Shown: positions 1 through 64,000 of the stretch, piece by piece
Layout of the letters: every line of letters begins with the position of its first letter
Numbering within the stretch: the first letter of the stretch is position 1
Source of the DNA: Desulfonatronovibrio hydrogenovorans DSM 9292
GTDB lineage: Bacteria; Desulfobacterota; Desulfovibrionia; Desulfovibrionales; Desulfonatronovibrionaceae
Direction of reading: 5' to 3'
Assembly: GCF_000686525.1 (NCBI RefSeq)
Contig: NZ_JMKT01000015.1
Coordinates: 1-64,000 of the forward strand
DNA length: 64,000 nucleotides
The notes under the pieces: model-generated
What the model saw: the letters and a program-made list of their open reading frames with translations, nothing else
The model's database searches: none
What the model was told of the DNA's origin: nothing
Position numbers and translations under genes: made by a program

Positions 1-1
1 C

Positions 2-1075
2 AAACTCCTGAACCTGTTGCCTGAGTGGAAGAATGAGCATCCCTTTCTAAGGGAAGCTCATTCCCAAATTCTGCAGCAAAGCCTGATTGACCTGGACCGG
101 GCTTACCAGAACTTTTTCAGAAGATTGAAACAGGGCGAAGATCCCGGCTATCCCAGGTACAAGAAAAAGTTTGTGCATGATAGTTTCAGATTTCCCCAGG
201 GATTTAAAGTCGAAGGCAGACATATATATCTGCCTAAGCTCGGTTGGTTCAGGTTCTACAAGAGTCAAGACATTGATGGAACCATGAAAAATGTCACCGT
301 CAGTCGCAGAGGTAAGCACTGGTATATTTCTGTTCAGGTGGAGCAGGAAATCCCTGATCCAATACCAACACAAAAGCCAAGTGTGGGTATTGATATGGGC
401 GTAGCCAGATTTTGCACTCTGTCTGATGGTACATTTTACACACCCCTTAATTCATTTAAAAGGCTGTCCAAGAAACTTGCCAGACTGCAGAGAGGCTTAG
501 CTCGAAAAGTCAAATTTTCAGAGAACTGGAAGAGAGCCAAGGCCAGAATAACCAGGCTGCATGAGAAAATTGCTGATGTGCGCAGGGACTATCTGCATAA
601 GTTGTCACGACTGATAGCCGACAAGTATGGGCTGGTGGTAGTTGAGGATTTGAGAGTCTGCAATATGAGTGCTTCAGCCAGGGGTACACTTGAGAGACCT
701 GGTAGAAATGTCAAAGCCAAGTCAGGTCTTAACAGGTCTATTCTGGATCAGGGCTGGAGTGAGTTTTTCAGACAGCTTGAATACAAGCTTTCATGGCTTG
801 GTGGCTGGCTGGAAAAAGTGAATCCAAGCAACACTTCAAGAACCTGCCCTGTATGCGGTCATACAGACAAGGAGAACCGCAGGAGTCAGAGCAGATTCAG
901 GTGTGTAAAGTGTCTGTTTGAAGGCAATGCTGACTACGTGGCAGCCATAAACATTCATACCGCAGGGCATGCGGGAATCAACGCCTGTGGAGATGGACGG
1001 CCATCGTTGAAGCAGGAACTACCGGGAAATAGTGATACAGTACCGACCTTTTTTCCTATCACGCCAACGGCGTGA
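2..1075 (+). CDS. tnpB: TnpB RNA-guided nuclease, 5' partial
   Basis: TnpB is the transposon-encoded RuvC-type nuclease that uses a guide RNA from the element's right end. The frame is open to the window's first bases, and residues preceding the first possible TTG (position 17) already fit the family, so the N-terminus is missing. The three RuvC acidic motifs are intact: GIDMGV, VVEDL and NADYVAAINI. A zinc finger CPVC...CVKC sits between the last two. About 358 residues are visible against a usual 370-420. With catalytic and zinc residues preserved, the nuclease is probably active. No TnpA-like gene is visible beside it. The C-terminal tail after NIHTAGHAGINACGDG is ordinary for the family. 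Confidence 0.9.
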   Translation, partial: KLLNLLPEWKNEHPFLREAHSQILQQSLIDLDRAYQNFFRRLKQGEDPGYPRYKKKFVHDSFRFPQGFKVEGRHIYLPKLGWFRFYKSQDIDGTMKNVTVSRRGKHWYISVQVEQEIPDPIPTQKPSVGIDMGVARFCTLSDGTFYTPLNSFKRLSKKLARLQRGLARKVKFSENWKRAKARITRLHEKIADVRRDYLHKLSRLIADKYGLVVVEDLRVCNMSASARGTLERPGRNVKAKSGLNRSILDQGWSEFFRQLEYKLSWLGGWLEKVNPSNTSRTCPVCGHTDKENRRSQSRFRCVKCLFEGNADYVAAINIHTAGHAGINACGDGRPSLKQELPGNSDTVPTFFPITPTA

Positions 1076-1086
1076 TTAAAAGGGAA

Positions 1087-1117
1087 TCCTCTTCCTTCAG
1101 GGAGAGGAGGATGTCAA
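1087..1117 (+). ncRNA. Right-end hairpin, predicted 3' scaffold of TnpB guide RNA (omegaRNA)
   Basis: TCCTCTTCC (1087-1095) pairs with GGGAGAGGA (1100-1108) around a TTCA loop, with one G-U pair. It is followed by GGATG and the TCAA that ends the element at 1117. In the family, the guide RNA spans the end of tnpB and this hairpin, and the bases just outside the element (from 1118) form the guide. The boundaries are inferred from family architecture. Confidence 0.55.
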
Positions 1118-1142
1118 TCGTCTAAAGATAAGAGGCCAGAGG

Positions 1143-1171
1143 TTGACAAAGCCAGAAAGGCTATTTAAATA
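1143..1171 (+). promoter_or_regulatory. Predicted sigma-70 promoter for the HesB-like selenoprotein gene
   Basis: A perfect -35 box TTGACA (1143-1148) is followed after 17 bases by TAAATA (1166-1171), a moderate -10 match. The ribosome binding site AAGGAGG (1187-1193) and ATG at 1203 follow directly. Confidence 0.45.
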
Positions 1172-1202
1172 TTCTTCCTTTCAAATAAGGAGGATTTTTT
1201 TG

Positions 1203-1502
1203 ATGTTTGAATTAACAGATTCTGCCAAGACTCAATTGGATAGGTACTTTGAAACTCAGGAAAAGTCGCCCATCAGGGTCTACATGGCTGCTGGCTGAGG
1301 CGGGCCAAGATTGGCTCTTGCTCTGGATGAGCAAAAAGACAGTGATAATATTTTTGATATTAAGGGGTTTCAGTTCCTGGTGGATAAAGCCCTCTTGGAC
1401 ACCGTAGCTCCCATTGAGGTGGACCTGACCGAAGCTGGATTTGTGGTCAACTCCAGTCTCAAAGTAGATCCTGCTGGTTGTTCTTCATGCACTTCCTGCT
1501 AG
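1203..1502 (+). CDS. HesB/IscA-like selenoprotein (UGA-encoded selenocysteine at codon 32)
   Basis: A 99-residue IscA/HesB-type iron-sulfur carrier-like protein. The gene starts at ATG 1203 behind AAGGAGG and reads MFELTDSAKTQLDRYF, then IRVYMAAG, an in-frame TGA (1296-1298), then GGPRLALALDE and onward in the same frame to the stop at 1500-1502. The TGA aligns with the first conserved cysteine of IscA, and the C-terminal cysteines are present in CSSCTSC. Good homology-like sequence on both sides of the TGA argues against a pseudogene. HesB-like selenoproteins are a known class in deltaproteobacteria. A hairpin fitting the bacterial SECIS rules lies just downstream. Automated callers would truncate it to 1311-1502. 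It probably handles Fe-S or redox chemistry; its exact role is not established. Confidence 0.88.
1318..1334 (+). promoter_or_regulatory. Bacterial SECIS element
   Basis: UUGCUC (1318-1323) and GAGCAA (1329-1334) form a 6-bp stem with loop UGGAU. The loop starts 25 bases after the UGA and has G at its second position. Both features match the published bacterial SECIS model: a guanine in the first two loop bases and a loop about 16-37 nt from the UGA. SelB would bind here to insert selenocysteine. Confidence 0.75.
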
Positions 1503-1570
1503 GCCGCTGATTGGTCTCCGGTTAATGGAGGCATAAAGCATAAAGGCTTGTTTGATTTCAAAATGATCTT

Positions 1571-1603
1571 AACGGCCATGTCCAAGGGCGTGGCCGTTTT
1601 TAT
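1571..1603 (+). terminator. Rho-independent terminator after the selenoprotein gene
   Basis: AACGGCCA (1571-1578) pairs with TGGCCGTT (1591-1598), and the stem runs into a T-rich tract ending near 1603. Confidence 0.75.
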
Positions 1604-1689
1604 TGAGGCTTGAATAGGATATTTATAATTAGATGCAGTTCCGGTTGCAAGAACGGGGACTATCAATCTGTTTAACGAGGTGGACTGAT

Positions 1690-1977
1690 ATGAAATGTGT
1701 GACAGTAAAAAAGGGAGTCAACTGTTCCTTTATGGCTTCCAGCGGCTGCTCCTTCAAAGATGGATTCTGCCTTCCAGTGGTGGAGAAGTGCGAAGGGTGC
1801 GATCGGACCAAAGAATTTGAGGGCAAGATATACTGCAACAGCTATCCTGATCCTGAAGCAAAGTGGGACCATGGGGCCTGCAATTTTGCCACTCATGTCC
1901 AGGCTGTTGTTGATAAGGCTGGAAAGGTCAAGATCAACCCCCTCAAAGCCTCCAAGAGAGCTGCCAGAGGTCGCTAA
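1690..1977 (+). CDS. PxxKW family cysteine-rich protein
   Basis: A 95-residue cytosolic protein with nine cysteines and the signature PDPEAKW, the PxxKW motif naming this family of small cysteine-rich proteins from sulfate-reducing and related deltaproteobacteria. The cysteines are spread as C-x8-C-x6-C-x6-C, then CEGC, C and C, which suggests metal or cluster binding, but no function is established. ATG 1690 is chosen over an upstream in-frame start (1633) because GAGGTG (1677-1682) sits 7 bases before it and the family begins MKC. It follows the selenoprotein's terminator, so it is probably transcribed separately. The basic C-terminus (KASKRAARGR) is notable. Confidence 0.8.
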   Translation: MKCVTVKKGVNCSFMASSGCSFKDGFCLPVVEKCEGCDRTKEFEGKIYCNSYPDPEAKWDHGACNFATHVQAVVDKAGKVKINPLKASKRAARGR

Positions 1978-2063
1978 TTCTTTGCCATCCCTGGTCTTTT
2001 TTCATTTATCTTAAAAATGAAATCTGATGAGGCCAGGGTCTGGCCATACTGCTAGGGGCTTTT

Positions 2064-3287
2064 ATGAGCCGGATATCCCAATATTTGGACGATCAAAAAG
2101 ATCTGGTAGTCCATCTTCAGCAGAAGCTGGTGGCCATTCCAGCCCTTGGTCCGGATAACAACGGTCAGGGTGAAAAGGCCAAGGCAGACTTTTTGTTATC
2201 TTACCTTAAAGATACCGGCTTTGATGAAATCATTGAAGTCAATTGTCCTGATGAGCGGGCCCAGGGTGGCTACCGTCCCAATATTGTGGCCAGGATTCCG
2301 GGTAAAAAAACCGACAAAACCCTTTGGATCATTTCCCATCTGGACATTGTTCCAACCGGGGATTTAAGCCTTTGGGAAAGTGATCCGTTCACACTTCGGG
2401 TAGACGGTGATCTCATCTATGGCCGGGGAGTTGAAGACAACCATCAGGGACTGGTTTCTTCAATTCTGGCGGCCAAGTCCTTTTTGGATCTGGAAGTCCG
2501 ACCTGAGATCAACATAGGATTGATCATGGTGGCCGACGAAGAAACTGGAAACAAGTATGGCCTTCCCTTTGTTCTTGACCAGAAAAAAGAACTCTTTGGC
2601 AGGGATGATCTGTTTCTTGTTCCGGACTTTGGAACCCCGGACTCCAAGATGGTTGAAGTCGCTGAAAAAAGCATGCTCTGGCAGAAGGTCACTGTTTCCG
2701 GCCGACAATGCCACGCTTCCAGGCCTGACAAGGGAATAAATACTCTGGTTGCATCAGCAGCCTTTATTCTTAAACTTGAGGAACTGCATAACTTTTTTTC
2801 TGATCAAAGTGAGCTCTTCAGCCCGCCGGGTTCCACTTTCTGTCCTACCAAGAAGGAAGCAAACGTTCCCAATATCAACACCATTCCCGGAATGGATGTG
2901 TTTTACCTTGATTGCCGGGTTCTGCCCAATTACAGGCTGGAAGCAGTCCTTGAGAAAATCAGGGAGCTGGGTGCTGGGATTGAGGAAAAATACAGGGTGA
3001 AAATTGGTTATGAAACCGTTCTTCTTGAACAGGCAGCTCCATTTACTGATCCGTCCAGCGAAATCGTGGTCGAGTTGACCAAAGCCATAACAACAATTCG
3101 GAATGTTGAACCCGTGGCCCAGGGAATAGGCGGCGGGACTGTGGCCTCTTTTCTGAGACACAAAGGTTTTGATGCAGTAGTCTGGGCCACGCTGACCGGA
3201 ACAGCCCACCAGCCCAATGAATGCTCCAGTATAAGTAATACCATAAATGACGCCAAGGTAATGGCCTTCATGGCCAGTCCCTGGTAG
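2064..3287 (+). CDS. M20 family metallo-hydrolase (ArgE/DapE-like)
   Basis: A 407-residue zinc-dependent amidohydrolase of the peptidase M20 family. Metal-ligand and catalytic motifs are visible in order: SHLDIVPTGD (His and catalytic Asp), GRGVEDNHQG (bridging Asp), ADEETG (general-base and ligand Glu), PDFGTPD, and a C-terminal GTAHQPNE histidine. The dimerisation insert is present after the SGRQCHASRP segment. Length is normal. Family members remove acyl groups from amino acids or succinyl-diaminopimelate, or cleave dipeptides; the substrate cannot be read from sequence. It lies 9 bases before mnmG and is probably cotranscribed with it. Confidence 0.85.
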   Translation: MSRISQYLDDQKDLVVHLQQKLVAIPALGPDNNGQGEKAKADFLLSYLKDTGFDEIIEVNCPDERAQGGYRPNIVARIPGKKTDKTLWIISHLDIVPTGDLSLWESDPFTLRVDGDLIYGRGVEDNHQGLVSSILAAKSFLDLEVRPEINIGLIMVADEETGNKYGLPFVLDQKKELFGRDDLFLVPDFGTPDSKMVEVAEKSMLWQKVTVSGRQCHASRPDKGINTLVASAAFILKLEELHNFFSDQSELFSPPGSTFCPTKKEANVPNINTIPGMDVFYLDCRVLPNYRLEAVLEKIRELGAGIEEKYRVKIGYETVLLEQAAPFTDPSSEIVVELTKAITTIRNVEPVAQGIGGGTVASFLRHKGFDAVVWATLTGTAHQPNECSSISNTINDAKVMAFMASPW

Positions 3288-3296
3288 TTCACTCCC

Positions 3297-5183
3297 ATGC
3301 AGAAAACCCCTCCTCCCGATGTCTTTGACGTTTTGGTTGTGGGAGCAGGCCATGCAGGATGCGAGGCCTCCCATGCCTCAGCCCGTCTTGGGTTCAAGAC
3401 ACTTCTTTTGACCATTAATGTGGACCGGATCGGTCATCTCTCCTGCAATCCAGCCATTGGCGGACTGGCCAAGGGGCATATGGTCAGGGAAATCGACGCC
3501 CTGGGCGGAGCCATGGGAATCTGGGCCGACAAGGCCGGGATTCAGTTCAGAAGGCTTAACACCAGGAAAGGCCCTGCAGTCCGTTCAACAAGAGCTCAGA
3601 TAGACCGAAAGAAATACCTGGAAGTGGTTCAGGAGACGCTTTTCAACCTGGAGAACCTTTATATCAGAGAAGCCTCGGTTGAAGAAATAATTGTTAAGGA
3701 TTCACAAGTCCAGGCAGTCAGGACCAGGATTGGTGAAATCATACCTTGCAAAACCCTGATTCTGACCACTGGAACTTTCATGCAGGGACTGATCCATATT
3801 GGCATGGATAACTATCAGGGAGGCAGGCTTGGTGATCCGGCCAGCACCGGACTGTCAGATTCATTAAGAAAGCTGGGTCTTGAGCTGGGACGCCTGAAGA
3901 CCGGGACTGTGCCCAGGCTTTTGAAGGACAGTGTGGATTTCAATTCTTTAGAGGTCCAGCACGGGGACTCTCCACCGCCACTATTCAGTTTCTGGGAGAA
4001 ATCAGAGCTTTTGTCCCAGCTTCCATGTCATGTTACTTATACCAATGAGAGAACCCACCAGGTAATCAGGAAAGGCTTTGACCGGTCCCCCATGTTTCAG
4101 GGAGTGATCAAGGGTACTGGAGCCAGGTATTGTCCGTCCATAGAGGATAAAGTGGCCAGGTTTCCCGACAAGGACAGGCATCAGATTTTTGTTGAACCTG
4201 AGGGATTATCCAGTTTTGAGGTCTATCCCAACGGCATACCCACCAGCCTTCCCCTGGATATTCAAAAAGAAATGCTGTCAACAATCCCGGGCCTGGAAAA
4301 GGCCATGATTGTCCGGCCCGGCTACGCCATTGAATATGATTTTATTTTCCCCACCCAGCTTAAGCCCACCCTTGAGACCAAAGCAGTGTCCGGGTTATAC
4401 TCGGCAGGTCAGATTAATGGTACATCTGGCTATGAAGAAGCCGCAGCCCAGGGGCTGTGGGCGGCCATAAACGCCTGCTTGATGCTGGGAGGACAAGATG
4501 AATTTGTGCTTAAGCGAAGTGAAGCCTATATGGGTGTCCTGGTGGATGATCTGGTCACCAAAGGGACTACTGAACCCTACCGGATGTTTACTTCCAGGGC
4601 TGAGTACCGGCTTTTGCTGAGGGAGGATAATGCTGATCAGAGGCTGACTCCCAGGGGCAGGGAGCTTGGTCTGGTTAAGGATGTTCAATGGGAGATTTTC
4701 AGGTCAAAGCTAGATCGGATAAATAAACTCAAAGATACCCTGATGGGAACAATGATCCGACCTGATTTGGCCACCAGGCAAGCACTGGAAAAAATTCAGG
4801 CTGCTGTACCCAAAAAGGCGATCAGTCTGGCTGAGCTTTTAAGACAGCCAAATCTTGAGATATCATCTTTTGATGAATTTCTGCCTTCTGTCAGTGCCCT
4901 TGATCCGGAAATTCTTGACCAAGTCCAGATAGAGATCAAATTTGAAGGTTATCTTAAGCGTCAAGATGAGCTGGTGCGCAGATCAGAATATCTTGAAAAC
5001 TACGAGCTGCCCCAGGATGCAGATTATGCAAAAGTTCCAGGGCTTTCAGCCGAGGTAGTGGAAAAGCTGGGAACAGTCAGGCCCAGAACCCTTGGCCAGG
5101 CAGGTCGGATTTCCGGAGTAACTCCTGCTGCTCTTTCTGCCTTGGAGGTTTATTTCAAGGCACTTGGAAGTACTTCTCGCTAG
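3297..5183 (+). CDS. mnmG: tRNA uridine-5-carboxymethylaminomethyl(34) synthesis enzyme MnmG (GidA)
   Basis: A full-length 628-residue MnmG. With MnmE it installs the carboxymethylaminomethyl group on wobble U34 of certain tRNAs, using FAD and methylene-tetrahydrofolate. The N-terminal FAD dinucleotide motif [11 protein letters not shown] is followed by the family signature [11 protein letters not shown] and GGAMG. The central [18 protein letters not shown] motif and the C-terminal helical MnmE-binding domain ([13 protein letters not shown]) are present. The start at ATG 3297 is close behind the M20 gene, with a weak ribosome site. No mnmE is seen here. Confidence 0.97.
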
Positions 5184-5269
5184 ACTGGATCTAGTTCCTG
5201 AATTCCTTTCTGCAGGGCTTGGGATATTCTTTCTTTCCTTTGGCTAGGGATAGGGTTAATAGTTAGTTT

Positions 5270-6058
5270 ATGAGCGTTGCTTTTGTCTGCAATCTCGGGC
5301 GGGCTTTTCTGGATCGTTTCCAGACCTACAACCAGGCTTGGTCCATTCTGGCCAGGTCGATGAGTTCTTTTTTCCGACTGGCCCTTTTTAACAGGGCTGT
5401 TTCCCATGTCTTTGCCCGTGAGGTTTATCACACAGCTTACCGTTCTTTGCCCGTCACCTTCCTGGCTTCTTTGATCATCGGCGCTATAGTAGTCACATAT
5501 CTTGTTTCTCTTCTGACCCGTTTCGGGGCCTATGAATTTATTGGAGAATATATTGTAACGGTCAACCTTCACGAGGTCGGGCCCATTATTTGTTCAATTA
5601 TTGTTTTGTTGAAATCAGGTTCCAGGGTTGTGTCGGATGTTGCCCAGATGAAGATTAACAGGGAGTTGAATACCCTTTATTATTTGAATATTCCTGTTGA
5701 TCGTTACCTGATGATGCCCATGATTCTTGCGTTTGCCTTTGCCGGCCCCTGCCTTAATCTGCTTTTTGGGGTGGTTTCCATTATCGGCGGTTTTCTGGTT
5801 CTTGGTTATCTGCATGATCTGACTTTTGCCAACTACCTTGGAATGATTGGAACAGCATTGGATCTGGAAACATTTTTTGTGGCCTTTTTCAAGCCAATGC
5901 TTATGTGCATTGCTGTGGCAGCGGTTTCAATTCAAAAAGGCATGAGCGTTAATTATTCATTGACCGAGGTCCCAGTGAGACTTATTCAGGGACTTATGCA
6001 TGTAATCGGATTGATTATACTTATTGAGCTTGTTTTTGTGCTTGGCTATCTGTGGTAG
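5270..6058 (+). CDS. mlaE: MlaE-family lipid ABC transporter permease
   Basis: A 262-residue integral inner-membrane protein of the MlaE/YrbE family, with about five hydrophobic segments and the conserved stretch around GPIICSIIVLLKSGSRVVSD (family core GP..T....AGR.GS...A). MlaE proteins form the channel of MCE transporters, which move phospholipids between the inner and outer membranes. It heads a cluster with an ATPase-like protein, an MCE-domain protein and a lipoprotein, the usual mla order. The core motif differs from E. coli in having KSGSRV in place of AGRVGS-like residues. Start ATG 5270 gives the normal length. Confidence 0.85.
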   Translation: MSVAFVCNLGRAFLDRFQTYNQAWSILARSMSSFFRLALFNRAVSHVFAREVYHTAYRSLPVTFLASLIIGAIVVTYLVSLLTRFGAYEFIGEYIVTVNLHEVGPIICSIIVLLKSGSRVVSDVAQMKINRELNTLYYLNIPVDRYLMMPMILAFAFAGPCLNLLFGVVSIIGGFLVLGYLHDLTFANYLGMIGTALDLETFFVAFFKPMLMCIAVAAVSIQKGMSVNYSLTEVPVRLIQGLMHVIGLIILIELVFVLGYLW

Positions 6059-6117
6059 CCCCTTTGTGGATAAATTATCTGTTGTTGTCCTGAGTGTTTT
6101 TGGGAAAGGATGAATCT

Positions 6118-6657
6118 ATGATCCGGACTGGATCAGGCATTGATCATGGAATAAAATCAACAATAAGTGATCTGCTCCTTGAGGGTTCAAACCTGTTGCT
6201 GGTGTGTCCTTCAAAAAGCCGGGACAGCTTGTTGCAGAATATGATTGTCCAGTCCCAGGGGCATATCGGGATAATCAGCGATGATTTTCCTTTTTTGTCT
6301 TCTCTGAGTGTGATTGAGAATGTGGCTCTTAGCAATATGTTTCACCAAAACGTTTCTTTGGAAAGGGTCAAAGCCAGGTTTGGAGATTATCTGGCCAAGG
6401 CTGGCCTTGAAGAGTATCTTTGGAAGAGTCCAAGGCTTCTTCCTCATGTCAAGCTGGTGCTGGCCAAGCTGTTGCGATGTGTGTGTTCCGGCAACAGCAT
6501 AGTTTTCATGGGGTCCCCCCGGATTGATGACGCCAGGGTAGTTCTGGACTGGATTCGGGACAATTCTGTTCCGGTCAAGCTCTGGATATCCTGTGTTGAT
6601 GAGGAGGCTGCAATGTTCGATGACCTGGCTCTCAAACAGGTTGATTTCGCAGGTTAG
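6118..6657 (+). CDS. Degenerate MlaF-like ABC ATPase (predicted catalytically dead)
   Basis: A 179-residue protein at the mlaF position between mlaE and mlaD. The Q-loop region is recognisable: IGIISDDFPFLSSLSVIENV resembles the MlaF pattern ending in LTVFENVA. The P-loop is replaced by CPSKSRDS with no GKS/T, the LSGG signature is absent (RLLPHVKLVLAKLL stands there) and the Walker B region reads SIVFMGSP with no Asp-Glu. It is also about 70 residues shorter than a functional ATPase. ATG 6118 is preferred because GAAAGGA lies 7 bases upstream. The frame and ribosome site are intact, so it is probably expressed and may be structural or regulatory. It could also be a decaying gene. Confidence 0.7.
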   Translation: MIRTGSGIDHGIKSTISDLLLEGSNLLLVCPSKSRDSLLQNMIVQSQGHIGIISDDFPFLSSLSVIENVALSNMFHQNVSLERVKARFGDYLAKAGLEEYLWKSPRLLPHVKLVLAKLLRCVCSGNSIVFMGSPRIDDARVVLDWIRDNSVPVKLWISCVDEEAAMFDDLALKQVDFAG

Positions 6658-6730
6658 AAGCTGAATATTTTGATAGCTTTGCTGGATCAGCAAAGGGTTT
6701 TTGTTTAAACCATTATTTTCAGGACAAATT

Positions 6731-7711
6731 GTGAAAGACGGTTATAGAAGTGTTGAATTCCGGGCTGGGCTTCTGGTCATTTTTTTCATGGTGGCCCTGG
6801 TTTCAATCTTTTTATATATAGGTTTCAAAAAAGAGCTTTTTGCTGAAAGGGTGACTTACTACGTCATCAGTGACACCGGGGAGAGGATTGAACGGGGCAT
6901 CCCGGTGCGGCTTTCCGGGTTCAGGATCGGTCAGGTGGAGAATGTATCCCTGGACGCAGTGGACTTTGTGACCATAGAAATCCGGATATTAAAAAAATAT
7001 CAGCGCTGGATGGTTGAAGATTCCAAGATCATCCTGGACCAGGAAGGAATCATCGGCAAACCCTATTTAAAACTCCTACCCGGGAGTGAGGATGCCCAGG
7101 TCCTTGAGGCAGAAAGTCGGATCAGGCTGGACAAGGTTGGGGGCATAAGCGAGTTAATAGAGCAGGCTCAGCCAGTTATGGATGATTTAAAGGCCATTGT
7201 AGCCAATATCAGAAGTATTACAGACCAGCTTCTTCTGGAGGATGGTCCTGTCCAGGTGGTTTTGGGAAATATCCAGGAAATGACCACCAGGCTGAATGAG
7301 AGCCAGGGACTGGTCTATTACCTTGTTGAAGATCCAAGGCCTGTGGAAAAGGTGGAAAACATCCTGGCTGGACTGGATGATCTGGCCAGAAGCTTTGAAG
7401 ACCTGGTTGAAAGCGGGATAGTTGTTGTGGATGGCTTAAAGCCGATAGAACAGGAGTTCCTGGGGATAACCCGGGAAGCAAGGGAGTTTGTGGGCGAACT
7501 AAGGGGAATCAGGTCGGATATCGCTCCTATAGTAGAAAATCTGTCGGATTTCAGCTTTGAGCTGAAAAGAGCGGGTCAGGACATGTACAGGATCAGACAG
7601 GAGGGCGAGTATGCCCTGCGCCTGGGGACAGAACTTTTGCACAGACTATCTGACACCTGGCCTCTCAGCCGGCCTGAGCCGGATTATGACAGAAGTTTTC
7701 CCCTGCCGTGA
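6731..7711 (+). CDS. mlaD: MlaD/MCE domain-containing protein
   Basis: A protein of about 326 residues with one N-terminal membrane helix (LLVIFFMVALVSIFLYIGF) and a single MCE domain, recognisable by GIPVRLSGFRIGQVENVSLD and the segment ending GIIGKPYLKLLPGS. A helical C-terminal region of about 180 residues follows. MCE proteins are anchored in the inner membrane and form hexameric rings or tubes that carry lipids across the periplasm. GTG 6731 is chosen because AGGA lies 6 bases before it; a TTG at 6701 would add ten residues but has a poorly spaced ribosome site. It belongs to the mlaE cluster and its long C-terminal helix suggests a tube-like extension. Confidence 0.85.
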   Translation: MKDGYRSVEFRAGLLVIFFMVALVSIFLYIGFKKELFAERVTYYVISDTGERIERGIPVRLSGFRIGQVENVSLDAVDFVTIEIRILKKYQRWMVEDSKIILDQEGIIGKPYLKLLPGSEDAQVLEAESRIRLDKVGGISELIEQAQPVMDDLKAIVANIRSITDQLLLEDGPVQVVLGNIQEMTTRLNESQGLVYYLVEDPRPVEKVENILAGLDDLARSFEDLVESGIVVVDGLKPIEQEFLGITREAREFVGELRGIRSDIAPIVENLSDFSFELKRAGQDMYRIRQEGEYALRLGTELLHRLSDTWPLSRPEPDYDRSFPLP

Positions 7712-7753
7712 ATATTTTTCCCGGGGTGCATGGACCTTGGTCATGCTTAGCTC

Positions 7754-8548
7754 ATGACTATTCTAACAGCAAAAGCTCTCAAGAGAAAAATGTCTCAACG
7801 TAAACCATTTTTTTATCAGCTACTGGCCTTTCTGGTCATATTGCCGGTTATTATGATCAGTGGTTGTACAAGCCGTCCCGGACCGCTATACCCCCCGGCT
7901 GACAGCGTCAGGCTGGCCGATGTTCAGCGTCTGGAATTCGTCAACGCCTATTTGCAGGGAAAGTTGTGTCAGGCCGGAATCCTTCTTGCAAAAAGCAATG
8001 ATAACTATCTGGCTCAGGATGATTTTTGCTCGGTTTCGAGGAACTTTTTGATTGCCTATAAGCTGACCTCCTATTCTGGATCACCCAGGAAAGAACTGCT
8101 GGAAAAGGCTTTTGAAGCTGCTCTTTTTGACCACGGTTGCTGGCCTGATTTGCAGGAAAGTCAAGACCTGCTGGCCGGTTCAGACAAGGATGCTCGCTAC
8201 CTTGACCTGATTGAAGAACAGAACTTTATGCGGCTGAAAAGGGAGCTTCACCAAGAAGAAGACCCATTGTTTGCCTCGGTCTACTGGCGGAAAAGTGCTC
8301 AAGAGGCCATTAAGGCCTACCAGAAGGATCTGGCCCTGGAGTTTGTCCAGCAGGCAAGGGCCATAGACTCAGCTCAAGGCTGGGTTGTTTTTTTGATCAA
8401 AGACTGGAAGCTTTTGAGCCAACTGGATATTGAATCTTATGACAAAGATTTTATTGAAAAAAGGATAAAAATACTTGAAAATGCACTTCAGATTTGTCCC
8501 AACGGTCCGCAGTATTTTCCAGATCCAAGGACGACCGACAATCCTTAA
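7754..8548 (+). CDS. Predicted lipoprotein of the mla cluster
   Basis: A 264-residue lipoprotein: after a basic N-terminus and hydrophobic stretch (LLAFLVILPVIM) comes the lipobox ISGC, so Cys would be lipidated. The mature part is helical and repeat-like, rich in Leu, Ala, Asp and Tyr, with paired cysteines (KLCQ...DFCS, HGCW). No domain was recognised. Its position right after mlaD suggests an envelope partner of the lipid transporter, perhaps outer-membrane anchored. An internal ATG at 7790 (MSQRKPFF) would give a more typical short signal peptide and is an equally plausible start. Confidence 0.6.
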   Translation: MTILTAKALKRKMSQRKPFFYQLLAFLVILPVIMISGCTSRPGPLYPPADSVRLADVQRLEFVNAYLQGKLCQAGILLAKSNDNYLAQDDFCSVSRNFLIAYKLTSYSGSPRKELLEKAFEAALFDHGCWPDLQESQDLLAGSDKDARYLDLIEEQNFMRLKRELHQEEDPLFASVYWRKSAQEAIKAYQKDLALEFVQQARAIDSAQGWVVFLIKDWKLLSQLDIESYDKDFIEKRIKILENALQICPNGPQYFPDPRTTDNP

Positions 8549-8554
8549 TCCTTC

Positions 8555-9592
8555 ATGCCACCAGAGATCATGAATCAACAGTTCTGGCCCCAAATCAGTT
8601 CGAGCTTTCAGACTTCGGTCATGCAGACTTCCGGGTATTATCTGCTGTTAATAGTCTTGCTGGTTGTTTTGGCCCTGATTCTCTTTTATCTGTACAAGCG
8701 AAAAGTTGATCAGAAAAAACAGGACGCTGCTCCCAAGTACTTTGAAGTCGCCGCCAGAGAAGAAATATCAGAAATCCTGGAAACAGCCCTGGGACAGAAC
8801 AGCCGTTTTGATTTGCGCCTGTCTTCCGGAGGCAGGGAGCTGCTTTGCCTATTTCGTGAGTATGCCAAAGACTCGATCCTTCTTGAACCTCCAGATCAGA
8901 TCAAGTCCATAAAAAGATGGTCAGGCAGGCAGGTCCAGGTCTATTTCCGGATCAGCCTTGGGCGGGGAAAATTTTCTTTCTACAAGTTTAAATCCAGGGT
9001 CATGGAAGCTCTAGTCAAAGATGATGTCCGTTTAATCCGGCTGGCTGTCCCGGAACTGCTTGAGATGGAACAGAAAAGGCAACACCTTCGCCTGGAACTG
9101 CCAGGGAGTTATATCCGTTTGCTGGAAATTCGACCAGTTTCCCATGACCGCAACGGAGAATATCATACCTCAATTCAGAGGCACGGTCAGCCCATTTGGA
9201 CTTATGAGCAGGGTTCAAGAACGGATGTGGTGCTGAAGGACATTTCCGGTGGTGGAGCAAGACTTGATCTTTCTCCTCAACCCATCAGGGGCCAGAATGA
9301 TTTTTTCAAGGACAATCCGGTCCTGCTTTTGTCGATGATTTTCTATCAGCATCCGGGTGTCAGCGATAAGTTGAAAGAGTTCCATTTGATAGGCAGGGTC
9401 AGGAAGCATTATCCTGATACCCATGGTAACTATATCGCTGCTATTCAGTTCATTCGGCAGGCATCCTTTGACCAGGAGGAAAAGGTTATTACAGGCTGGG
9501 AAAAAGTAGAGCCCAATGATGGGGTGGAAGATCTGGCAAGCTGGGTAGTGAGAACTTATCTTAAGATTTACCGTGAAAAGGGGCTGGTCTGA
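8555..9592 (+). CDS. Membrane-anchored PilZ domain protein (YcgR-like, c-di-GMP receptor)
   Basis: A 345-residue protein with one N-terminal transmembrane helix (YLLLIVLLVVLALILFYLY), a YcgR-N-like domain and a C-terminal PilZ domain. The two c-di-GMP binding motifs are present: RxxxR in KRQHLRLEL and D/NxSxxG in LKDISGGGARLD. PilZ proteins respond to c-di-GMP and control motility or surface behaviour. A diguanylate cyclase lies 3.5 kb downstream in the same gene run. An internal ATG at 8570 is another possible start. Confidence 0.85.
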   Translation: MPPEIMNQQFWPQISSSFQTSVMQTSGYYLLLIVLLVVLALILFYLYKRKVDQKKQDAAPKYFEVAAREEISEILETALGQNSRFDLRLSSGGRELLCLFREYAKDSILLEPPDQIKSIKRWSGRQVQVYFRISLGRGKFSFYKFKSRVMEALVKDDVRLIRLAVPELLEMEQKRQHLRLELPGSYIRLLEIRPVSHDRNGEYHTSIQRHGQPIWTYEQGSRTDVVLKDISGGGARLDLSPQPIRGQNDFFKDNPVLLLSMIFYQHPGVSDKLKEFHLIGRVRKHYPDTHGNYIAAIQFIRQASFDQEEKVITGWEKVEPNDGVEDLASWVVRTYLKIYREKGLV

Positions 9593-9635
9593 TAGACTGG
9601 CTCATCCAAAGGTTTTGAACAAGGAGGAATAAATT

Positions 9636-10466
9636 TTGGAAGAGGGATCGGAAAGCAGGGTCTGGTCGGTATTGCGAAGGATTTTTGGCTCCCGCTGTGA
9701 TTTGCCTCTGGAAGAGATAATTATGGAGGCCAGAGACGATGGAGAACTCAAGAATGAAGAAGTCCTGATGCTTCTGAACGTCCTTCGACTGAGCCAGAAA
9801 AAAGCCCTGGAGATCATGGTTCCCAGAACAGATCTGGTCTGCTGCGAGGTTAACGATTCCATGAGTGATGTTGCCAGGACCATAATAGAGAGCGGCCACT
9901 CCAGGATCCCGATATACCGTGCAAACAGGGACCATATGGTTGGCCTGGTCCATGCCAAGGATCTGCTGAAATACTTCCTGGCAGAAAAAGAGGTTTCCCT
10001 GACCTCCATCATGCGTTCTCCTTACTTTATTCCTGAAACCAAAAACATCAGGGAAGTCCTTCTTGATTTTCAGAGTCGAAAGATCCATATGGCCATTGTT
10101 CTGGATGAGTATGGAGGGACTTCTGGAGTTGTGACCCTGGAGGACGTACTGGAGGAAATTGTCGGCGAGATCGAGGATGAATACGATCCTCCCAAACCCC
10201 AGGAGATCCAGGTTCGTCAGGATGGTTCGTTTTATGTTTCCGGCAGAACATCGCTGGATGAACTAAAGGATGAACTGGGGATTGTGATTCATTCCGATCA
10301 GGTGGAAACCATTGGCGGGTATGTCTGTCATGTTGCTGGCAAGGTCCCTCAAAAGGAAGAGGAGTTTTCCGACGGTGTTTTCAGGTACAGGGTCAACGAG
10401 GCTGATGCCAAGCATATTCAGTGGCTTACAATAACTTCCATGGCAGGCAAATCAGACCAGGTATGA
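9636..10466 (+). CDS. CorC/HlyC-type CBS-domain protein
   Basis: A 276-residue soluble protein with two CBS domains (around IMVPRTDLV...[22 protein letters not shown] and [22 protein letters not shown]) and a C-terminal CorC_HlyC transporter-associated domain ([17 protein letters not shown]). It lacks the DUF21 membrane domain, as in E. coli CorC, which accompanies Lnt. Roles in magnesium or cobalt efflux have been proposed for the family. The TTG start at 9636 is supported by AAGGAGG (9621-9627). Its last codon overlaps the start of lnt, so translation is probably coupled. Confidence 0.88.
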
Positions 10467-11980
10467 TGACAGGGCATTCTTTTGTTTTTTGGCTTGGTCT
10501 GTGTGTTTTGGGCCTATACTTTGGCTTTGCCAACCCTATTTATCACTTTCCGCCATTTTTTTTCCTTTTTTTGCTGGGACTTAACCGGATTGCGCTGGAT
10601 TCGGATTCGGCCGGGCAGGTTTTTGTTCGCTCCTGGCTGGCAACCGGTCTGGCCTTTTCTGTTTGTCTATACTGGATAGTGGTTCCGGTTCACCAGTTTG
10701 GCGGTTTCCCTCTGGTCCTGGCTCTTTTCTGCCCCGTCCTTCTTGGCTTCTGTATTGCTTTGTTCAGCTCGGCCTACGCCTTGTTCGTGTCAACTGTTAA
10801 AAAAAGCAGTTCCTGGCTGTTGTTGGGTGTTTTTTCTGGCTGTGCCTGGTCTGGGCTTGAGTTCATAAGGGAGTATGCCCTGACTGGCTTTCCTTGGTTT
10901 CTAGCGGCTCAGTCTTTTGCTGTATGGCCTGAGTCCATACAGGCCGTAAGTATTATTGGAAGCTACGGGCTGGGGATGATTCTGGCTGCCTGCGGGATGT
11001 GGTTCAGCCTGGGTAAAGTAAAGAGTTCATTACTTGGAGCAGGTGTTCTGGCTGTTGTGCTGGGTTATGGATATTTAATTCCAGGCAAAGTTCTGGAAAC
11101 TGGCCAGGCACGTTTTTTAGCAGTCCAGGGCAATATTGATCAGACCCTTAAGTGGGAAGAAAAAATTCAGCGGATGACTATTGATAAATATTTTAACCTT
11201 ACCTTGGACGGATCTTCAAGGTACAGTCCGGACCTGGTGATCTGGCCTGAGACAGCTTTACCCTTTTATTTTCAGGAAGCCACGGAACTCAGTCATATGG
11301 TCAGGAATTTTGCCCAGGAAAATCAGCTGAATATATTGACTGGTTCTCCTGCCTACAGGATGGATCCGGACGGGGTGGGGTACAGCCTGTACAACCGGGC
11401 ATTCTGGATAGATGCTGACGGCTTTGTGCATGATTATTACGACAAAGAGCATCTGGTTCCATTTGGTGAGTATGTTCCTCTCGGCCGGTTCATTCCTTTT
11501 TTGGACAGCTTAGTGGAAGGTGAGCTTGATTTTTCCCCGGGCACTCAGAAAACTCCTCTGACCAGGGACGACCTTGCATTGGGGGTGCTCATCTGCTATG
11601 AAATAATATTTCCCAACCTAGCTAGGCAAAGGGTGGCAAAGGGATCAAACATACTCATCAACCTTTCAAACGATGCCTGGTTTGGAAGCACATCAGCCCC
11701 TGAGCAGCATCTGCACCTTGGGGTGCTCCGCGCTGTTGAGCAGGGCAGGTATGTGATCAGGGCCACAAATACCGGGATATCAGCCTTTATTGATCCTGGC
11801 GGCAGGGTTTACAAAAGAACCGGTTTGTTTGAGGATGCGTATATATCTGCCCAAGCCGGTCTAGTAGATTCCAAAACATTATACCACCGGTTATACTGGT
11901 TTATAAACATCCTGCTGCTCATGGGAGTCTTTGTTTCACTGTTCATTCATTATCATAATGTGAGATCAAGCCAAAAATGA
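10463..11980 (+). CDS. lnt: Apolipoprotein N-acyltransferase
   Basis: A 505-residue Lnt, the inner-membrane enzyme that adds the third acyl chain to lipoproteins. About six hydrophobic segments come first, followed by a periplasmic nitrilase-like domain. The catalytic triad is visible as Glu in VIWPETALPF, Lys in KEHLVPFGEYVP and Cys in LGVLICYEIIFP. A final membrane helix (YWFINILLLMGVFVSLFI) closes the protein. The start ATG (10463, or 10466) overlaps the corC stop, and its own stop overlaps the prfB start, so three genes are tightly coupled. The lipoproteins of this window (7754, nrfA) would be substrates. Confidence 0.95.
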   Translation: MMTGHSFVFWLGLCVLGLYFGFANPIYHFPPFFFLFLLGLNRIALDSDSAGQVFVRSWLATGLAFSVCLYWIVVPVHQFGGFPLVLALFCPVLLGFCIALFSSAYALFVSTVKKSSSWLLLGVFSGCAWSGLEFIREYALTGFPWFLAAQSFAVWPESIQAVSIIGSYGLGMILAACGMWFSLGKVKSSLLGAGVLAVVLGYGYLIPGKVLETGQARFLAVQGNIDQTLKWEEKIQRMTIDKYFNLTLDGSSRYSPDLVIWPETALPFYFQEATELSHMVRNFAQENQLNILTGSPAYRMDPDGVGYSLYNRAFWIDADGFVHDYYDKEHLVPFGEYVPLGRFIPFLDSLVEGELDFSPGTQKTPLTRDDLALGVLICYEIIFPNLARQRVAKGSNILINLSNDAWFGSTSAPEQHLHLGVLRAVEQGRYVIRATNTGISAFIDPGGRVYKRTGLFEDAYISAQAGLVDSKTLYHRLYWFINILLLMGVFVSLFIHYHNVRSSQK

Positions 11981-13081
11981 TTCAACTTTCAGATCTTAAA
12001 AATCAGTCCGCCAAAATCCTGGAACGCTTCAACGCCCTTTGGGGGCGTCTTTGACCTGGAAAGCCAGAAAACCAGGCTTCAGGAAATTGAGCACGAGCTT
12101 TCAAGACCTGGAGCCTGGGATAATCCGGATAACCTGACCCCTGTTCTGAAAGAAAAAAGCATTCTTGAAGAAGAAGTAGCCAAGATCTCTGAGCTCCAAA
12201 AACTTCATGATGATCTGCTGGAGTGGCTCAGCTTTGCTGAAGACGATCAGGGTCAGGATGTGCTGGATGCGCTTACAGATAATGTCCGGGTGTTCGGCAA
12301 AAAGCTTGAGCAGCTTGAACTGGAAGCCTTTATGGGCGGGAAGGATGACAAAAATCCGGCAATTATTGAAATTCATCCCGGAGCAGGAGGGACTGAAGCC
12401 CAGGACTGGGCCGAGATGCTGCTGCGCATGTATCTCAGGTGGGCTGAAAACAGCGGCTACAAGACTGAGTACCTTGACTACATTCAGGGTGATGAGGCCG
12501 GGGTGAAAAGCGTAACCATCCAGATTACTGGAGACTATGCCTATGGTCGGCTCAAGGGAGAGAGGGGGATTCACAGGCTGATCAGGATTTCCCCTTTTGA
12601 TGCCTCAGGCAGGAGACATACTTCTTTTGCTTCGGTGGATGTTTACCCCCAGGTCTCTGATGACATTAACATTGAGATCAACGAGGAAGATATGCGGGTG
12701 GATGTATTCAAGGCCAGTGGTCCTGGAGGGCAGCATGTAAATAAGACCAGCTCGGCCATCAGAATCACCCATATCCCCACCGGCATCGTTGTTCAGTGTC
12801 AGAGTGAAAGATCCCAGAGAAGGAACCGGGAATCAGCCCTGAAGATACTCAAGGCCAAACTTTATGACCGGGAAGTGGAAAAAATTGAAGAGGAAAGACA
12901 GGAGAAGTATGCTGCCAAGGATGCCATATCCTGGGGCAGTCAGATTAGGACTTACACTCTCCAGCCGTACCGCCTGGTCAAAGACCATAGAACCGGCAAT
13001 GAAACCGGCAATGTGGAATCTGTGTTGGACGGTAATATTAATCAACTGATCCACGATTATCTTTTGTACAATCATGGCTGA
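11977..13081 (+). CDS. prfB: Peptide chain release factor 2, with programmed +1 frameshift
   Basis: A 367-residue RF2, which terminates at UGA and UAA. The first 25 codons (ATG 11977, ending NALWGRL) run into UGA at 12052-12054. Reading resumes at GAC (12053) in the +1 frame as DLESQKTRLQEIEHEL and continues to the stop at 13081. The codon-recognition motif SPF (RISPFDASGRRHTSF) and the catalytic GGQ (SGPGGQHVNKTSS) are intact. The junction is the known autoregulatory frameshift of prfB. A caller that ignores it would report only a fragment starting near 12260. The start overlaps the lnt stop and the end overlaps the next gene. RF2 abundance also matters here because the genome decodes UGA as selenocysteine. 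Confidence 0.97.
12040..12055 (+). promoter_or_regulatory. prfB programmed frameshift signal
   Basis: TGGGGG (12040-12045) acts as an internal Shine-Dalgarno sequence and is followed by CGT, then CTT TGA C (12049-12055). Spacing is the same as in E. coli prfB. Ribosomes pausing at UGA when RF2 is low slip +1 on CUU. Confidence 0.93.
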
Positions 13082-13925
13082 AAAACCAATCAACGATCTG
13101 ATCAAGTTTCAAAGGATTATCAAGGAGCTTGAGGACCTGGAGCAGGCTCTGGGTCACAAAGTCGACTCCTTTTCCGTGGAATCAGCAGAAAAGTCTCTGG
13201 CCTTGGTCAGGATTTTCAAAGGCCTGACCCAGGAGGAGTGGCTTGGCATCATGGAACAGTCCTCCATCAATCCGTCCTGGATGTGCCTTTCATTAAATGG
13301 TAAGAAATTCACCACCCTGCACCATATGCTAAAGACCATTGAGGAGCTTTCCCTGGCCAGGGACAGGGATCCTCTGACCGGTCTGAACAATCGGGGTTTT
13401 TTTCAGCGGGTTCTTGAACGAGAGATGCAGAAGTCGTTCAAGTACAAGATGCCCCTTACCCTGGCCATCATGGATGTTGATGATTTCAAGCTGATCAATG
13501 ATACTTATGGCCATGTCTGTGGCGATGAAGTCTTAAAAAGTCTTTCTGGCATCCTTTCCAGGGAGGTCCGAGGCGGAGATTACGCAGCCAGAATTGGCGG
13601 TGAAGAATTCGCTCTTATTCTACCCGGAACCGGCAAGATCAAATCCAAACCTCTGCTGGAAAGGATACTCAAATCCATTCGGCAGAGCATGGTCTGCTGC
13701 AGTGTAGGCAATGAGCAGATAGCTTACACTGTTTCTATCGGCTCAGCCACTTACCGGGGAAAAACCCGTCTCCAGTTGGAAGACTTTTTATCTCAGGCTG
13801 ACAAGGAACTCTATAAGGTCAAGTCTGACGGTAAAAACGCATTGAGAATAGTATCTGCATTGGAAGTCCTGGACGATAAATCAATGGTCAGGGGTGATGA
13901 AAAGGAATTCTTACTTAAAGGATGA
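13074..13925 (+). CDS. Diguanylate cyclase (GGDEF domain protein)
   Basis: A 283-residue soluble protein with an N-terminal helical sensor-like region of about 95 residues, then a GGDEF domain starting at DRDPLTGLNNRGFF. The active-site loop reads RIGGEEFALILPG (GGEEF), and the inhibitory I-site RxxD is present as RGGD five residues before it, so the enzyme should make c-di-GMP and be product-inhibited. The N-terminal region was not recognised. It overlaps prfB by 8 bases and the following MinD-like gene by 4, forming one transcription unit. The nearby PilZ protein is a plausible receptor. Confidence 0.92.
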   Translation: MAEKPINDLIKFQRIIKELEDLEQALGHKVDSFSVESAEKSLALVRIFKGLTQEEWLGIMEQSSINPSWMCLSLNGKKFTTLHHMLKTIEELSLARDRDPLTGLNNRGFFQRVLEREMQKSFKYKMPLTLAIMDVDDFKLINDTYGHVCGDEVLKSLSGILSREVRGGDYAARIGGEEFALILPGTGKIKSKPLLERILKSIRQSMVCCSVGNEQIAYTVSIGSATYRGKTRLQLEDFLSQADKELYKVKSDGKNALRIVSALEVLDDKSMVRGDEKEFLLKG

Positions 13926-14752
13926 TTATGCAACGGCAGAATAGAACTTTTAGTTTGTCCATCTTAAGCGGCAAGGGAGGGGTTGGAAAGACCAATATCG
14001 CCCTGAACCTTGCATATGCCCTTTATCAGGCTGGCCAGAATACCCTTCTGGTGGACTGTGATCTGGGACTGGCCAACCTTGATGTCATGCTGGGCATAGC
14101 TCCGGAAGGAAGCCTGCACGATATTTTGAATCACAACGCCAAAGTGGAAGACATTTTGTTTAATCTCGGCAAAAATGGGCTTGACCTTATCCCTGCTGCC
14201 TCCGGGGTAACTGATATCCTCGACCTTGATGAAGATCAGCAGGATAATGTTGTTCAGAGGTTGACCAAGGTCATGAGCAAATACAACTTCTTGCTCCTGG
14301 ATCTTGGGGCAGGCATTAACCAGACAGTCCAGTCTTTTGCCGCCATGACTCATCATCAGGTTGTGGTCATTACACCCGAGCCCACATCTCTTACAGATGG
14401 TTACGCCCTTATAAAAGTGCTTTACACCCAGAAAAAAGCTAAAAATTTTCATATACTGGTTAATATGGTTCATTCAGAGCAGGAGGGACGACTTGGTTTT
14501 GAACGGATCCGGGCTGCCTGTGAAAAGTTTCTGGAACTCGAGGTCGATTTTTTGGGATTTGTCCGCCAGGACGATGTTGTGCCTGAGTCCGTTCGAATGC
14601 AAAAACCTTTTTTTCAGACTGCAGCCAACTCTAACCCGGCCAGGGATGTCCTGAATATTGCTCATCGTCTCATAAGGATTCGCAACGATTCCCTTGAACG
14701 GATCGTCTCCACACCTGCCTTGCGGCTTGAAGACTTGGACGGCATTGACTGA
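13922..14752 (+). CDS. MinD/ParA-family ATPase (FlhG/YlxH-like)
   Basis: A 276-residue deviant-Walker P-loop ATPase. SGKGGVGKTN is the P-loop with the signature lysine, DCDLGLANLDVMLG follows, and LLLDLGAG is the Walker B-like strand. This sequence resembles FlhG/FleN more than MinD, and such proteins set flagellar number and position. It lacks an obvious C-terminal amphipathic MinD helix. No flagellar genes adjoin it, so assignment to flagella versus another polar structure is uncertain. The start overlaps the cyclase stop; ATG at 13928 with AAAGGA upstream is an alternative. Confidence 0.8.
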   Translation: MIMQRQNRTFSLSILSGKGGVGKTNIALNLAYALYQAGQNTLLVDCDLGLANLDVMLGIAPEGSLHDILNHNAKVEDILFNLGKNGLDLIPAASGVTDILDLDEDQQDNVVQRLTKVMSKYNFLLLDLGAGINQTVQSFAAMTHHQVVVITPEPTSLTDGYALIKVLYTQKKAKNFHILVNMVHSEQEGRLGFERIRAACEKFLELEVDFLGFVRQDDVVPESVRMQKPFFQTAANSNPARDVLNIAHRLIRIRNDSLERIVSTPALRLEDLDGID

Positions 14753-14892
14753 TCCGGCTTTTTTTCGGGTTTCCTGATTGCTTGTTACAGGAATCACACA
14801 TAAGAAATTGCTTGATTTTGTTTTTAATTTAAGGATATAGAACTTATTATATTTTTTGCACTTTAAGGGCTTTGGAAAAAAGGAGAAAGATT

Positions 14893-15168
14893 ATGAACAA
14901 AAGCGAACTTATTAAAAGCCTGGCTGAAGAGCGAAACATCTCCATAGAAGAAGCTACAGAAGTGGTGTCAATCTTTTTTGACTCCATGAAAGAGGCCCTG
15001 AAAAACGGGGATAGGGTCGAAATAAGAGGATTCGGCAGCTTTAAGATCAAGGAATATAAAGGATATCAGGGAAGGAATCCCAAAACAGGCGAAACCGTTG
15101 AGGTTACTCCGAAAAAGCTGCCTTTTTTCAGGGCAGGAAAAGAACTCAAGGATTATCTGAACAGCTAA
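14893..15168 (+). CDS. hup: HU-family DNA-binding protein
   Basis: A 91-residue histone-like protein that bends and compacts DNA as a dimer. The start ATG 14893 follows AGGAG (14881-14885); an in-frame start at 14872 is ignored because it precedes the ribosome site. The diagnostic features are MNKSELIKSLAEE, the RGFGSFKIKEY strand, and the beta-arm segment GRNPKTGETVEV with the intercalating proline. HU and IHF beta are hard to separate here; the PKTGE arm favours HU. It stands alone in an AT-rich context. Confidence 0.9.
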   Translation: MNKSELIKSLAEERNISIEEATEVVSIFFDSMKEALKNGDRVEIRGFGSFKIKEYKGYQGRNPKTGETVEVTPKKLPFFRAGKELKDYLNS

Positions 15169-15518
15169 AACTGGTCGTTTACTTAGCCGGATAGTCTGGA
15201 TTCGACAGTTTGGGCCTTGAGCTTGATTAGATAGGATCAGCTGGAAAAGTATTGCCGGGAATTTTCTTAATGCCCCAAAGAATCTTTTCAAGAAAGTTGC
15301 CTCTTTCAGGCGAATGTCCCTGATAAAATTGATCTGTCTTGGAGCATTACTGTAATTTTACTTCTTTGGCCTTGGTGTGTAACATCTTATATGCTGACGG
15401 GCAGAACCTGTAAAAGTTTCCCTTGGGAAACTTTTTTGGTTTGCAGCCCAGGTCAAAACCGGGCTTTGAACATTGCAGCCAGGCCAGACTGGTCTGACTG
15501 AATAAGCAAGGGGAAATA
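15169..15518. other. Non-coding stretch between hup and dapF
   Basis: No gene was recognised in these 350 bases. The one clear structure is the hairpin at 15412-15435. A ribosome site AAGGGG lies just before dapF. Confidence 0.5.
15412..15437. terminator. Terminator-like hairpin upstream of dapF
   Basis: AAAAGTTTCC (15412-15421) pairs with GGAAACTTTT (15426-15435) around a CTTG loop, followed by two more Ts. The A-T flanks on both sides would allow termination in either direction. It could terminate readthrough from hup or attenuate dapF. Confidence 0.5.
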
Positions 15519-16358
15519 ATGACAAACAACTCTTCAAATAAAGTTACATTTTACAAGATGCAGGGTAGTGGAAACGATTTTATCCTGTTTGACAACACCA
15601 GCCTCAGACTGGCCAGGGAAGACATGCCTTTCTGGGCGTCCAAGCTATGCCCCAGGGGCTTTGCCGTGGGAGCTGACGGGATGATTTTTCTTGATAAAAC
15701 AGCTAAGGAAGGGCTGGACTACGTCTGGCACTTTTATAATTCAGACGGCTCCCGGGCAGAAATGTGCGGAAACGGTTCAAGATGTGCTTCGCTACTGGCC
15801 AACATTATTGGACTTGCAGGGAAGGACCAGGTTTTTGGGACGGATGCAGGCCCCATAACAGCCCGGATCCTGGATCAGGGTCTGGTCAAGGTTCAACTCA
15901 CCCCGGCCATTAACCTGCGCCTGAATATTCCCCTGACCCTGGAAGGAGGGCAGGAAATAAATGTTCACCATGTCAATACCGGGGTTCCCCATGCTGTGGT
16001 TGTCTGTGAAAACGTGGATCAGGTCGATGTGGCTAAGGTTGGCCGGGCGATAAGGTTTCATAAAGAGTTTTCCCCATCAGGGACCAATGTTAATTTTATT
16101 GAGAAAAAAGGGGATGATTCAATTATTCTTAGAACCTATGAACGCGGGGTAGAGGATGAGACTTTTGCCTGTGGAACTGGAGCTGCAGCATCAGTGGTAG
16201 TTGGCTCAGCCCTGAAAATCCTCAAGGCCCCGGTAGAAGTGACAACCTCCGGGGGGGAATTTCTGGCCATTGACATTTCTGAGGATCAGGTCTTTCTTAC
16301 TGGAAAGGCCACCCTGGTCTTTAAGGGCGAATTTTCACCGGAGACTTTTGGTCTTTAG
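15519..16358 (+). CDS. dapF: Diaminopimelate epimerase
   Basis: A 279-residue enzyme converting LL- to meso-diaminopimelate for lysine and peptidoglycan synthesis. Both catalytic cysteines are in their motifs: AEMCGNGSRCAS and TFACGTGAAAS. The N-terminal MQGSGNDFILFDN is typical. It precedes dapA by 71 bases, so two steps of the lysine pathway are adjacent. Confidence 0.97.
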   Translation: MTNNSSNKVTFYKMQGSGNDFILFDNTSLRLAREDMPFWASKLCPRGFAVGADGMIFLDKTAKEGLDYVWHFYNSDGSRAEMCGNGSRCASLLANIIGLAGKDQVFGTDAGPITARILDQGLVKVQLTPAINLRLNIPLTLEGGQEINVHHVNTGVPHAVVVCENVDQVDVAKVGRAIRFHKEFSPSGTNVNFIEKKGDDSIILRTYERGVEDETFACGTGAAASVVVGSALKILKAPVEVTTSGGEFLAIDISEDQVFLTGKATLVFKGEFSPETFGL

Positions 16359-16429
16359 CTGCTAGGCCATGGCAGGATCTTTAGTTTTCTGATTTTATCA
16401 ATTTTTATATTTCCTAGGAGGATCAGATA

Positions 16430-17308
16430 ATGCAATTTCAAGGCGCATATACAGCTTTGGTAACTCCATTCAAGAACAATCAGATTGATGAAGAGGCCTA
16501 CCGGGCCCTTATAGAATGGCAGCTGGAGCAAGGCATAAACGGAGTCGTGCCTTGTGGGACCACCGGCGAATCAGCCACCTTGAGCCATCAGGAACATAAA
16601 AAGGTCATAAGCATCTGCGTGGATCAGGTAAAGGGCAGGGTCCCGGTAATAGCCGGTGCTGGATCCAACTCCACGACCGAGGCAATTGATCTTACCGGAT
16701 ACGCCAAGGATGCTGGAGCTGATGCAGCCTTACTTATCACACCATATTACAACAAGCCCACACCTGCAGGGCTGGTTGCCCATTTTAAGGCTATTGCCAA
16801 AGAAGTTTCAATCCCCTTTTTCATCTATAATGTTCCTGGACGAACTTCCCTTAATGTCATGCCCAAGACCGTGGCCAGAATTTTTCGGGAAATCCCTGAA
16901 GCAATCGGGATAAAAGAGGCCACTGGCGACCTTAAGCAGGTTTCCGAAGTGGTGGAAGAATGTGGACCTGACTTTATTGTTTTGTCTGGGGATGATTTTA
17001 CAGTTCTTCCGCTGTTGTCTGTTGGAGGACATGGGGTGATCTCCGTTGTGTCAAACATCGTTCCTAATATGATGCAGACCATGTGTAAGGCTTTTGTGAA
17101 TAGAGATCTGGAGACGGCCCAGAAGCTTCACCATGAAATGTCGCCTTTATGCCGGGCAATGTTCATGGAAACAAACCCCATTCCGGTTAAGACCTCTTTA
17201 GCCATGATGGGCAAGATGGAAAAGGAATTCCGGTTGCCACTGGTTCCCATGGAGCCAGGCAATGAAGAAAGCCTCCATGGCATTCTAAACACAACAGGGT
17301 TGGTTTGA
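16430..17308 (+). CDS. dapA: 4-hydroxy-tetrahydrodipicolinate synthase
   Basis: A 292-residue class I aldolase-fold enzyme that condenses pyruvate and aspartate semialdehyde, the first committed step to lysine and diaminopimelate. The Schiff-base lysine is in IGIKEATGD, the catalytic tyrosine in FIYNVPGRTS, and the GTTGES motif is present. AGGAGG lies just before the start. Length and motifs are normal. Confidence 0.97.
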   Translation: MQFQGAYTALVTPFKNNQIDEEAYRALIEWQLEQGINGVVPCGTTGESATLSHQEHKKVISICVDQVKGRVPVIAGAGSNSTTEAIDLTGYAKDAGADAALLITPYYNKPTPAGLVAHFKAIAKEVSIPFFIYNVPGRTSLNVMPKTVARIFREIPEAIGIKEATGDLKQVSEVVEECGPDFIVLSGDDFTVLPLLSVGGHGVISVVSNIVPNMMQTMCKAFVNRDLETAQKLHHEMSPLCRAMFMETNPIPVKTSLAMMGKMEKEFRLPLVPMEPGNEESLHGILNTTGLV

Positions 17309-17330
17309 TTTAAGTCCAGGTTGGCTGCAA

Positions 17331-18356
17331 GTGAATATTGACTTTGATACAGTCCGCAAAAAAGCAAGGGCTGACCTTAAGGGTTACTGCCGGGTTTGTC
17401 CGGCCTGTGATGGTCGGGCCTGTTCCGGTGAAGTTCCGGGCATGGGAGGTATTGGATCTGGTTCGTCATTCAGGGCAAATATTGAATCCCTGGCAGCACA
17501 TCAGTTTCAGATGAGCGCTGTTCATGCAGTCAAAGAGCCGGATACTTCGTTGAAACTCTGGGGGCGGCATTTGTCCATTCCATTGATGGCAGCGCCCATG
17601 ACCGGCACTACCTATAATATGGGCGGCTCACTTTCCGAAGCAGACTTTGCAGAACGGATAATTGAAGGAGCCTTAGAAGCCGGTTCCCTGGGATTCATCG
17701 GGGATGGTGCTGATCCTTTGATGTATGAAAGCGGGCTTAGGGCCATAAAAAAAAGCAATGGACATGGAGTAGCCATAATCAAGCCCAGATCCCAGAAAGA
17801 AATAATCAGCCGGATCAAAATGGCTGAAGAAGCTGGAGCCCTGGCTGTGGGTGTTGATATCGACGGGGCAGGACTGGTTACAATGGCCTTAAAAGGTCAG
17901 GCTGTCGGGCCGAAAACAGGTGATGAAATCGCCAGCCTGGTGGAAAGTACTGAGCTGCCTTTCATTCTCAAAGGGGTGATGAGCCGGGAGGATGCCTTAA
18001 CTGCTCATGATGCCGGAGTTGCAGCCATTGTTGTGTCCAACCATGGCGGGAGGGTGCTTGATTTTACACCTGGGGCAGCAGATGTCCTTCCAAAAATTTC
18101 TTCAGCTGTGAAGGGAAAGATGCTGGTCTTTGCCGACGGTGGAGTTCGCTGGGGTGCAGACATCCTGAAATATCTGGCCCTGGGGGCTGATGCGGTTTTG
18201 ACTGGCCGACCTTTGATTATTGGGGCCTTCGGAGGAGAAGTTGAGGGAGTCTCAATGATTATAAACCAAATGAAGCAGGAACTTTTTCAGGCAATGCTTC
18301 TGACCGGTACTGCTGATGTCCAAAAAGTCCTGCCCGAAATACTCAGGCCCGGATGA
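17331..18356 (+). CDS. FMN-dependent alpha-hydroxy-acid oxidizing protein
   Basis: A 341-residue TIM-barrel flavoprotein of the lactate/glycolate oxidase family. The FMN and substrate signature SNHGGRVLD holds the catalytic histidine, and FADGGVRWGADILKYLALGA plus GRPLI form the phosphate-binding end. Near the N-terminus is a cysteine cluster, CRVCPACDGRAC, not found in classical lactate oxidases but seen in clostridial-type relatives. GTG 17331 begins 22 bases after dapA. The substrate is unknown; a lactate-like hydroxy acid is reasonable given the lactate permease at 35652. Confidence 0.8.
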   Translation: MNIDFDTVRKKARADLKGYCRVCPACDGRACSGEVPGMGGIGSGSSFRANIESLAAHQFQMSAVHAVKEPDTSLKLWGRHLSIPLMAAPMTGTTYNMGGSLSEADFAERIIEGALEAGSLGFIGDGADPLMYESGLRAIKKSNGHGVAIIKPRSQKEIISRIKMAEEAGALAVGVDIDGAGLVTMALKGQAVGPKTGDEIASLVESTELPFILKGVMSREDALTAHDAGVAAIVVSNHGGRVLDFTPGAADVLPKISSAVKGKMLVFADGGVRWGADILKYLALGADAVLTGRPLIIGAFGGEVEGVSMIINQMKQELFQAMLLTGTADVQKVLPEILRPG

Positions 18357-18367
18357 AGAGTCCTTTT

Positions 18368-18910
18368 TCAGGACGGATCTCCCTCCAGAAGCAGGACCTC
18401 GTCTTTTTGATCTCTTTCCAGAGTCAGGACGTCGACTCTTTCCGACAATGATGTATTGATTTTTTTCCCAACAAAATCAGCATGGATAGGTAGCTCCCGG
18501 TGTCCGCGATCGATGAGCACCAGCAGCTTGATGCTTCTTGGTCTTCCGAAATCAAGGAGAGCTTCCAAGGCACACCTGATGGTCCGGCCCGTAAACAAAA
18601 CGTCATCAATTAGCACCAATGTCCGGCCTGTTATGGAGAAGGTTATTTCTGTACTGTTGATGACCGGGGCAGAAGTCAAATTAGTCCAGTCGTCCCGGTA
18701 AAGGTTGATGTCCAGCTTGCCCATGCGGATTTTTTCTCCGGTCCTGGTCTCAATAATGGTCTTAATCCTTGATGCCAGATCCACACCTCTTCGTTGTATG
18801 CCAATTAGAGCCAGTTCCTTGATGTCCTGGACCTGCTCGATTATTTCAAAAGTCATTCTTTCCAGGGCCTTGTTGATTTCCTGGGAATTGAGAATAATTC
18901 TCTGTTTCAT
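18368..18910 (-). CDS. pyrR: Bifunctional pyrimidine regulator / uracil phosphoribosyltransferase PyrR
   Basis: A 180-residue PyrR. The PRPP-binding loop VLIDDVLFTGRTIRCALEAL is diagnostic, and the RRG (IGIQRRGVDLA) and DRGHRELPI motifs are present. In Firmicutes it binds pyr mRNA to attenuate transcription and has weak UPRTase activity. No pyr biosynthesis gene is adjacent, so targets lie elsewhere or it works mainly as an enzyme. It is transcribed leftward, convergent with the preceding flavoprotein and divergent from copA. AAGGAG lies just before the start. Confidence 0.93.
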   Translation of the reverse strand: MKQRIILNSQEINKALERMTFEIIEQVQDIKELALIGIQRRGVDLASRIKTIIETRTGEKIRMGKLDINLYRDDWTNLTSAPVINSTEITFSITGRTLVLIDDVLFTGRTIRCALEALLDFGRPRSIKLLVLIDRGHRELPIHADFVGKKINTSLSERVDVLTLERDQKDEVLLLEGDPS

Positions 18911-18929
18911 GTTTTTCTCCTTGACATAT

Positions 18930-18979
18930 AGCTGGACTACCCAAATTATATCTCCTGATCACTGATTGCAAGTCCAGCT
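18930..18979 (-). promoter_or_regulatory. pyrR promoter region flanked by a 9-bp inverted repeat
   Basis: On the minus strand a TATAAT box (complement of 18945-18950) lies downstream of TTGCAA (18966-18971), with a short 15-base spacer. The pair is bracketed by AGCTGGACT (18930-18938) and AGTCCAGCT (18971-18979), an exact inverted repeat. It may be an operator. Confidence 0.4.
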
Positions 18980-19028
18980 TTTCATTAGATTCGCAAATTC
19001 TGCAAACAATGCTTAATTGGGACGCATT

Positions 19029-21524
19029 ATGACCACCCAGAATTACCAGTTCAAGATTAAAGGAATGACCTGTTCAGCATGTGCTGCCAGGGTGGAAAGG
19101 GCTGTTGCCTGGCTGGAGGGAGTCCAGAAAGCAACCGTTAATCAGGCGACCGAAATTCTATATGTCCAGGCTGAGGCTAAAACTGATGTAGATGATATCA
19201 TCCAGGCAGTTCAGAAGGCAGGCTATGAAGCAGTCCGCAAGGAGGACCAGGACAGGCCGGTCAAGCTTAAGGTCAGAGGGATGACCTGCGCTGCCTGCGT
19301 TGGAAGGGTGGAGAGGATATTGAAGAAGCAGTCGGGAATAAGGGAGGCATCCGTAAACCTGGCTGATGAAAGTGCTACGCTCAGGGTAGGGCCTGACTTT
19401 GATTTTGATGTTGCTTCCAGTGCGGTAGCCAAGGGCGGCTACGAAGTTGAGTTGCTGGGTAAGGAGCGGTCAGTCCATGATGATGACATGGCTGGCAGAC
19501 TAAAGGAGATGAAACAAAAGGCCATATTGGCCATGTCCTTTGCTGTCCCCCTGATGGTGGTCTCCATGGGAGAGATGGTTGGCATACCTTTGCCGGCCTT
19601 GATCAGCCATCACGCCAATCCACTTAATTTTGCCCTGGTCCAGCTGTTACTGACACTGCCCATTGTCTGGTCGGGCAGGCATTTCTACCAGTATGGCTTT
19701 AGAAATCTTTACCACATGGCTCCCAATATGGACTCCCTTATCGCCATTGGAACAGGAGCTGCCCTGGTCTACAGCACCTGGAACCTGGTGGAAATTTTTC
19801 TGGGGCATATGCCCCATGAAAGGGCCATGGACCTTTACTATGAATCTGCTGCAGTGATCATCGCCATGGTCTCCCTTGGAAAATTTCTGGAGCAAAGGGC
19901 AAAGACCAGGACATCAGATGCCATAAGGCAGCTGATCAAACTTCGGCCGGACAAAGCTACAATCCTAGACGGTGATGAACAAAGAGTGATTAATGTCGAA
20001 GCCATCAGCCACGGACACGTGATAATTGTCAGGCCGGGTGAAAGGATTCCGGTTGACGGTACTGTAATCAAGGGTAGTTCAGCAGTTGATGAGTCAATGC
20101 TGACCGGAGAAAGCATTCCCAAGACCAAGACCGCCGGAGACAAGGTCTTTGGCGGTACTTTGAATACCACAGGCAATATCCGGTTCAAGGCAGAAAAGGT
20201 TGGTTCGGAAACCGCCTTGGCCAGGATAATCAAGATGATTGAAGATGCCCAGGGTTCCAAAGCTCCCATTGCTTCACTGGCCGATAGGGTCAGCCTTTAT
20301 TTTGTGCCGATGGTGATCACCTTGGCCTTTGTGTCTGGGCTGGCTTGGCTTTTCCTGGGGCAGACCGAATTTACCTTTGCCCTGCGAATCTTCATTGCTG
20401 TTCTGGTCATTGCCTGCCCTTGTGCCCTTGGCCTGGCCACCCCCACTGCGATCATGGTGGGTACTGGCAGGGGTGCTCAACTGGGAGTGCTGATTAAAGG
20501 CGGTGAAGTGCTTGAAGCTGCCAAGAGCGTCCAGGTGGTTGTTTTTGACAAGACCGGAACCTTGACCAGAGGCAAGCCAGCCATGACAGATCTTATGGTT
20601 CTAAATCAAGACACTGACAGGAACAAACTTCTTTCTTTACTGGGCGGAGTCGAGGATCAGTCTGAGCATCCCCTGGCTAGAGCAGTTGTAACTGGATTAA
20701 AAAAGGAAATTAATGAGTTTACCGAGCCTGACAAGTTCGAGTCCATTCCCGGCAAAGGAGTCAGGGCCAGTTTTGACCGGGATGAGGTACTTGTTGGCAG
20801 CTTTGGACTTTTTCAGGAGATTATGCCCGGGGAAATAGAGAAACATGATCTGGACGGGATCAGGCAGAAGCTTAGTACCCAGGGAAAAACCCCTTTGCTT
20901 ATGTCGGTGAATGGAAGTCCGGTCCTGGTCCTGGGAGTAGCAGATGAATTAAGAAGTGAGGCTGGTTATGTGGTGAAGCGACTCAAGGACAAGGGGATCA
21001 AGGTGGTCATGCTTACCGGTGACAATGAGGTTACGGCCAAAGCTATTGCCAGCCAGGCCGGGATCAATGATGTCCGAGCCCAGGTTTTGCCGGAAAATAA
21101 GGCTAAGGAAGTTGAAAATTATCAGAAACAGGGTTTAAAGGTAGCCATGGTAGGCGACGGAATAAATGATGCTCCGGCCCTGACTGTTGCTGATGTGGGT
21201 ATTTCCATGGGTACAGGCATTGATGTGGCAATTGAGTCCGGAGATGTGGTCCTTATGCGCGGAGATCTTGAAGGGGTCCTGACTGCTTTGGAGCTTAGCA
21301 GGGCAACAGTCAGAAACATCAAGCAGAATCTTTTCTGGGCATTCATATATAACGTAATGGGACTTCCAGTGGCTGCAGGGGTATTGAAGCTTTTCGGAGG
21401 GCCCACCCTCAGTCCCATGTTTGCCGGAGCAGCCATGGCCATGAGCTCCTTTTCCGTGGTCTCCAATGCTTTGCGGTTGAGATTTTTCAAGCCTCAACAA
21501 GAAAAAAGACAAGAGCTTGACTAG
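19029..21524 (+). CDS. copA: Copper-translocating P1B-type ATPase
   Basis: An 831-residue Cu(I) exporter. Two N-terminal heavy-metal domains carry [12 protein letters not shown] and [12 protein letters not shown]. The P-type core follows: TGES actuator loop, the intramembrane CPC in [13 protein letters not shown], phosphorylation site [27 protein letters not shown] and [10 protein letters not shown]. The C-terminal membrane motifs YNVMGLP and [15 protein letters not shown] are those of Cu(I)-specific pumps. ATG 19029 is preferred to TTG 19017. It is divergent from pyrR. No CueR- or CsoR-like gene adjoins, so regulation is not visible. Confidence 0.96.
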
Positions 21525-21719
21525 TACTTTACTCCAACACACAGACATTGTTAAACAAAAAGTAAGATTATTTTTTATTATTATTTCAAAAAACATCTTG
21601 CTTTTTAAAAAAAATAGGAATAATGACAAAATTATCGCTAATCATCAGTTTATGTGACGGGTTGGAATGTAGCAGCCTGGACTGGTGATTTTTTTTTAAT
21701 TTTCAGGAGTTTTTTTCTT

Positions 21720-21974
21720 ATGACCAACTTGTACGTGGGCAATCTGCCATGGAACACAACTGAGACCCAGCTTAAGGAACTTTTTTCACAGTACGGCGAA
21801 GTCACTTCTGCCAAAATCATCGAAGACCGTGAAACCGGCCGCTCCAGAGGCTTTGGTTTTGTGGAGATGGAAGCAGGTGCTGATGAGGCAATTGAAACCT
21901 TGAATGGGTCTGACTTTGGCGGACGCAACATTAAAGTAAATGTTGCCAAGCCCAAAAGAGAGGCCAGGTTCTAG
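21720..21974 (+). CDS. RRM-domain RNA-binding protein
   Basis: An 84-residue single RNA-recognition-motif protein. RNP2 is NLYVGNLPW and RNP1 is RSRGFGFVEM, both intact with their aromatic residues. The last ten residues are basic (KPKREARF). Such small glycine-poor RRM proteins are common in cyanobacteria and deltaproteobacteria and are often cold-induced or RNA chaperones; the role here is not known. AGGAG (21705-21709) and ATG 21720 define the start. The 195 bases upstream, after copA, are AT-rich with no gene. It has its own terminator, so it is monocistronic. Confidence 0.92.
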   Translation: MTNLYVGNLPWNTTETQLKELFSQYGEVTSAKIIEDRETGRSRGFGFVEMEAGADEAIETLNGSDFGGRNIKVNVAKPKREARF

Positions 21975-21995
21975 TTTTAGTTTGAAAAAAAGTTA

Positions 21996-22029
21996 AAAGC
22001 CCATTTCGCTCTGCGAAATGGGCTTTTTT
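21996..22029 (+). terminator. Rho-independent terminator after the RRM gene
   Basis: AAAGCCCATTTCGC (21996-22009) pairs with GCGAAATGGGCTTT (22013-22026) around a three-base loop, followed by a T run. It is a long, perfect stem. Confidence 0.93.
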
Positions 22030-22061
22030 ATTTGGCCTAGGCAGTTATCAAAAAGGCAATC

Positions 22062-22295
22062 TTATTTGACTGCGGATTCATTGATCCCAAAATTTCGGGA
22101 GCAGGTTCGAATCTGCAATTCCTTAATGATTACTTGCTCGTAGTTAACAAATTTGCTTCCTTTTTTGTGTTCGTCTTCAATGTAGACTTCAAGAAACTGA
22201 CTTTCTTCCCAGAAGTCGAGCAGTTCCTCGTCTTCAAGTGATTTGACCTGTTCTTCCAATGGATAGTTGTCAGGGTGACGCAGAAAATATGCCAT
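22062..22295 (-). CDS. Small hypothetical acidic protein
   Basis: A 77-residue protein not recognised by family. It begins MAYFLRHPDNYPLEEQ and is rich in Glu and aromatic residues, with a central EDEELLDFWEESQFLEVYIEDE. ATG (complement of 22293-22295) is chosen because GGAGG lies about 12 bases before it; a TTG ten codons upstream is possible. It is transcribed leftward towards the RRM terminator. It is probably soluble and monocistronic. Confidence 0.55.
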   Translation of the reverse strand: MAYFLRHPDNYPLEEQVKSLEDEELLDFWEESQFLEVYIEDEHKKGSKFVNYEQVIIKELQIRTCSRNFGINESAVK

Positions 22296-22398
22296 TACTT
22301 GCAGGTTCCTCCAGAATTTGAACAAAGTTGTCGTTGGTTACACACCAGCCTGGTTCATTGCTCAAGAGAACACTGTTAAGGCCCCTTTGTGTGTAAAA

Positions 22399-22425
22399 GG
22401 ACTGGAATTACTCTAATTCCAGTCC
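22399..22425. repeat. Perfect 12-bp inverted repeat in a divergent intergenic region
   Basis: GGACTGGAATTA (22399-22410) and TAATTCCAGTCC (22414-22425) are exact complements around CTC. The structure lies between the starts of the leftward small gene and the rightward cheW. On the minus strand it is followed by TTTT. It could be an operator or a leftward terminator. Confidence 0.6.
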
Positions 22426-22583
22426 AAACCAGCTAAGTAACTTCCTATAATCATATTGTTTATAATTAGCAACTTTTTTCGTACTTGAAAAAATGGCAGA
22501 TTGCAGTTATCTTTTTGTTTAATGGACGGTTAATCAAGACCATCCGCTTCATCCGACCTATGTTTAGCACCAGGAGAACTGAC

Positions 22584-23060
22584 ATGGAAAGTGAAATCAA
22601 AAAAAAGGACACCAATCTTCTGCAGTTGGTTACCTTTAGCATTGGCGGGGAAGAGTTCGGGGTTGAAATTCTTACCGTGCAGGAAATTATCAGGATGCTT
22701 GAAATTACCAGAGTCCCCAAAGCTCCGGAATTTGTGGAAGGAGTCATCAATCTCAGGGGCAAGGTTATTCCAATTATTGACCTGCGAAAACGTTTTGGCC
22801 TTGAATCCAAATCTCACGACAAGAATACCCGAATCGTGGTTATTGAGATTAACAAAATGATAGTTGGGTTTGTGGTGGATTCGGTCTCCGAGGTCCTGCG
22901 GATTCCTGCAGATACAGTTGAACCTCCGCCACCGGTTGTGGCCGGACTTGATTCGGAATATATCAGTGGCGTGGGCAAACTTGAAGACAGGCTTTTGATT
23001 CTTCTTGACCTGGATAGACTTTTGAGCAGAGAAGAAAAGAGTGTTTTAAGTCAAGTGTAG
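22584..23060 (+). CDS. cheW: Chemotaxis coupling protein CheW
   Basis: A 158-residue CheW-domain adaptor that links chemoreceptors to CheA. Typical segments are TFSIGGEEFGVEILTVQEII, VPKAPEFVEGVINLRGKVIP and the C-terminal LIDLDRLL-like LLDLDRLLS. ATG 22584 follows AGGAG. It is a stand-alone cheW with no other che gene beside it, followed by a strong terminator. Its receptor partners are elsewhere. Confidence 0.95.
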   Translation: MESEIKKKDTNLLQLVTFSIGGEEFGVEILTVQEIIRMLEITRVPKAPEFVEGVINLRGKVIPIIDLRKRFGLESKSHDKNTRIVVIEINKMIVGFVVDSVSEVLRIPADTVEPPPPVVAGLDSEYISGVGKLEDRLLILLDLDRLLSREEKSVLSQV

Positions 23061-23080
23061 CTTTCTTGTTTTTTAGCAAT

Positions 23081-23125
23081 AAAGGCCGGTCTCAACCTCT
23101 GCCAAGGGTTGGACCGGCCTTTTTT
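23081..23125. terminator. Bidirectional terminator between cheW and the HAD gene
   Basis: AAAGGCCGGTC (23081-23091) pairs with GACCGGCCTTT (23112-23122), with a further AACC/GGTT inner pairing and T runs on both strands. It lies between convergent genes. Confidence 0.9.
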
Positions 23126-23768
23126 AGGTTTTCCTCTTCGATTGAAGATCCCTTGTCAGCTTTGCAATGTCACAAGCCTTTTCCAGACAGTGATCAACAT
23201 ATTCAAACCCATTTGACTTTCCAATCAGAATAGTCTGCATGCCAAGATCCTTGGCTGTTTTCAGATTTTCCGGAAGATCATCAATCATTACGCACCAATC
23301 CGGATTTGCATTGAGGTGTTGAAGGACCCTTAGATATGGTTCAGGAAAGGGCTTGGGCCTGAACGAGGCTACTCTGACATCGAATATGTCTTCAAAAATA
23401 TTACTAAGACCCAGGATGGACAGCACATTTTCAGCATGGCTTTTAGATCCGTTGGTGAATATCACCTTCCGGCCATCCAGTTTTTCCAGAACCTTACGCA
23501 GGCGGATGTCCGGCCTTAAAATGCCTGCCAAATCGACATCGTGGACAAATTCCAGGTAATCATCAGGATCAACGCTATAATGAATCATCAGGCCGTTCAG
23601 GGTGACCCCGTATTCTTTCCAGTATTGCCTGCGCAGACTGTCAACCTCTGATGCTGGAATTCCCAGCCTGGATACCATGTAATGATTGATCCTTTGATCA
23701 ATCAGAGGAAAAACATTAAGCTCCTGAGAGTAAAGGGTGTTGTCCAGATCAAAGATAAAGGTATGCAT
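23124..23768 (-). CDS. HAD-family hydrolase, pyrimidine 5'-nucleotidase type
   Basis: A 214-residue haloacid-dehalogenase phosphatase. Motif I is FDLDNTLY, motif II FTNGSKSHA, the motif III lysine is in RPKPFPEPY, and motif IV is MIDDLPENL. The NTLY motif and helical cap of about 75 residues are typical of the SDT1/pyrimidine-nucleotidase subgroup. It likely hydrolyses phosphate from a small metabolite; the substrate is not determined. It is convergent with cheW and shares its terminator. Confidence 0.85.
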   Translation of the reverse strand: MHTFIFDLDNTLYSQELNVFPLIDQRINHYMVSRLGIPASEVDSLRRQYWKEYGVTLNGLMIHYSVDPDDYLEFVHDVDLAGILRPDIRLRKVLEKLDGRKVIFTNGSKSHAENVLSILGLSNIFEDIFDVRVASFRPKPFPEPYLRVLQHLNANPDWCVMIDDLPENLKTAKDLGMQTILIGKSNGFEYVDHCLEKACDIAKLTRDLQSKRKT

Positions 23769-23834
23769 GTCTTTATGGGTTAATGAGTTTTTAATGAAAA
23801 GATGTTGCGGGTTAAGACTTTGGAGTTGCTGGCC

Positions 23835-24068
23835 ATGTTGACCATTAAATGCTCAGGCTGCAGGCAAAAGCTCTGGAAATATAGAAAAATTGGTCCGGGA
23901 GAGGTGTTACGCTGCCATAAGAGCAGAATAACCAAAATATTCGATTACCAGTTTCAGGATGGCAAAATCTACTGCTCTTGTGGTCAGGCAGTTGGAATTG
24001 ACAAGGGGACCTTTTATAAGATGATCGCCAAATCCTTTACCTACTCCGGGACCAAGGACAACAAATAG
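23835..24068 (+). CDS. Small zinc-ribbon-like protein
   Basis: A 77-residue protein with two cysteine pairs, CSGC near the N-terminus and CSC after a lone C, plus the ending GTFYKMIAKSFTYSGT. Similar short zinc-ribbon-like proteins with an SFTYSGT tail occur in many anaerobes; no function is known to me. ATG 23835 with GGAG upstream is chosen over ATG 23802. The first ribbon half CSGCRQKLWKYRKIG suggests nucleic-acid or protein binding. Confidence 0.6.
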   Translation: MLTIKCSGCRQKLWKYRKIGPGEVLRCHKSRITKIFDYQFQDGKIYCSCGQAVGIDKGTFYKMIAKSFTYSGTKDNK

Positions 24069-24086
24069 CCTGCTTGAAGCAGCTCC

Positions 24087-24761
24087 TTAGATCCTGATTC
24101 CCCCCTCAGCCAATTCCTTTAAGCTTTGGATGTCCAGCAGGACCACCATGTTTCCGCTGGTTTTAATCAGACTTTCGTCCTTCATCTTTCTGATTACCCG
24201 GGACAGGGTTTCAGGAATTGTCCCAAGAAGTGCAGCCAGCTGGGTTTTGTTGATATCCAGGCTGAACTTATTCTGACCGGTATTTTCCCTTAGCAGAAGA
24301 AGGTGAGTGGCCAGCCTGGCAGGGACTTCCTTTAAACTCAGTTCTTCCACCTTGCCGACCATTTGCCTGAGCCTCATGGACATGAGCCCGAGCAGGGCCA
24401 GGCTGAGATCAGGATTGTCAGCCAGCAGGCCCCTGAATTTATCCCTTGGAAAAAATAACAAGGTACTCTCTTCCAGAGCCAGAGCATTGGCTGGAAAATT
24501 TTTCCCGGCAAAAACAGCTACTTCCGCAAATATCTCCCCAGGGCCAAAAATGTGCAGAATGTGTTCTTTGCCAAAAGGAGACAACTTGTAGATTTTTATT
24601 TTACCTTTTGTTATTCCGTAAAAACCTATCCCTGGATCATTTTCTAAAAAAATGGTCTGGCCGGCTTCGACTTTTTTGATTTGGGCTATGCTTTCCAGGG
24701 CCAGGATGTGTTCCTGGGACAACGAGGAAAAAGTTGGAAAAATTTCTAGTTTTTTGTCCAT
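24087..24761 (-). CDS. hcpR: Crp/Fnr-family regulator, HcpR-like
   Basis: A 224-residue regulator with an N-terminal cyclic-nucleotide-binding-like barrel and a C-terminal winged helix (LAALLGTIPETLSRVIRKMKD as recognition region). It lacks the four cysteines of FNR. It is divergent from hcp with a shared FNR-like palindrome between them, which is the hallmark of HcpR, the haem-binding nitrosative-stress regulator of sulfate reducers. The palindrome lies 12-25 bases upstream of its own ATG, which suggests autoregulation. The HcpR assignment rests on family plus neighbour and could be a related Crp/Fnr member. Confidence 0.82.
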   Translation of the reverse strand: MDKKLEIFPTFSSLSQEHILALESIAQIKKVEAGQTIFLENDPGIGFYGITKGKIKIYKLSPFGKEHILHIFGPGEIFAEVAVFAGKNFPANALALEESTLLFFPRDKFRGLLADNPDLSLALLGLMSMRLRQMVGKVEELSLKEVPARLATHLLLLRENTGQNKFSLDINKTQLAALLGTIPETLSRVIRKMKDESLIKTSGNMVVLLDIQSLKELAEGGIRI

Positions 24762-24772
24762 GTTTTTTCTTT

Positions 24773-24786
24773 TTGACTTAGGTCAA
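24773..24786. promoter_or_regulatory. FNR/HcpR-type operator between hcpR and hcp
   Basis: TTGACTTAGGTCAA has arms TTGAC and GTCAA around four bases, close to the TTGACC-NN-GGTCAA core reported for Desulfovibrio HcpR. It is 78 bases before hcp. Confidence 0.75.
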
Positions 24787-24863
24787 TGTTTTTTATCCTT
24801 AACCTACTATTTTTGCAACCAACGTGAACAGGTAAAACAATCTTGTAATCAAGGAGGAGCAAA

Positions 24864-26489
24864 ATGTTTTGTTATCAGTGTGAGCAGACGGCCAAAGGAC
24901 AGGGATGCACAAAGATTGGCGTGTGCGGTAAACAACCCGATACTGCAGCTTTGCAGGATCTTCTGATCTTTTCTCTGAAGGGTCTGGCCCAGGTGGCCAC
25001 GGCCGGTCGGGAAAAAAAAGTCAACGATCCGGCTGTGGGCAGATTTATGGCTGAAGCCATGTTCTCCACTCTGACCAATGTTAACTTTGATCCTCAGCGT
25101 ATTGCAGATCTGGTTAATGATACTGTCAAGAAAAGAGAGGAGTTAAAGATTAAGGTCAGCCAGGCCGGAGGCAATGTCCCCAATTCTGAAGCAGCTAAAT
25201 TTGAGCCAGGAGCTACCCTGGACGAGATGGTTGCCCAGGGTGAAAAACACGGTATTCAGGAAGAAAAGGATCCCAACCAGGATATTCACTCCCTGAAACA
25301 GACGCTTATCCTCGGCCTGAAAGGAGTTTCAGCTTATGCTGATCATGCAGCTATCCTGGGCAAAGAAGATGACGCTGTTTACGAGTTCATTCAGAGAGGG
25401 CTGGCATCAACCCTGAGAGATGACCTTTCCCTGGAGCAGTGGATTGAGCTGGTTCTTGAGTGCGGCAGGATCAATGTCCGGACCATGGAACTGCTTGATG
25501 AGGGTAATACCGGAACCTATGGTCACCCTGTACCCACCAGCGTCCCCCTGGGAGCAAGGAAAGGGAAGGCCATATTGATATCAGGACATGACCTGAAGGA
25601 TCTGGACATGCTCTTGAAACAGACAGAAGGCAAGGGGATAAATATTTATACCCATGGAGAAATGTTGCCCTGCCACGGTTATCCAGAGCTGAAAAAATAT
25701 CCTCACTTTTACGGACATTATGGAACCGCCTGGCAAAATCAGTTGAAAGAGTTTCCCAGGTTTCCAGGGGCCATTCTTATGACCACCAACTGCATCCAAA
25801 AGCCTCAGGAAGCATATATGGATAATATCTTCACCACAGGCTTGGTTGGTTGGCCTGGAGTCACTCATATCAAGGACAAGGACTTTACTCCGGTCATTGA
25901 TAAGGCCCTGGCCATGGAAGGCTTCACCCAGGATGAGGATAAGGGCGATGTAATGGTCGGTTTTGGACACAATGCGGTTCTCTCCGTGGCAGACAAGGTC
26001 ATAGATGGGGTCAAGGCAGGAAATATCAAACACTTCTTTTTGGTGGCCGGCTGTGATGGGGCCAAGCCCGGCCGTAATTATTATACCGAGTTCGTGGAAA
26101 AAGTGCCTGAGGACTGCATCGTTTTGACCCTGGCCTGCGGCAAGTTCAGGTTTTTTGATAAGAAGCTTGGCGATATAGGAGGGATTCCAAGGCTTCTGGA
26201 TGTTGGTCAGTGTAATGATGCCTACTCAGCAGTAAAGATTGCCCTGGCCCTGTCTGAAGCCTTTGAGGTCGGTGTGAATGATTTGCCCTTGTCTCTGGTT
26301 CTGTCCTGGTACGAACAAAAGGCAGTGGCTATTTTGCTGGCCCTTTTGGCTCTGGGGATCAAGGACATCAGACTTGGGCCTTCGCTTCCGGCTTTCCTGA
26401 GTGAAAATGTGCTCAATTATCTGGTTGAAAACTACAACATTAAACCCATATCAACTCCTGATGAGGATCTTAAGGCCATTCTAGGTTAA
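24864..26489 (+). CDS. hcp: Hybrid cluster protein (hydroxylamine reductase)
   Basis: A 541-residue Hcp, the cytosolic protein with a [4Fe-4S] cluster and a hybrid 4Fe-2O-2S cluster that reduces hydroxylamine or nitric oxide. The N-terminal ligands have the strict-anaerobe spacing CX2CX8CX5C (residues 3, 6, 15, 21). Hybrid-cluster ligands appear in HGEMLPCHGYPEL, MTTNCIQKP, VAGCDG and DVGQCNDAYS. AAGGAGG precedes ATG 24864. Regulation by the adjacent HcpR-like protein through the 24773 operator is very likely. A terminator follows, so it is probably monocistronic; no hcr gene is seen. Confidence 0.97.
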   Translation: MFCYQCEQTAKGQGCTKIGVCGKQPDTAALQDLLIFSLKGLAQVATAGREKKVNDPAVGRFMAEAMFSTLTNVNFDPQRIADLVNDTVKKREELKIKVSQAGGNVPNSEAAKFEPGATLDEMVAQGEKHGIQEEKDPNQDIHSLKQTLILGLKGVSAYADHAAILGKEDDAVYEFIQRGLASTLRDDLSLEQWIELVLECGRINVRTMELLDEGNTGTYGHPVPTSVPLGARKGKAILISGHDLKDLDMLLKQTEGKGINIYTHGEMLPCHGYPELKKYPHFYGHYGTAWQNQLKEFPRFPGAILMTTNCIQKPQEAYMDNIFTTGLVGWPGVTHIKDKDFTPVIDKALAMEGFTQDEDKGDVMVGFGHNAVLSVADKVIDGVKAGNIKHFFLVAGCDGAKPGRNYYTEFVEKVPEDCIVLTLACGKFRFFDKKLGDIGGIPRLLDVGQCNDAYSAVKIALALSEAFEVGVNDLPLSLVLSWYEQKAVAILLALLALGIKDIRLGPSLPAFLSENVLNYLVENYNIKPISTPDEDLKAILG

Positions 26490-26525
26490 AAGTGAGAGCA
26501 GCACCAAGCTTCTGTACCGCATTCC

Positions 26526-26552
26526 AAAAGCCCTGTCCTTGACGGGGCTTTT
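26526..26552 (+). terminator. Rho-independent terminator after hcp
   Basis: AAAAGCCCTGTC (26526-26537) pairs with GACGGGGCTTTT (26541-26552) with one G-U pair, around CTT. Confidence 0.8.
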
Positions 26553-26574
26553 GGGTTTGGGATATCCTGTATTT

Positions 26575-27393
26575 ATGCGAAAAGATTTGTCTTTAACTGA
26601 TTTTTGCTGGATGGACGGTCAGGTATTCTGTCCCAGATGCCGAGCCAGAAAAGTATACAATCTGAAAGACGGCAGATACAGATGCTCTAGCTGCAGGTAT
26701 ACATTTCAAGATTTCACCGGTCGCTGGATCAATCATTGTTCTATAAGCAACCGACAATGGTTTCAGCTGACAAGTCTTTTTGAAGCCGGGGCATCAGCTG
26801 CGGAAGTGTCCAGGCAACTCGGTCTGACTTATAATCAGTCTCACAAGGCTTTGAAGATCATCCGACTAAGCATCATGACCAGAGATGCAGCTTTTCTGGA
26901 TCTTATGGATGGCCAAACCGAGATGAAGAGATTTTGCAGACCTCAAGGCTATGATGGTGAACCGGTACACTGCATGGGGGACCATGCTCCTGTCTTCAGA
27001 TTGAGATTTAAAGGGTCAGGAGCTGAGGTTAGGATCGTCTCCAATCTTAGCGTCAAAGAAGTCATGTTCATGCCCCTTGAAAAGCAGTTCTTCAGATCAA
27101 TGTTTGTTTGTCCGGAACCATCCTCTAAAGATTATCTTCTTTTTTCCTGCTGTTCTTACCTGAGAAAAAAAGCCCAGCAAAACCAGTGTAATAAATTTAA
27201 AAAAACCCTTGAGAATAAGTCTTCGTTCTGGGAAATGTGCTTCAGGCTCATGGACAATTACCACCGCATATCACCTGAAAGTTTTGCCCTGTATCTCAAG
27301 GAATTTGAACTCAGATTCAATTTCCGCGGAATTGCTCTTTCCAGGGAAATATTATCCTGTCTTTGTTCTTTTGTGCCAAAAACAACGTATTGA
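26575..27393 (+). CDS. IS1595-like transposase-derived protein, probably domesticated
   Basis: A 272-residue protein with an N-terminal zinc ribbon (CPRCRARKVYNLKDGRYRCSSC then RYTFQDFTG), a helix-turn-helix (GASAAEVSRQLGLTYNQSHKAL) and an IS1595-like C-terminus. This layout matches ISXO2/IS1595 transposases. The expected DDE/N catalytic acids are not where they should be: the first motif reads MDGQTEMKRFCRPQG instead of a VDE-type segment. No terminal inverted repeats were noticed. ATG 26575 is used because earlier starts fall inside the hcp terminator. Placed between hcp and nrfH, it may be a DNA-binding regulator of this island; that role is inference. Confidence 0.65.
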   Translation: MRKDLSLTDFCWMDGQVFCPRCRARKVYNLKDGRYRCSSCRYTFQDFTGRWINHCSISNRQWFQLTSLFEAGASAAEVSRQLGLTYNQSHKALKIIRLSIMTRDAAFLDLMDGQTEMKRFCRPQGYDGEPVHCMGDHAPVFRLRFKGSGAEVRIVSNLSVKEVMFMPLEKQFFRSMFVCPEPSSKDYLLFSCCSYLRKKAQQNQCNKFKKTLENKSSFWEMCFRLMDNYHRISPESFALYLKEFELRFNFRGIALSREILSCLCSFVPKTTY

Positions 27394-27501
27394 AAAATTG
27401 TTTGATTACATTCTTGGGTTTTGCCATATATGAATTCAAACTCCTAAGGTAGGAATTGTTTTGAGGCCGTGAGGCCTGGTTTATTAAAAGGAGGTGGGTT
27501 C

Positions 27502-27963
27502 ATGAAGGAAAGGGCTGCAGTGTCCAAATCAGCTGTTCTGGCAATTTTGCTGGTGGGCATAGTTCTGACTGCCGGGGCCGGTTTCACCATGAAGGCCACG
27601 GATCAGGCTGAGTTCTGCGGCAGTTGCCACGTCATGTATGAGGCGGTGCGAACGCATCAGCAGTCGGTCCATGCCAAGCTTGACTGTAATGACTGTCATA
27701 CTCCTGATCCGTTTATTCCCAAGATGACCTTCAAGACCTATGCTGGTATGAAGGACATGTACAAGAACACCCTGGGTCAGGTCTATGATGTGATTCATGC
27801 ATCGGAAAAGACTAAAGAGGTGGTTAATGACAATTGCACCAGGTGTCATGCCATGACCACCTTGAACGTGGAAACGGTAAAACCATTTTGTACGGATTGT
27901 CACAGGCAGGTTCCCCACATGAACAAACTGCCCATAGCCCAAAGGAGGGTGGCTGATGAATAA
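27502..27963 (+). CDS. nrfH: Cytochrome c nitrite reductase small subunit NrfH
   Basis: A 153-residue membrane-anchored tetrahaem cytochrome c of the NapC/NirT family that passes electrons from menaquinol to NrfA. One N-terminal membrane helix (AVLAILLVGIVLTAGAGFT) precedes four haem sites: CGSCH, CNDCH, CTRCH, CTDCH. AAGGAGG is just upstream of ATG 27502. Its end overlaps nrfA by 8 bases, so the two are translationally coupled, the standard arrangement for the NrfHA complex on the periplasmic face. Confidence 0.97.
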   Translation: MKERAAVSKSAVLAILLVGIVLTAGAGFTMKATDQAEFCGSCHVMYEAVRTHQQSVHAKLDCNDCHTPDPFIPKMTFKTYAGMKDMYKNTLGQVYDVIHASEKTKEVVNDNCTRCHAMTTLNVETVKPFCTDCHRQVPHMNKLPIAQRRVADE

Positions 27964-29491
27964 TAAAGTATTGCCCCTTGTTATGATGTTGTTCATCTTT
28001 GGACTGGCTACGGGATGTACTGAGATCCCTGAACCAAAGACTCCTTCTTATGAAACCACCCTGGATGCGACAGAAGACAGAAACAGTGCCTTTGAGGAAT
28101 TTTTCCCCATCCATTATCAGACTTACCTCCAAAACAACGATGACAGCCAGATGACTGAATACGGAGGGTCTGTACCTCATGAAAAGCATCTGTGTGGAGA
28201 CCTCCCCCAAGCATATAAATACTGTCAGCCATATCTGAAAAATCTGTGGACCGGATATCCCTTCAGCTTCGAGTACAACCGGGCCAGAGGACACACTTAT
28301 GCCGTTCACGATCTTCTTGATATCGACAGACTCAACAGATACAGCGAGCAGGCAGGTCTGCCTTCTACCTGCTGGAACTGCAAGAGTAACAAGGTTCCCG
28401 GGTATGTTCAGGAATACGGTGATGATTTCTGGGCCATGGAATTCCACCAGTTCAGGGAAGAACATGACCTTGAGGATCACACCATAGGCTGTAATGTCTG
28501 TCATGATCCAGAAACCATGGACTTAAGGATTACCAGTGTTCCTTTAAGAGAGGCTTTTGAAAAGATCGGAATCGACTTGGAAAACGCCACCCGCAATGAA
28601 ATGCGGTCCTATGTCTGTGCCCAGTGTCATGTCGAATACTATTTTCAGGACCCAAAGTTCGGAGCTCCAGCAAAGCCGATTTTTCCCTGGACTCTGGGCC
28701 TTAATCCTGAAGAACAGTATGAATACTATAAGGGTTTTGGCTCCACTACCAGAGAAGGCTTTGAAGGCTGGTTCATTGACTGGACCCATCCGGTTTCAGA
28801 TACTCCCATGATCAAAATCCAGCATCCTGAGTTTGAAATGTGGCATGACGGTGTTCATGGAGCTGCAGGAGTTTCATGCGCTGATTGTCACATGCCTTAT
28901 GTCCGGCTGGATGGAAAGAAAAAGATATCCTCCCATCGCTGGACATCTCCCTTGAAGCACATTGAACAGTCATGCCTGCAGTGCCATTCAGACAAACAGC
29001 CGGACTATCTCAAGGAAAGGGTTATCTACAGTCAGGAAAGGACTTGGGAACAGCTTTTAGTAGCCCAGGAAATATCGGTAAAGGCTCATGAGGCAGTCAG
29101 GCTGGCTTCTGAATACCAGGGAAGCAGGCATGCTGACTTTAATCAGCTCATGATTCAGGCCAGGGAAAGGATTCGCAAGGGTCAGATGTTCTGGGACTGG
29201 GTCTCGGCTGAGAACAGTGCCGGTTTTCATAACCCAGCCAAGGCCCTTGAGATCTTGGCCAAATCGCAGCAGTACAGCCAGCAGGCGGTCAATTATGCCA
29301 TGCAGGCCACCAACTATGCTATAGCCCCGGATCTGGAAGGTGATATTTACGAAATCGTTCCGCCCATCAAGGAACATAGCCGAAAACTGCAGATGAGCCA
29401 AGAACACCTTGACTCCCATACATGGCTGCAGTATCTGCCAAAGTTTGAGGAGGCCGACCTGATCTGGGATCTCAACCAAAGAGTCAGATAG
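27956..29491 (+). CDS. nrfA: Cytochrome c nitrite reductase catalytic subunit NrfA
   Basis: A 511-residue pentahaem enzyme reducing nitrite to ammonium. The catalytic haem site has the lysine-ligated motif CWNCK, followed by four CxxCH sites (CNVCH, CAQCH, CADCH, CLQCH). The active-site Arg, Tyr and His lie around CNVCHDPETMDLR, CAQCHVEYYF and EMWHDGVHG. The N-terminus ends in a lipobox-like LATGC, suggesting lipid anchoring to the membrane, as reported for some sulfate reducers. It follows nrfH directly. In sulfate reducers this gives both nitrite detoxification and ammonium-forming respiration. Confidence 0.98.
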   Translation: MNNKVLPLVMMLFIFGLATGCTEIPEPKTPSYETTLDATEDRNSAFEEFFPIHYQTYLQNNDDSQMTEYGGSVPHEKHLCGDLPQAYKYCQPYLKNLWTGYPFSFEYNRARGHTYAVHDLLDIDRLNRYSEQAGLPSTCWNCKSNKVPGYVQEYGDDFWAMEFHQFREEHDLEDHTIGCNVCHDPETMDLRITSVPLREAFEKIGIDLENATRNEMRSYVCAQCHVEYYFQDPKFGAPAKPIFPWTLGLNPEEQYEYYKGFGSTTREGFEGWFIDWTHPVSDTPMIKIQHPEFEMWHDGVHGAAGVSCADCHMPYVRLDGKKKISSHRWTSPLKHIEQSCLQCHSDKQPDYLKERVIYSQERTWEQLLVAQEISVKAHEAVRLASEYQGSRHADFNQLMIQARERIRKGQMFWDWVSAENSAGFHNPAKALEILAKSQQYSQQAVNYAMQATNYAIAPDLEGDIYEIVPPIKEHSRKLQMSQEHLDSHTWLQYLPKFEEADLIWDLNQRVR

Positions 29492-29519
29492 CACAGGTCA
29501 GCAGGTTTTTTTGAGCTTC

Positions 29520-29560
29520 AAAGTCCCGGCCCGTCTTCTAGGGCCGGGACTTTATTTTTT
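29520..29560 (+). terminator. Rho-independent terminator after nrfHA
   Basis: AAAGTCCCGGCCC (29520-29532) pairs with GGGCCGGGACTTT (29541-29553) around an eight-base loop, followed by a T tract. Confidence 0.93.
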
Positions 29561-29572
29561 GGGACACCCAAT

Positions 29573-29902
29573 ATGTTCAGATTGTTTCCTATATTGTCAT
29601 GTCTGATTTTAGGTGCTCATTCCCTGCGAGCTGAAAATCATCTTCAGATGGGATTTTGGCTTTTTCTGATGGTCCTGATCTTTTCCAGAAGTGTTCAAGT
29701 TGTAATATTCTGTGCAGGAGCCATGGCTGTGGGAATATTCATCTGGCTTGACGCTGCCTGGGATATTCTTGTTTTCAGGCTTCAGGCTCAGCTGCCGTAT
29801 TTTCGGTTACTGGCCATAATGGGAACGGCCTTGGTAATAATGGTCTGGAGTGTTTACTGGCTCCTTGCCAGAGGGGCATACTTAAAAAAAGACAAGATAT
29901 AA
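29573..29902 (+). CDS. Small three-helix membrane protein
   Basis: A 109-residue protein with three or four hydrophobic segments (FPILSCLILGAHSL, FWLFLMVLIF, VVIFCAGAMAVGIFIWL, LLAIMGTALVIMVWSVYWLL) and a basic tail. No family was recognised. It starts 13 bases after the nrfA terminator and 21 bases before the kinase gene, so it is probably cotranscribed with the kinase. It might be a membrane partner of the soluble-looking kinase, but this is only positional inference. Confidence 0.6.
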   Translation: MFRLFPILSCLILGAHSLRAENHLQMGFWLFLMVLIFSRSVQVVIFCAGAMAVGIFIWLDAAWDILVFRLQAQLPYFRLLAIMGTALVIMVWSVYWLLARGAYLKKDKI

Positions 29903-29923
29903 CAAGACGGGTAGGAGTTTTTG

Positions 29924-31162
29924 ATGGTTTCACTATTTCAGGTTTCATCTGCCAATGATTTGGATTACAAAGATCCTTTCAAAATTAATGAACCAGAGGT
30001 CCTGGCTTTGGCTAAAGAGCGGGATCCAGCCGGAGCTGTTCTGGATCAACACAAAGCTATTGGAAAAATCCCGCTGCTGAGGTTCATCATTGATACAGTG
30101 CCTCACTTCATATTGATCCTCAATGACAAAAGGCAGGCGGTACTGGCCAACCAGCCTCTTCTGGGTCATCTAAATGTTTCTGATTATCAGGTCATTCTTG
30201 GTCAAAGACCAGGTGAGCTGATGGGATGCATCCATGCTCTTCAAAGTGAAGATGGATGCGGTACAACCCAGTTCTGCAACTACTGCGGAGCATTTCAGGC
30301 TTTGCTTGGCAGCCTGGAGGGAAGCACCACCCAAGGTGAGTGCCGGATTATGAGGGGACATTCTGGTTATACTGAAGCAATGGATTTTGCTGTGAAATCT
30401 GCTCCCTTTGCTCATGACGGACAAAAGTTTATTTTTTTTCACCTGACAGATATCAGCCAGAGAAAACGAAAGCAGGTCCTGGAAAGAATTTTTTTTCACG
30501 ATATCCTGAATGGAGTAGGCGGGGTGATGGGGGCTCTGGAAATTGCAATGGACAATGCCAGATCAGAAGATCAGGAGATGCTTGGTCTGGCATTGAACCA
30601 GACCAAGATGGTCATTGAGGAAATTCAGGCCCAGAGATCTCTTAATGAAGCTGAAGCCCATGAACTGGCAGTTAATCCTGAAGAGATGAATACTCTGGAT
30701 GTGCTCAAAAGCGTCCAGCAAACCTATTCATCTCATTCTGTAGGTCAGAACAGAAGCATTCTTATCCCTAAGGACACGAAAGGGAAATTGCTTACAACTG
30801 ATCTAGTTATACTTTCCAGAGTGGTGGGTAACATGCTCAAAAACGCTCTGGAGGCTTCAGCACCAGGGGATATGGTGGAGCTTGGAACAGAAAACAAAGA
30901 CAATAGCGTTGTCTTCTGGGTAAGAAATTCCCAGGTTATTCCTGAAGATGTCCAGCTTCAGCTATTTAAACGCTTCTTTTCAACCAAGGGAGAAGGAAGA
31001 GGGCTTGGTACTCACAGCATCAAGCTTTTAACTGAAGAATATCTTAAAGGAAGGGTGTGGTTTGTTTCAGACCATGAGCATGGAACAGTTTTTTATGCTG
31101 AACTTCCTCTGGATTTGGGTCTTGAAGAGCGAAATTTGCCAGAAAAGAAGATCAGAACCTAA
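29924..31162 (+). CDS. PAS-domain sensor histidine kinase with a cysteine motif
   Basis: A 412-residue kinase without membrane segments. A PAS domain (about 60-180) carries a CX9CX5CX2C motif (GCIHALQSEDGCGTTQFCNY and following C), which suggests a metal or Fe-S cluster. The phosphoacceptor region is ERIFFHDILNGVGG, and the ATPase has the N-box VGNMLKNALEAS and G-boxes near TKGEGRGLGTHS. No response regulator is adjacent. TTG 29921 and ATG 29924 are both possible starts behind TAGGAG. Its place after nrfHA and before a box-controlled ferredoxin suggests sensing redox or nitrogen oxides. Confidence 0.85.
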   Translation: MVSLFQVSSANDLDYKDPFKINEPEVLALAKERDPAGAVLDQHKAIGKIPLLRFIIDTVPHFILILNDKRQAVLANQPLLGHLNVSDYQVILGQRPGELMGCIHALQSEDGCGTTQFCNYCGAFQALLGSLEGSTTQGECRIMRGHSGYTEAMDFAVKSAPFAHDGQKFIFFHLTDISQRKRKQVLERIFFHDILNGVGGVMGALEIAMDNARSEDQEMLGLALNQTKMVIEEIQAQRSLNEAEAHELAVNPEEMNTLDVLKSVQQTYSSHSVGQNRSILIPKDTKGKLLTTDLVILSRVVGNMLKNALEASAPGDMVELGTENKDNSVVFWVRNSQVIPEDVQLQLFKRFFSTKGEGRGLGTHSIKLLTEEYLKGRVWFVSDHEHGTVFYAELPLDLGLEERNLPEKKIRT

Positions 31163-31229
31163 CTTATAAGGGCATAAAAAGGGCTTTAACCTGGAACATC
31201 GGCATATTAATTTTGATGGCAAATGGACA

Positions 31230-31427
31230 ATGCCAGCAATTCATTCAGTCCTTGAGAGAGGCTCTGATCAGGATATATTAGAGCTGAAAGAGCTGGTAAA
31301 AATAGATAGGGAGCTGGCAATGATGGTCTATGAGTGCTGTAAACATTCAGATGTTTACGCACTCCCAAAGCTTTTCACGTTGATGATAGAAGACTTGTAT
31401 TTGAAGGTTACTGCTGAAGATTTGTAA
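31230..31427 (+). CDS. Small hypothetical protein
   Basis: A 65-residue helical protein, MPAIHSVLERGSDQDILELK onward, with two adjacent cysteines in YECCKHSD. No family was recognised. It starts 68 bases after the kinase stop with no clear ribosome site. It may be expressed with the kinase, but it could also be spurious. Confidence 0.4.
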   Translation: MPAIHSVLERGSDQDILELKELVKIDRELAMMVYECCKHSDVYALPKLFTLMIEDLYLKVTAEDL

Positions 31428-31452
31428 AAGCCGATGCTTTTTTTGTGACTTC

Positions 31453-31466
31453 TTGACTTGGATCAA
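31453..31466. promoter_or_regulatory. FNR/HcpR-like box before the ferredoxin
   Basis: TTGACTTGGATCAA has arms TTGAC and ATCAA around four bases. It shares 12 of 14 bases with the hcp operator (TTGACTTAGGTCAA) and lies 91 bases before the ferredoxin start. Confidence 0.6.
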
Positions 31467-31556
31467 TTTTTTCCAGCCATAAAGGTGAAATCTTAAACTT
31501 GTCTTGAAAGGCGGTTGTCTTGGTTTTTGAACTTTTTAATAAAAGGAGTTTGCAAA

Positions 31557-31751
31557 ATGGCCAGAACTGTTGTGCTGGACCAGGACGAGTGTATAGGCTG
31601 TGAAGCTTGCGTGGAGTTATGTCCGGAGGTATTCGCTTTTGACGAGGAAACCGAAAAGGCAAGGGTGATAAAAGAAGAAGGTGGTCCTGAGGAAGAGATT
31701 CAGGAAGCCATAGACACTTGCCCGGTGGAATGCATTCACTGGTCTGAATGA
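31557..31751 (+). CDS. [4Fe-4S] ferredoxin
   Basis: A 64-residue acidic monocluster ferredoxin of the Desulfovibrio ferredoxin I type. Ligands are CIGCEAC followed by the fourth Cys in DTCPVECIHW; CVELCP contributes a non-ligand or alternate cysteine. AGGAG lies before ATG 31557. It sits between an HcpR/FNR-like box and a strong terminator, so it is a one-gene unit. It could supply electrons to Hcp or to the downstream siroheme-motif protein. Confidence 0.93.
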   Translation: MARTVVLDQDECIGCEACVELCPEVFAFDEETEKARVIKEEGGPEEEIQEAIDTCPVECIHWSE

Positions 31752-31753
31752 TC

Positions 31754-31786
31754 AACAAGGCGGCTTTTTACAGCCGCCTTGTTTTT
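31754..31786 (+). terminator. Rho-independent terminator after the ferredoxin
   Basis: AACAAGGCGGCT (31754-31765) pairs with AGCCGCCTTGTT (31772-31783), followed by a T tract. Confidence 0.93.
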
Positions 31787-31819
31787 GAACTCAAAATAAA
31801 AACACTTTGACAAGAAAAA

Positions 31820-32449
31820 ATGAACAATAAATGGTATGTGCTTGAGGCTTGTAGGGGATTTTCAGGCAAAGGATGTCCAAACTGCGTAGCTCCCCATAAG
31901 GATTTACCGGATCGTTATGACAGGGTTATTGAAGAGTTATCCAGACAGAAGCTTGATGAAAACAGGAACGAGCAACTTGTAAGGCCCCATAAAAAAATGA
32001 AGATCAGTTTGTCTGGATGCCCCAATGGCTGCTCAAGACCCCAGATCGCTGATTTGGGCGTTGTAGGGGTTCTTAGACCAGATATTGGAGCAGGATGTTC
32101 CGGTTGCGGGATATGTGCTGCGGTGTGCAGGGAAGGCGCGGTCCAGGTTATAGGCAAGACTGCAGTAATTGACAGGGGAAAATGCCTTGATTGTGGGGAG
32201 TGCTGTCTTGCCTGCCCGGAAGGATCGCTGGTAGAGATAATGAATGGATACAGGTTGCTGGTTGGCGGGAAGCTGGGCAGGCATCCCAGGTTGGCCAGAG
32301 ATCTGGGAATGATCTGCACCCGAAGACAGGCAGAGGATGTTTTACAGAAGATACTGGAACTACACAAAATGTCTGTTGATCAGGGAATACGGCTCAGCTC
32401 TTTAATTGAAAATTTTTCAATTCAAGAATTTTCCTGGCATGATGTCTAA
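31820..32449 (+). CDS. Small siroheme-motif sulfite/nitrite reductase-like protein fused to two [4Fe-4S] clusters
   Basis: A 209-residue protein resembling the C-terminal half of sulfite/nitrite reductases. CX3C is present as SGCPNGCSRPQIADLG (C67, C71), but the first pair expected as CX5C is instead C11-X7-C19-X2-C22. A ferredoxin insert follows with CSGCGICAAVC and CLDCGECCLACP. AsrC and Fsr proteins have the same fold order but a full N-terminal half. It may be a stand-alone siroheme/4Fe-4S protein or an Fe-S electron carrier derived from one. It follows the ferredoxin by about 70 bases and belongs to the nitrogen-stress island by position. The activity is not established. Confidence 0.7.
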   Translation: MNNKWYVLEACRGFSGKGCPNCVAPHKDLPDRYDRVIEELSRQKLDENRNEQLVRPHKKMKISLSGCPNGCSRPQIADLGVVGVLRPDIGAGCSGCGICAAVCREGAVQVIGKTAVIDRGKCLDCGECCLACPEGSLVEIMNGYRLLVGGKLGRHPRLARDLGMICTRRQAEDVLQKILELHKMSVDQGIRLSSLIENFSIQEFSWHDV

Positions 32450-32641
32450 GAATCTTTTTGCCTGGAAAGGCTTTAAGTAGATCAGGAGATGCTCCTAATT
32501 TCGGCATGGATGTTTTGGTCTGCTGGTCCAGGCCCGGAGTTCGACAGCTACCCCCTTTGAGCGGTTCATGACACCTTTCTAGCTGTCTGCGCAGCTTAAC
32601 ATAAGAGTAAGCCATTGCCCGTTATCATCTCTGTACCCCCC

Positions 32642-32664
32642 CCTCAGTGAGTTGAGGATGTCAA
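32642..32664 (+). repeat. Isolated IS605-like right-end remnant
   Basis: CCTCA and TGAGG (32642-32646, 32653-32657) can pair, and GAGGATGTCAA (32654-32664) is identical to the right terminus of the TnpB element at 1107-1117. No transposase or tnpB remains in the preceding 200 bases. The stretch 32450-32670 otherwise contains nothing recognised. Confidence 0.4.
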
Positions 32665-32674
32665 CTAACCAGAC

Positions 32675-33508
32675 TTAGCCAGTCTCATCGATTAAATTTC
32701 CGGTCATTTTGTGCAGTATTCTCAGCAGAATTTCTTCCAGAGAAAGAGTTGGAGTCTGTCTTCTGGCCTCTACAGCCTGATCCATGATATCTGCCTGTGA
32801 TTCAAGGGCATTGGCCTGGTATTCCAGGCTGGACTTCCGGCTGGTATAAATGTCCTCAAGAGTTCCTGTCAGCCCATGCAGGCCTTCCAGAAGAGAAATC
32901 TGGCCGTCAAGGTCGGCTTCATCCTCCAGGGCTGATCCCTGCAGATCATCCCACTTTTCACTCAGATCCCTGAAAGACAGATTGAACCCTCCTTCTGTTA
33001 AGGAGTGAATGTAGAGCATGCCTTCCTTGCTTATGCCTTCTTTGGCTGCACTTGACTTCCCCCATTGGCTGCCGTCCAGTAAAGCCAGATCGTTGAATTT
33101 GGTATTTTGAACAATATTCTGGATCTTGTCCTTTAATGCGTTGTAGTCTTGTTCGGCATCCTCCCAGTCCAACTCATCGTTCTTGACCTTTGTGGCCAGT
33201 AAATCCATCTGGGCCAGAGTGTCTTTGATCAAGCCGACCCCTTCAGCTGCAACTCCCATTACCTGTGCTGCCTCCTGAACATTTTTTGAGTGCTGGCGAA
33301 TGGCTGCACTGTCAGCCCTGAGTTTTCCAGTAATGGCTTCATCAAAGGGATTGGTCAGGGGCTTGACCGGAGGACGACCAATCATCATTTCGCGAAGGTT
33401 TTTGCCGATGGAGGAGCCGTGGAAATAGGCGTTGATAAGCATGTCCTGTTGCCAGAGCTGAACAGAAGTACTGTACAAAAGGTATCTTTCAAGATCCATT
33501 AGGGACAT
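32675..33508 (-). CDS. Flagellin-like protein
   Basis: A 277-residue helical protein. The region from about residue 60 resembles the flagellin N-terminal D1 helix: LRADSAAIRQHSKNVQEAAQ, AAEGVGLIKDTLAQMDLLAT, and the diagnostic NTKFNDLALLDGSQ (flagellin T.FNG..LLDGS). A C-terminal helix (SSLEYQANALESQADIMDQA) could mirror the flagellin C-domain. The usual N-terminal D0 start is replaced by about 60 unrelated residues, so it is not an ordinary filament protein. ATG at 33508 is preferred over 33526 because GGAG precedes it. No flagellar gene adjoins. It might be an adhesin-like or filament-cap variant. Confidence 0.6.
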   Translation of the reverse strand: MSLMDLERYLLYSTSVQLWQQDMLINAYFHGSSIGKNLREMMIGRPPVKPLTNPFDEAITGKLRADSAAIRQHSKNVQEAAQVMGVAAEGVGLIKDTLAQMDLLATKVKNDELDWEDAEQDYNALKDKIQNIVQNTKFNDLALLDGSQWGKSSAAKEGISKEGMLYIHSLTEGGFNLSFRDLSEKWDDLQGSALEDEADLDGQISLLEGLHGLTGTLEDIYTSRKSSLEYQANALESQADIMDQAVEARRQTPTLSLEEILLRILHKMTGNLIDETG

Positions 33509-33696
33509 GGTGTTCTCCACAGGCATTTCGGGTATAAGAATCCTTTTTAAGATATCGGCATTGATGGGTTAAACTTTAGCCTTTCATCCTTGCAACCGTC
33601 ATTGATTGGAATTAAAATTCAACTGGTTGAAAAAAAGTGACTCCATTTTGGATGATTTTTTGAATATACCTTTAAGTCCAGCTCATAGGAAAAGTT

Positions 33697-35094
33697 GTGG
33701 TCAGAAATACTGGTTTTACTCCTGAAGACCTGATCAGGTCAGTGGTTGATCAGTGTACTGATTGTGAACAGTGCCGAGAAATGCTGGATGGGGTGTGTCC
33801 TTTTTTTGGTGAGCTGTACTGCCTTTTTGACAGGGAAAGACAAGGAAAAGGACTGATCAGTTCCAGGGACCTGCGATCTTTGGTAGATCTTTGTAATTTT
33901 TGTGGCCTGTGCCCATGCCCGGACATACGCTCAAGAATTCTTTCGGCCAAAAGTAATTTCATTGCCAGGGAGGGAGTATCTGTCAGTGTCAAATTAGTCC
34001 AGGATGTTGAAAGGCTGGCCGGATATTTAACCAGATTCCCAGGCATGGGAAAATATTTGGCCAAAGCAAAAACAGGTTCCGGCATTTTAAAAAAAATGAC
34101 TGGAATTCATCCTGAGCGGAAGCTCCCTGAAATACCTGGCTGTGACTTTCCGGCTTGGGCCAGTGAACAAGGACTGTGTGTGGAAAAAGAAGGTCAAAAA
34201 AAGCAAAGATCAGTAGCTTTTTTTGCCGGATGTACAGCCAGATATTTTTTCCCCGGGGTGGGCAGGGCTGCAGTCAGGGTGCTGCAGAAAAACCGAATTG
34301 ATGTGTTTTATCTTTCTCAGAAGTGCTGTTCCATGCCGGTCCTTTTGGAAGGTGATTTTTCATTTGCCCTGAAGCTTATGCAGTTTAATCTTGAACACCT
34401 TGGTCAGGCTTTGGAAAAGGGGTATGACCTGGTAACCTCATGTCCAACCTGTGGATACATGTTTAAAAAAATTCTTAAGGAAAAAGCCTATTATTCCAAA
34501 GAATACCAGGAGATGGCCGGGGCAGACAGTCAGTTTTTGATGGTTCCGGAAACGGACAACTGCCAATCCTGGCCGAGTCAGAGGAAATACAGGAGATTGC
34601 ACAGATCCATGTATGCAGGTATTCTCAAAGACGACGGAGTGTTTTCACCATTACCCGCTCTTAAGCGGATCTGGATTGGTGAGAATGTAATGGACATGGG
34701 AGAATATCTGGGCATGCTTTACAGATCGGGCCGCCTGGATACAGGGTTTTCCCCTGTCCCCAAAAGGATTGCCTATTTTCCTCCCTGCCATGTCAGGGAG
34801 CAGAATATTGGACAGCCGTATGTTGAATTACTCAAGATGATTCCAGAACTTGAGGTCCAGGTGGCTGATGGGGCCTATCTTTGTTGTGGTATGGCAGGAA
34901 TAATGGGATTTAAAAAGAGTTTTCACGCCAAATCTCTTCTCATGGGCAATCCGCTTTTCTTAAAAATTCTGGAAATTGAGCCGGATATTCTGGTTACGGA
35001 TTGTTTGAGCTGCAGGCTGCAGTTTGATCAGGTCTTGCCCTTTGTCCAGGCTCATCCTCTGGAGATCATGGCTGAGGCGTATAAAAGACTTTAA
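33697..35094 (+). CDS. Heterodisulfide reductase/GlpC-type Fe-S protein with CCG domains
   Basis: A 465-residue cytosolic Fe-S protein. The N-terminal cluster motifs are atypical: CTDCEQCREMLDGVCPF and CNFCGLCPCP. Two cysteine-rich CCG-type domains follow, with FAGCTARYF...KCCSMPV...SCPTCGY and FPPCHVR...YLCCGMAG...DCLSCR. GlpC, HdrD and LutA-like proteins share this build and pass electrons between a flavoprotein and quinone or a disulfide. GTG 33697 has AGGA 6 bases upstream. A MOSC protein and lactate permease follow, so a role with a lactate or other substrate dehydrogenase is possible. Confidence 0.75.
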   Translation: MVRNTGFTPEDLIRSVVDQCTDCEQCREMLDGVCPFFGELYCLFDRERQGKGLISSRDLRSLVDLCNFCGLCPCPDIRSRILSAKSNFIAREGVSVSVKLVQDVERLAGYLTRFPGMGKYLAKAKTGSGILKKMTGIHPERKLPEIPGCDFPAWASEQGLCVEKEGQKKQRSVAFFAGCTARYFFPGVGRAAVRVLQKNRIDVFYLSQKCCSMPVLLEGDFSFALKLMQFNLEHLGQALEKGYDLVTSCPTCGYMFKKILKEKAYYSKEYQEMAGADSQFLMVPETDNCQSWPSQRKYRRLHRSMYAGILKDDGVFSPLPALKRIWIGENVMDMGEYLGMLYRSGRLDTGFSPVPKRIAYFPPCHVREQNIGQPYVELLKMIPELEVQVADGAYLCCGMAGIMGFKKSFHAKSLLMGNPLFLKILEIEPDILVTDCLSCRLQFDQVLPFVQAHPLEIMAEAYKRL

Positions 35095-35158
35095 TCCAGG
35101 TCATAGCCAACCTGGTTTTTAGATAATAACAGGTAATCAAATAGCTCAAGGAGTTGCA

Positions 35159-35599
35159 ATGCCCAAGATTGTGGCGGTCTGTACCAGCCCTAAAAAAGGT
35201 CAGAGAAAAAAGGATATCAGAGAGGGCAGGCTGATCAGGGAACATGGGCTGGATGGTGACGCCCATGCCGGAGACTGGCATAGACAGGTCAGCCTGCTGG
35301 CCATGGAGAGCATAGACAAGATGCGCCTTGCCGGTCTGGATGTGGGGCCTGGTGATTTTGCAGAAAATCTGACTACAGAGGGTATTGAGCTTTATACCCT
35401 TGCCCTGGGAACCAGGCTCAGGATAGGACCTGAAGCAGTGGGAGAAGTGACCCAGATCGGCAAGGAATGCCACACCCGTTGCGCCATTTATCATCAGGCC
35501 GGGGACTGTGTCATGCCCAGAGAAGGTATATTTATCAGGGTCTTGACCGGGGGACAGGTTAAAACTGGTGATGAAATAGTGGTGGAACAGGGAAGCTAA
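35159..35599 (+). CDS. MOSC domain-containing protein
   Basis: A 146-residue MOSC-domain protein. Characteristic segments are [12 protein letters not shown] near the start, [13 protein letters not shown], and the conserved-cysteine stretch [22 protein letters not shown] domains bind or carry molybdenum-cofactor sulfur. Stand-alone MOSC proteins often lie near Mo-cofactor genes, none of which is visible here. Length is typical for the stand-alone form. Confidence 0.88.
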
Positions 35600-35651
35600 T
35601 TTTTTCGTCAAACACCTTGTCAGGTCCAACTTTTTTCCTACAGGAGACGTC

Positions 35652-37364
35652 TTGACCCTGCCACTGCTGGCCTTGATTGCTTCTATCCCCATACTAGTCG
35701 CCCTGGTAATGATGGTCGGGCTGCGTCTTCCTGCGACAACCGCCATGCCTTTGTCATGGGCTGCTGCGGTTCTGGCCGGATGGTTCGTATGGGACATGCC
35801 TGTGGGTTATCTGCTGGCCCTCACCATCCAGGGAGGGATAACCGCCCTGGGGATCCTGATAATCGTGTTCGGGGCCATTCTGATTCTCATGACTCTGCGT
35901 GAATCCGGTGCAATGGAGACCATTCAGAGCGGCATGCAGAGCATATCACCAGACATGCGGGTTCAGGCCCTGATAATAGGGTTTTTGTTTGCAGCCTTTA
36001 TCGAGGGAGCAGCCGGTTTTGGAACTCCGGCAGCCCTGGCTGCGCCGCTTCTACTGGCTCTTGGTTTCCCCCCTCTGGCTGCTGCAGTAATCTGCCTTTG
36101 CCTGAATACATTCCCAGTTTCATTCGGCGCTGTGGGGGTTCCAATAACCATGGGTCTTAGTTATCTGCGGGATCTTGTTGATGCTGCCCTTGGGACAGGA
36201 GCTACAGGTTTATTGTTTTCTGATTATGAGTCTTTTGGAGTGGTCATCGGCCAATGGGTGACCATCATGCATCTGCCCATGATCTTTATCCTGCCCATCT
36301 TCATGCTGGGATTCATTACCAGACTTTTTGGGCCGAACCGCTCCTGGAGGGATGGATTCCAGGCCTGGAAGTTCTGTTTGTTTTCATCCACTGCCTTTTC
36401 GTTGCCGTATCTTTTTCTGGCATGGGTGGCAGGGCCCGAGTTTCCTTCATTAATCGGCGGGCTGATTGGGCTGGGCCTGGTTGTCTGGGGAGCTAAAAAG
36501 GGTCTGGCCATGCCAGACCAAGTGTTCACTTTTAAAGGTTCCAGGGCATGGGACCCTGAATGGACAGGAAGTGTTGCGGCAATAGAAGAGACCAGGTTCA
36601 CAGCCCGCATGTCCCAGGTGCGGGCCTGGATGCCATACATTCTGATCGGTCTGATCCTGGTCCTGACCAGAATTGATGAACTGGGCCTCAAAGCCTGGCT
36701 CTTATCAAAGACCCTGACCATCTCCAGTATCCTCGGATACGAATCAGTGGAGGAATCAATATCCATACTTTACTTGCCCGGTACGATCCCTTTCATGCTG
36801 GTGGCTCTTTTGACCGTTTTTATGCATTCCATGAGCCTTGGGCAGGTAAAATCAGCTTGGTTAGATACATTCAGGCGGGTCAAGAGTCCGGCCATTGCCC
36901 TTTTTTTTGCAGTGGGCCTGGTGAGCATTTTTCGAGGATCAGGTGCAGATGATTTACTGTTGAATCCCCACCAATACCCGTCAATGCCGCTGGCTGTAGC
37001 CGAGAGCATTGCCGGACTGGTCGGTCAGAGCTGGCCTTTTTTCGCGGGTTTTGTTGGAGGACTGGGGAGCTTTATCACCGGATCCAATACGGTTTCAAAT
37101 CTTTTGTTTGCGGAATTTCAATGGGGAATGGCTGAACAGCTTGGCCTGTCTGTCCAGATAATTATTGCTGCCCAGGTGGCTGGCGGAGCCCTGGGAAACA
37201 TGATATGCATCCACAATATTGTAGCTGTCTGCGCTGTTGTGGGTTTGGCCGGAAAAGAAGGCATGATCCTTAGTCGGACTTTCTGGCCGTTTTTACTTTA
37301 CGGGGCGTCAGTGGGTCTTGTGGCTATGCTGATGTGTTTTGTGTTTTTGCCGGACATTTTCTAG
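35652..37364 (+). CDS. lldP: L-lactate permease
   Basis: A 570-residue inner-membrane transporter of the LctP family with about 13 hydrophobic segments. Family motifs include [17 protein letters not shown] and the late [20 protein letters not shown]. It imports lactate by proton symport, fitting a lactate-oxidising sulfate reducer. TTG 35652 follows AGGAG. Nearby candidates for lactate oxidation are the Fe-S protein upstream, the FMN enzyme at 17331 and the FAD/Fe-S protein at 48257, though none is directly adjacent. Confidence 0.95.
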
Positions 37365-37393
37365 GATCCGGTCAACTATTAAGGCTTATTATC

Positions 37394-38650
37394 ATGAAGT
37401 TAAAAATACTGGTTGTTTTACCCATGTACGGGGGGTCTCTTCCGGTGGGCAGGTTTTGTGCCGAGGCCCTGAAACGACAGGGTCATCTGGTGGAGGTCTT
37501 TGAAGCCCCTGACTTCCATTGCGCTTTTACTGCTCTAAAAGGCATAAGAGTCAGCTCTTCCAGTCTGGAATATCTTGAAAACAGCTTTTTACAGGTGGTT
37601 TCCAGTGCCATCCTGGCTAAAGTTGACTTTTTTCAGCCTGACCTGGTGCTGGCTTTAGCCCAGGCTCCATTAAGCCGCCAGGCCTTGAAAAGACTAAGAG
37701 CGGACAAAGTCAGGACAGCCATGTGGTTTGTGGAGGATTTCAGGATATTCGGATATTGGCGGGCCTTTGCCCCTTATTATGATGTATTTGCAGTCATTCA
37801 AAGGGAGCCTTTTTTTTCAGAGCTTAAAGCCGCTGGTGTTGACAACCATCTCTACCTTCCCATGGCAGCAGATCCTCTTTATCATAAACCTCTGGAGCTT
37901 GGTCTGGTTGAACAAAAAAAGTGGGGAAGCGATCTTTCCTTTATGGGAGCTGGATACCCCAACCGGCGCAAGGCGTTCAAGGAACTGACCAGCTATGATT
38001 TTAAGATTTGGGGTACGGAATGGGACGGGGATTCAATTCTGGCTCCTTTTGTTCAGATGGGTGGCAGAAGGATCAGTTCTGAAGAATGCGTAAAAATATT
38101 CAATGCATCCAAAATCAACCTGAACCTGCATTCAACCATGGATCAGAATCAACTGGTCGGCCAGGGAGACTTTGTAAATCCCAGGACCTTTGAGCTGGCA
38201 TCTTGTGCTGCATTTCAGCTGGTAGACAGAAGAGGTCTAATGGACGAGCTTTTCAGAGATGATGAACTGGCCTTTTTCTCAGACATGGCCGACCTCAGAG
38301 AAAAGATTGATTATTATTTGGCCCGGCCTGAAGACCGGGCGTTGATGGCTGCAAAAGCCAGAAAAAGGGTGCAAAGTGAGCACACCTATGAGCATCGGAT
38401 GAAAACTCTGGTTGATTATGCAGTTGAAAAGCTTGGTCTTAAAAAAGAGTCTGCTGCAAATCCTGTATTGGATGAGCTTTCGCCTGAGCTTAGACAGGAC
38501 CTGGAATCCATGCTGGCCAGGCTGGGCCTTTCGCCCAATGCCCGGTTCGAGGATGTGGTCCACTATATCAGGCAGGAAAAAGGCAGGCTCAGCCCCCTGG
38601 AGACATCAATACTCTTTCTGGACGAATGGCAGAAACAGTATAAAAGCTGA
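37394..38650 (+). CDS. CgeB-like glycosyltransferase
   Basis: A 418-residue protein of the CgeB/DUF3880 type: an N-terminal Rossmann-like domain with MWFVEDFRIFGYW and DVFAVIQREPFF, then a glycosyltransferase C-terminal domain with SKINLNLHSTM and NPRTFELASCAAFQLVD. Homologues add sugars to cell-surface or flagellar/spore components. ATG 37394 is used; an earlier in-frame start overlaps lldP. The C-terminal 60 residues are helical. Substrate unknown. The 228 bases after it hold no recognised gene. Confidence 0.8.
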   Translation: MKLKILVVLPMYGGSLPVGRFCAEALKRQGHLVEVFEAPDFHCAFTALKGIRVSSSSLEYLENSFLQVVSSAILAKVDFFQPDLVLALAQAPLSRQALKRLRADKVRTAMWFVEDFRIFGYWRAFAPYYDVFAVIQREPFFSELKAAGVDNHLYLPMAADPLYHKPLELGLVEQKKWGSDLSFMGAGYPNRRKAFKELTSYDFKIWGTEWDGDSILAPFVQMGGRRISSEECVKIFNASKINLNLHSTMDQNQLVGQGDFVNPRTFELASCAAFQLVDRRGLMDELFRDDELAFFSDMADLREKIDYYLARPEDRALMAAKARKRVQSEHTYEHRMKTLVDYAVEKLGLKKESAANPVLDELSPELRQDLESMLARLGLSPNARFEDVVHYIRQEKGRLSPLETSILFLDEWQKQYKS

Positions 38651-38877
38651 CAACCAGATATTGAAGGAACTGTTCTCAGTTAACTGGGACAATTTGGTTT
38701 TTAGTGGAACGACTTCAGATTTTTCCCGGCCTTTACCGTGCTTTCCGGGAACTGTTAATGAGAGCTGGCTCCCGGGTCTTGTTGACTGGACCAGGACAAG
38801 TGCCTAGGATTCATTTTTTTGAATGACCCTTCCAGACTTTTCTATGTTTAACTATCTAATAAATAAGGATATTGTTT

Positions 38878-39522
38878 ATGATAAAGCCCAGCACCCAGAT
38901 TCGTTTAGAAGGAATGAACGCCATTATCCTGGCTATTCTGGCCACCCTGGTATTTGCTCTTTTAGGCTGGGGATTCCTGGCTCTGCTCGGTCTGGTGAGT
39001 GTCGGGTTTATTCTCAATTTTTTCAGGGATCCGGAACGGGTTGTCCCGGATGAACCCGATGTTGCAGTAGCACCGGCCGATGGCAAAGTGGTCAAGGCCG
39101 GATTGATGACTGACCCCATAACCGGAGAAGAAAGGCAGGCCATATGCATTTTCATGAATGTTTTCAATGTTCATGTAAACAGAATGCCAGTGGCTGGAAA
39201 AATTGAAGCCATAAAGTATTTTCCGGGCAAGTTCTTTAATGCTTCTCTGGACAAGGCGTCCAGGGACAATGAGAGATGCGCCTGGCTATTAAGTGATGAA
39301 AAAAAAGGAAAATGGACCATGGTCCAGATAGCCGGGCTGGTGGCCAGAAGGATTGTCTGTCTGGCTGAAAAAGGTGACCAGCTTGCCCGTGGGGAGCGTT
39401 ACGGGCTTATCAAGTTCGGCTCCAGGGTTGACCTTTTCCTCCCAAGTGAATATGAAATTGCAGTAGATATCGGTGACAAGACCATTGCCGGGCAAACAAT
39501 CATTGCCAAGAAAATAAGTTGA
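38878..39522 (+). CDS. psd: Phosphatidylserine decarboxylase, short (archaeal-type) form
   Basis: A 214-residue proenzyme making phosphatidylethanolamine. A membrane segment near residues 15-45 is followed by VAPADGKV, the FNVHVNRMPVAG core histidines and the pyruvoyl cleavage site FGSR (Gly-Ser). Cleavage at the serine generates the pyruvoyl cofactor. AAGGA precedes ATG 38878. It lies 3 bases before pssA, giving a two-step phospholipid operon. Confidence 0.95.
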   Translation: MIKPSTQIRLEGMNAIILAILATLVFALLGWGFLALLGLVSVGFILNFFRDPERVVPDEPDVAVAPADGKVVKAGLMTDPITGEERQAICIFMNVFNVHVNRMPVAGKIEAIKYFPGKFFNASLDKASRDNERCAWLLSDEKKGKWTMVQIAGLVARRIVCLAEKGDQLARGERYGLIKFGSRVDLFLPSEYEIAVDIGDKTIAGQTIIAKKIS

Positions 39523-39525
39523 TTA

Positions 39526-40290
39526 ATGACCAATAAATCAGGCCCAAAACACAAGGGATTTTATATCCTGCCTAACTTGCTGACCACAGCCAGTCTGTTT
39601 ATCGGCTTTATGGGCATATTGTGGGCCATTGAGGGCCGGTTTGAACTGACCGCTCTGGCCATCCTGGCTGCCTGTATTTTTGATGGTCTTGATGGCAAGA
39701 TTGCCAGACTGACTAATTCGACCTCTGATTTTGGAATCCAGTTTGATTCTTTGTCCGACCTGGTTTCGTTTGGAGTGTGTCCGGCGCTTATGATTTATTT
39801 ATGGCAGACCCATGCCTTTGATCAGGTCGGGCTGGCAGTAGCATTCTTGTTCATGGCCTGCGGAGCCCTCAGGCTGGCCAGGTTCAACCTCCAAACCAAG
39901 AATCTGCCCAAGAGTTTCTTCCTGGGGCTGCCCATCCCTGCGGCTGCCTGTACTTTGGCCACTCTGGTCCTTTTTACTACTTATCTGCCTGAAACACTGC
40001 TGACGGTTGTCCTGCCCAAGGCAACCCTGGCCCTGACCTTTGCCCTTGGCCTGCTTATGATCAGCAAGGTGAAATATGCTTCATTTAAAGAACTTGAGAT
40101 GGTCAGGCTCCATCCATTTTCTTCAACGGTCACGGCCATCATGATTTTTGTTCTGGTGGCTTCAGAACCCAAATTTCTGGGCTTTCTGTTTTTCATGGCC
40201 TATGTCTTTTCAGGTCTGATATACACCTACCTTTACCTTCCTCTACGCAAGCCTGCAAACCTACGAGAGCCCAAAAAGGAGCTCTCATAA
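39526..40290 (+). CDS. pssA: CDP-diacylglycerol-serine O-phosphatidyltransferase
   Basis: A 254-residue membrane enzyme making phosphatidylserine. The CDP-alcohol phosphotransferase signature is present as DGLDGKIARL...FGIQFDSLSD. Several hydrophobic segments follow. Coupled to psd, whose product acts on its lipid. The 212 bases after it form the leuA leader, in which no attenuator or leucine-rich leader peptide was recognised. Confidence 0.95.
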   Translation: MTNKSGPKHKGFYILPNLLTTASLFIGFMGILWAIEGRFELTALAILAACIFDGLDGKIARLTNSTSDFGIQFDSLSDLVSFGVCPALMIYLWQTHAFDQVGLAVAFLFMACGALRLARFNLQTKNLPKSFFLGLPIPAAACTLATLVLFTTYLPETLLTVVLPKATLALTFALGLLMISKVKYASFKELEMVRLHPFSSTVTAIMIFVLVASEPKFLGFLFFMAYVFSGLIYTYLYLPLRKPANLREPKKELS

Positions 40291-40502
40291 TTATTTAATA
40301 TTTCATATTGACCGCTTTGGTCGCCTTATTTCAGGACTTGAGTCTTTGGAGTGATGAGTCTAACCTTTTTAGGGGTTTCTGGATAACACACCATAACAGA
40401 TCTGATTCAGATAACCCTGTTCCTGATGGCTAAGTTGACTCCTCACTCAGTAGACTTGTAACTTATTATATTTTTTATTTAAATAAATCAGGGAGAAATA
40501 CC

Positions 40503-42059
40503 ATGTCCAACAGAGTATATATATTTGATACCACCCTTCGTGATGGCGAGCAGTCACCTGGAGCGACCATGAATACCAGGGAAAAGGTACGGCTGGCCAG
40601 GCAATTGGAAAGGCTCGGTGTGGATATAATAGAGGCCGGGTTTCCAGCTGCAAGCCAGGGAGATTTTGATTCAGTCTCTGAGATAGCTGCTTCAGTGAAA
40701 AATGCCGAGGTGGCCGGACTTTGCCGGTCAGTCAAAAAAGACATTGATGCTGCCTGGGGGGCAATAAAGGAAGCTGCAAAACCCAGGATTCACACCTTTA
40801 TTGCAACTTCTGACATCCATATGAAATACAAGCTGGGTAAGAGCAGGGACCAGGTCCTGGAGATGACCAGGGATGCTGTGGCCTATGCAGCAGGCCTTTG
40901 TCCCAATGTGGAATTCTCAGCTGAAGATGCTTCCAGGTCCGAGCCCCAATTCCTGGCTAAGGTGGTTGAGGCAGCCATAGCAGCCGGAGCAAAAACTATA
41001 AATATTCCCGATACAGTGGGCTATGCCCAGCCTTATGAATATGGAGAGCTGATCAGGTTTCTTTTGGACAACGTGGAAAACAGTCACAAGGCGATTTTCA
41101 GTGTGCATTGTCACAATGACCTGGGCCTTGGCGTTGCCAACACCCTTGCAGCGATCAAGGCTGGAGCCAGACAGGCCGAGGTGACCCTGAGCGGAATTGG
41201 AGAAAGGGCTGGAAACGCTGCCCTGGAAGAAGTGGTCATGGCTTTGAATGTCCGGGCAGACTACTATGGCCTTGAAACCGGAATTGATACAGCCCAGATT
41301 TATCCGTCCTGCCGGCTTCTCTCCATGATCATCGGGCAGCCCATTCCTCCTTACAAGGCCATTACTGGAGCCAATGCCTTTGCTCATGAATCCGGCATCC
41401 ACCAGGACGGCATGCTCAAAAACAGGCAGACTTACGAAATCATGACCCCGGACAGCATCGGCAAGTCATCCAGTGACATCGTTATTGGCAAGCATTCAGG
41501 CCGCCATGCCCTGAAGAGCAAGCTGGACGAACTTGGCTACCGCCTGACTGAGGAGCAGCTTTCCCAGGTTTTTCAGGCAGTAAAAAACCTGGCTGATAAA
41601 AAGAAACAGGTTTTTATTGAAGATGTGGAAGCTGTAGTCCTGGAAGAGGTTTACCGGATACCTGATAAGTTCAAACTGATCTACCTGAGTTCCATGTCCG
41701 GAAACATGGCCATTCCAACCGCTGCCCTTAAAATGGAAGTCATGGGTGAGGAAAAGCAGCTGTCGGATTTCGGAGTGGGTCCCATTGACGCGGTTTTCAA
41801 TACCATTGACCATTTAGTTGAAAGAAGTCCAAAGCTTATGCGTTATTCGGTCAATGCTATCACTGGCGGGGCTGATGCCCAGGGAGAGGTTACAGTCAAG
41901 CTTGAAGAAAACTCCATGACCTCAGTGGGCCGGGCATCAGATCCGGATATCATTGTGGCCAGTGCCAAAGCCTATATAAATGCCTTGAACCGTCTGGCCA
42001 AAAAGGAAAGTGACCTTGAAGAAGGCAGGGCTGATGGATCTGGTGACCATGCACCTTAG
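40503..42059 (+). CDS. leuA: 2-isopropylmalate synthase
   Basis: A 518-residue first enzyme of leucine synthesis, condensing acetyl-CoA and 2-oxoisovalerate. The N-terminal TTLRDGEQSPG, the metal-binding HCHNDLGLGVANT and a C-terminal regulatory LeuA dimer domain (leucine feedback) are present. It heads leuA-leuC-leuD-leuB. The 70-100 base gaps between the genes contain nothing recognised beyond ribosome sites. Confidence 0.97.
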   Translation: MSNRVYIFDTTLRDGEQSPGATMNTREKVRLARQLERLGVDIIEAGFPAASQGDFDSVSEIAASVKNAEVAGLCRSVKKDIDAAWGAIKEAAKPRIHTFIATSDIHMKYKLGKSRDQVLEMTRDAVAYAAGLCPNVEFSAEDASRSEPQFLAKVVEAAIAAGAKTINIPDTVGYAQPYEYGELIRFLLDNVENSHKAIFSVHCHNDLGLGVANTLAAIKAGARQAEVTLSGIGERAGNAALEEVVMALNVRADYYGLETGIDTAQIYPSCRLLSMIIGQPIPPYKAITGANAFAHESGIHQDGMLKNRQTYEIMTPDSIGKSSSDIVIGKHSGRHALKSKLDELGYRLTEEQLSQVFQAVKNLADKKKQVFIEDVEAVVLEEVYRIPDKFKLIYLSSMSGNMAIPTAALKMEVMGEEKQLSDFGVGPIDAVFNTIDHLVERSPKLMRYSVNAITGGADAQGEVTVKLEENSMTSVGRASDPDIIVASAKAYINALNRLAKKESDLEEGRADGSGDHAP

Positions 42060-42161
42060 CTGAATAGCTACCTGAAGATCAGGAAGCCTGTCTGATTTGT
42101 TTGGATTTTTATTGTTAATTATGAGTCCTGACTGCCTTATACCAAATAGGAGATAACCATT

Positions 42162-43421
42162 GTGGCAAAGACACTAGCTCAGAAAATTCTGCAAATGCAC
42201 TGCAGGGAAGAGGTTAAGGAGGCCGGCCAGATTGTTCAGTGTGAAACCAGCATGGTGCTGGCCAATGATATCACTGCTCCCCTGGCCATTGATTCGTTTC
42301 GGAAAATGGGGGCTAAAAGGGTGTTTGACCGGGAAAAGGTCGCTTTGGTCTGCGACCATTTCACCCCCAATAAGGACATTGATTCAGCCGAGCAGGTCAA
42401 AAAGGTCCGGGAGTTTGCAAAGGAAATGGGCGTGGTCCATTACTATGAAGGTGGGAACGTAGGGGTTGAACACGCTCTCTTGCCTGAGTTGGGCCTGGTC
42501 GGGCCAGGAGACATAGTGGTAGGCGCAGACAGTCATACCTGTACTTATGGAGGGCTGGGCGCGTTTGCCACCGGTATGGGCAGTACTGACATAGCTGGAG
42601 CCATGGCTTTGGGCGAAACCTGGTTCAAGGTTCCGGAAAGCATCAGGGTGAACATCGCAGGAGAGCTTGAAAAATATACCACGGCCAAGGATATTATTCT
42701 GCACCTGATCGGGCTGATCGGGGTTGACGGCGCCTTGTACAGGGCCCTTGAGTTTGCCGGACCGGTTGTTGACCAGTTGGAAATGGAAGGCAGGATGACC
42801 ATGGCCAACATGGCTATTGAGGCTGGAGGTAAAGTCGGGCTTTTCCCATCAGATCAGAAAACCCTTGAATATTGCAGCCAGAAAGGTTTTGAAAATGCCA
42901 TTGAGATATTCCCTGATGCCGGGGCTTCATACTACCGGAAAGTAGAGATTAATATGACCGGTATGGGACCTCAAGTTGCCTGTCCCCATCTTCCTGACAA
43001 TGTCAAAGGCATTGATGAGCTTGGAGGAATCAAAGTCGACCAGGTTGTGCTTGGTTCATGCACCAATGGCCGCATTTCTGATCTGAGACAGGCTGCCCGG
43101 ATTATTGAAGGCCAGAAGGTGAACCCCAAGGTCAGATTCATTGTGCTGCCTGCAACCCCAAAGATTTATGAGCAGGCTCTTGATGAAGGGTTGCTTGGCA
43201 TCTTCATCAAGGCCGGGGCAATTATCGGCCCTCCGACTTGTGGACCATGCCTTGGTGGACACATGGGGATTCTGGCTTCAGGGGAAAAATGCCTGGCCAC
43301 GACCAATCGAAATTTCAAAGGTCGGATGGGCAGCCTGGAAAGTGAAGTCTACCTCGGATCTCCTGTGGTAGCGGCTGCTGCGGCCATAGCCGGTGAAATT
43401 ATTCATCCGGAAAAGCTGTAA
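42162..43421 (+). CDS. leuC: 3-isopropylmalate dehydratase large subunit
   Basis: A 419-residue aconitase-superfamily subunit with the three [4Fe-4S] ligands in GSCTNGRISD and GPPTCGPCLGGH. It is the shorter archaeal/anaerobe type (about 420 rather than 470 residues). GTG 42162 is the start. It pairs with leuD to isomerise isopropylmalate. Confidence 0.96.
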   Translation: MAKTLAQKILQMHCREEVKEAGQIVQCETSMVLANDITAPLAIDSFRKMGAKRVFDREKVALVCDHFTPNKDIDSAEQVKKVREFAKEMGVVHYYEGGNVGVEHALLPELGLVGPGDIVVGADSHTCTYGGLGAFATGMGSTDIAGAMALGETWFKVPESIRVNIAGELEKYTTAKDIILHLIGLIGVDGALYRALEFAGPVVDQLEMEGRMTMANMAIEAGGKVGLFPSDQKTLEYCSQKGFENAIEIFPDAGASYYRKVEINMTGMGPQVACPHLPDNVKGIDELGGIKVDQVVLGSCTNGRISDLRQAARIIEGQKVNPKVRFIVLPATPKIYEQALDEGLLGIFIKAGAIIGPPTCGPCLGGHMGILASGEKCLATTNRNFKGRMGSLESEVYLGSPVVAAAAAIAGEIIHPEKL

Positions 43422-43511
43422 TAGCCAGCAGATTGCCCATCTTGCTTTTGATGGATGAGAGTTCAGGTGCAGGAGAGCCTTTGGTTTTATAAACTATAGT
43501 GGAGAATTCAG

Positions 43512-44006
43512 ATGAATTATAAAGGTCAAGCTCATAAGGTCGGAGATCACATAGATACTGATGCCATCATACCGGCCAGATTCCTGGTGACCACAGATGC
43601 AACAGAGCTGGGAAACAAATGTTTTGAAGGACTGGAAGAAGGCTGGGTAAAAAGAGTGAACAAAGGAGATATCCTGGTGGGCGGGAAAAACTTTGGCTGT
43701 GGTTCGTCCAGGGAACATGCCCCGATAGCTATCCTTGGGGCGGGCATGCCAGTGGTTGTTGCTCATAGTTTTGCCAGGATATTTTATCGTAACGGGTTCA
43801 ACATGGGCCTGGTCCTTTTGGAAATCGGCGACGACATAGCCGGGATAAATGACGGTGATGAGCTGGATATTGATGCAAAGACCGGAATTATCAAAAATCT
43901 CACCACCAATAAAGAAATCAGGAGCCGTCCGGTTCCAGAGTTCATGGCTGAAATCCTGGCCAAAGGGGGATTAATCCCCTATGTTCGGGAAAAGGTGGCT
44001 CAGTAA
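43512..44006 (+). CDS. leuD: 3-isopropylmalate dehydratase small subunit
   Basis: A 164-residue swivelling-domain subunit of the short type that matches the short leu[12 protein letters not shown] and the substrate-specificity loop [15 protein letters not shown] are present. GGAG precedes the ATG at 43512. Confidence 0.96.
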
Positions 44007-44067
44007 AATTTAAGGGTAGTTTAAGTCCTGATTTTTTTCTGTAAATCTGAAACACACAGGAATTTCT

Positions 44068-45141
44068 ATGCACATGAAGATATGCGTTTTGCCCGGGGAT
44101 GGAATCGGCAAGGAAATAATGATTCAGGCTGAAAAAGTCATGGCCAGGATTGCTGATCTCTTTGGCCATGATCTGGAGATTGACCATGCTCTGATCGGTG
44201 GGGCTGCCATTGATGAAAAAGGTGTTCCCCTTCCTGATGAAACCATTGAACTCTGCTCGGGCAAAGACGCTATCTTGCTCGGAGCAGTGGGCGGACCCAA
44301 ATGGGATGAGCTGGATAAAGCAATTCGTCCTGAAAAAGGACTTTTGGGCATCCGCAAAGCTTTTGATCTTTTTGCCAATCTGAGGCCTGCGCTGCTCTTT
44401 CCTGAGCTTAAAGACGCATCCCTGCTTCGGCCAGATATTGTGGACAAGGGCATTGATCTTCTGGTGGTCAGAGAGTTGACCAGCGGGATATATTTTGGAG
44501 AGCCAAGGGGGGAGGAAATAAGAAACGGTCGAAAATTTGCCTTTAACACCATGATCTACTCCGAAGATGAGATAGAAAGAGTGGCAAGGGTTGCCTTTGA
44601 AGCTGCAAGGAAAAGGCGCTCAAAGGTTTGTTCGGTGGACAAGGCCAATGTCCTGGATGTATCTCAGCTCTGGAGGGAGATCGTAATAGAGACGGCCAGG
44701 GAGTATCCTGATGTGGAACTCAGCCATCTCTACGTTGACAACGCAGCCATGCAGCTGGTCCGGGACCCGTCCCAGTTTGACGTTATTCTTACCTCAAATC
44801 TTTTCGGAGACATCCTTTCGGATGAGGCTGCGGTAATTACCGGATCTCTGGGCATGCTCCCCTCTGCATCCATGGGTCTGAAGAACCCAGCTCTGTATGA
44901 GCCTATTCATGGTTCTGCTCCGGATATTGCCGGACAAGATCTGGCCAATCCACTGGCAACCATTCTCTCTGTGGCCATGATGTTCAAGCATTCCTTTGCC
45001 TTAGACAAAGAGGCTATGGCTATTGAAGGTGCAGTTAAAGATGTTCTGGAAAAAGGCTTCCGAACCGGGGATATCATGTCTTCGGGTATGAAGCAGGTTG
45101 GTTGTGATGAGATGGGGAATCTGGTGGTTCAGGCCCTTTAG
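44068..45141 (+). CDS. leuB: 3-isopropylmalate dehydrogenase
   Basis: A 357-residue NAD-dependent oxidative decarboxylase. GDGIGKEIM at the N-terminus, the substrate-binding [14 protein letters not shown], the catalytic [10 protein letters not shown] lysine and the metal/NAD segment [14 protein letters not shown] are all present. It completes leuACDB. An in-frame ATG at 44074 is an alternative start. Confidence 0.97.
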
Positions 45142-45169
45142 CCGGATCTTTTTCTAATCAGTTTTTTTC

Positions 45170-45203
45170 GGAGGACAAGATTCATCAGAAAATCTTGTCC
45201 TCC
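45170..45203. terminator. Hairpin between convergent leuB and ttuA
   Basis: GGAGGACAAGATT (45170-45182) and AATCTTGTCCTCC (45191-45203) are exact complements around eight bases. There is no T tract on the downstream side in either direction, so it is terminator-like rather than canonical. Confidence 0.5.
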
Positions 45204-45221
45204 AGTTTGATGCTGACAGTC

Positions 45222-46124
45222 TTAGCTGTCCCCTAAAATTTGCCTGATTCGGCACACACCACAGATATCCTCGGATGTGGGGTAACCACAGTTCAGACAG
45301 GGCGTGGGCTTTTGACCCTCTTCCCGGTCCATCTTGGCAAAAGCTTTTTGTCCCCGGCTAAGAAATCCCTCATAAAAATTCAACTTTCGTCCTGGCTGCT
45401 TGTGCTCAAGCTCATCCATCAGGGTCTTGTAAAATGTGAAGCTTGCCCCTTTGCTGTAGGGACATGGAGTAAATCCGTAATCAATTCCAGCCAGAAAAGA
45501 GAGGTTGGCTGTCTCAAACTCTCCCATCCGGTACAAGGGCTTAACTTTGCGCACAAAGCCATTTTCTGCAGGAAGTAAAGGGCCTTGATCTCCCAGGTAG
45601 GCAGCGTCCCATCTGAAGACATTGGAAAAAAGCCTGGCCACTTCATCATCAAGGTTGTGTCCGGTGGCAAGAACGTTAAAGCCATTATCCATTGCAAATT
45701 TATTGAAATAATATCTTTTAATTTTGCCGCATACCGAACAGACAGGCCTTTTGATTATCTTTTTCACTTCTGGAATGGGCAGTCCCATTTTTTCCATTTC
45801 CAGGATGTAGAGTTCAAGTCTGTTTTCTGAACAAAATCTTTCCACATGGGATCTGGCATCTGCTGATGAGCCTGGGATGGCCAGATCAATATGCAGTCCG
45901 GAAACGTCGTAGCCGAGTTTTTTCAACTGCCAGGCCAGGGCCAGAGAATCCTTTCCTCCGCTTAAGGCGATGAGGATTTTGTCGTCATGGCTGAACAGCT
46001 TTTTGTCCTTGATGGCTTTTTCAACCTGTCTTTCAAAGAAAAGCAGATAGCATTCAGGACAGAATCCGGCGTTATGGCTGGGAAGGGCAATTACAGCCGT
46101 ATCTTTGCATCTGGTACATTTCAT
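45222..46124 (-). CDS. ttuA: TtuA/TtcA-family tRNA thiolation enzyme
   Basis: A 300-residue PP-loop ATPase. The P-loop is ALSGGKDSLAL. Zinc fingers flank the protein: CTRC...CPEC at the N-terminus and CLNCG...CGVC at the C-terminus, the layout of TtuA, which makes 2-thioribothymidine in tRNA. Internal cysteines in CSVCGK and FTPCPYS match the [4Fe-4S] ligands. ATG 46124 is used: it lies one base past the stop of the upstream carrier gene. A ubiquitin-like partner directly upstream supports TtuA over TtcA. Confidence 0.75.
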   Translation of the reverse strand: MKCTRCKDTAVIALPSHNAGFCPECYLLFFERQVEKAIKDKKLFSHDDKILIALSGGKDSLALAWQLKKLGYDVSGLHIDLAIPGSSADARSHVERFCSENRLELYILEMEKMGLPIPEVKKIIKRPVCSVCGKIKRYYFNKFAMDNGFNVLATGHNLDDEVARLFSNVFRWDAAYLGDQGPLLPAENGFVRKVKPLYRMGEFETANLSFLAGIDYGFTPCPYSKGASFTFYKTLMDELEHKQPGRKLNFYEGFLSRGQKAFAKMDREEGQKPTPCLNCGYPTSEDICGVCRIRQILGDS

Positions 46125-46125
46125 G

Positions 46126-46320
46126 TTATCCTCTGGATGCCACAACCCTGACTTTTAGCTGGTCATCTGGAAATATCTGGACATCCGGGGTCAAAAGCCG
46201 GCCTTCCCTGATGACCAGGGCCTGGGTCGGCTTAAGGCCTAGTTTGTTAAGCAGTCCCAGCACAGTTGCGACCCTGGGGATTTCCTTAATTTTATTTTCC
46301 GGCTGAAGAAGGACTTGCAT
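46126..46320 (-). CDS. MoaD/ThiS/TtuB-like sulfur carrier
   Basis: A 64-residue beta-grasp protein (MQVLLQPENKIKEIPRVATV to LLTPDVQIFPDDQLKVRVVA). It resembles ThiS and TtuB. It ends in VVASRG, so the usual C-terminal Gly-Gly is Arg-Gly. Cotranscribed with the TtuA-like gene (stop and start one base apart), it is probably that enzyme's sulfur donor. Confidence 0.75.
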   Translation of the reverse strand: MQVLLQPENKIKEIPRVATVLGLLNKLGLKPTQALVIREGRLLTPDVQIFPDDQLKVRVVASRG

Positions 46321-46422
46321 CTGCTTGCTCTTTGATTCTGTTTAGATTATCTGGTGTTATTAAGTTGGATTAAGACAAATATTCCTGTTAACCGGGCATT
46401 AACTCCACGAGGAGATGGTTTT

Positions 46423-46779
46423 ATGAGTAAGAAGATTCTGGTTGTCGATGATGAGCTTCATATCAGGATGCTTTACCAGGAAGAGTTTGAAAGCCTTGGT
46501 TATAAAGTTGTCACATCAGATGGCTCCGAAGACATCCTTGCCCTGCTTGAGAAAGAAAAGCCCGGTCTGGTTGTGCTGGACATCAAGCTGGGTCATGACC
46601 GGTCAGGCCTGGATATACTTCAGGAAATCCGTTCCCAGGACCAGGATATCCCAGTAATTTTGTGCACAGCTTATGACAGCTTTCAGCACGACCTAAAGTC
46701 CATTGCCGCAGACCACTATGTGGTCAAGTCTGTGGACCTGACCGAGCTGGTCGGAAAAGTAAAGAAAATTCTAAGCTAA
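46423..46779 (+). CDS. Single-domain response regulator (CheY/Spo0F-like)
   Basis: A 118-residue receiver domain only. KILVVDDE supplies the acidic pair, VVLDIKLG the phosphoacceptor Asp, LCTAYD the Thr and VVKSVD the Lys. No output domain. GAGGAG precedes ATG 46423. Its kinase is not adjacent; the orphan PAS kinase at 29924 is one candidate. Confidence 0.88.
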   Translation: MSKKILVVDDELHIRMLYQEEFESLGYKVVTSDGSEDILALLEKEKPGLVVLDIKLGHDRSGLDILQEIRSQDQDIPVILCTAYDSFQHDLKSIAADHYVVKSVDLTELVGKVKKILS

Positions 46780-46829
46780 TCAGGCTGGTTACACTTTGCC
46801 TCCTAGATGCACCAAGTTTATGCTTGGGG

Positions 46830-47828
46830 TTACCTGCCTCTTTGATACCTGTTTACAGCCCGGTTGTGTTCCTGCAGGGTTTTGCTGAAGTGATGGGAAC
46901 CATCGTTTCTGGATACAAAATACAGGTAGTTATGTTCTTCTGGAAACAGGGCTGCTTTAATGGAAGCCAGGCCCGGTGAGCAGATGGGGGTGGGAGGAAA
47001 GCCCCGATGTCTGTAAGTGTTGTAGGGATTGTCCCGGTCTTCCAAATGAGATCTGCGCAGCCTGCCTTCAAATTCTTCTCCCAGGCCGTATATTATCGTG
47101 GGATCACATTGCAACAGCATGTTTTTCTGGATCCGGTTGTGAAATACCCCGGAAACAATCCTTCGTTCCGCACTGATCCCGGTTTCTTTTTCAACAAGTG
47201 AAGCCAGATTAATGGTCTGATAGACTTCATCGAAGTCCATCTGCTCCCACAAGTGTCCGGTGGATTTCCAGAACTGGCCGATCATGATACTGATAAGCCT
47301 TCTGGCTCCAATGTCCCTGGTGGGTGAGAGATAGTAGGTCTCTGGAAATAAAAAACCTTCAGCGCTTTTTCCGTGTACTCCAAGTCCCTCCAGAAAGTCC
47401 TGGTCATTAACCAGCCTGCTGAATTCTTCAAAATCAACCAGCCCTTCATGCTCCAGCAGTCTTCCGGTCTGCCACCAGCTCAGACCTTCCGGGATCTGGA
47501 TTCGGTTCAAGGCTTCACGGCCTATGGTCAGATGGTCAAGTATCCTGACCATGGACCATGAGGGATCCAGCTGGTAGTGACCGGCCTTGACATCTCTGGC
47601 CTGGCCGGTGAGCCTGCCCAGAAAATAAAAGACCATTTCATTTCTTATGAGATCTTTTGAATGAAGCTGAGTTGCAATGCTTTTAAAGCTCTGGCCATGG
47701 TTGATGCGGACAATGGTTTCCAGGCTTTTGGCACTGGCAGGGGTGGTTATGGAGTGGTAGAAATAACCGGCCCCTGATATGAGCAGCAATGCAAAGAAAA
47801 TCAGAAAAGAAAAGATTGCTTTTTTCAT
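46830..47828 (-). CDS. mltG: Endolytic murein transglycosylase MltG
   Basis: A 332-residue inner-membrane enzyme (YceG) that cuts nascent glycan strands. One N-terminal helix (IFSFLIFFALLLISGAGYFY), a LysM-like segment, and the catalytic Glu in NLASLVEKETG. NYLYFVSRNDGSHHFSKT is a typical C-terminal signature. It follows ruvX by one base. Confidence 0.94.
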   Translation of the reverse strand: MKKAIFSFLIFFALLLISGAGYFYHSITTPASAKSLETIVRINHGQSFKSIATQLHSKDLIRNEMVFYFLGRLTGQARDVKAGHYQLDPSWSMVRILDHLTIGREALNRIQIPEGLSWWQTGRLLEHEGLVDFEEFSRLVNDQDFLEGLGVHGKSAEGFLFPETYYLSPTRDIGARRLISIMIGQFWKSTGHLWEQMDFDEVYQTINLASLVEKETGISAERRIVSGVFHNRIQKNMLLQCDPTIIYGLGEEFEGRLRRSHLEDRDNPYNTYRHRGFPPTPICSPGLASIKAALFPEEHNYLYFVSRNDGSHHFSKTLQEHNRAVNRYQRGR

Positions 47829-47829
47829 G

Positions 47830-48240
47830 TCACGATGTCTGATTCAAAAAGGTTTCAAGGATAAGAACTGCTGCCATCTGGTCAAGATTCTCTCTGACTT
47901 TGGTCTGGCTTAACTTTCGCTCCAAGAGCATTGATTTTGCTTCTCCAGAGGTAAAAGCCTCATTGACGGTGTAAACAGGCAGATCAGTTCTGCGGCAGAG
48001 ACTCTCTTTAAAATTGATTGCCTGCCTGCATGTAAGGCTTGGTTCCTGGTCGGCCTGGATGGGAAGCCCCAAGACCACGGCCTGGATGTTCTGTTTCTCA
48101 ATTATGTCCATGAGCTGGTCAAAAGTATCCTGCCGGGTGGTCCTGACAATGGTTGCCAAGGGGAAGACCATGCTTTGGCAGGGGCTGCTCACAGCCAGGC
48201 CGATTCTTTTCAGTCCAAAGTCAATTCCCAGATAGCGCAT
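47830..48240 (-). CDS. ruvX: Putative pre-16S rRNA nuclease / Holliday junction resolvase-like YqgF
   Basis: A 136-residue RNase H-fold protein. GIDFGLKRIGLA (first catalytic Asp), VVLGLPIQ and the closing REN LDQMAAVLIL-type segment fit YqgF. In E. coli it matures the 16S rRNA 5' end. It sits between the dehydrogenase and mltG on the minus strand. Confidence 0.93.
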   Translation of the reverse strand: MRYLGIDFGLKRIGLAVSSPCQSMVFPLATIVRTTRQDTFDQLMDIIEKQNIQAVVLGLPIQADQEPSLTCRQAINFKESLCRRTDLPVYTVNEAFTSGEAKSMLLERKLSQTKVRENLDQMAAVLILETFLNQTS

Positions 48241-48256
48241 TTTGATTAATGTTGGC

Positions 48257-51200
48257 TCAGGAATAGTACAGCACAGGTTCCTGTATCCTGCTTTTGGACA
48301 GCTTCTTTAAAAAATCGTTTTTCCAGGTTTTCCCCAGCCTGGTCTGGGCCAGATACTCCACAGTATGTAAGACTTTTCTTTTGGATTTTAGTTCCATCAG
48401 GCTTCTTGAAATACCGATCTTACAGGAAGGGCATCCCACCAGCAGGGGAAAATCTTCATTATACTCGGGCAATTGTTTTGCAAGGATTTCCTGTTTTCTT
48501 GCCCTGATAAGATTGTAGATTTCTGGAGAGGTCATGGCTCCCAGACCGGATTCACCGCAGCAGCCAGGACTCAGTTCAATCTTTGATCCCAGGAATTCCC
48601 CTAGTTTTGAAGCGTATACCTCTCCGGCCTTAAGCAGATTCACCCCCACCCATTCGGCATGACAGGCAGGGTGGTAAAGGATTTTTTCCGGGCCATTCTG
48701 AGGTTTCGGTTCTGTTTCCTGCAACAGGTACTGAACAATATCCAGATGCCCCAGATCTTTTGAATTTGTCTTAAGGCGGTAATCATGAATCCCTTCCCTG
48801 CAGGTTCCGCAGGAAGTCAGGATATGCCCGGAAGTCAGCCCCTGATCCTTAGCAGAATTGATAAGCTGCTGGAGCATCCTGCGGTTGTCAGCTTTGATTT
48901 TTTCATAGCTTTCCAGGCAACCTCCGGCCAGCAACGGATAGCCGCAACAAAGATGTTTGTCCGGCAAAATAACGGTTCGACCTGCTTCCAAAAGCAGGAC
49001 CAGACTGGCTAGGCCAATGTCGCGATAAAAAAGGCCTCCGCCACATCCAGGAAAATAAAAGACAGCTTCGCCTGTAGCCTTGTTCTCTGGCCTGAAAATG
49101 TGATGTTTGCCAAGGCGCAGGGCCTCAGGAAGATTGCGAAAACCGATTTCAGGAGATCTATCCCGGAACAGGGGGCTGGTCAGTTTTTTTCTCCAGAATG
49201 AGGGTACAATTCCCAGAGCGGTGTTCTGGATTCTCTGACCAATGCCAGCCAGTTTGGCAGCCCTGGGGATCATTTTCTGGGGGTCCTGGCTCAGGTATTT
49301 AAGGATTCTGTTTTTGACCGGATGGCCTGAAGCTTTGTTTATGTCCAAAAAAGAACGCATTTCCAGAGCAGCCCTGGCGTTTTCAATCTTTACCGGACAG
49401 GCCTGGGTGCATTTACCGCAGGCTGTGCAGTGCTCCATGATCCTTCTTAAGTGCCCAACAACCTCCTGATCAGGATCTCCATGGAGAAGCTGAGTATAGT
49501 ATATGGCTTCAATGAGGGCTCCCATGGCTATGTTTTTGTTTCTGGGGTGAAACAAAAGACCTTTCTGGGGAAGGTACATGGGGCAGGTCTGCTTGCATTT
49601 GCCGCATCTGGAGCAGGACTGAATGCTTCTTAGAAGGTTGATGAGCCTGTCTTTTTCTTCAAGGCCGGTTTTATTGAGATCTTCAATCAGCTGATTGAAG
49701 GAAAAGGTGTAGGGATGAACAGGCAGATCCTTTTGAATCAGCTTTCCCGGATTAAAGACATTTCTGGGGTCGATTTTTTTCTTGTAAGCTTTCAGGGCGG
49801 CAATCTTGTCATCGGACAGAAATCCGATCTTGGTGATGCCGATGCCGTGCTCTCCAGAAACCTGTCCTTTCAGCTCAAGCACCTTGGCAAATACTTTCTG
49901 GGCTGCATCTTCTGCTAAGTGCATCATTTCCGGGTCATTGGAGTTGACCGGGATGTTCACGTGACAGTTACCGTCACCGGCATGCATGTGGTTGGCCACA
50001 ATAATTTTTGTTTTGTTCAGTTCATCCAGAATGGATTCCAGATCCCGGCGTAATTCAGGATATCTCCCCTTAAGATCCTGGAAAAAGAACCCGATCTGCA
50101 GGTGAAATATTTCCTCGGGCAGATCATCTTTGGTTGTCTTGCCCTTCAAGACTCCCATGGCGATATCCAGTTCCATATGGATGAACTCGTCATCCATGTC
50201 CACTTGTTGCAGATCAAGAACCGTGTTCAGGGCCTTGCGGTAGGCCAGGGCAAGGTAATAGAGATTCAGGTTTTCAATGAAGTCGGAGAATTCAGGTATC
50301 ACATCAAGGGGAATGACGATATCTTCGTTGATCTTAAATCCGCTGGTGCGCCTGGTAATGGCTGACAGCTTGTGCCGGTCTTCCCAGAAGATTTCTGCTT
50401 CTTTGGCATCCCGGGCCACGAACACGTCCACCTGATCATAGGGGGACACGATGTCAACGATGCTCTCCACAGCCTGGTCCAGAGCCAGGGCATCATTGGA
50501 GTCAAGCTGAACAATCAAGACTGAAATGGGTTCGCCTTCATACTGGGCTGACTTTTTGCGGTATTCAATGGCCTGGACGTATTTGGTCCCAAATTCCTCC
50601 AGAGCGGATATTTTTACTAAGTCTCCGTTGATCCTGATCTTGTCACGCAGCCCCACTATGTCTTTAATGACCAGCATGGCATTACGCATGGAATGGCCGT
50701 AAAATTCCAAGCAGAGAACCCTGGACAGAGCCATGGTCGGATGAAGGGTGAAACAGGCCTCGGTGATCACACCGTCCACCCCTTCCTTCTGAATGCCTGG
50801 CAGACCGCCCAGGAACTTGTTAGTAACGTCTTTTCCAAGTCCGGGGCTCCTGATGTCTTCTCCGGACAGTCGAATGGTTTCTTTTAAGCGGCCGTGCTCA
50901 TCAAAGATATGAAACTCAGCTGTTTCATCCAGAAGGATTTTGTGTCCGGGATGATTGGCCCGTTTAATATCCAGGAGTTCTCCATTGGCCAGGACCATTT
51001 TGTAGCTGAGAATGTTGTCAATTGTTGTTCCGTATTCAAAGGCAAAGGGGCCACCTGCGTTTTCGGAGACATTGCCGCCCAGGGATGAAGCAGCCTTGGA
51101 AGCAGGGTCAACAGTGAAAAGAAGGTTCTCCCTGGCAGCTGCTTTTATGGCATCCAGGGTAATGACTCCGGACTGGGCACAGAGCACATGATTTTCCTTG

Positions 51201-51796
51201 TCAATTTCAAGGATTTCCTTCATTCTGCTAAGACTGAGGATCACACAAAGTCGCATGGCCGGGATGGCTCCACCGGTCAGGCCTGAACCTCCTCCCCTGG
51301 GGACGATGGTGAAGTTCATTTCATTGGCCAGCTGAACGATTGCCCTGATCTGAGAGGTGTTTTCTGGGAAAAGGACCATCATGGGCAGTTCCATGCGCAG
51401 ATCAGTGGCATCTGTGGAACACTCAATTATGGTGTTGGGAGTGGTGACAATATTGGCAGGAGGCATGCGTCTGGACAGGTTCTTAATGACCTGGCCCTTG
51501 AACTCCCGGTCTTCCTCAAAGGTTTGCCAGTATGCATCCAGACGGCTGGATATCTCCTGAAAGTACTGAGGTGACAGGGCTGATCTCTCGGTATTTAATC
51601 TGGACCAGACGCTTTTTTGGACGAGGTCGGGATTGATAAAGGGGTTGTAACGGATTATAAACAGTTCGCCAGCCAGGCTAAGGGCAAGGTTGCGGACTGA
51701 CTCCGGCCAGGAATCAAAGCTTTCTGGACTCATGTCCAGAACCCTTTTGACAAGCTTTTCCGCTGGCAGGGATATATGCGGCTTTTTATCGGCCAT
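48257..51796 (-). CDS. FAD-linked oxidase / Fe-S fusion, D-lactate dehydrogenase-like
   Basis: A 1179-residue fusion. N-terminal FAD_binding_4 domain (PRGGGSGLTGGAIP, then SLGGNVSENAGGPFAFEYG), FAD-oxidase C domain (HAGDGNCHVNIPV, SGEHGIG), two [4Fe-4S] motifs (CSRCGKCKQTCP, CTACGKCTQACP) and two CCG-type cysteine domains (FPGCGGG...CCGYPL and HPACHAE...GCCGESGLG). This combination is typical of respiratory D-lactate or other 2-hydroxyacid dehydrogenases that send electrons to the quinone pool. It stands last-born of the minus-strand ruvX-mltG run. It is a strong candidate D-lactate enzyme, given lldP at 35652; the exact substrate is inferred. Confidence 0.85.
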   Translation of the reverse strand: MADKKPHISLPAEKLVKRVLDMSPESFDSWPESVRNLALSLAGELFIIRYNPFINPDLVQKSVWSRLNTERSALSPQYFQEISSRLDAYWQTFEEDREFKGQVIKNLSRRMPPANIVTTPNTIIECSTDATDLRMELPMMVLFPENTSQIRAIVQLANEMNFTIVPRGGGSGLTGGAIPAMRLCVILSLSRMKEILEIDKENHVLCAQSGVITLDAIKAAARENLLFTVDPASKAASSLGGNVSENAGGPFAFEYGTTIDNILSYKMVLANGELLDIKRANHPGHKILLDETAEFHIFDEHGRLKETIRLSGEDIRSPGLGKDVTNKFLGGLPGIQKEGVDGVITEACFTLHPTMALSRVLCLEFYGHSMRNAMLVIKDIVGLRDKIRINGDLVKISALEEFGTKYVQAIEYRKKSAQYEGEPISVLIVQLDSNDALALDQAVESIVDIVSPYDQVDVFVARDAKEAEIFWEDRHKLSAITRRTSGFKINEDIVIPLDVIPEFSDFIENLNLYYLALAYRKALNTVLDLQQVDMDDEFIHMELDIAMGVLKGKTTKDDLPEEIFHLQIGFFFQDLKGRYPELRRDLESILDELNKTKIIVANHMHAGDGNCHVNIPVNSNDPEMMHLAEDAAQKVFAKVLELKGQVSGEHGIGITKIGFLSDDKIAALKAYKKKIDPRNVFNPGKLIQKDLPVHPYTFSFNQLIEDLNKTGLEEKDRLINLLRSIQSCSRCGKCKQTCPMYLPQKGLLFHPRNKNIAMGALIEAIYYTQLLHGDPDQEVVGHLRRIMEHCTACGKCTQACPVKIENARAALEMRSFLDINKASGHPVKNRILKYLSQDPQKMIPRAAKLAGIGQRIQNTALGIVPSFWRKKLTSPLFRDRSPEIGFRNLPEALRLGKHHIFRPENKATGEAVFYFPGCGGGLFYRDIGLASLVLLLEAGRTVILPDKHLCCGYPLLAGGCLESYEKIKADNRRMLQQLINSAKDQGLTSGHILTSCGTCREGIHDYRLKTNSKDLGHLDIVQYLLQETEPKPQNGPEKILYHPACHAEWVGVNLLKAGEVYASKLGEFLGSKIELSPGCCGESGLGAMTSPEIYNLIRARKQEILAKQLPEYNEDFPLLVGCPSCKIGISRSLMELKSKRKVLHTVEYLAQTRLGKTWKNDFLKKLSKSRIQEPVLYYS

Positions 51797-51904
51797 TGAT
51801 ACTTCCTTATACTTAAAATGAATCTATAACCATAAATACTCGAAACCTGAAAGGCAAGTAATGAATTTTCAGGTTTTGCACGCCAAATCAGCCTAGAGGT
51901 GGTT

Positions 51905-53272
51905 ATGCCCAGCATACTGAGTGTGGAGAAGAACCAGACTTACCAGGACATTTTAAGGGACTCTTTGTCACCTTGCTATGATGTGAACATCTGCAGGCAT
52001 GTGCAGGAAGTCGGGAAGACTTATGCCCGAAAATATTTTGATATCGGCATCTTTGATCTGGAAGGTGGAAGCCCTGACAACCTGGAAACTCTAAAAACTC
52101 TCGTCACTTCCCTGCCGGCAACACCGATTATCGTGACCAGTGAACGCGACGATTCCGACTGGATTGTCAATGCAGTCAAGGCTGGAGCTTTTGACTTCAT
52201 TGCCAAACCCTATTCCGGTGAAAGAATCAAGCTTGCTGTAAACCGAGCCCTGGAAAAAAGCAGCCTGAAAAATGAGATTGATTACCTTCGCCGGCAGCAG
52301 GATGTTGTTTATGACCTGGGCAAGATTGTGGCAGAGAGCCAGGCCATGAAATCCGTGATGAATCTGGTACGAAAGTATTGCGAAACCGATTCCAATATGC
52401 TGGTAACTGGAGAAACCGGAACAGGTAAAAGCTTTCTGGCCGGGGCCATCCACTTCAACAGCCTTAGAAAGAAAAAGCCTTTTGTTAAGATTAACTGCGC
52501 CAATATCCCGGAAACCCTTTTGGAAAGCGAGCTTTTCGGCCATGAAAAGGGCGCTTTTACTGACGCGGTCAAGACCAGAAAGGGAAGAATTGAGCAGGCC
52601 AGAGGAGGGACAGTATTCCTGGACGAAATAGGGGAGATGAGTCCTTCTTTGCAGTCCAAATTCCTGCAGGTGGTAGAGGAAAAGACCTTTGAAAGGCTTG
52701 GCGGGAATAAGACGATTCACAGCGATGTGAGGATTATTGTAGCCACCAACCAGGACCTGGCCTCCATGGTCAGAAAAGGCCAATTCAGACAGGACCTTTA
52801 TTTCAGGCTCAACGTTCTGGTGATCCACCTGCCAGGTCTTAGAGACCGCAGGGAGTGCATAGAGCCTTTGGCCATGTATCTTCTGGGGAAGATTTGCCGG
52901 GAGACCAAGCGCAGGGTCAAGGGCTTCAGTGATCAGGCCCTGGAAATGATGCAGAAATACTCCTGGCCCGGCAATATCCGGGAACTGGCCAATGTTATTG
53001 AGCGGGCCGTACTCCTTGAAACCGGACCGGTCATCGGTGGCAAGAATATTCATCTTGACTCGGGCAATGTATTTAAGATGAATAATGACTCCCCTCCTGC
53101 TTCTCAGAAACTGGATGAATCAGAGTACAAAATCATCCTGGATGCCCTGGAGACTAACCTCTGGATTCAGAAAAAAGCAGCTGATCAACTTGGGATTTCC
53201 CCCAGGGCTCTGAACTACAAGATCAAAAAGCTTGGGATCACCCATTGGAGCTGGCGAAAAAATAAAGGGTGA
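51905..53272 (+). CDS. NtrC-family sigma-54-dependent regulator with atypical receiver and GAFTDA loop
   Basis: A 455-residue regulator: receiver (1-120), AAA+ domain and Fis-type HTH (IQKKAADQLGISPRALNYKI). Walker A is GETGTGKS and Walker B is GTVFLDEIGEM. The sigma-54 contact loop reads GAFTDA rather than GAFTGA. In the receiver, the acidic pair is replaced by Glu-Lys (SVEKN), though the phosphoacceptor Asp (GIFDLEG) and Lys (IAKPY) remain. ATG 51905 with AGAGGTGG is chosen. It lies upstream of the pilin gene, and a PilR-like role is possible. No cognate kinase adjoins. Confidence 0.88.
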   Translation: MPSILSVEKNQTYQDILRDSLSPCYDVNICRHVQEVGKTYARKYFDIGIFDLEGGSPDNLETLKTLVTSLPATPIIVTSERDDSDWIVNAVKAGAFDFIAKPYSGERIKLAVNRALEKSSLKNEIDYLRRQQDVVYDLGKIVAESQAMKSVMNLVRKYCETDSNMLVTGETGTGKSFLAGAIHFNSLRKKKPFVKINCANIPETLLESELFGHEKGAFTDAVKTRKGRIEQARGGTVFLDEIGEMSPSLQSKFLQVVEEKTFERLGGNKTIHSDVRIIVATNQDLASMVRKGQFRQDLYFRLNVLVIHLPGLRDRRECIEPLAMYLLGKICRETKRRVKGFSDQALEMMQKYSWPGNIRELANVIERAVLLETGPVIGGKNIHLDSGNVFKMNNDSPPASQKLDESEYKIILDALETNLWIQKKAADQLGISPRALNYKIKKLGITHWSWRKNKG

Positions 53273-53787
53273 GATACTTTGGCCAAGTGTCTGTAGCAAC
53301 CCAACCGGTTTTTTTATATTTTGATTTTTTCAAGACTGGTTCTTTTCGTCCTGCTATTATTTCCTTTCACTATCTGGCCTGTATTTTCAGGCATTCATTC
53401 ATTTTCAGATCGCCTTCATTGTAATCATGATTACATTTTGGTAAGTCAGTTTTGAACTTGATGGGAATTTCCCTGGATAAGTTCTTCATGGAACCATGAT
53501 TCTTGGTTAAATTATTCAATTATGACTGAGTGTTGAGTCAGAAAAAGGATAGCCGGTTTGAGCAGGTTCAAGGGTTTGGTATTTTCGGCTTGCATCTTGC
53601 TAATTATAGATAACAGGGCTGAGCTTGGTTAGGTGTCAAGAAAATTAAATAATGGATGACTTTTTTTCAGTTGCGCTATATCTTAATCATGCGTCTCTGA
53701 AACGAATTCAAGGATGGCATCAGGGCGTGGACCGGATGAATATTTACAGGAACATTTTAATTTTATTTAATTTATGGAGGGTTTGTT
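53273..53787. other. Non-coding stretch upstream of the pilin gene
   Basis: No gene was recognised in 515 AT-rich bases. It contains the palindrome at 53420-53435 and a ribosome site GGAGGG before the pilin. No sigma-54 GG-N10-GC pair at correct spacing was found by eye. Confidence 0.5.
53420..53435. promoter_or_regulatory. Perfect 16-bp palindrome TGTAATCATGATTACA
   Basis: TGTAATCATGATTACA equals its own reverse complement. It lies about 350 bases before the pilin and 150 after the NtrC-like regulator, where an enhancer-type operator could sit. Binding is not shown. Confidence 0.45.
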
Positions 53788-54273
53788 ATGAAGTTTCCCC
53801 AAAAAGGTGAAAAAGGTTTTACTCTGATCGAACTTCTGATTGTTGTGGCCATCATTGGTATTCTGGCTGCCATAGCCATTCCTCAGTATGGTAAATACAG
53901 GGCAAATTCCACAGCAACCGGGGTGCAGGCATCCATAAGAACTTGTATGAACCAGCTTGGTGCTGGATATGCCGCTGGTGAATTATCACCAGAAGGAGAC
54001 CAGTTGGTATATGAAGATGAATCAGATACTTGGACCTGGATGTGCTATGTAGGGCAAGATGTGAATGATGCAGATTATTTTGTTCCAATTGAACTAGATG
54101 GAGATGGCGCTATTCAGTTTGCAGGCTTTACAGGAACACAAATCAATGGCGTATCAGTATTCTGCAATAGCTTAGAGGATCCCACTAGTGCCTTTAATTG
54201 TTGTCCTGCAGGTACGTTAGAAGAAGGTGACGACAAGTGTCCTGGTCCTGGTGGAGCTCCGAGTAGTGAATAG
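53788..54273 (+). CDS. Type IV pilin / pseudopilin-like protein
   Basis: A 161-residue prepilin. The leader [10 protein letters not shown] is cleaved before [20 protein letters not shown], with Glu5 and the hydrophobic helix, as in PilA/PilE. The globular part is acidic, with cysteines that could form disulfides (TCMNQ, WMCYV, VFCNSL, NCCPAG, KCPG). No pilus assembly or prepilin peptidase genes are nearby, so it is a solitary pilin locus. Ribosome site GGAGGG precedes ATG 53788. Major pilin and minor pseudopilin cannot be told apart here. Confidence 0.92.
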
Positions 54274-54322
54274 ATCTATTCGAACTGGAATAGTAAGCGA
54301 TTCAGCATGTTAATATTTAAGT

Positions 54323-54349
54323 ATAGGGGGCTTAAGCCCCCTATGTTTT
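54323..54349 (+). terminator. Rho-independent terminator after the pilin gene
   Basis: ATAGGGGGC (54323-54331) pairs with GCCCCCTAT (54336-54344) around TTAA, followed by GTTTT. It forms a perfect 22-base palindrome. Confidence 0.85.
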
Positions 54350-54912
54350 GATGTTTATTCATCATGGTATTTGGACGGTTATAATATGCCATTTATGGTC
54401 GTTATCGATTTTAATTGGTTTAGTATTTGTCAATCTATTCAGAGATAAACTCTACTTACTGGCTGGGTCCACGGAAATTGCTTCACCAAAGATTATCCTT
54501 CCAGGTTAGGATTATGAAATTCATTTGGCAGGTAGCCATTGTGAAAAGGGACTGAGCCCGACACGACAATTGTTGTCTTCTTTTCTTCTCACTCTATAGC
54601 TTGGCTCTGCTCACTTGACCCCATGGTGGGCAAAATTTTGCCCACCATGGGAAAATATCGTTCTTTGTCCTTCTCAATAAAAAACTTCCTTACTGGCAAA
54701 GCAATCCTTCCTTTATATCATCCATCCTGATTAACATGTTGTTTCGGGCTGTTAGCCGGCAGTTGCTTTTCTCCTTGAATCAGGCCATAAAAAAATAATT
54801 TTACTGGTATCCATTTTGCTCATTATCCTTCTGAGGTCTGGAATGTGGTATTTTCAGTCTCGTTTGTTAATTATTAATGACAGGTTCAGAGATTACAAAG
54901 TGAAACGATCAA
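54350..54912. other. Non-coding stretch between pilin and the first FeeM-like gene
   Basis: No gene was recognised in these 563 bases. The outstanding structure is the 32-base perfect palindrome at 54620-54651. Confidence 0.5.
54620..54651. repeat. Perfect 32-bp palindrome
   Basis: CCCATGGTGGGCAAAA (54620-54635) is followed immediately by its exact reverse complement (54636-54651). There is no T tract after it on either strand, so it is not a canonical terminator. Its function is unknown: it could be an operator, a cruciform or a mobile repeat. Confidence 0.75.
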
Positions 54913-55827
54913 ATGATGCTAAATAACGCCCAGGCCCTTGAAGGATCTTATCTTGAATATAGACCTCTGACCAAGGCCTGCCAATCAAGGATAAAACGTT
55001 CAGGTCTTAAGATGGACAAGGGCCAGAAGTTTGGAATGCCGGTGGTAAGTCTTGCCAGAAAGAAAAGGGATCTGGAACAGAATTTTTCTCTGGTTTATGA
55101 GATATACCGGGAAAAGGGGTATATTTCCCGGCCCAGGCCTCATAAAATGTTTTTTTCCATCTATTCGCTGCTGCCGGAAACAACCCACATCAGTGTTCGC
55201 AGGAACCTGGCCACTATATCCAATCTGACCCATGTCCCTGATACAAAAGAATTCGGCCTGCCCATGGACTCTATTTACAAAAGGGAGCTGGACCTGATCA
55301 GGAGCAAGGGCAGAAAGATTGCCGAACTTTCAGCCCTGGCCACGCCGTGCAGGTTCCGTTGGCGCAACATATTTTTGTACCAGATCCAGGCTGTATACTG
55401 GTATGCCCTTTACCGGGGAATTGATGATATCTGTATCGTGGTCAATCCCAGACACAAAAAATTCTATACCAGTCTTTTTCCCTTTGAAGAGCTGGGACCG
55501 GTCCGCCATTATCCAAGGGTAAATGCTCCTGCGGTCGGGCTAAGGGGCAGGGTGTATGAAGCCCTGGACTATATGATGAAGATTTCTGATTTGATTTGCT
55601 CTGATGCCCCGTTTTACAAATGGTTGTACCGGGTTGAACAGAGCTTGCAAAAGTCCCTCAGAGGCAAAACCCCTGCCAGGGATCATCAGCTTGTTTTCCA
55701 GCCGGTCAGACTTGACTCCGGGTCTGTTCACCATTTTTTAAGTCTTGAGCCCTCCATCCTGAGCGGGTTGAACAGAGTGCAGAAAAAAATGCTTGAAAAC
55801 GCCTACCCGGGCTTGTCCCTGTGTTGA
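54913..55827 (+). CDS. FeeM-like N-acyl amino acid synthase homologue, copy 1
   Basis: A 304-residue GNAT/LuxI-fold protein. The core FGLPMDSIYKRELDLIRSKG followed by KIAELSALATP, and the stretch NPRHKKFYTSLFPF then GPVRHYPRVNAPAV, match the FeeM family, whose members join acyl chains from acyl-ACP to amino acids. The N-terminus (IKRSGLK) and a C-terminal helical extension after about residue 230 are shared with copy 2 (57849). No clear ribosome site. It heads the predicted acyl-compound cluster. The FeeM function is by family resemblance; an exosortase-type or other acyltransferase is an alternative. Confidence 0.75.
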   Translation: MMLNNAQALEGSYLEYRPLTKACQSRIKRSGLKMDKGQKFGMPVVSLARKKRDLEQNFSLVYEIYREKGYISRPRPHKMFFSIYSLLPETTHISVRRNLATISNLTHVPDTKEFGLPMDSIYKRELDLIRSKGRKIAELSALATPCRFRWRNIFLYQIQAVYWYALYRGIDDICIVVNPRHKKFYTSLFPFEELGPVRHYPRVNAPAVGLRGRVYEALDYMMKISDLICSDAPFYKWLYRVEQSLQKSLRGKTPARDHQLVFQPVRLDSGSVHHFLSLEPSILSGLNRVQKKMLENAYPGLSLC

Positions 55828-55939
55828 TTTAGTGGTATTTAAAGCATAAGGTGTCATATTGAGTTTTAAAGGAGTTTTCACATGATTGTGAATCCTTTGT
55901 ATCAAATGTTTTTGCTGCCACTCTAATCCGCATCAGGGC

Positions 55940-57736
55940 ATGATCAGGTATCTGAATCTGAATACAACGCCATCTACTTGGATGATGGGCCGGATTCCGC
56001 TTCGGGCCGTCCTTATGTTCATTGTTGTTATTTTTTTTCCCTTTCATACAGACTTAAAAGCTCAACCTGTCCGATCCATAATGGACCCAGGTGGTTTTGA
56101 AGGTCATTTTTTAAATGGCAATCCCGCACTGCACTCTTCTTCTGGAAGTCCCATAATCAGAAAACCCATAATCCATCGACCCCCGGTAAGGGTGGAGCCG
56201 GTCCAGCTGGCAGCCAATGGACGGGTTCCTGTTGTAAGAAACAGACCTGATTCTGTTTACGAGCCTGAGGGATCATCTGAAGACCATTCTGGTGATGATG
56301 GTTCGCTTCTGAAAGCTAGTAACGATCATGAACAGTCAACCGCTGGAAATATCATGTCTTTGCTGGGGCCATCATCTGATGGCTCAAACGTTGAAGGCCG
56401 GAACTGGAAAGATAATTTCCGGTTCAGCGGATTTATTGATGTTTACGGCGGGTCTGATCTCAAGAGACATGGGAAAAATCAGCAGACCAGAAGCTACAGG
56501 CAAAAGATAAGGGCCGAGGCCAGGTATACCTTCAGAAGCCTGGAGTCCAATGGTCATCTTTTGTTTCAGTCCCCGGATCCGTATCTAATTGTATCGGCCC
56601 AGTCGGACTATCTCTGGTTTGGAAAAAGAAATTCCTATAACGACCATGATCTTGACCTTTTTGAGGCCTACCTGAACTGGGATCAGGGACCATGGCAGTT
56701 CCGGCTGGGCAGGCAGACGGTTCGCTGGGGAAAGACCGATCAGCTGAGCCCTGTGGATAATATTAATGCCCAGGACATGCGCCAGTTCCTGATCATGGAC
56801 CTGGAAGACCGAAAGATTCCTAATTGGATGGCCAGGATCAGGTATTTTCAGGATGACTGGAATCTGGAGGGGGTGTTCATTCCCTTTCATCAGGCCCATG
56901 AAATGGATTTTTTTGGAACCAACTGGGCTTTTTTCCGGCATGCCAGGCAAGATATTATTGACAGTGATCTTCCTGATTTTTTTAAAGAATACAGTAAAGG
57001 GATCCGAGTCAATGAAAGTAATCCCCCAAGAACCCTGAAAAATTCGAGCGTTGGGGCCAGGCTTGGAAAAACTTTGGGAGAAGTGGATTGGGCGGCAAGC
57101 TTTTTATACACCAGAGAAGCCATGCCCTATGTTTCAAGTTTTCCCATTAAGAATCTGAAGGTAGATGGTGCATTTTCCCTTGATGATCTGAAAAAGAGTT
57201 TTCCTGACCCTGCCGATCTGACGGATGAGAAAGTTGAGGTCAGGTATGCCCGAAGTAGAATTTATGGACTGGAGTTTGAAACAGTACATGGCAATTTCGG
57301 AATAAGAGGTGAGGCTGCATATTTTGATGAACAGACTTTTATCCGGGATGATCTGACCTCCATGCAGCGACCTGCATTCCATGGAGTTGGAGGGATAGAT
57401 TATATTGGGGAAAATGAATGGTACGCCAATCTTCAACTCTCAAGTCAGTATGTCTTCAATCACCAGGACGAAATTTTGTTTTTTAAAAGACATAATTACT
57501 CTATTATTGGAGAGTTGAGTAAGGATTGGGCCAGAGGAACCTGGGAAACCGGGGTCAGGGGAATATATTTTTTAAGTGATGATTCATCTCACATTCATCC
57601 CTATATAACCTATACTCCGGTCACCAACCTGGATGTGACTTTCGGATTACATTTTTTTCAAGGAAGCAGGGATACTATACTGGGACAATATAAGGATAAT
57701 GATCAAATATATTTGAGGGTTAAGTATCACTTTTAA
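55940..57736 (+). CDS. Outer-membrane beta-barrel protein, DUF1302-like
   Basis: A 598-residue protein. A basic N-terminus and hydrophobic stretch (LMFIVVIFFPF) suggests export. A Pro/Ser-rich linker of about 120 residues follows, then a beta-strand-rich barrel starting near GFIDVYGGSDLKRHG, with porin-like segments (WQFRLGRQTVRWGKTDQLSP, DVTFGLHFFQGS) and a closing strand ending in YHF, a C-terminal aromatic typical of BAM substrates. The RLGRQ..RWG motif is typical of DUF1302 proteins, often encoded next to RND exporters and LolA-like proteins, as here. It lies between the two FeeM-like genes and is likely the outer-membrane exit or receptor. An internal start at 55982 is possible. Confidence 0.75.
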   Translation: MIRYLNLNTTPSTWMMGRIPLRAVLMFIVVIFFPFHTDLKAQPVRSIMDPGGFEGHFLNGNPALHSSSGSPIIRKPIIHRPPVRVEPVQLAANGRVPVVRNRPDSVYEPEGSSEDHSGDDGSLLKASNDHEQSTAGNIMSLLGPSSDGSNVEGRNWKDNFRFSGFIDVYGGSDLKRHGKNQQTRSYRQKIRAEARYTFRSLESNGHLLFQSPDPYLIVSAQSDYLWFGKRNSYNDHDLDLFEAYLNWDQGPWQFRLGRQTVRWGKTDQLSPVDNINAQDMRQFLIMDLEDRKIPNWMARIRYFQDDWNLEGVFIPFHQAHEMDFFGTNWAFFRHARQDIIDSDLPDFFKEYSKGIRVNESNPPRTLKNSSVGARLGKTLGEVDWAASFLYTREAMPYVSSFPIKNLKVDGAFSLDDLKKSFPDPADLTDEKVEVRYARSRIYGLEFETVHGNFGIRGEAAYFDEQTFIRDDLTSMQRPAFHGVGGIDYIGENEWYANLQLSSQYVFNHQDEILFFKRHNYSIIGELSKDWARGTWETGVRGIYFLSDDSSHIHPYITYTPVTNLDVTFGLHFFQGSRDTILGQYKDNDQIYLRVKYHF

Positions 57737-57848
57737 CCTGGTTCATATCTTGCAAATTTCACTTTTGGCATGAACGGTTTTCCAAACCGAGCGGGATTAA
57801 CGTCCGCATCTTTTGTTGCCGATAATATTCAACCAGGGGTGATAAATC

Positions 57849-58772
57849 ATGCAGCTTCAAAGCCAGAGAATACCTGAGGTTCTATTTCGAGGAGGGGCTG
57901 TGTTTAAGCAGCCGGAACGAAGAAGAACCCTTCGGATTAAACGTTCAGGTCTTCATAACCAAGACCTGCTGGATCTGGATCGGCCAGCGGTCAAATTCGC
58001 TGAAACCAGGGAAGAACTGGAAAAGGCTTTTTCTCTGGTTTATCAGATTTACCTGCAAAAAAAATTCATTACTGAGCCTAAACCGCATCAGATGCTGTAC
58101 AGCATCTATTCTCTTTTGCCAGACACAGTTCATATCATTGCCAAGTCTTACTTATCTGTCATATCAAACCTTACCCAGATATTTGATACCCCTGAATTCG
58201 GCTTGCCTATGGATGTAATTTACAGGCCTGAGCTTGATGAGCTGCGTAATCAGGGTCGCAAAATTGTTGAGCTTTCTGCCTTAGCTACTCCGCGAGAACA
58301 TCGCTGGAAAAATATCTTCCATTACCTTGTTCAGGTCATGTACTGGTATTCGATTTACAAGGGAGTTGATGACGTCTGTATTGCGGTTAACCCCAGGCAT
58401 GTCCGCTACTATAAAAATTTGTTTCCATTTAAAGAACTTGGACCAGTCCGGCATTATCCAAGGGTTGATGCCCCTGCCGTTGCCCTGCGGGCCAAGGTTG
58501 CAGAATCAAAGGATGTGATGATCAAGATTTGCCAGGATCTTGAGTTTGATACACCGCTTTATTCATATTTTCATGATGTGGCCAGGCAGTCTCCCGGGGA
58601 AAAGGTAGCTCGGGTATTGCCCAATGATTTTTGCTCCAGCAAGACTAAAAACGGACTGGATTCAAACACTGTAGCATATTTTCTTTCCAAAGATTCCTCA
58701 CTGCTGGAGAACGTAACGGAAGCTATGAAAGAAGCCTTGAACTCATGGTATCCAGGGCTTGAATCTGAGTAG
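57849..58772 (+). CDS. FeeM-like N-acyl amino acid synthase homologue, copy 2
   Basis: A 307-residue paralogue of the 54913 gene, sharing IKRSGL, SIYSLLPDTVHI, EFGLPMDVIYRPELDELR, GRKIVELSALATP, NPRHVRYYKNLFPF and GPVRHYPRVDAPAV. The two differ mostly at the N-terminus and the last 70 residues, which may set acyl or amino-acid preference. AGGGGTG lies before ATG 57849. A hairpin, CGGTTT/AAACCG, lies in the leader (57775-57789). The activity is inferred as for copy 1. Confidence 0.75.
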   Translation: MQLQSQRIPEVLFRGGAVFKQPERRRTLRIKRSGLHNQDLLDLDRPAVKFAETREELEKAFSLVYQIYLQKKFITEPKPHQMLYSIYSLLPDTVHIIAKSYLSVISNLTQIFDTPEFGLPMDVIYRPELDELRNQGRKIVELSALATPREHRWKNIFHYLVQVMYWYSIYKGVDDVCIAVNPRHVRYYKNLFPFKELGPVRHYPRVDAPAVALRAKVAESKDVMIKICQDLEFDTPLYSYFHDVARQSPGEKVARVLPNDFCSSKTKNGLDSNTVAYFLSKDSSLLENVTEAMKEALNSWYPGLESE

Positions 58773-58881
58773 AGAGACTCTTATTAACCTGCTTAAGTAG
58801 TTCGATTCAATCTCTGGTCACGGTACGTTCTTGACCATGAGATGCTGAGTGCGTCTAACCAATAAACGACCTGGAGAATAG

Positions 58882-59667
58882 ATGCTGTTTAAGTTTAAGT
58901 TGCTGATTGCGGTTATTATTTTTGGGCTGGTTTATTTCCAGGCTGAAGCCCGGGATTCTTTCCCGGATGGAACTGACTTGGCCAGTGAAGTCCATGATTA
59001 TTACATGGGTGATAATTCAATAGCCCGCATGACCATGGAGCTGGTGGACAGGAATGATCGGTCAAGGATGCGTCAGCTCATAACCATTACCATGGATGAC
59101 AACAACATTAGAAGCTCGTTGATCCGGTTCCTTGAGCCGGCGGATATTGCCGGGACCGGATTCCTTTCCCTGGAACAGGGGGATGGCAGTACCCAGCAGT
59201 TTCTTTATCTACCGGCCCTGGATCGGACCAGAAGGATTGTTTCTACTCAAAGAGGCAGGTCTTTTGTAAATTCGGATTTTACATACGAAGATATGGAAAG
59301 GCGGCCAGTTGATGAGTCAGAACATATCGTAACTGGCGAAGAAATTGTCGATGGAAGGGAGTGCTGGATTCTTGAAATCCGCCCCCTGCCTGCAGCCGAT
59401 TCCCAGTATTCGTTATTAAAAAGCTGGATTCCCAAGGAAATGGCCATTCCAGTCAAAACATTATTCTTTAATCAGCGCGGAGATCATGTCAAAACCTACC
59501 AGGTCTTAAGCCTGGAGGAGGTACAGGGGATATGGACTCCGACCCATGTTCTTATGCATGACCTCAAGCAGAATCACCGGACAGTCCTTGTTACTCTGGA
59601 AATTGAATACAATTCATCTCAGATAGATCCGTCCTTTTTTTCAACTAGATACCTGGAAAGCTGGTAG
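58882..59667 (+). CDS. LolA-like outer-membrane lipoprotein-sorting-type periplasmic protein
   Basis: A 261-residue secreted protein: signal peptide MLFKFKLLIAVIIFGLVYF with an AEA cleavage site, then a LolA-like beta-fold recognised by FLYLPALDRTRRIVSTQRG, FVNSDFTYEDME and GEEIVDGRECWILEIRP. Such proteins are routinely encoded with RND/MMPL exporters and DUF1302 proteins. It presumably shuttles a lipid or acylated compound across the periplasm. GGAG precedes the ATG. Confidence 0.8.
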   Translation: MLFKFKLLIAVIIFGLVYFQAEARDSFPDGTDLASEVHDYYMGDNSIARMTMELVDRNDRSRMRQLITITMDDNNIRSSLIRFLEPADIAGTGFLSLEQGDGSTQQFLYLPALDRTRRIVSTQRGRSFVNSDFTYEDMERRPVDESEHIVTGEEIVDGRECWILEIRPLPAADSQYSLLKSWIPKEMAIPVKTLFFNQRGDHVKTYQVLSLEEVQGIWTPTHVLMHDLKQNHRTVLVTLEIEYNSSQIDPSFFSTRYLESW

Positions 59668-59676
59668 AATTTCATT

Positions 59677-61932
59677 ATGGACTTGTCTTTTGTAGTCAGA
59701 CGTTCCAAATTTTTCCTAGTCCTTTCCATTCTGGTGTTCATGATATTCGGATCATGGGCTCCGTTTATTCAGACGGTGAATAATGTCGACTACTTCAGGC
59801 TCAAGGATCATCCTGATCAGAAGTATTACGAGGATTTTCAGGATGTTTTTGGTAATGATGAATTTTTTGTCATAGCCTTTGAAAAAGATGATATTTTTAC
59901 ACAGGAAAACCTTGCTCTCCTTAAAGAGATTACAGCCGGACTCGAAGGTTTGGGTCTGGCCAGGGATGTTGTCAGCCTGGCCAATGTGGACAGTATTATC
60001 GGAGATGAGGATTATTTCTATGTCCAGCCTTTTCTGACGGACATACCGGGGACCAGGTCCAGCCTTGAAAGGTTGAAACAGCAGGGGGTTACCAACCCTT
60101 TGTATGAAAAAAACCTGATATCTTCTGACGGGAAAACTGCAGCTATTGTAGTTTTTGCTTATGACCATCCTGATGACCCTGATTACCGGCGAGATCTTCT
60201 TGGCAAAACAAGAGCCGTTCTTGAACCATTTAAAGAAGACACCCAGTTTTTCCTGGCTGGCTGGACTGTTACCAATTTCAGTTTGAGTCAGTACATGCAG
60301 AGGGATCTTGCCAGATTCATACCGGTCACCTATTTGCTCATCGCTTTGGTGACTTTTTTGTTTTTTCGAAATATCAGGTTGACCATCCTGGCGGTGGTGG
60401 TCATTTCAGCCTGTGTCAGCTCAACCATGGGCCTGTCCAGAATGCTGGATATTCCCATAAACAATGTCACCACCATTGTCCCCCCCCTGGTCATGGCCCT
60501 GACTTTGACCGCCATTGTGCATATCTTTACCCATATGGAAAAATCTGTCCTGGATAGCTCAAAGGACAGATTTGAGGCCTTGTCCAGGGTCTTGAACCAG
60601 GTGGCTGTTCCCTGTTTTTTGACCACCCTGACTACTGTTGTGGGGTTTTTATCTCTGTCCATAAGTGATCTTGAACCGATTCGGGAGTTCTCCATCCTGG
60701 CTGCATCTGGAATGGTTTTTGGATTCTTTTTTTCCTTTTTCCTTTTGCCTCCCCTTATCCTTCTTTTTGACCCGGCAAAACTGTATTTTCGACTGAATGA
60801 ATCCCACAGGATTCCCAGAATACTGGGCAAACTGAATACTCTTGTTCAATCCAATCAATATAAGATTCTGGTAATATCGGTAGTTATTGTCTGCGGAGCG
60901 GTTTTTTTTGCAGGAAAAGTCAAGGTTGAGACCAACTTGGTAGAGTTTTTCAAAAAAAGCAGTCCGGAAAGGCAGGCCATTGATTTTGTGGAAGAACGTT
61001 TGAGCGGAGTTGGAATGCTGGATGTGTCCATTAGGGGAGCTGAGCTGGATGCATTTAAGGATCCGCTTAACCTGGAAATTGTGGAACAGATTGAAGACTA
61101 TATCCAGGATATTTCAGGAGTGGATGTCACTACTTCCTTTAATCATTTTATAAAGGACATGAATATGTCCTTTCACAATGAAGACCCTTTATACTACCGG
61201 ATACCGGAAAGCAGGCAACTGGTCGCTCAGTACCTTCTGCTCTATGACTCAGACGACATTGAAGACTTTGTTAATACTGATTTCAATCATACCAGGATTA
61301 TGGTCAGGCTGGGCGAACACAGTTCAGCCCGGCATGCTGAGATCATAAGGGATCTGAGAGGGTTTCTGGATGAACTGAAAACAGATAATCTTTCATTTCA
61401 GATAACAGGACAGGCTGTCCAGGACGTGAACATCATCGATGCCCTGGTTTTTGGGCAGATTTACAGTTTGAGCATTGCCGTAGTGATCATATCTGTACTC
61501 ATGTTCCTGGTATTCAAATCAATCCCTCTGGGTTTTCTGAGCCTTGTGCCCAACTGCTTTCCCATTCTTCTGAATTTTGGCATTATGGGCCTGCTGGGTA
61601 TCCCCCTGAATACCGCAACTTCTCTGATTGCTGCGGTGGCCATAGGCATAGCTGTTGACGATACCATCCATTTTCTTTCCAAGTACAATCAGGAGCGGAA
61701 AAAAGGACAAAGTATAAGTGTTGCAGTTGAACAGACCATAATGATCAAAGGTCGGGCTTTGCTCAGCTCTTCGGCAATATTGTCCATTGGTTTCGGGGTG
61801 CTTGTTTTGAGCAGTTTCATGCCCATCGTTTACTTCGGGGTGCTTAGTGCGCTTATCATGCTGACGGCTGTTATCGGCGATTTGGTAGTTCTGCCGGCCA
61901 TACTGATGAGCAGGACAAGACAAACCCAATAA
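59677..61932 (+). CDS. RND/MMPL-family exporter
   Basis: A 751-residue inner-membrane transporter with about 12 helices and two large periplasmic loops, one after helix 1 (residues 40-220) and one after helix 7. The conserved GIAVDDTIHFLSKYNQERKK and MALTLTAIVHIFTHMEK are typical of MMPL/HpnN-like RND proteins that move lipids. It is 9 bases after the LolA-like gene. It fits the exporter of the acyl-compound cluster; the substrate is unknown. Confidence 0.88.
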   Translation: MDLSFVVRRSKFFLVLSILVFMIFGSWAPFIQTVNNVDYFRLKDHPDQKYYEDFQDVFGNDEFFVIAFEKDDIFTQENLALLKEITAGLEGLGLARDVVSLANVDSIIGDEDYFYVQPFLTDIPGTRSSLERLKQQGVTNPLYEKNLISSDGKTAAIVVFAYDHPDDPDYRRDLLGKTRAVLEPFKEDTQFFLAGWTVTNFSLSQYMQRDLARFIPVTYLLIALVTFLFFRNIRLTILAVVVISACVSSTMGLSRMLDIPINNVTTIVPPLVMALTLTAIVHIFTHMEKSVLDSSKDRFEALSRVLNQVAVPCFLTTLTTVVGFLSLSISDLEPIREFSILAASGMVFGFFFSFFLLPPLILLFDPAKLYFRLNESHRIPRILGKLNTLVQSNQYKILVISVVIVCGAVFFAGKVKVETNLVEFFKKSSPERQAIDFVEERLSGVGMLDVSIRGAELDAFKDPLNLEIVEQIEDYIQDISGVDVTTSFNHFIKDMNMSFHNEDPLYYRIPESRQLVAQYLLLYDSDDIEDFVNTDFNHTRIMVRLGEHSSARHAEIIRDLRGFLDELKTDNLSFQITGQAVQDVNIIDALVFGQIYSLSIAVVIISVLMFLVFKSIPLGFLSLVPNCFPILLNFGIMGLLGIPLNTATSLIAAVAIGIAVDDTIHFLSKYNQERKKGQSISVAVEQTIMIKGRALLSSSAILSIGFGVLVLSSFMPIVYFGVLSALIMLTAVIGDLVVLPAILMSRTRQTQ

Positions 61933-61946
61933 CAAAGGAGTTCGGT

Positions 61947-64000
61947 TTGAACGCTGAGGAAATGAAACACAAACTTAAAGATTTCGGCATACTCTCTGAA
62001 GAAGATTATTTTACTCAGGCTTTTGCCAGAAACATCGGGCTGTTGTCTGCTGGAGAACAAAAACACCTCAGCCGGTCAAAGGTTGCCATTCCTGGCATGG
62101 GTGGAGTGGGCGGAGTGCATTTGATCAATCTGGTTCGGACCGGATTTCGGGTCTTTAACCTGGCTGATTTTGATCACTTTGAGCCCGTGAACATCAATCG
62201 TCAAAGTGGAGCCAGAGTCTCATCCTTTGGCAGGCCGAAGCTGGAAGTCATGATGGAAGAGGCGTTAAGCATCAATCCTTACCTGGAAATCAGCCCTTTT
62301 TCTTCAGGCCTGACCAGGGAAAATGTCCGAGAATTTCTGCAGGACGTTGATGTGGTGCTGGATGGACTGGATTTTTTCCAGTTTGAAATCAGAAGACTTT
62401 TGTTCAATACAGCCAGAGATATGGGGGTTCCGGTCATAACTGCCGGACCTTTGGGATACAGCTCGGCACTGCTGGTTTTCATGCCCCAGGGCATGGGGTT
62501 TGATGCTTATTTTGACGTTGCCAAGGAAATGCCGGAAGAGGAGAAATACCTTTGTTTTGCCATGGGGCTTGCTCCAAGCCCCACCCATATATCTTATATG
62601 GACCTGGGCAGGGTTGACCTCAAGAGCGGAAAAGGTCCATCTCTGGGCATTGCCTGTCAACTCTGTTCAGCTTTGGCAGTTACCGAAGCAGTCAGAATTG
62701 TCCTTGGGAAGCCTGGTTTAAAGCCTGTACCTGATTATTTCCAGTTTGATCCTTATCTTAAGGCTTTCCGGAAAGGCCGGTTGAGAGCAGGCAACCGGTC
62801 CATCAGGCAGAAGCTGAAATTATGGTATGTCAAAAACATGCTCCTTGCCTCAGCAGCCAAGTCCAGGCCAGCTGTTTCCCAAAAGCCTCCCAGGGTCGTG
62901 GATGACATGCCCCTAGAAGACCGGCATATTGAATATGTCATAAGATCAGCTGTTCAGGCTCCTTCAGGAGATAATGCCCAGCCATGGAAGTTCAGCTCAT
63001 CACTTGAGGCAGACAAGGCATCAATTTCGGTTTTCCTGGATTCGTCGGTGGATAACTCTTTTTTCAATGTGCGCCAGGTTGCTTCAATTATCTCCTGTGG
63101 TGCTGCAATTGAGAATATTTGCATATCGTCATCTGAGGCGGGTTTAAAACACGAGGTTGAGTATTATCCGGATCAGGAAAAGGACAGCCTTGTTTCCAGG
63201 ATATCCCTGAGGCGGGCTGGCAAGGACCTCCCTGCTGATCCTCTGGCATCGGCTGTCTGGTCGCGCTGTACCAACCGCCGTCCATTTTCAAAGCATCCCG
63301 TACCGGAGTGGGTCCAGGAAGATTTGCTTGCCAGAATAAATGATATTCAGGGAGCTGGACTGGATTTACTCACTTCCAGGGCTGGGATCAGGAAGATGGC
63401 CCGGCTTGTTTATCTTGCTGACCGAATACGGACTGAACACCGGGCCCTTCATGAGCATTTTTCTTCGATGATCAGGTTCAGTCAGAATGATGCAACAGAT
63501 AAGCGGGACGGACTGCCTTTGAAGAACCTCGAAGCAGGTGTTGCCGGTGAAGTGTTCTTGCGGCTTACCAAGCCGTGGCCTGTCATGAATGTTGTCAACA
63601 AAATCGGTATGGGCCGGATGGTTGCAATGCACTCAGCCCAGGGTATCCTTTCCAGTGGACTGGTGGGACTGGTGAGTGTTTCTGGAATGGGACAGAAAGA
63701 TTTTTTGCTGGGCGGGCGGGCTTTGCAAAGGATCTGGCTGGCTTTGGATTACAACGGTCTGCAGATGCAGCCCATGACAGCCATCACTCTGTTCTGGCTG
63801 AGATGGCTATGGGAAGGTGAGGATTCCTTTTCTTTAAAACATCGCAAGTTGTTGAAAAAGGTTTGGGCCGGATTTGAGAAGTTATTTCCTGAAGTGGATT
63901 TTCAAGGCCAGGGGCTGGTCATGCTGTTCAGGGCTGGTTATGGACCTGGGATAAGACACAGGACCCTGCGAAAGGACATGTATACATTCATGGTTGACGA
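61947..64000 (+). CDS. ThiF (E1-like) adenylyltransferase fused to nitroreductase, Rv1355c-like, 3' partial
   Basis: At least 684 residues, open to the window's right edge with no stop. TTG 61947 follows AAAGGAG by six bases. The N-terminal half is a ThiF/MoeB-type domain: VAIPGMGGVGGVHLINLVR nucleotide motif, LADFDHFEPVNINRQ and SFGRPK. From about residue 330, a nitroreductase-like domain begins with IRSAVQAPSGDNAQPWKF and includes CTNRRPFSKHP. This two-domain layout is that of mycobacterial Rv1355c (MoeY). E1-like domains adenylate carboxylates; nitroreductase domains use FMN to oxidise or reduce. Immediately after the exporter, it is a candidate modifier of the acyl product. Confidence 0.8.
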   Translation, partial: MNAEEMKHKLKDFGILSEEDYFTQAFARNIGLLSAGEQKHLSRSKVAIPGMGGVGGVHLINLVRTGFRVFNLADFDHFEPVNINRQSGARVSSFGRPKLEVMMEEALSINPYLEISPFSSGLTRENVREFLQDVDVVLDGLDFFQFEIRRLLFNTARDMGVPVITAGPLGYSSALLVFMPQGMGFDAYFDVAKEMPEEEKYLCFAMGLAPSPTHISYMDLGRVDLKSGKGPSLGIACQLCSALAVTEAVRIVLGKPGLKPVPDYFQFDPYLKAFRKGRLRAGNRSIRQKLKLWYVKNMLLASAAKSRPAVSQKPPRVVDDMPLEDRHIEYVIRSAVQAPSGDNAQPWKFSSSLEADKASISVFLDSSVDNSFFNVRQVASIISCGAAIENICISSSEAGLKHEVEYYPDQEKDSLVSRISLRRAGKDLPADPLASAVWSRCTNRRPFSKHPVPEWVQEDLLARINDIQGAGLDLLTSRAGIRKMARLVYLADRIRTEHRALHEHFSSMIRFSQNDATDKRDGLPLKNLEAGVAGEVFLRLTKPWPVMNVVNKIGMGRMVAMHSAQGILSSGLVGLVSVSGMGQKDFLLGGRALQRIWLALDYNGLQMQPMTAITLFWLRWLWEGEDSFSLKHRKLLKKVWAGFEKLFPEVDFQGQGLVMLFRAGYGPGIRHRTLRKDMYTFMVD

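Follow-up and report, generated by a model that had tools for sequence, protein, structure and literature searches.

The gene at positions 1203-1502 on the plus strand of the window, i.e., the whole 64,000-nucleotide stretch of DNA of Desulfonatronovibrio hydrogenovorans DSM 9292 that was analysed, almost certainly encodes a selenoprotein of the HesB/IscA-like family NF038090, judged from its score, the open frame through the TGA codon, the TGA copies in relatives and the predicted IscA fold. As a finding, this is already known and ordinary for the order. A 2006 paper (PMC1794560) lists HesB-like selenoproteins from D. vulgaris and D. desulfuricans, DVU_1382 of Desulfovibrio vulgaris was reported as a HesB family member with a TGA in 2007 (PMC1914089), a HesB-like selenoprotein of Methanococcus has been identified through mutagenesis and 75Se labelling (PMC11097638), and a 2026 review gives UxGP as the motif of HesB-like selenoproteins (PMC13188914, Table 1). 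An earlier note, made from the DNA letters alone, had already described the selenocysteine-containing HesB-like family as known, which is borne out by the members published by 2007 and by the existence of an NCBIfam model. The case illustrates that a raw sequence read without tools can reveal a selenoprotein, hairpin included.

Gene structure and start and stop signals

The gene begins with ATG (1203-1205), ends with the stop codon TAG (1500-1502) and contains a single in-frame TGA (1296-1298, plus strand), exactly where the earlier note had placed it, and all the other coordinates given there are right as well. With the TGA read through, the product comprises 99 amino acids with selenocysteine at residue 32 (Sec32), as the first residue of a UGGP motif (residues 32-35). 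A ribosome binding site, AAGGAGGA, is located at 1187-1194 on the plus strand, 8 nt before the ATG, in agreement with the upstream site postulated earlier, and its GGAGG is retained in relatives.

An open reading frame listing that does not allow for selenocysteine contains only 1311-1502, a frame of 63 amino acids with a TTG start, i.e., just the C-terminal part, as had been predicted for standard gene calling. The further description of the gene as hidden is only partly apt: it holds for gene callers that are blind to selenocysteine and for no others, because NCBIfam models the family (NF038090). The TTG of this frame has a weak GAGG some 10 nt upstream, and it could be imagined that the TGA terminates translation and that this shorter protein is made separately. 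Such an arrangement would, however, divide the conserved IscA fold between two products, conservation of the intact protein extends from residue 1, and the SECIS hairpin described below is kept only in TGA copies; separate production is therefore exceedingly improbable.

Family membership and predicted fold

The protein scores 105.2 bits with NF038090 (IscA_HesB_Se; cut-off 85), and the match spans the whole model (residues 1-95 on model positions 1-101), so that homologous protein does lie on both sides of the TGA, as had been claimed. The motif that characterizes the model, with selenocysteine (TGA) or cysteine at the first position of U/CxGP, is present as UGGP. With 36.7 bits against a cut-off of 66.35, the protein is not a member of the model TIGR01911 (HesB_rel_seleno). 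It also stays below the cut-offs of the equivalog models for IscA (24.1 versus 150.6), ErpA (23 versus 117) and SufA (17.7 versus 136.2), as well as that of Pfam PF01521.

Alignment with AQ_1857, HI1723 and E. coli IscA, IscA/ErpA-like proteins that all have solved structures, places residue 32 on the cysteine of the GCSG motif, which is Cys35 in E. coli IscA. The proposal that the TGA occupies the position of the first cysteine of IscA was thus correct. In all compared homologues that have the U/CxGP motif, a TGA or a cysteine codon is found at the Sec32 site, and the alignment to Sec and Cys homologues that had been suggested as a check therefore shows the two codons to share one site.

An AlphaFold2 model built with 39 homologues has a pLDDT of 84, and the best Foldseek matches of this predicted structure are IscA proteins (E 3.5e-6, TM 0.66; best PDB matches 1x0g, 1r94, 1s98 and 2d2a), consistent with an IscA fold. 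The cysteine-rich tail (residues 89-96) is poorly defined in the model and of low confidence.

A hairpin specific to the TGA copies

A hairpin, TTGCTC-TGGAT-GAGCAA, is located at 1318-1334 on the plus strand. It begins 19 nt after the TGA and has a 5-nt loop, TGGAT (1324-1328), and thus conforms to a bacterial SECIS, i.e., a hairpin just 3' of the TGA with a G in a small apical loop. The comparison set consisted of 94 distinct sequences, 57 with TGA (Sec) and 37 with a cysteine codon (Cys), and positions were numbered relative to the TGA or the Cys codon. Folding energy of the whole region separated Sec from Cys copies only weakly (mean z -1.06 for Sec versus -0.37 for Cys, p 0.02), and therefore specific pairs were tested. 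The five inner pairs of the stem are present in 57/57 Sec sequences versus 1/37 Cys sequences, counts that are not independent tests because the sequences are related. With random synonymous codons, the inner pairs would be expected in about 4% of the Sec sequences, and in 2% of cases for the window's own protein. Genomes that carry a Sec and a Cys copy in tandem nevertheless provide an internal control.

The pairing is reflected in codon choice. The Ala codon at +8 is GCT in 56 of the 57 Sec members versus GCC or GCG in 30 of the 37 Cys members, and the Leu codon at +9 is CTG in every Sec member (57/57). Compensating changes occur as well. At pair 23-37, 35 Sec members have G-C and 21 have T-A, two states that differ by a synonymous change of a Leu codon combined with a Gln/Pro change opposite, and Clostridium magnum (L016) has T-A in place of C-G at pair 25-35. 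These sequence comparisons and the fold identify the hairpin (1318-1334) as a SECIS; the SECIS-like hairpin of the earlier note was placed at these very positions.

The one Cys sequence with the full hairpin is a HesB homologue (L012:3001-3222) that has TGC and yet a complete Sec-type hairpin, in a genome that has selB. A recent change from Sec to Cys is the likely origin, and a comparable SECIS remnant has been described for the HesB-like protein from Desulfitobacterium (PMC1794560, Figure 4).

Distribution of Sec and Cys copies

NF038090 matches are present in 145 of 150 genomes of the order, above the cut-off in 137, and many of these homologues are interrupted by exactly one TGA. In the bacterial family of D. 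hydrogenovorans, all 14 genomes listed (13 besides this one) have a TGA copy, and the homologues that were fetched and aligned have the TGA at the same codon. The family is thus a widespread selenoprotein of sulfate reducers. Several genomes, including this one, additionally contain an uninterrupted (Cys) copy, and in Desulfovibrio-like genomes Sec and Cys copies are often found in tandem. Tandem Sec and Cys copies in many genomes, and in some a further diverged copy without the cysteine (SESGPRLEL type), were noted at L042, L044, L045 and L047.

The Cys paralogue in the genome of the window, which is 75% identical, is encoded on another contig (G000:C9:441942-442226; L061:5001-5300). It adjoins genes for rhodanese, TorD-like, YedE/FdhT-like, TusA-like and DsrE-like proteins and a formate dehydrogenase alpha gene. 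A formate dehydrogenase-N alpha frame of the Cys form (HQARLCHSS; L061:6459-7592) matches only the initial third of the corresponding family model, and a TAA terminates it about 280 bases short of the contig end.

Because the paralogue is present, one of the two copies could be dispensable, and the gene at 1203-1502 might be regarded as a Cys-form HesB/IscA gene that was broken at codon 32 by a nonsense mutation or a sequencing error. This pseudogene reading is contradicted by several observations: the TGA is conserved, with a copy in each of the 14 family genomes listed and in many genomes of the order; the protein is conserved to either side of it; the SECIS is restricted to TGA copies; and the selenocysteine machinery is complete. 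It was rejected as highly improbable. The recurrence in 13 other genomes of the family, together with a hairpin that is tied to the TGA over 94 sequences, argues that the TGA is not a chance event and favours the reading as a selenoprotein gene.

Selenocysteine machinery of the genome

The earlier note had predicted that selA, selB, selC and selD are present in the genome (2.9 Mb, 98.9% complete), and indeed all four were found: selA (618 bits), selB (403 bits), selD (377 bits) and a tRNA-Sec (82 bits, cut-off 47), for which ARAGORN concurs and gives the anticodon TCA. A lack of SelB or tRNA-Sec, which had been named as an outcome that would speak against the selenoprotein, is thus not observed. 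The SelD gene itself (L082, G000:C8:543155-544081) contains one in-frame TGA, at KGAGUASK, and as UxxK is the published motif of SelD selenoproteins (PMC13188914), the genome encodes a second selenoprotein, SelD.

The frame would be open under any sense reading of the TGA, and thus decoding as another residue, e.g., as Trp via a changed code or a suppressor, was also considered. It was rejected, and has next to no probability, because the adjacent genes read normally under table 11, the homologues have Cys at this site, and a tRNA-Sec with a UCA anticodon is present.

Flanking signals and neighbouring genes

A promoter-like element on the plus strand (1143-1171) consists of TTGACA (1143-1148), a 17-nt spacer and a weak -10 element, TAAATA (1166-1171). 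By eye, TTGACA is found at about equal distance in 6 of 7 compared relatives; the element is not listed by a consensus promoter scan, because its -10 element is weak. A pattern scan found a terminator-like hairpin of 12 pairs followed by a T-rich tail at 1571-1598 (plus strand). The selenoprotein gene is thus probably transcribed alone. An Rfam search of the region around it gave no match over thresholds.

Directly upstream lies a TnpB/OrfB-type transposase frame (17-1075; Pfam PF01385, Cas12f1-like TNB domain), with a weak, sub-threshold Rfam match to RAGATH-18 at 984-1018. This frame ends just upstream of TTGACA, and therefore the mobile element has not removed that signal. Downstream, a cysteine-rich protein of the PxxKW family (DUF6811/NF038144) is encoded at 1690-1980, 3' of the selenoprotein gene as elsewhere in the bacterial family, in which the order is the HesB-Sec gene, the PxxKW-family gene, an M20-type peptidase gene and mnmG. 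In Desulfovibrio-like families, the HesB-Sec gene adjoins other genes, e.g., a pyrR-like gene (names assigned by eye), and comparison of the gene neighbourhood across relatives gave no clue to HesB-Sec function.

Proposed decoding and function

Ribosomes would start at 1203. At the UGA (1296-1298), Sec-tRNA(Sec) would be supplied by SelB while it is bound to the hairpin (1318-1334), and translation would continue to 1502; the components are encoded in the genome. The product is predicted to adopt the IscA fold, which would put Sec32 at the position of the first cluster- or iron-ligating cysteine of IscA and the C-terminal GCSSCTSC tail in the place of the IscA CGC. Most likely, iron or an Fe-S cluster would be held by the selenolate of Sec32 together with cysteines of the tail. 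The protein may thus be a specialised A-type carrier or a redox protein; an A-type Fe-S carrier that has the selenolate as a ligand is favoured, at roughly even chances. A disruption mutant of the Methanococcus homologue is normal in nitrogen fixation (PMC11097638), so that the carrier role is putative.

The Cys paralogue is possibly a selenium-independent back-up. The more specific scenario, in which the Sec form serves as a dedicated A-type carrier with iron or the cluster on the selenolate and the Cys isoform is used when selenium is scarce, appears rather unlikely. If it were true, the YedE-, TusA- and DsrE-like neighbours of the Cys copy and the formate dehydrogenase would hint at sulfur or selenium supply for molybdoenzymes. 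With Sec and Cys copies paired in many genomes, the family readily lends itself to comparative or knockout work.

Comparison with known systems

The protein closely resembles the NF038090 HesB-like selenoproteins of Desulfovibrio, with which it shares the full-length match, the UxGP selenocysteine site, the bacterial order and the Sec-linked hairpin. Nothing essential differs: the motif is UGGP here versus UAGP or USGP in many relatives, and there is one residue fewer before the selenocysteine. The proteins of TIGR01911 are related, being HesB-like with UxGP, but the score here is below the cut-off of that model. With the A-type Fe-S carriers IscA, SufA and ErpA, the protein has in common the predicted fold and the position of the first ligand cysteine. 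In contrast to IscA, selenocysteine replaces Cys35, in UGGP instead of CSGM, and the tail reads GCSSCTSC where IscA has CGC; the scores are far below the cut-offs of the IscA, SufA and ErpA models.
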